From NCBI GenBank assembly GCA_016186995.1, contig JACPKQ010000011.1, forward strand, positions 1 to 10,156: 10,156 bases of DNA. The letters are read 5' to 3'. Below are positions 1-10,156 of the stretch, piece by piece; the first letter of the stretch is position 1; each line of letters opens with the position of its first letter. Position numbers and translations under genes: made by a program. The notes beneath the pieces were generated by a model. It worked only from the letters and a program-made list of their open reading frames with translations. It made no database searches and had not been told where the DNA came from. Source of the DNA: Deltaproteobacteria bacterium (GTDB taxonomy: Bacteria; Bdellovibrionota; JACOXK01).

Positions 1-40
1 ACCCTCTCCCTAGCCCTCTCCCATCAAGGGAGAGGGAATA
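1..40. repeat. CCCTCTCCC hairpin repeat
   Basis: Two direct copies of CCCTCTCCC (2-10 and 14-22) are separated by TAG. The second copy pairs perfectly with GGGAGAGGG at 28-36 across a 5-nt loop (ATCAA), giving a 9-bp GC-rich stem. The arrangement matches a type of short intergenic repeat common in many bacterial genomes. It is not an intrinsic terminator on either strand, because no T-run follows the stem. It lies at the window edge, so the element may extend further left. Confidence 0.6.
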
Positions 41-67
41 GCTGATAACTACCAGAAAGAGAAAATA

Positions 68-130
68 CTGGATCCCCGGGTCTCATTTCATTCGCTCGCA
101 ATGACAGAGAGAACAATCGCAATGACGAGG
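68..130. repeat. Composite of dispersed-repeat fragments (GGATCCCCGGG and TCGCAATGAC types)
   Basis: The sequence TCGCAATGAC occurs twice, at 96-105 and 117-126. The first copy sits in TTCGCTCGCAATGAC, the reverse complement of the familiar intergenic repeat core GTCATTGCGAGCGAA. Just upstream, CTGGATCCCCGGGTC (69-83) resembles the start of another common dispersed repeat. No coding potential is apparent. Positions 131-183, between this block and the phosphatase stop codon, show nothing recognisable. Assignment to dispersed repeat families is from memory of such motifs and needs genome-wide copies to confirm. Confidence 0.5.
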
Positions 131-183
131 TGTGGATTACAACACGTAGTCTATGTTAGGGCACAGTATCATCAATGCTAGTG

Positions 184-1173
184 TTATGGATGCTGTAACT
201 TTATTTTAAGCCGCTTCCACCACCATTTCCACTTTGTAATTTTAAAACTGGAATCAATGCACTTATTTTTCTTAAGTGTTTGGATAATCGTAAAGGAAAG
301 CTTGTAATTAATAACATCTCTTTTAAGAGCATCTTCGAGCCAATAAGAGAGTTCTTGGGGAGAGAGTGAAAAATTTTGAATAAGATCATGCGCCACTCTT
401 AAAACACCATGTGATGAGATGAGTTTATTTTGAAAGAGGTGAAGCGCTGCTTGAAATGAATTAAAAGTAGGTACAATTTTAGAATTGTATTTAAGTATGT
501 TTTTAGGATCTGTTTTTTTTTCTAGATGGATATAAATATGCCGAACAGGGTTTGAGAGTGGAATTCTTTCTTTAAGAATAAGAATATCTTTAATATCTCC
601 TTTAAGGACGCCTGAATTTTTTAAGATTTTTTGAAGCGAGTGGTGACCTACTGCATGTCTGCATATTTTGTCATACAGTGAATAGATAAGGGCATCTTTT
701 TCATAGTCATCGCCGAAGAGATATTGCTGAGAGTGTGCCGGGAATAGAAGTTTTAATCTTAAAAGTTCTTTAAGTTTAAAACCTACTTGTTCCTTCACTT
801 TTTTGAATTTCCCAGTATAGATATGTTTAAAGTGATCTTTAAAGATAATACCATCGAAGTAGATTCCATCTAATTTCATTTTTTGTTCTATGACTTTGCG
901 CATCTGTTTGGGACTTGCAGAGATAAAGAAAATAGGATTTTTTTGGCCTTGAGAGGTAGGACCCTGGCTCAGTTCTTTTAAAAGGGTCGCTGCTCCACCA
1001 ATGTTTTCTTTTTCATGGGCCTTTTCAAAGGCTGTTTTAATAAGGCCTTTCAAGGTTTCAAATTGGGTTGCAAGGTATGTTTTATCAATATCCCAAATAA
1101 AAATAGGCCCACTGTAGTGAGGATCTAATATTTTAGATTGAGGAGAGATTTCAATATCTTTCCATGATTTCAT
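184..1173 (-). CDS. APP1-type HAD phosphatase (DUF2183-like; putative phosphatidate phosphatase)
   Basis: The 329-residue protein carries all HAD-superfamily phosphatase motifs in the order seen in APP1/DUF2183 proteins. Motif I is D28-I-D30-K-T32 after a hydrophobic strand (nucleophile and acid/base Asp). Motif II is the Ser of FFISASP (S85). Basic residues follow around 121-128, and motif IV is FGDDYEKD (154-160), matching the GD..EKD pattern of APP1. Yeast App1 converts phosphatidate to diacylglycerol; bacterial members are mostly untested, so the substrate is inferred. No signal peptide or membrane segment is evident, so it is probably cytosolic. The C-terminal half (about 200-329) shows no motif I recognise. 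It is the last gene of the cluster: ATG follows the patatin stop directly (TAAATG) with no good Shine-Dalgarno, implying coupling. An A9 run on the coding strand (near 513-521) is a possible slippage site. No intrinsic terminator follows. Confidence 0.8.
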   Translation of the reverse strand: MKSWKDIEISPQSKILDPHYSGPIFIWDIDKTYLATQFETLKGLIKTAFEKAHEKENIGGAATLLKELSQGPTSQGQKNPIFFISASPKQMRKVIEQKMKLDGIYFDGIIFKDHFKHIYTGKFKKVKEQVGFKLKELLRLKLLFPAHSQQYLFGDDYEKDALIYSLYDKICRHAVGHHSLQKILKNSGVLKGDIKDILILKERIPLSNPVRHIYIHLEKKTDPKNILKYNSKIVPTFNSFQAALHLFQNKLISSHGVLRVAHDLIQNFSLSPQELSYWLEDALKRDVINYKLSFTIIQTLKKNKCIDSSFKITKWKWWWKRLKIKLQHP

Positions 1174-2055
1174 TTATTTATTATTTTCAATTAATTCAGA
1201 AAGTTTTTCAATTATTTCAACTGTCGCATTTTGTCCTGCAATCATCATTTCCCTTTTTTTTGAAAAATCATTGAATTTTATTTTTTGAAGTGCTGGTTGA
1301 ATGATAATATCTGCTTCCTCTAAATCTTTTGTAAGCTCGCGATTTCGAGAAATAAGATGCGATTGAAATATGATATCTTTCTGGTCGTTAAGAGGGGCGA
1401 AATCTAAAGAAGTTCTTGTATCCAGAGCAATAATAATATCGGCATTTTTTTGGCGAGCAACACGGATGCCACTCCCTTCTGTTAAAGAGCCTGTAACAAG
1501 TATTTTTCCTGACATTTTTTGCGGGTTGAAAAAGCCAGGTATGGCAGCACTTGCAAGAATAGCTTGGTTAAGATCACCTTTATCAAAAATAAAAGTTTCT
1601 CCATTACGTAGATTTGTTGTCATACTTAAAAATTCAACATCAAGATCTTCTATTTTTTTTCTTTTTATCTTTTTCTGTATAAATCTTTGAAAGGGCTCTA
1701 AAGAAGCGTGGGCTAAAGAAGTTCCTCCAAAAAAAGAAGTTGAAAAATAATCTGAAAGCTCAAGTTGTGAAGCATCCCATTCTACTGAAAAACTGTTTTG
1801 CGATTCTGCATAGAGAGCTCCTATCAAAGCACCCATATTGTTACCAACAATAAGGTGAAGAGGGATACGCGCTTTTTCTAAAATTCTTAAAACCCCAACT
1901 CCGCTAAAGCCGTGTACCCCAATACCATCCAAAACAAGTGCAATTTTAAGTTTGCCTGAATCAATTTTACCTTCTTCAGAAGGAGAAGTTTTCGTTTCGC
2001 GTGAGGAGCATGCTAGAAGAGTGGTTGCTATCAATAAAAGAACAATCTTTTTCAT
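1174..2055 (-). CDS. Patatin-fold lipoprotein lacking catalytic residues (pseudo-phospholipase)
   Basis: The 293-residue protein starts with a lipoprotein signal (MKKIVLLLIATTLLAC; lipobox LLAC, Cys16), so it is predicted to be membrane-anchored outside the cytoplasm. The rest follows the bacterial patatin-like phospholipase fold: an N-terminal glycine loop then GVGVLRILE (52-60), a strand into GALIGALYAES (75-85), the conserved ASAAIPGFF (168-176), and a late IIIALDTR strand (207-214). The catalytic motifs are altered. The GGGxRG oxyanion loop reads DGIGVHG (43-49), GxSxG reads GNNMG with Asn73 in place of Ser, and DG(G/A) reads TGS with Thr188 in place of Asp. The frame is otherwise intact and full length. 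ATG overlaps the upstream stop as ATGA and no Shine-Dalgarno is visible, so translation probably depends on the sbcC-like gene. Function is unknown; a binding or scaffolding role is inference. Confidence 0.82.
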   Translation of the reverse strand: MKKIVLLLIATTLLACSSRETKTSPSEEGKIDSGKLKIALVLDGIGVHGFSGVGVLRILEKARIPLHLIVGNNMGALIGALYAESQNSFSVEWDASQLELSDYFSTSFFGGTSLAHASLEPFQRFIQKKIKRKKIEDLDVEFLSMTTNLRNGETFIFDKGDLNQAILASAAIPGFFNPQKMSGKILVTGSLTEGSGIRVARQKNADIIIALDTRTSLDFAPLNDQKDIIFQSHLISRNRELTKDLEEADIIIQPALQKIKFNDFSKKREMMIAGQNATVEIIEKLSELIENNK

Positions 2056-3852
2056 AGTTTTATAACGTTAGCATTTTTAAAATAATTTTGCATATTGTGA
2101 TTATGGGAGATGAGTAAAACTTGGTTTATTGTGGCAAAGTTTTCAAGGATGTGCGAGCATTGTTTTTGCCTTGTTTCATCGAAATGAACAAAGGGGTCAT
2201 CCATAAGTAGCGGAAAATGAAGGTTTTTCATCATTTTTTTAATAAGAGCAAGGCGAATTGAAAAATAAAGCTGTTCTTTAGCCCCATAGCTTAAGTGTAC
2301 GCTTTCAAAGTTCTCGAAGTCGGTTTCAAGTTGAGCTTGAAATTGATCGTTAAGTGAGAGTTTATCATATTTTCCTTGTGTTATAAACCTCCTTAGAAAA
2401 ACGAGTGATGTGTGATTCTCTATAGTCTTGAATGGCCTCTTGAAGTGTAAACTTTGCTTCAAAAAGACTCTGTGCCCTTTCTGAAAGGGTTTTTTCTTGA
2501 TCGGAGAGTACTTGAATTTCTTCATAAAGTCGTGAGGGGGGGGTAATGCCTTTTTGTGAAACAGCCAAGTTTTTTTGAGATTCATGAAACTGTTGGGCAG
2601 TTTTTTCAAGATTGACTCTATTTTTTTGAAGTTGATTTGAGTTTTCAAGTGATTTTTTATGCACGTCCCCCGAATCTTTAAAATCTATAAATTGAGGAAG
2701 AGTTTCATAAATTCTTTCCTTTTTTTCTCTTAAAATAAAAAGTTCTTTATTAAAATTTGAAATTTCTTCATCAAGCTTTTTTGAATCTGGAAGTAGTTCT
2801 AACTGGCTTTGTGTTTGAATATAGTGAGTTTTATATCTTCTTTTTTCATTCCATTTATAAAATACAAAACTGCTTAAAGAAATAAAAAGAAGAAGGGCTA
2901 AATACCACCAATTTATAAGCATAAGGCTTATTAAAGGAAGCGCAAAAATATATTTTTGAAGTTTGAGTTGTTTTTGAATAAGTTCACTTCTGACTTTAAG
3001 TTCAGTTATTTTTTTTTGTTGAAGTGATTTTTCTTTGTATTTCTCATTCAGGTTTTTTTCTTTTTCAAGAATATGGTGCAAATCTTGAAGAAAAGTCTGC
3101 TCTTTTTCAATATTGTGAACGGAGGATTTAAGATCTTTTAATTTTTTCTCATAAGTTTTAAGATCTTTTTGTGAGGTTTCAATACATTTATAAATTTTTT
3201 GATTTTCGATAAGCTCAAGTTCAACCTTTTTCTTTTTTTCACGAATTTCTTCTAAAATACGATTGTTTCTTTTGTGTGTGCCTTCTGGATTTTCTCTTGT
3301 AATGGAGAAGTATTTTTCCTCTATTTCTTTAAGAATATCGTCATAATTATGTTCAGAAAGCCCACTTAAAAGAGCCTTCATTTTTAGACTTTCTTCCCCA
3401 GTGTACTTCCGGTTGAGTTCCCCTTGTCCTATGAATGTGATCTTTCTAAAAATAACAGGATCTGAGAAACCAAGGTATTTCCCTATTTTATTAAAATAAA
3501 TATGTCTTTCAGATCTTCGTCCTTGGGGGGATACCTTTGCTTGAAACTTTTTTCCGTTTTCAATAAAAGTAACTTCATCATTTAAAAAATCTCTTTCAAG
3601 AGAGTATACGCCCTTGTCATCGCTGGAGGGGATCTCAAAATCAAGACGTGCACAATAACGGTTTTTATTGCCCCATGGAAGATAAAGTTCTTTTAAATGA
3701 GTAAAACCAAAAAAGATTCCGTAAATACAGTTTAAAAGTGTTGATTTTCCGGCCTCATTAGGGCCTAAAATGAGATTGACCCCTTTAGAAAACTCGATTG
3801 TTTTATTCTTAAACTGACCAAAACTTTCAAGGTGTATTTTTTTAAAGTACAT
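2052..3852 (-). pseudogene. sbcC: SbcC/YhaN-like (Rad50-type) ATPase, frameshifted near 2400
   Basis: Rad50/SbcC-family ATPase partner of the upstream nuclease. Frame one (3852-2365, 495 aa) has Walker A GPNEAGKST (30-38), a Q-loop region (FIGQGELN), coiled coil, and two adjacent hydrophobic stretches at about 299-334. It then runs off-family and stops at 2365. The missing C-terminus lies in the +1 frame to 2052: FITQGKYDKL, signature LSYGAKEQL (2294-2268), Walker B PLLMDD (2213-2196), and H-switch LLISHNHN. Removing one T from the T5 run (plus-strand A5, 2397-2401) joins the frames into 599 aa, with ITRF-LRRFITQGKY at the joint. There is no CxxC zinc hook; the hydrophobic hairpin suggests the YhaN-like branch. 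The ATG at 3852 is chosen for its AAGGA and start of homology; it overlaps sbcD by 11 nt. Whether the shift is a mutation, a sequencing error or recoding cannot be told from here. Confidence 0.8.
2397..2401 (-). other. Probable frameshift site (T5 run) in the sbcC-like gene
   Basis: Plus-strand AAAAA reads TTTTT in the coding strand. Upstream of it the 0 frame gives typical coiled coil. Downstream the +1 frame gives the conserved C-terminal ATPase segment. Deleting one T yields an 1800-nt open frame from 3852 to 2052 and a residue spacing before GKYDKL that looks right for the family. Other indel positions within about 15 nt downstream are also possible. Confidence 0.6.
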
Positions 3853-4969
3853 TGTTGTCCTTCGAAAAGTAGAGAAGCCCTTCTTTAAGGGCAGCTTCAT
3901 AAATTTTTTCTTTTTCTGGCTCTTTTTTCATTTTGTCTTGAAGTTTTCTTACAAAAAGCCCCCTGACTGTGTCTTCTTTTTCAATGAGTTCTATAGGTAA
4001 ACTTTTTAAAACATGAACGTTGTCTTTTAATTTAAGGTAGGCAAAATTTTTCTTGCATGTTTCATGAATTTTATCTGAATAGATTTGAAAATCAGGAGAA
4101 CCTTCAAGTGTGATGAGAGCTAGAATATCTTCACCACCTAGCTTATTAAGGGTTTGAATAAGGTGTTTTTCATCTGAGATGGTTGTAAGGTCTATGTTTT
4201 GAGAAAGCATTTTTTTAGATTGAATGGCGTGTTTGCGAACGATGAGTTTATCATTTTCAAATTCGATGATGTTAACAAATCTTTCATCAATTTCATGAAA
4301 ACGCTTGCCTTCTGAAGAACCACAATAAGAAATAAAACACCCAGTTTCTTCATAAAGTCTGTAGTTGTGGTAGTGGCCTAAGGCCAGGTAATCAAGTTTC
4401 AATTCAAAAAGTTCTTTTATGTCACAAGGAAGATCTTTTGCCATGACGCTCCACTCAGGGTTGTCTTTAATAGAGCAATGGAGAAGGCCTAAATGAAGCC
4501 CTTTTACTTCGACACGCCTCATACTTGGAAGTGGGTCTTTAAAATCAAGTGTATTGTAAGAAACTCCGTATAAATAAAGAGGAATTCCTTTAAGAGTAAG
4601 TTCTTTTGGTTTTGAAAGAATGGGTTCTTTTAAAAAATGGAATTGGTTCCAGAAAGGATCATGGTAAACGCTATCAGAGGCAATAATATCATCATGAGTT
4701 CCTGCAATAAGAGTTACTTCAATATTATTTTGTAAAAGTTTTGTAAAACCTTTTTTACTTTCTTCTACGACAAAAGGTGTAGGGTGGGGCGAGTCAAAAA
4801 GATCTCCAGCGATGAGAACAAGGTCTACTTTTTGTTCAATAGCAGTTAAACAAATTCGGTGAAATGTTTTTATAAAGTCTTGTTCTCTTTGTTCAGCATA
4901 ATCTTCCAAAAAAAGGAATTTAGATCCTAAATGAATATCTGCTGTATGAAGAATTTTAAGTTTTGACAT
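3842..4969 (-). CDS. sbcD: SbcD/YhaO-like DNA repair nuclease (Mre11-type metallophosphoesterase)
   Basis: The 375-residue protein has the Mre11/SbcD calcineurin-like phosphoesterase motifs in order: ADIHLG (10-15, D11 and H13 as metal ligands), GDLFD (55-59), GTHD (90-93), LLHCS around H164, and GHYH (198-201). The family makes a Mn-dependent nuclease that processes DNA ends and hairpins with the Rad50-like ATPase encoded immediately downstream, with which this gene overlaps by 11 nt. GTHD replaces the textbook GNHD; I recall this variant from YhaO-like proteins, so it is probably not inactivating. The C-terminal part (about 240-375) should cap the nuclease and dock the ATPase. The ATG overlaps the end of tlyA by 14 nt with only a weak AAAGAG upstream. 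It could be named yhaO rather than sbcD; the Mre11-type assignment itself is secure. Confidence 0.9.
   Translation of the reverse strand: MSKLKILHTADIHLGSKFLFLEDYAEQREQDFIKTFHRICLTAIEQKVDLVLIAGDLFDSPHPTPFVVEESKKGFTKLLQNNIEVTLIAGTHDDIIASDSVYHDPFWNQFHFLKEPILSKPKELTLKGIPLYLYGVSYNTLDFKDPLPSMRRVEVKGLHLGLLHCSIKDNPEWSVMAKDLPCDIKELFELKLDYLALGHYHNYRLYEETGCFISYCGSSEGKRFHEIDERFVNIIEFENDKLIVRKHAIQSKKMLSQNIDLTTISDEKHLIQTLNKLGGEDILALITLEGSPDFQIYSDKIHETCKKNFAYLKLKDNVHVLKSLPIELIEKEDTVRGLFVRKLQDKMKKEPEKEKIYEAALKEGLLYFSKDNNVL
3858..3862 (-). promoter_or_regulatory. Ribosome binding site that sets the sbcC-like start
   Basis: AAGGA lies 5 nt upstream of the ATG at 3852-3850, inside the last codons of the sbcD-like gene. 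It supports MYFKKIHLESFG as the true N-terminus over the Met 16 codons upstream, whose extra residues do not resemble the family. Confidence 0.65.
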
Positions 4970-5687
4970 GAATTAAAAACTCTTTGTTACCCTGAGCTCC
5001 TAAAACAGGGGATTCTATAACTTCTAACACCTTTAAGTTTAAATCTTTGCAGAGAGTTTTTATTTTTTCAACTGCTTTTAGATGAAGCTTAGAATCCTTG
5101 ATAATCCCCCCTTTGGGAACATCTTCTTTTCCTACCTCAAACTGGGGTTTGATAAGACTGATCATTTCTGTTTTTTCGTTCATAAAGGCAACTGCGTTAG
5201 GAAGAATATTATTGAGCCCAATGAAAGAAACATCAATAACAATAAGATCAATAGGGTCCGAGATTTTATTTTTTTCAAGATAGCGAAAATTTGTTTTTTC
5301 CATAACAACCACTCTTTTATCTTTTCTCAATTTCCAATCCAGTTGGTTTGTGCCTACATCAATAGCATAAACTTTGTGAGCATCGTAATAGAGAAGAACA
5401 TCTGTAAACCCACCTGTAGAAGAACCTATATCCATACATATTTTATCTTTTGGGGAGATTTTAAAATGTTTAAGGGCATGATCCAATTTAAGTCCGCCAC
5501 GACTGACCCATTGATAAGGAGCTACTTTAATGTGAATTTCTGCATCATGAGGAACAAGGGTTCCAGATTTTTCTATTTTTTTGTCGTTTACAAAAACAAC
5601 GCCCGCCATAATATAGCTTTGTGCCTTTGTTCGTGTCTCAACAAGTTTTTTCTGAACAAGAAGTTGATCAATTCGGATTTTTGGCAT
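4956..5687 (-). CDS. tlyA: TlyA-family rRNA 2'-O-methyltransferase (S4 domain plus FtsJ-like)
   Basis: The 243-residue protein is the usual TlyA length and layout. An S4 RNA-binding domain occupies about 1-55 (RIDQLLVQKKLVETR), followed by the linker motif SRGGLKL (62-68). A Rossmann methyltransferase domain begins with the SAM-binding motif DIGSSTGGFTD (86-96). The catalytic K-D-K-E tetrad of 2'-O-methyltransferases appears as K67, D152 (IDVSF), K180 (LIKPQFE) and E236. TlyA proteins methylate cytidines in 16S and/or 23S rRNA, which affects capreomycin susceptibility. Some members were first named haemolysins, and that activity is not implied here. The ATG at 5687 overlaps the ispA end by 20 nt without a clear Shine-Dalgarno, consistent with coupling to ispA. 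A 209-residue reading frame on the opposite strand here is a shadow. Confidence 0.95.
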   Translation of the reverse strand: MPKIRIDQLLVQKKLVETRTKAQSYIMAGVVFVNDKKIEKSGTLVPHDAEIHIKVAPYQWVSRGGLKLDHALKHFKISPKDKICMDIGSSTGGFTDVLLYYDAHKVYAIDVGTNQLDWKLRKDKRVVVMEKTNFRYLEKNKISDPIDLIVIDVSFIGLNNILPNAVAFMNEKTEMISLIKPQFEVGKEDVPKGGIIKDSKLHLKAVEKIKTLCKDLNLKVLEVIESPVLGAQGNKEFLIHVKT

Positions 5688-6540
5688 GCATTCGTTCTAC
5701 AACAAATGTAGCTATGTGTCGAAGGGGTTCTGCCTTTTTATCAAAGATCGAAAGTTGAGATAGTGCTTTATCCTTAAGTTCAATGGCTCTCGCTTTACAC
5801 TCATCGAGACTCATGACTGAAGGGAAAGAAAAGTTTTCTTTCTTACCTTTTTGAGCATCTTGAATGTCATCCACAATTTGGAAGGCAAGGCCTAAATTTT
5901 CTCCATAAGATTTAAATGCTTCATATTCTTTATTGCTTGCTTTAAGCAGTTTTGCAGGGATAGTAAGGGCTGCACGAATGAGCATTCCTGTTTTATGAAT
6001 GTGTAGAAATTGAAGTACGGGGAGTTCGCACTCTTTTTCTTTTCGTTTTCTGACTTCGCACGCCTGCCCACCCACCATTCCACGAGGGCCAGCAGCCCGA
6101 GCCAGTTCATAAATGGCTTCTAAAAGAATAGCTGAATCCCCATTTTGAGTTTCAATATTTGAAAGAAATTCAAAGGCAAGAGTTAAAAGTCCGTCTCCTG
6201 CTAAAATGGCAATGTCTTCTCCAAACTTAATATGATTAGAAGGCATTCCTCTTCTTGTGTCATCATTATCCAAAGCAGGTAAATCATCATGAATAAGAGA
6301 ATAAGTGTGTATGGCTTCAAGGGCACAAGCGATGGGCAAAACGGTATTATTGTCTTTTCCTAATGCATCAGCCGCTGCTAAAGTAAGAATGGATCTGATT
6401 CGTTTTCCACCCGGGAAAAGCGTATATCTCATAGCATCATAAATTTCTGCAAAAGGGCTTTCAGATGGCACTTGAAAATGTTTTTCAAGCATCCCATCAA
6501 TCATTTCTTTTTTGGTTTTAAAGTATTTTTGAAGATCCAT
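5668..6540 (-). CDS. ispA: Polyprenyl (farnesyl/geranylgeranyl-type) diphosphate synthase
   Basis: The protein is 290 residues from the ATG at 6540. It is a bacterial trans-prenyltransferase that condenses IPP with allylic diphosphates, feeding quinone and undecaprenyl carrier synthesis. Visible motifs are PGGKRIR (43-49), the first Asp-rich motif DDLPALD with NDDTRRG (85-98), GGQACE (157-162), K183-T184, and the second Asp-rich motif QIVDDIQD (221-228, DDxxD). The spacing from the start to GGKR matches E. coli IspA. A TTG at 6609 would add 23 residues unlike the family, so the ATG is preferred. GGAG lies only 3 nt from the ATG. A sigma-70-like promoter ends 7 nt upstream, so the leader may be very short or absent. 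It is the first gene of the six-gene cluster, followed by tlyA. Chain length of the product cannot be read from the sequence with confidence. Confidence 0.92.
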   Translation of the reverse strand: MDLQKYFKTKKEMIDGMLEKHFQVPSESPFAEIYDAMRYTLFPGGKRIRSILTLAAADALGKDNNTVLPIACALEAIHTYSLIHDDLPALDNDDTRRGMPSNHIKFGEDIAILAGDGLLTLAFEFLSNIETQNGDSAILLEAIYELARAAGPRGMVGGQACEVRKRKEKECELPVLQFLHIHKTGMLIRAALTIPAKLLKASNKEYEAFKSYGENLGLAFQIVDDIQDAQKGKKENFSFPSVMSLDECKARAIELKDKALSQLSIFDKKAEPLRHIATFVVERMHAKNPN

Positions 6541-6547
6541 GTGCTCC

Positions 6548-6576
6548 ACTATATCGAAGGGTTCATGGCGTGTCAT
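6548..6576 (-). promoter_or_regulatory. Putative sigma-70-type promoter for the ispA cluster
   Basis: On the minus strand, ATGACA (6576-6571; 5 of 6 to TTGACA) is followed by a 17-bp spacer and TATAGT (6553-6548; 5 of 6 to TATAAT). The -10 box ends 7 nt before the ispA ATG, so transcription would start at or next to the start codon. Spacing and matches are good, but this is a pattern match only. A weaker plus-strand candidate for the ZIP gene (TTGAAG at 6529-6534 with TATATC at 6550-6555) overlaps it. Confidence 0.4.
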
Positions 6577-6591
6577 CCTCATCTTGACCAG

Positions 6592-6599
6592 AGGGGGAG
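6592..6599 (+). promoter_or_regulatory. Ribosome binding site of the ZIP transporter
   Basis: AGGGGGAG lies 9 nt upstream of the ATG at 6609 and supports that start over the in-frame ATG at 6621. The whole divergent spacer 6541-6608 holds only this site and the putative promoter elements. Confidence 0.55.
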
Positions 6600-6608
6600 C
6601 ATCGGGCA

Positions 6609-7361
6609 ATGTCAGAATTTATGGATCCTCTTATTCAAAAACTTTTGATTCTTGGTCTTGTTGTTGTTTTAACAAGTTTTGCGGGAAGTTTATTACCCTT
6701 TTTTTTCTATTCTAAAAAGAAAGTTCTTAACACATTTGTAAGTTTTGGTGCAGGTGTTTTGATTGCCGCAGCTTTTGTTCATATGATGCCAGAAGCTTTA
6801 AACCTTATGTTTTACAAGGCACGAGAGGCGAGTATTTGGATTTTAGTAGGTTTTCTTCTTCTTTTTGTACTTGAACGCTTTGTCATGATACACCCTTGTG
6901 AGGAGTTAGAATGTAATTTCCATTATCTTGGATGGACGGCTTTTATAGGACTTTCTATTCATTCTTTAACAGCGGGGGTTGCTCTAGGGGCCTCTATGCT
7001 TGAAGAGAGTTTAGGTTATCTTGTTTTTTTAGCCATTATTGCCCATCAATTTCCTGAGGCCTTTTCGTTATCAAGTCTTTTGGCGATTTCGGGTTTTGAA
7101 AAGAAAAGAGCTCTTTTGTTAGTTTTTCTTTATTCTCTCATGATTCCTATTGGGTCTATTTTAGCGGTGTATTCCCTAAAGATTTTACCTGCAAAAGGGG
7201 TTGGAATAGCTTTAGCTATTTCAGCTGGAACTTTTCTACACATTTCAACATCAGATCTTCTACCCACTATTCATAAAGTAGAGAAAGATCGTTATGTTAA
7301 TTTAAGTGCCTTTCTCTTAGGACTTTTTTCAATGATTTTTCTTCCTGAGCTTTTATCTTAA
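6609..7361 (+). CDS. ZIP-family metal transporter
   Basis: The 250-residue protein is very hydrophobic, with eight predicted membrane segments at about 10-31, 38-60, 73-93, 106-130, 135-158, 166-189, 192-210 and 228-247. The ZIP signature is visible: HMMPEA at the end of TM2 (58-63), HSLTAGVALG in TM4 (118-127) and HQFPEAFSL in TM5 (146-154). ZIP proteins import divalent metals such as zinc, iron or manganese across the inner membrane. Two features are odd. The acidic residue usual in TM4 (Hxxx[D/E]G) is Ala122, and TM5 reads HQxPE rather than HExPE. The loop before TM4 has H95, C97, C102 and H105, a possible metal-binding cluster. The gene stands alone on the plus strand, between a divergent and a convergent neighbour. 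Substrate and transport direction are unknown. Confidence 0.9.
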   Translation: MSEFMDPLIQKLLILGLVVVLTSFAGSLLPFFFYSKKKVLNTFVSFGAGVLIAAAFVHMMPEALNLMFYKAREASIWILVGFLLLFVLERFVMIHPCEELECNFHYLGWTAFIGLSIHSLTAGVALGASMLEESLGYLVFLAIIAHQFPEAFSLSSLLAISGFEKKRALLLVFLYSLMIPIGSILAVYSLKILPAKGVGIALAISAGTFLHISTSDLLPTIHKVEKDRYVNLSAFLLGLFSMIFLPELLS

Positions 7362-7368
7362 CGTTAAG
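7357..7368. repeat. 12-bp perfect palindrome joining two convergent stop codons
   Basis: CTTAACGTTAAG is a perfect inverted repeat. It contains the TAA of the ZIP gene (7359-7361) and the opposite-strand TAA of the CBS/CorC gene (7364-7366), separated only by CG. It is too short, and lacks a T-run, to be called an intrinsic terminator. No other terminator fits between the two genes. Confidence 0.75.
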
Positions 7369-8206
7369 GATTTGATCTGTCGTCCTTTTTCTTAATATGA
7401 ATGAGATTTAAATTTTTTTTTGATGAAGCCCGCACGGTAAAAACAAGATCGTTAAATTGAATTTTTTGATTTGGTTTTGGTATGGCGTTACATTGACTCA
7501 TCAAGAATCCACCTAAAGATTCATAGTCTTTTTTAGGAAGATTCCATTTAAAAATGTCGTTGATTTCGTCTATTTCCATTCTGGCTGAAACAAGAAAGCT
7601 TGATTTTCCTATTTTTTTGTAAAGTGGTGGGGGATTATCATGTTCATCTGAAATTTCTCCAACGAGTTCTTCCAAAATATCTTCAAGGGTAATAATACCT
7701 GAGACTTGGTTAAATTCATCTAAGACAACACAGAGTGAAGAGGCATTTTTTTGCATTTGAACAAGTGTTTTAGGAAGAACAACCTCTTCTGGAATAAACA
7801 TGGGTTTATGAATATAAGGAGAAAGATCTGTTTCTTCGAGAGATGCTTTAAGAAGATCATGTGTGTGAAGAATTCCAATGATGCGATCCTGTTGCTCTTT
7901 ATAAATGAGAATTCTTGAAACCCCTTCATTTTCAACTGTTTCAATGGCTTTTTGAAGTGTGCTTGTATGAGGTATGGAAACAACATCGATCAAGGGAATG
8001 TGGGCTTCTTTTACCTTGGCTTTTTCGAAATGAGAAATCTTACTTGAAAATATTTCTGGTGTTTGTTCAGGTTCAGTTTTAAAAAAATAAGAAACACTTT
8101 CAATAAAGATAAAATAAAGAACAAAACTCCACCAGAATTGAAGTGGGGAGAGGGAAAGAATAGAAAAATAAATAATAGCTCCAGATAGTTTAAATGTCTC
8201 TTTCAT
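7364..8206 (-). CDS. CBS-pair and CorC/HlyC-domain membrane protein with shortened N-terminus
   Basis: The protein is 280 residues from the ATG at 8206. One or two membrane segments (about 8-42, rich in aromatic residues) are followed by a CBS pair (CBS1 about 63-122, CBS2 about 132-186, ending ITLEDILEELVGEISDE) and a C-terminal CorC/HlyC transporter-associated domain (about 195-272, with FLVSARMEIDEIN and YESLGGFLM). The full family architecture has an N-terminal DUF21 (CNNM) transmembrane domain of roughly 180 residues; only about 45 hydrophobic residues remain here. E. coli CorC likewise lacks DUF21 but is soluble. Members are linked to Mg/Co homeostasis; 'haemolysin' is a legacy name. 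The start is set by GGAGAG 7 nt upstream; a TTG at 8245 would add 13 residues without family support. It overlaps the upstream paralogue by 17 nt and converges on the ZIP gene. Confidence 0.88.
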   Translation of the reverse strand: MKETFKLSGAIIYFSILSLSPLQFWWSFVLYFIFIESVSYFFKTEPEQTPEIFSSKISHFEKAKVKEAHIPLIDVVSIPHTSTLQKAIETVENEGVSRILIYKEQQDRIIGILHTHDLLKASLEETDLSPYIHKPMFIPEEVVLPKTLVQMQKNASSLCVVLDEFNQVSGIITLEDILEELVGEISDEHDNPPPLYKKIGKSSFLVSARMEIDEINDIFKWNLPKKDYESLGGFLMSQCNAIPKPNQKIQFNDLVFTVRASSKKNLNLIHIKKKDDRSNP

Positions 8207-8978
8207 CTTTAATCTCTCCAACGAGCTGTTCAAGAATGTCTTCAATGGTCACAATTCCCAACATATTATTTTTTTGATCCACAATGACGGCAAAATGTTT
8301 TCTTTCTGTTTGCAGTATTTTAAGTGCTTCTTGTGCAGTGAAAGAGGGGATCATTTTAACAAGGGGGTGCGCTAGTTCTGCAATTTTAAGATTTTTTTCT
8401 TTGTGAGACCAAATATGCGTTAAAACATCTTTAGCGTAGAGAATACTCAAGATTTTTTTGGGTGAATCTGTATAGAGGGGAACCCTTGAAAAACCGGTAG
8501 ATTTAATCTCAGGAAGTGCGTCTTCAATGGTTTTTGAAGCATTGAGACTAAATACCTTTTCAAAAGGTGTCATGATATTTTGAATTTGTGTTTTTTTAAG
8601 TTTTTTATATTTTTGGACCATTTCATTTTGGTAATCTGTCTGTTTGTTTTCTTGAATTTGTTTGTGTGGTAAAGGCTCAAAAACTATCTTTAGAAAAGAA
8701 AGCTTACTCTGTAGTTTTTGAATATGAGAGAGCAAGTAAGGTATAAAAATAAAAGCAATAATACCTATAATAATTAAAATATTATGTTGTGAAGGGGGAA
8801 TAAGGCTTAAGGAAGAAATCAAATGTGCATAGAAGAAGGAAAATACCCCCCACACTGCAACTCTTAAAAAATCTTTATAGAAGTTTTGAATATAAGGGGT
8901 TTTAATATGTGCTATTTCAAAGCAAATAGATATGGGGAAAAGAGTAAAGCAAAGAGCCAACTCAAGATTAAGCAGCAT
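8190..8978 (-). CDS. CBS-pair membrane protein, HlyC/CNNM-like, lacking the CorC domain
   Basis: The 262-residue protein has three hydrophobic segments (about 3-23, 37-60, 65-88), a basic linker (about 100-132), then a CBS pair. CBS1 is about 132-190 ([20 protein letters not shown]) and CBS2 about 204-258 ([26 protein letters not shown]). IMTP and FSRVPLY are typical of the DUF21/CNNM family. The membrane part is about 90 residues, much shorter than a normal DUF21 domain, and I cannot align it with confidence. The protein ends two residues after the DER motif, where its neighbour continues into a CorC/HlyC domain. CBS pairs sense adenosine nucleotides or similar ligands; role and ligand here are inferred from the family. 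The ATG overlaps the lon end by 11 nt, with only weak AAAGAA upstream. Confidence 0.82.
8214..8219 (-). promoter_or_regulatory. Ribosome binding site within the LVGEI codons of the upstream gene
   Basis: GGAGAG lies 7 nt before the ATG at 8206-8204. It is formed by the Val-Gly-Glu-Ile codons of the conserved LVGEIKDE motif ending the upstream CBS protein, and the ATG lies in the following Lys-Asp-Glu codons. It decides the start of the downstream gene and suggests translational coupling. Confidence 0.65.
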
Positions 8979-10156
8979 GTTCTTTTATTTTGTGTTTTTC
9001 TTTCTTGGTTTCTTTTGTACTTTTCTTAGGAAGTTTTGTCACGTTTGATTTTTTAAGAACGATATTGAGAACATCATCAATGGTTTTGGCAAAGGTGAAA
9101 TGAACCTTTTTTTGTACTTCTTCTGGAATTTCGACCAGGTCTTTTTTGTTTTGGAGTGGGATGACAAGATTATAAATATTTTGCCTTGTCGCAGCGAGTA
9201 CTTTTTCTTTAACGCCCCCTACAGGAAGTACCTTTCCTGTGAGAGTGATTTCTCCTGTCATAGCTACATCTTTTCTTACAGGTGTATTTGTCAAAAGTGA
9301 AATAATGCTTGAAGCAATTGTAACGCCTGCGGAAGGTCCGTCTTTAGGAATAGCCCCTGCTGGTACGTGAACGTGAATTTCATTTTCATCAAAGAATTTT
9401 TCATCTATCCCTAAACGTTTAATATTAGATCGTGCATAACTTAAAGCCGCTTGTGCGGATTCTTTCATAACATCACCCAGTTGGCCTGTCATTGTTAAAA
9501 TATTTTTGCCCCGCATTTTTGAAGTTTCTATAAAAAGTATTTCTCCACCTACCTCTGTCCAGGCAAGACCTGTGGCAACACCAATCTCATCTTTTCTTTT
9601 TTGATCTTCCCTTAGAAATTTTGCAGGTCCTAAATATTTAGAAATATCTTGAGCGCTTACAACAGTTTTTCCATCTTCACCTTCAGCAATTTTTCTAGCT
9701 ATTTTTCTACAGATAGCACCTATTTCTCTTTCTAAATTTCGAAGTCCTGCCTCATGTGTGTAGTGGACAATCAGGTGGTGAACTGCAGAGTCTGTAAACT
9801 CTAGTTTTTTGTTTTCAACGCCATTTTCTCGCATTTGTTTTGGAATAAGATATCTTTTGGCAATCTCAACTTTATCTTCTTCGGTGTAGCCAGAAATGCG
9901 AATCACTTCCATACGATCTCGCAAAGCAGGGGGAACTGTGTCCATAATATTAGCTGTAGCAATAAACATAACATTAGAAAGATCGAACGGAAGATTCAGA
10001 TAATGATCTACAAATGCGTTGTTTTGTTCAGGGTCTAAAACCTCTAAAAGAGCAGAGGAGGGATCTCCTCGAAAGTCGGAACCCAGTTTATCTACTTCAT
10101 CAAGCATAAATACAGGGTTATTAGTACTAGCTTGTTTTAAACCTTGAATGATTCTA
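8968..10156 (-). CDS. lon: ATP-dependent Lon protease, C-terminal part (5' end outside the window)
   Basis: The frame is open to the right edge, where [14 protein letters not shown] continues upstream of MLDEVDK, so this is the C-terminal half of Lon. The N-terminal substrate-binding domain and Walker A are off-window. Numbering from that Met (10107): Walker B FMLDEVDK, sensor-1 region FIATAN (48-53), arginine-containing PPALRDRME (59-67), then the S16 protease domain. The protease Ser259 lies in PKDGPSAG and Lys302 in [10 protein letters not shown], 43 residues apart as in E. coli Lon (S679/K722), so the Ser-Lys dyad is intact. Lon degrades misfolded and regulatory proteins in the cytoplasm. 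After the usual end a lysine-rich tail of about 28 residues ([15 protein letters not shown]) has been added. The stop overlaps the next gene by 11 nt. The promoter is not visible. Confidence 0.97.

Follow-up and report, generated by a model that had tools for sequence, protein, structure and literature searches.

Genes and features of the locus

The window, by which we mean the whole stretch of 10,156 nucleotides that was analysed, comes from a genome of 1.68 Mb (93% complete) that belongs to a small-genome class of the Bdellovibrionota, the phylum to which the window genome and all orthologues described here are assigned. Its minus strand carries an operon in the order ispA, tlyA, sbcD, sbcC, a patatin-like lipoprotein gene that we call the pseudo-patatin, and an APP1-like gene (Table 1). 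The last junctions are tight: the ATGA at 2055-2052 is shared by two reading frames, and a TAA is followed directly by ATG at 1176-1171. The sbcC-like gene is frameshifted in the window, with about 14 bases missing near the junction of its two frames, and is a single frame in the nearest relative, genome G001; the split is due to faulty assembly or to a gene that is truly broken. For the APP1-like product, a phosphatidate phosphatase homologue, no signal peptide was seen, and its gene shares one operon with the pseudo-phospholipase only in genomes G000 and G001.

Table 1. Positions of genes and protein features in the window, with the evidence for each.
Feature	Position	Strand	Basis
APP1-like (PF09949) gene with DIDKT HAD motif	184..1173	-	Pfam; ATG immediately after the pseudo-patatin stop; same order in G001
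Pseudo-patatin lipoprotein gene, 293 aa	1174..2055	-	ORF, Pfam, AlphaFold2 model (pLDDT 86.2), PlpD match (Z 34.4 over 244 residues)
C-terminal DF..K......G segment, residues 263-274, family-conserved	1234..1269	-	Alignments
TGS, residues 188-190, at the catalytic DG[GA] site	1486..1494	-	Codons; PlpD, 20-row and family alignments
Family-specific E92-W93 motif	1777..1782	-	Family alignment
Nucleophile elbow GNNMG, residues 71-75, Asn73 at the Ser site	1831..1845	-	Codons; PlpD, 20-row and family alignments
Degraded oxyanion-hole loop DGIGVHG, residues 43-49	1909..1929	-	Motif reading, family alignment
Signal peptide and lipobox LLAC; Cys16 at 2010-2008, Ser at +2	2008..2055	-	Sequence
sbcC-like gene in two frames (2365-3900, 2052-2648)	2052..3900	-	Stop overlaps the pseudo-patatin start (ATGA)
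sbcD-like gene, same operon	3842..4969	-	Profile matches, gene order
tlyA, phylum-wide conserved neighbour of the pseudo-patatin	4956..5687	-	Profile match, gene order
ispA (prenyl synthase), conserved neighbour	5668..6609	-	Profile match, gene order

A preliminary description had read the gene as an intact, full-length patatin-fold lipoprotein from which every catalytic motif is gone, and its reading of the letters was exact. The frame contains zero internal stops. The N-terminus has a signal peptide and conforms to the bacterial lipobox pattern [LVI][ASTVI][GAS]C, and the Ser at +2 means that the inner-membrane Asp signal is missing. PF01734 matches with 70.2 bits (cut-off 27.7) over profile positions 1-190 of 191 and residues 40-200. 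Of the residues that characterize this profile, the nucleophile Ser of GxSxG is replaced by Asn73 (codon AAT at 1839-1837), the catalytic Asp of DG[GA] by Thr188 (codon ACA at 1494-1492), and the GGGxRG loop reads DGIGVHG.

These replacements were compared with an alignment of 20 rows, in which the window protein stands beside 19 further patatins, taken from viral contigs and one genome contig. At least 90% of the rows keep S73 and D188, and the window protein departs at both positions. The Pseudomonas aeruginosa patatin PlpD aligns free of gaps across both catalytic sites (GTSMG/GNNMG and LVDGG/LVTGS). Because the two residues are near-invariant in other patatins, the motif loss is not an accident of alignment. 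Two other patatins checked in the window genome keep GSSAG, so patatin chemistry has not been lost there in general. A PHROGs search with the window protein gave no match, and a homology search of genome contigs returned just two matches, both unrelated active patatins.

AlphaFold2 modeling with the 20-row alignment gave a confident prediction (pTM 0.83), as compared with a pLDDT of 33 from the single sequence; since the alignment rows are active patatins, the model may be biased toward their geometry. Superposed on solved active patatins, it appears to retain an ordinary patatin fold. The best match is PlpD (rmsd 1.9, 29% identity), followed by CapE, CapV and patatin-17 (Z 24.8).

A tlyA-linked family without the catalytic dyad

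Among 59 related genomes that were searched, orthologues with 35-38% identity turned up in members of the window's own family and class. Their elbows read GSGMG, GSGTG, AFQTG and GTETG, all without a nucleophile, and VSG, ISP, VAG and VSS at the Asp site, all without Asp. In the phylum as a whole, which includes the genomes of Bdellovibrio bacteriovorus Tiberius (G048) and strain SSB218315 (G172), a profile search of 324 genomes gave matches in 291; Tiberius carries an orthologue. Because the count of 291 includes active RssA-like paralogues, loci were checked individually, and about 100 were read one by one for motif and gene context. This defined a family of tlyA-linked pseudo-patatins, described here for the present analysis, and the window gene shares its clade, its gene order, its loss of Ser and Asp, and its Glu-Trp pair.

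No Ser was found at the elbow in any of 113 distinct members from 24 family codes. An alignment of 98 non-redundant members shows Glu at the elbow in 79, Gly in 17, and Gln and Asp in one each, and the Asp site holds Ala (53), Ser (36), Gly (4) or another residue or gap (5), never Asp. The usual elbow is G[LIV]EWG or GTEMG, with Gly, Gln or Asn in the window's class and Gly in family f4. The most altered form is [TSA]TGWP in a sub-family from f4 and f24 (L046, L050, L139-L142), where the last Gly has become Pro and the first Gly is also gone. In the oxyanion loop the family consensus is GPGGxx[A/S/T]. The lipobox is present in at least 105 of the 113 members, none of which has Asp at +2. By comparison, all 12 unlinked RssA/PlpD-type patatins that were compared retain both GTSxG and DG[GA].

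Intact GxSxG together with DG[GA], which the preliminary description would have taken as a sign of lineage-specific decay, was thus found in no orthologue of the family, class or phylum. Asn73 and Thr188 themselves vary among orthologues, which share instead the lack of Ser and Asp. Counting at least two base changes from Asp to Thr has no bearing here, since Ala or Ser already occupies this site in the orthologues, and Ala to Thr is a single step.

Other parts of the chain are strongly conserved. W93 is found in 99% of the members and is absent from active patatins, and E92 is found in 85%. The position of D263 in the C-terminal segment is common to active patatins as well, and its DF is also common to many RssA/PlpD-type patatins. 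The conserved E92 and the Glu present at the elbow of 79 of the 98 members could be taken to mean that the protein is a changed enzyme, using another catalytic set for another lipid reaction, and pseudoenzymes at times prove active. However, Glu gives way to Gly, Gln or Asn at the elbow of the window's own class and to Gly in that of f4, Ala or Ser stands at the Asp site, and beyond Glu73/Glu92 and D263 no acidic or nucleophilic residue is conserved family-wide, which makes a changed enzyme quite improbable. We give even less credence to an active patatin with a displaced Ser-Asp dyad, for which the retained overall fold and the GxSxG strings found elsewhere in the chain of 8 of the 113 members might speak. 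These strings lie at scattered positions, as expected by chance, and never at the elbow, and the alignments reveal no Ser conserved across the family, so that such an arrangement appears extremely unlikely.

Throughout the phylum the orthologues adjoin tlyA, ispA or sbcCD. G001 has the same order as the window, and genomes of f2 and f5 retain sbcDC with the pseudo-patatin. Elsewhere sbcDC is missing and the pseudo-patatin lies directly 3' of tlyA in an xseA-xseB-ispA-tlyA-pseudo-patatin block. The gene downstream is then pepP in 60 loci and PBP1A in 16, mostly overlapping, both having been identified from sequence by eye. The PBP1A loci (L051, L052, L056, L143-L150, L152-L156) belong mostly to f8, f25, f26, f28 and f29, and a gene for a TonB/AgmX-like protein is often found near the pseudo-patatin there. 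Adjacency to PBP1A is confined to one branch and is absent at the window locus. In f13, tlyA directly precedes PBP1A with no pseudo-patatin between them, and in f9 tlyA has a different context, again without the pseudo-patatin. The sole linked-type copy in f9 (L157, genome G067) is near-identical to L103 of G221 (f6) and probably lies on a contaminating contig.

In a maximum-likelihood tree of 65 proteins, from which the motif columns were excluded, all pseudo members lie on one side of a single branch (support 100/99). The other side holds the active patatins of RssA/PlpD type, drawn both from the phylum and from viral contigs, with both residues kept. All of 200 bootstrap trees require one change of state, and the split recurred with support 84 in a faster tree built from 110 rows, the window row not among them. 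Inside the family, the window protein forms a group with the G001, f11 and f5 copies (98/92). Because the elbow of its f5 sister still reads GTETG, Glu is likely the ancestral elbow residue and Asn73 a later change, as far as the alignment can tell. Ser was apparently replaced first by Glu and afterwards by other residues. The pseudoenzyme family is old and vertically inherited.

Selection and signs of decay

In the pairs of relatives for which it could be measured, NG86 dN/dS of the pseudo-patatin is 0.008-0.16, a range similar to that of TlyA, SbcD or IspA from the same pairs; some dS values are saturated, so that these are order-of-magnitude figures, and they apply to the relatives only. 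No relative of the window gene exceeds about 40% identity, and the evidence of selection comes from these other copies. The conservation of W93 and E92 and the low dN/dS in relatives point to a protein still in use.

The nearest relative, G001, which belongs to the same family, has an in-frame TAA in the pseudo-patatin where the window has CAG (Gln). At this locus (L037) the pseudo-patatin spans 5738-6595 and the APP1-like gene (4875-5728) is frameshifted, with tlyA, sbcD and sbcC intact. The TAA and the frameshift may be errors of the metagenome-assembled genome or true decay in that genome. A recoded TAA codon was considered and rejected, as there was no other sign of recoding. The TAA makes it possible that constraint has been relaxed within the window's family of genomes. 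The linked gene is also absent from one large family (f9) and from f13, so the pseudo-patatin can be lost and is not indispensable.

The premature TAA and the frameshifted neighbour in the closest copy would fit recent decay, by which an active patatin lost its motifs in the window genome or its family and is becoming a pseudogene; so would D43 and I45 in the window copy, which stand where other members keep Gly. Such decay is nevertheless unlikely. No orthologue from the class or the phylum retains the catalytic Ser or Asp, a loss that long predates the window lineage, and in the window the reading frame, the lipobox and E92-W93 are intact. The preliminary description had preferred selection for a non-enzymatic role over recent decay, and this view gains support from the phylum-wide absence of the dyad and from purifying selection in the relatives.

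A probable non-catalytic envelope lipoprotein and its relation to known systems

Our preferred reading, to which we assign a probability of about 80%, is that the gene encodes an ancient and conserved pseudo-phospholipase, an envelope lipoprotein predicted from motifs and a fold model, which lost the dyad and the oxyanion loop once and is kept by selection as a non-catalytic binder. The loss would date from the early diversification of the Bdellovibrionota or from before it, and purifying selection would afterwards have retained the product as an envelope protein devoid of hydrolase activity. The protein would be secreted and lipid-anchored, probably in the outer membrane according to the +2 rule. 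In the envelope it probably serves as a binder or a scaffold. Binding would most likely involve the pocket that once took the lipid substrate, or else the surface next to the invariant Glu-Trp helix, and the ligand may be a lipid or a partner protein located at the outer membrane's inner face.

In one branch this partner may be PBP1A, the peptidoglycan synthase whose gene follows immediately downstream, and the translational coupling to PBP1A hints at cell-wall work there. Undecaprenyl phosphate is the carrier for peptidoglycan. The isoprenoid gene ispA, together with PBP1A in one branch, makes cell-wall synthesis the best guess of a pathway, albeit a weak guess, with tlyA and sbcDC off this theme. 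A more specific version, in which the family was recruited early in or before the radiation of the phylum to assist peptidoglycan synthesis as a lipoprotein cofactor in the outer membrane, with PBP1A as its partner, we consider doubtful.

Annotation pipelines would label the window protein a phospholipase, which in Bdellovibrio would imply digestion of prey lipids. The motif evidence says that it should be unable to use standard patatin chemistry. Our analysis extends one odd gene to an ancient, phylum-wide family of pseudo-phospholipase lipoproteins, a clear case of a lipase fold turned into a non-catalytic envelope protein. In the literature on Bdellovibrio patatin, RssA and Bd0197-Bd0202 genes and on inactive or pseudo-patatins, we found no description of the family.

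Function is directly testable, since B. bacteriovorus Tiberius and, judging by gene order, HD100 are predators amenable to genetics that carry orthologues. In HD100, xseA is bd0197 and xseB is bd0198 (PMC3593177), so that by gene count in Tiberius the pseudo-patatin should be about Bd0201 and bd0199 should be ispA. The use of bd0199 as a growth-phase-only marker (PMC5430801) suggests growth-phase expression of the operon.

Among characterized proteins, the patatin domain of P. aeruginosa PlpD (PDB 5FQU/5FYA) is the best solved relative both by sequence (99.6 bits) and by fold. PlpD has a Ser-Asp dyad and phospholipase A1 activity (PMC11116518), and its patatin domain is fused to POTRA and beta-barrel domains, whereas the window protein is a lipoprotein without dyad or barrel. 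RssA (NF007623) is the sole NCBIfam match, covering residues 35-216 with 94.4 bits, well below the equivalog cut-off of 272 bits. In the phylum, RssA-type paralogues are unlinked from tlyA, with GTS[V/A]G and DG[GA] retained. The CBASS patatins CapV and CapE share the predicted fold (Z 24-27). They are cytoplasmic, nucleotide-activated active lipases and, unlike the window protein, have no lipobox and occur in another gene context.

For the PBP1A-linked branch a further comparison can be drawn with LpoA and LpoB, which to our knowledge do not have a patatin fold. LpoA and LpoB are the outer-membrane lipoprotein activators of PBP1A and PBP1B in E. coli (PMC3060616), and the likeness is one of logic only, a lipoprotein paired with an aPBP, suggested in that branch by gene adjacency. 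If the PBP1A-partner reading is true, predatory bacteria and their kin would possess a lipase-derived counterpart of LpoA/LpoB.
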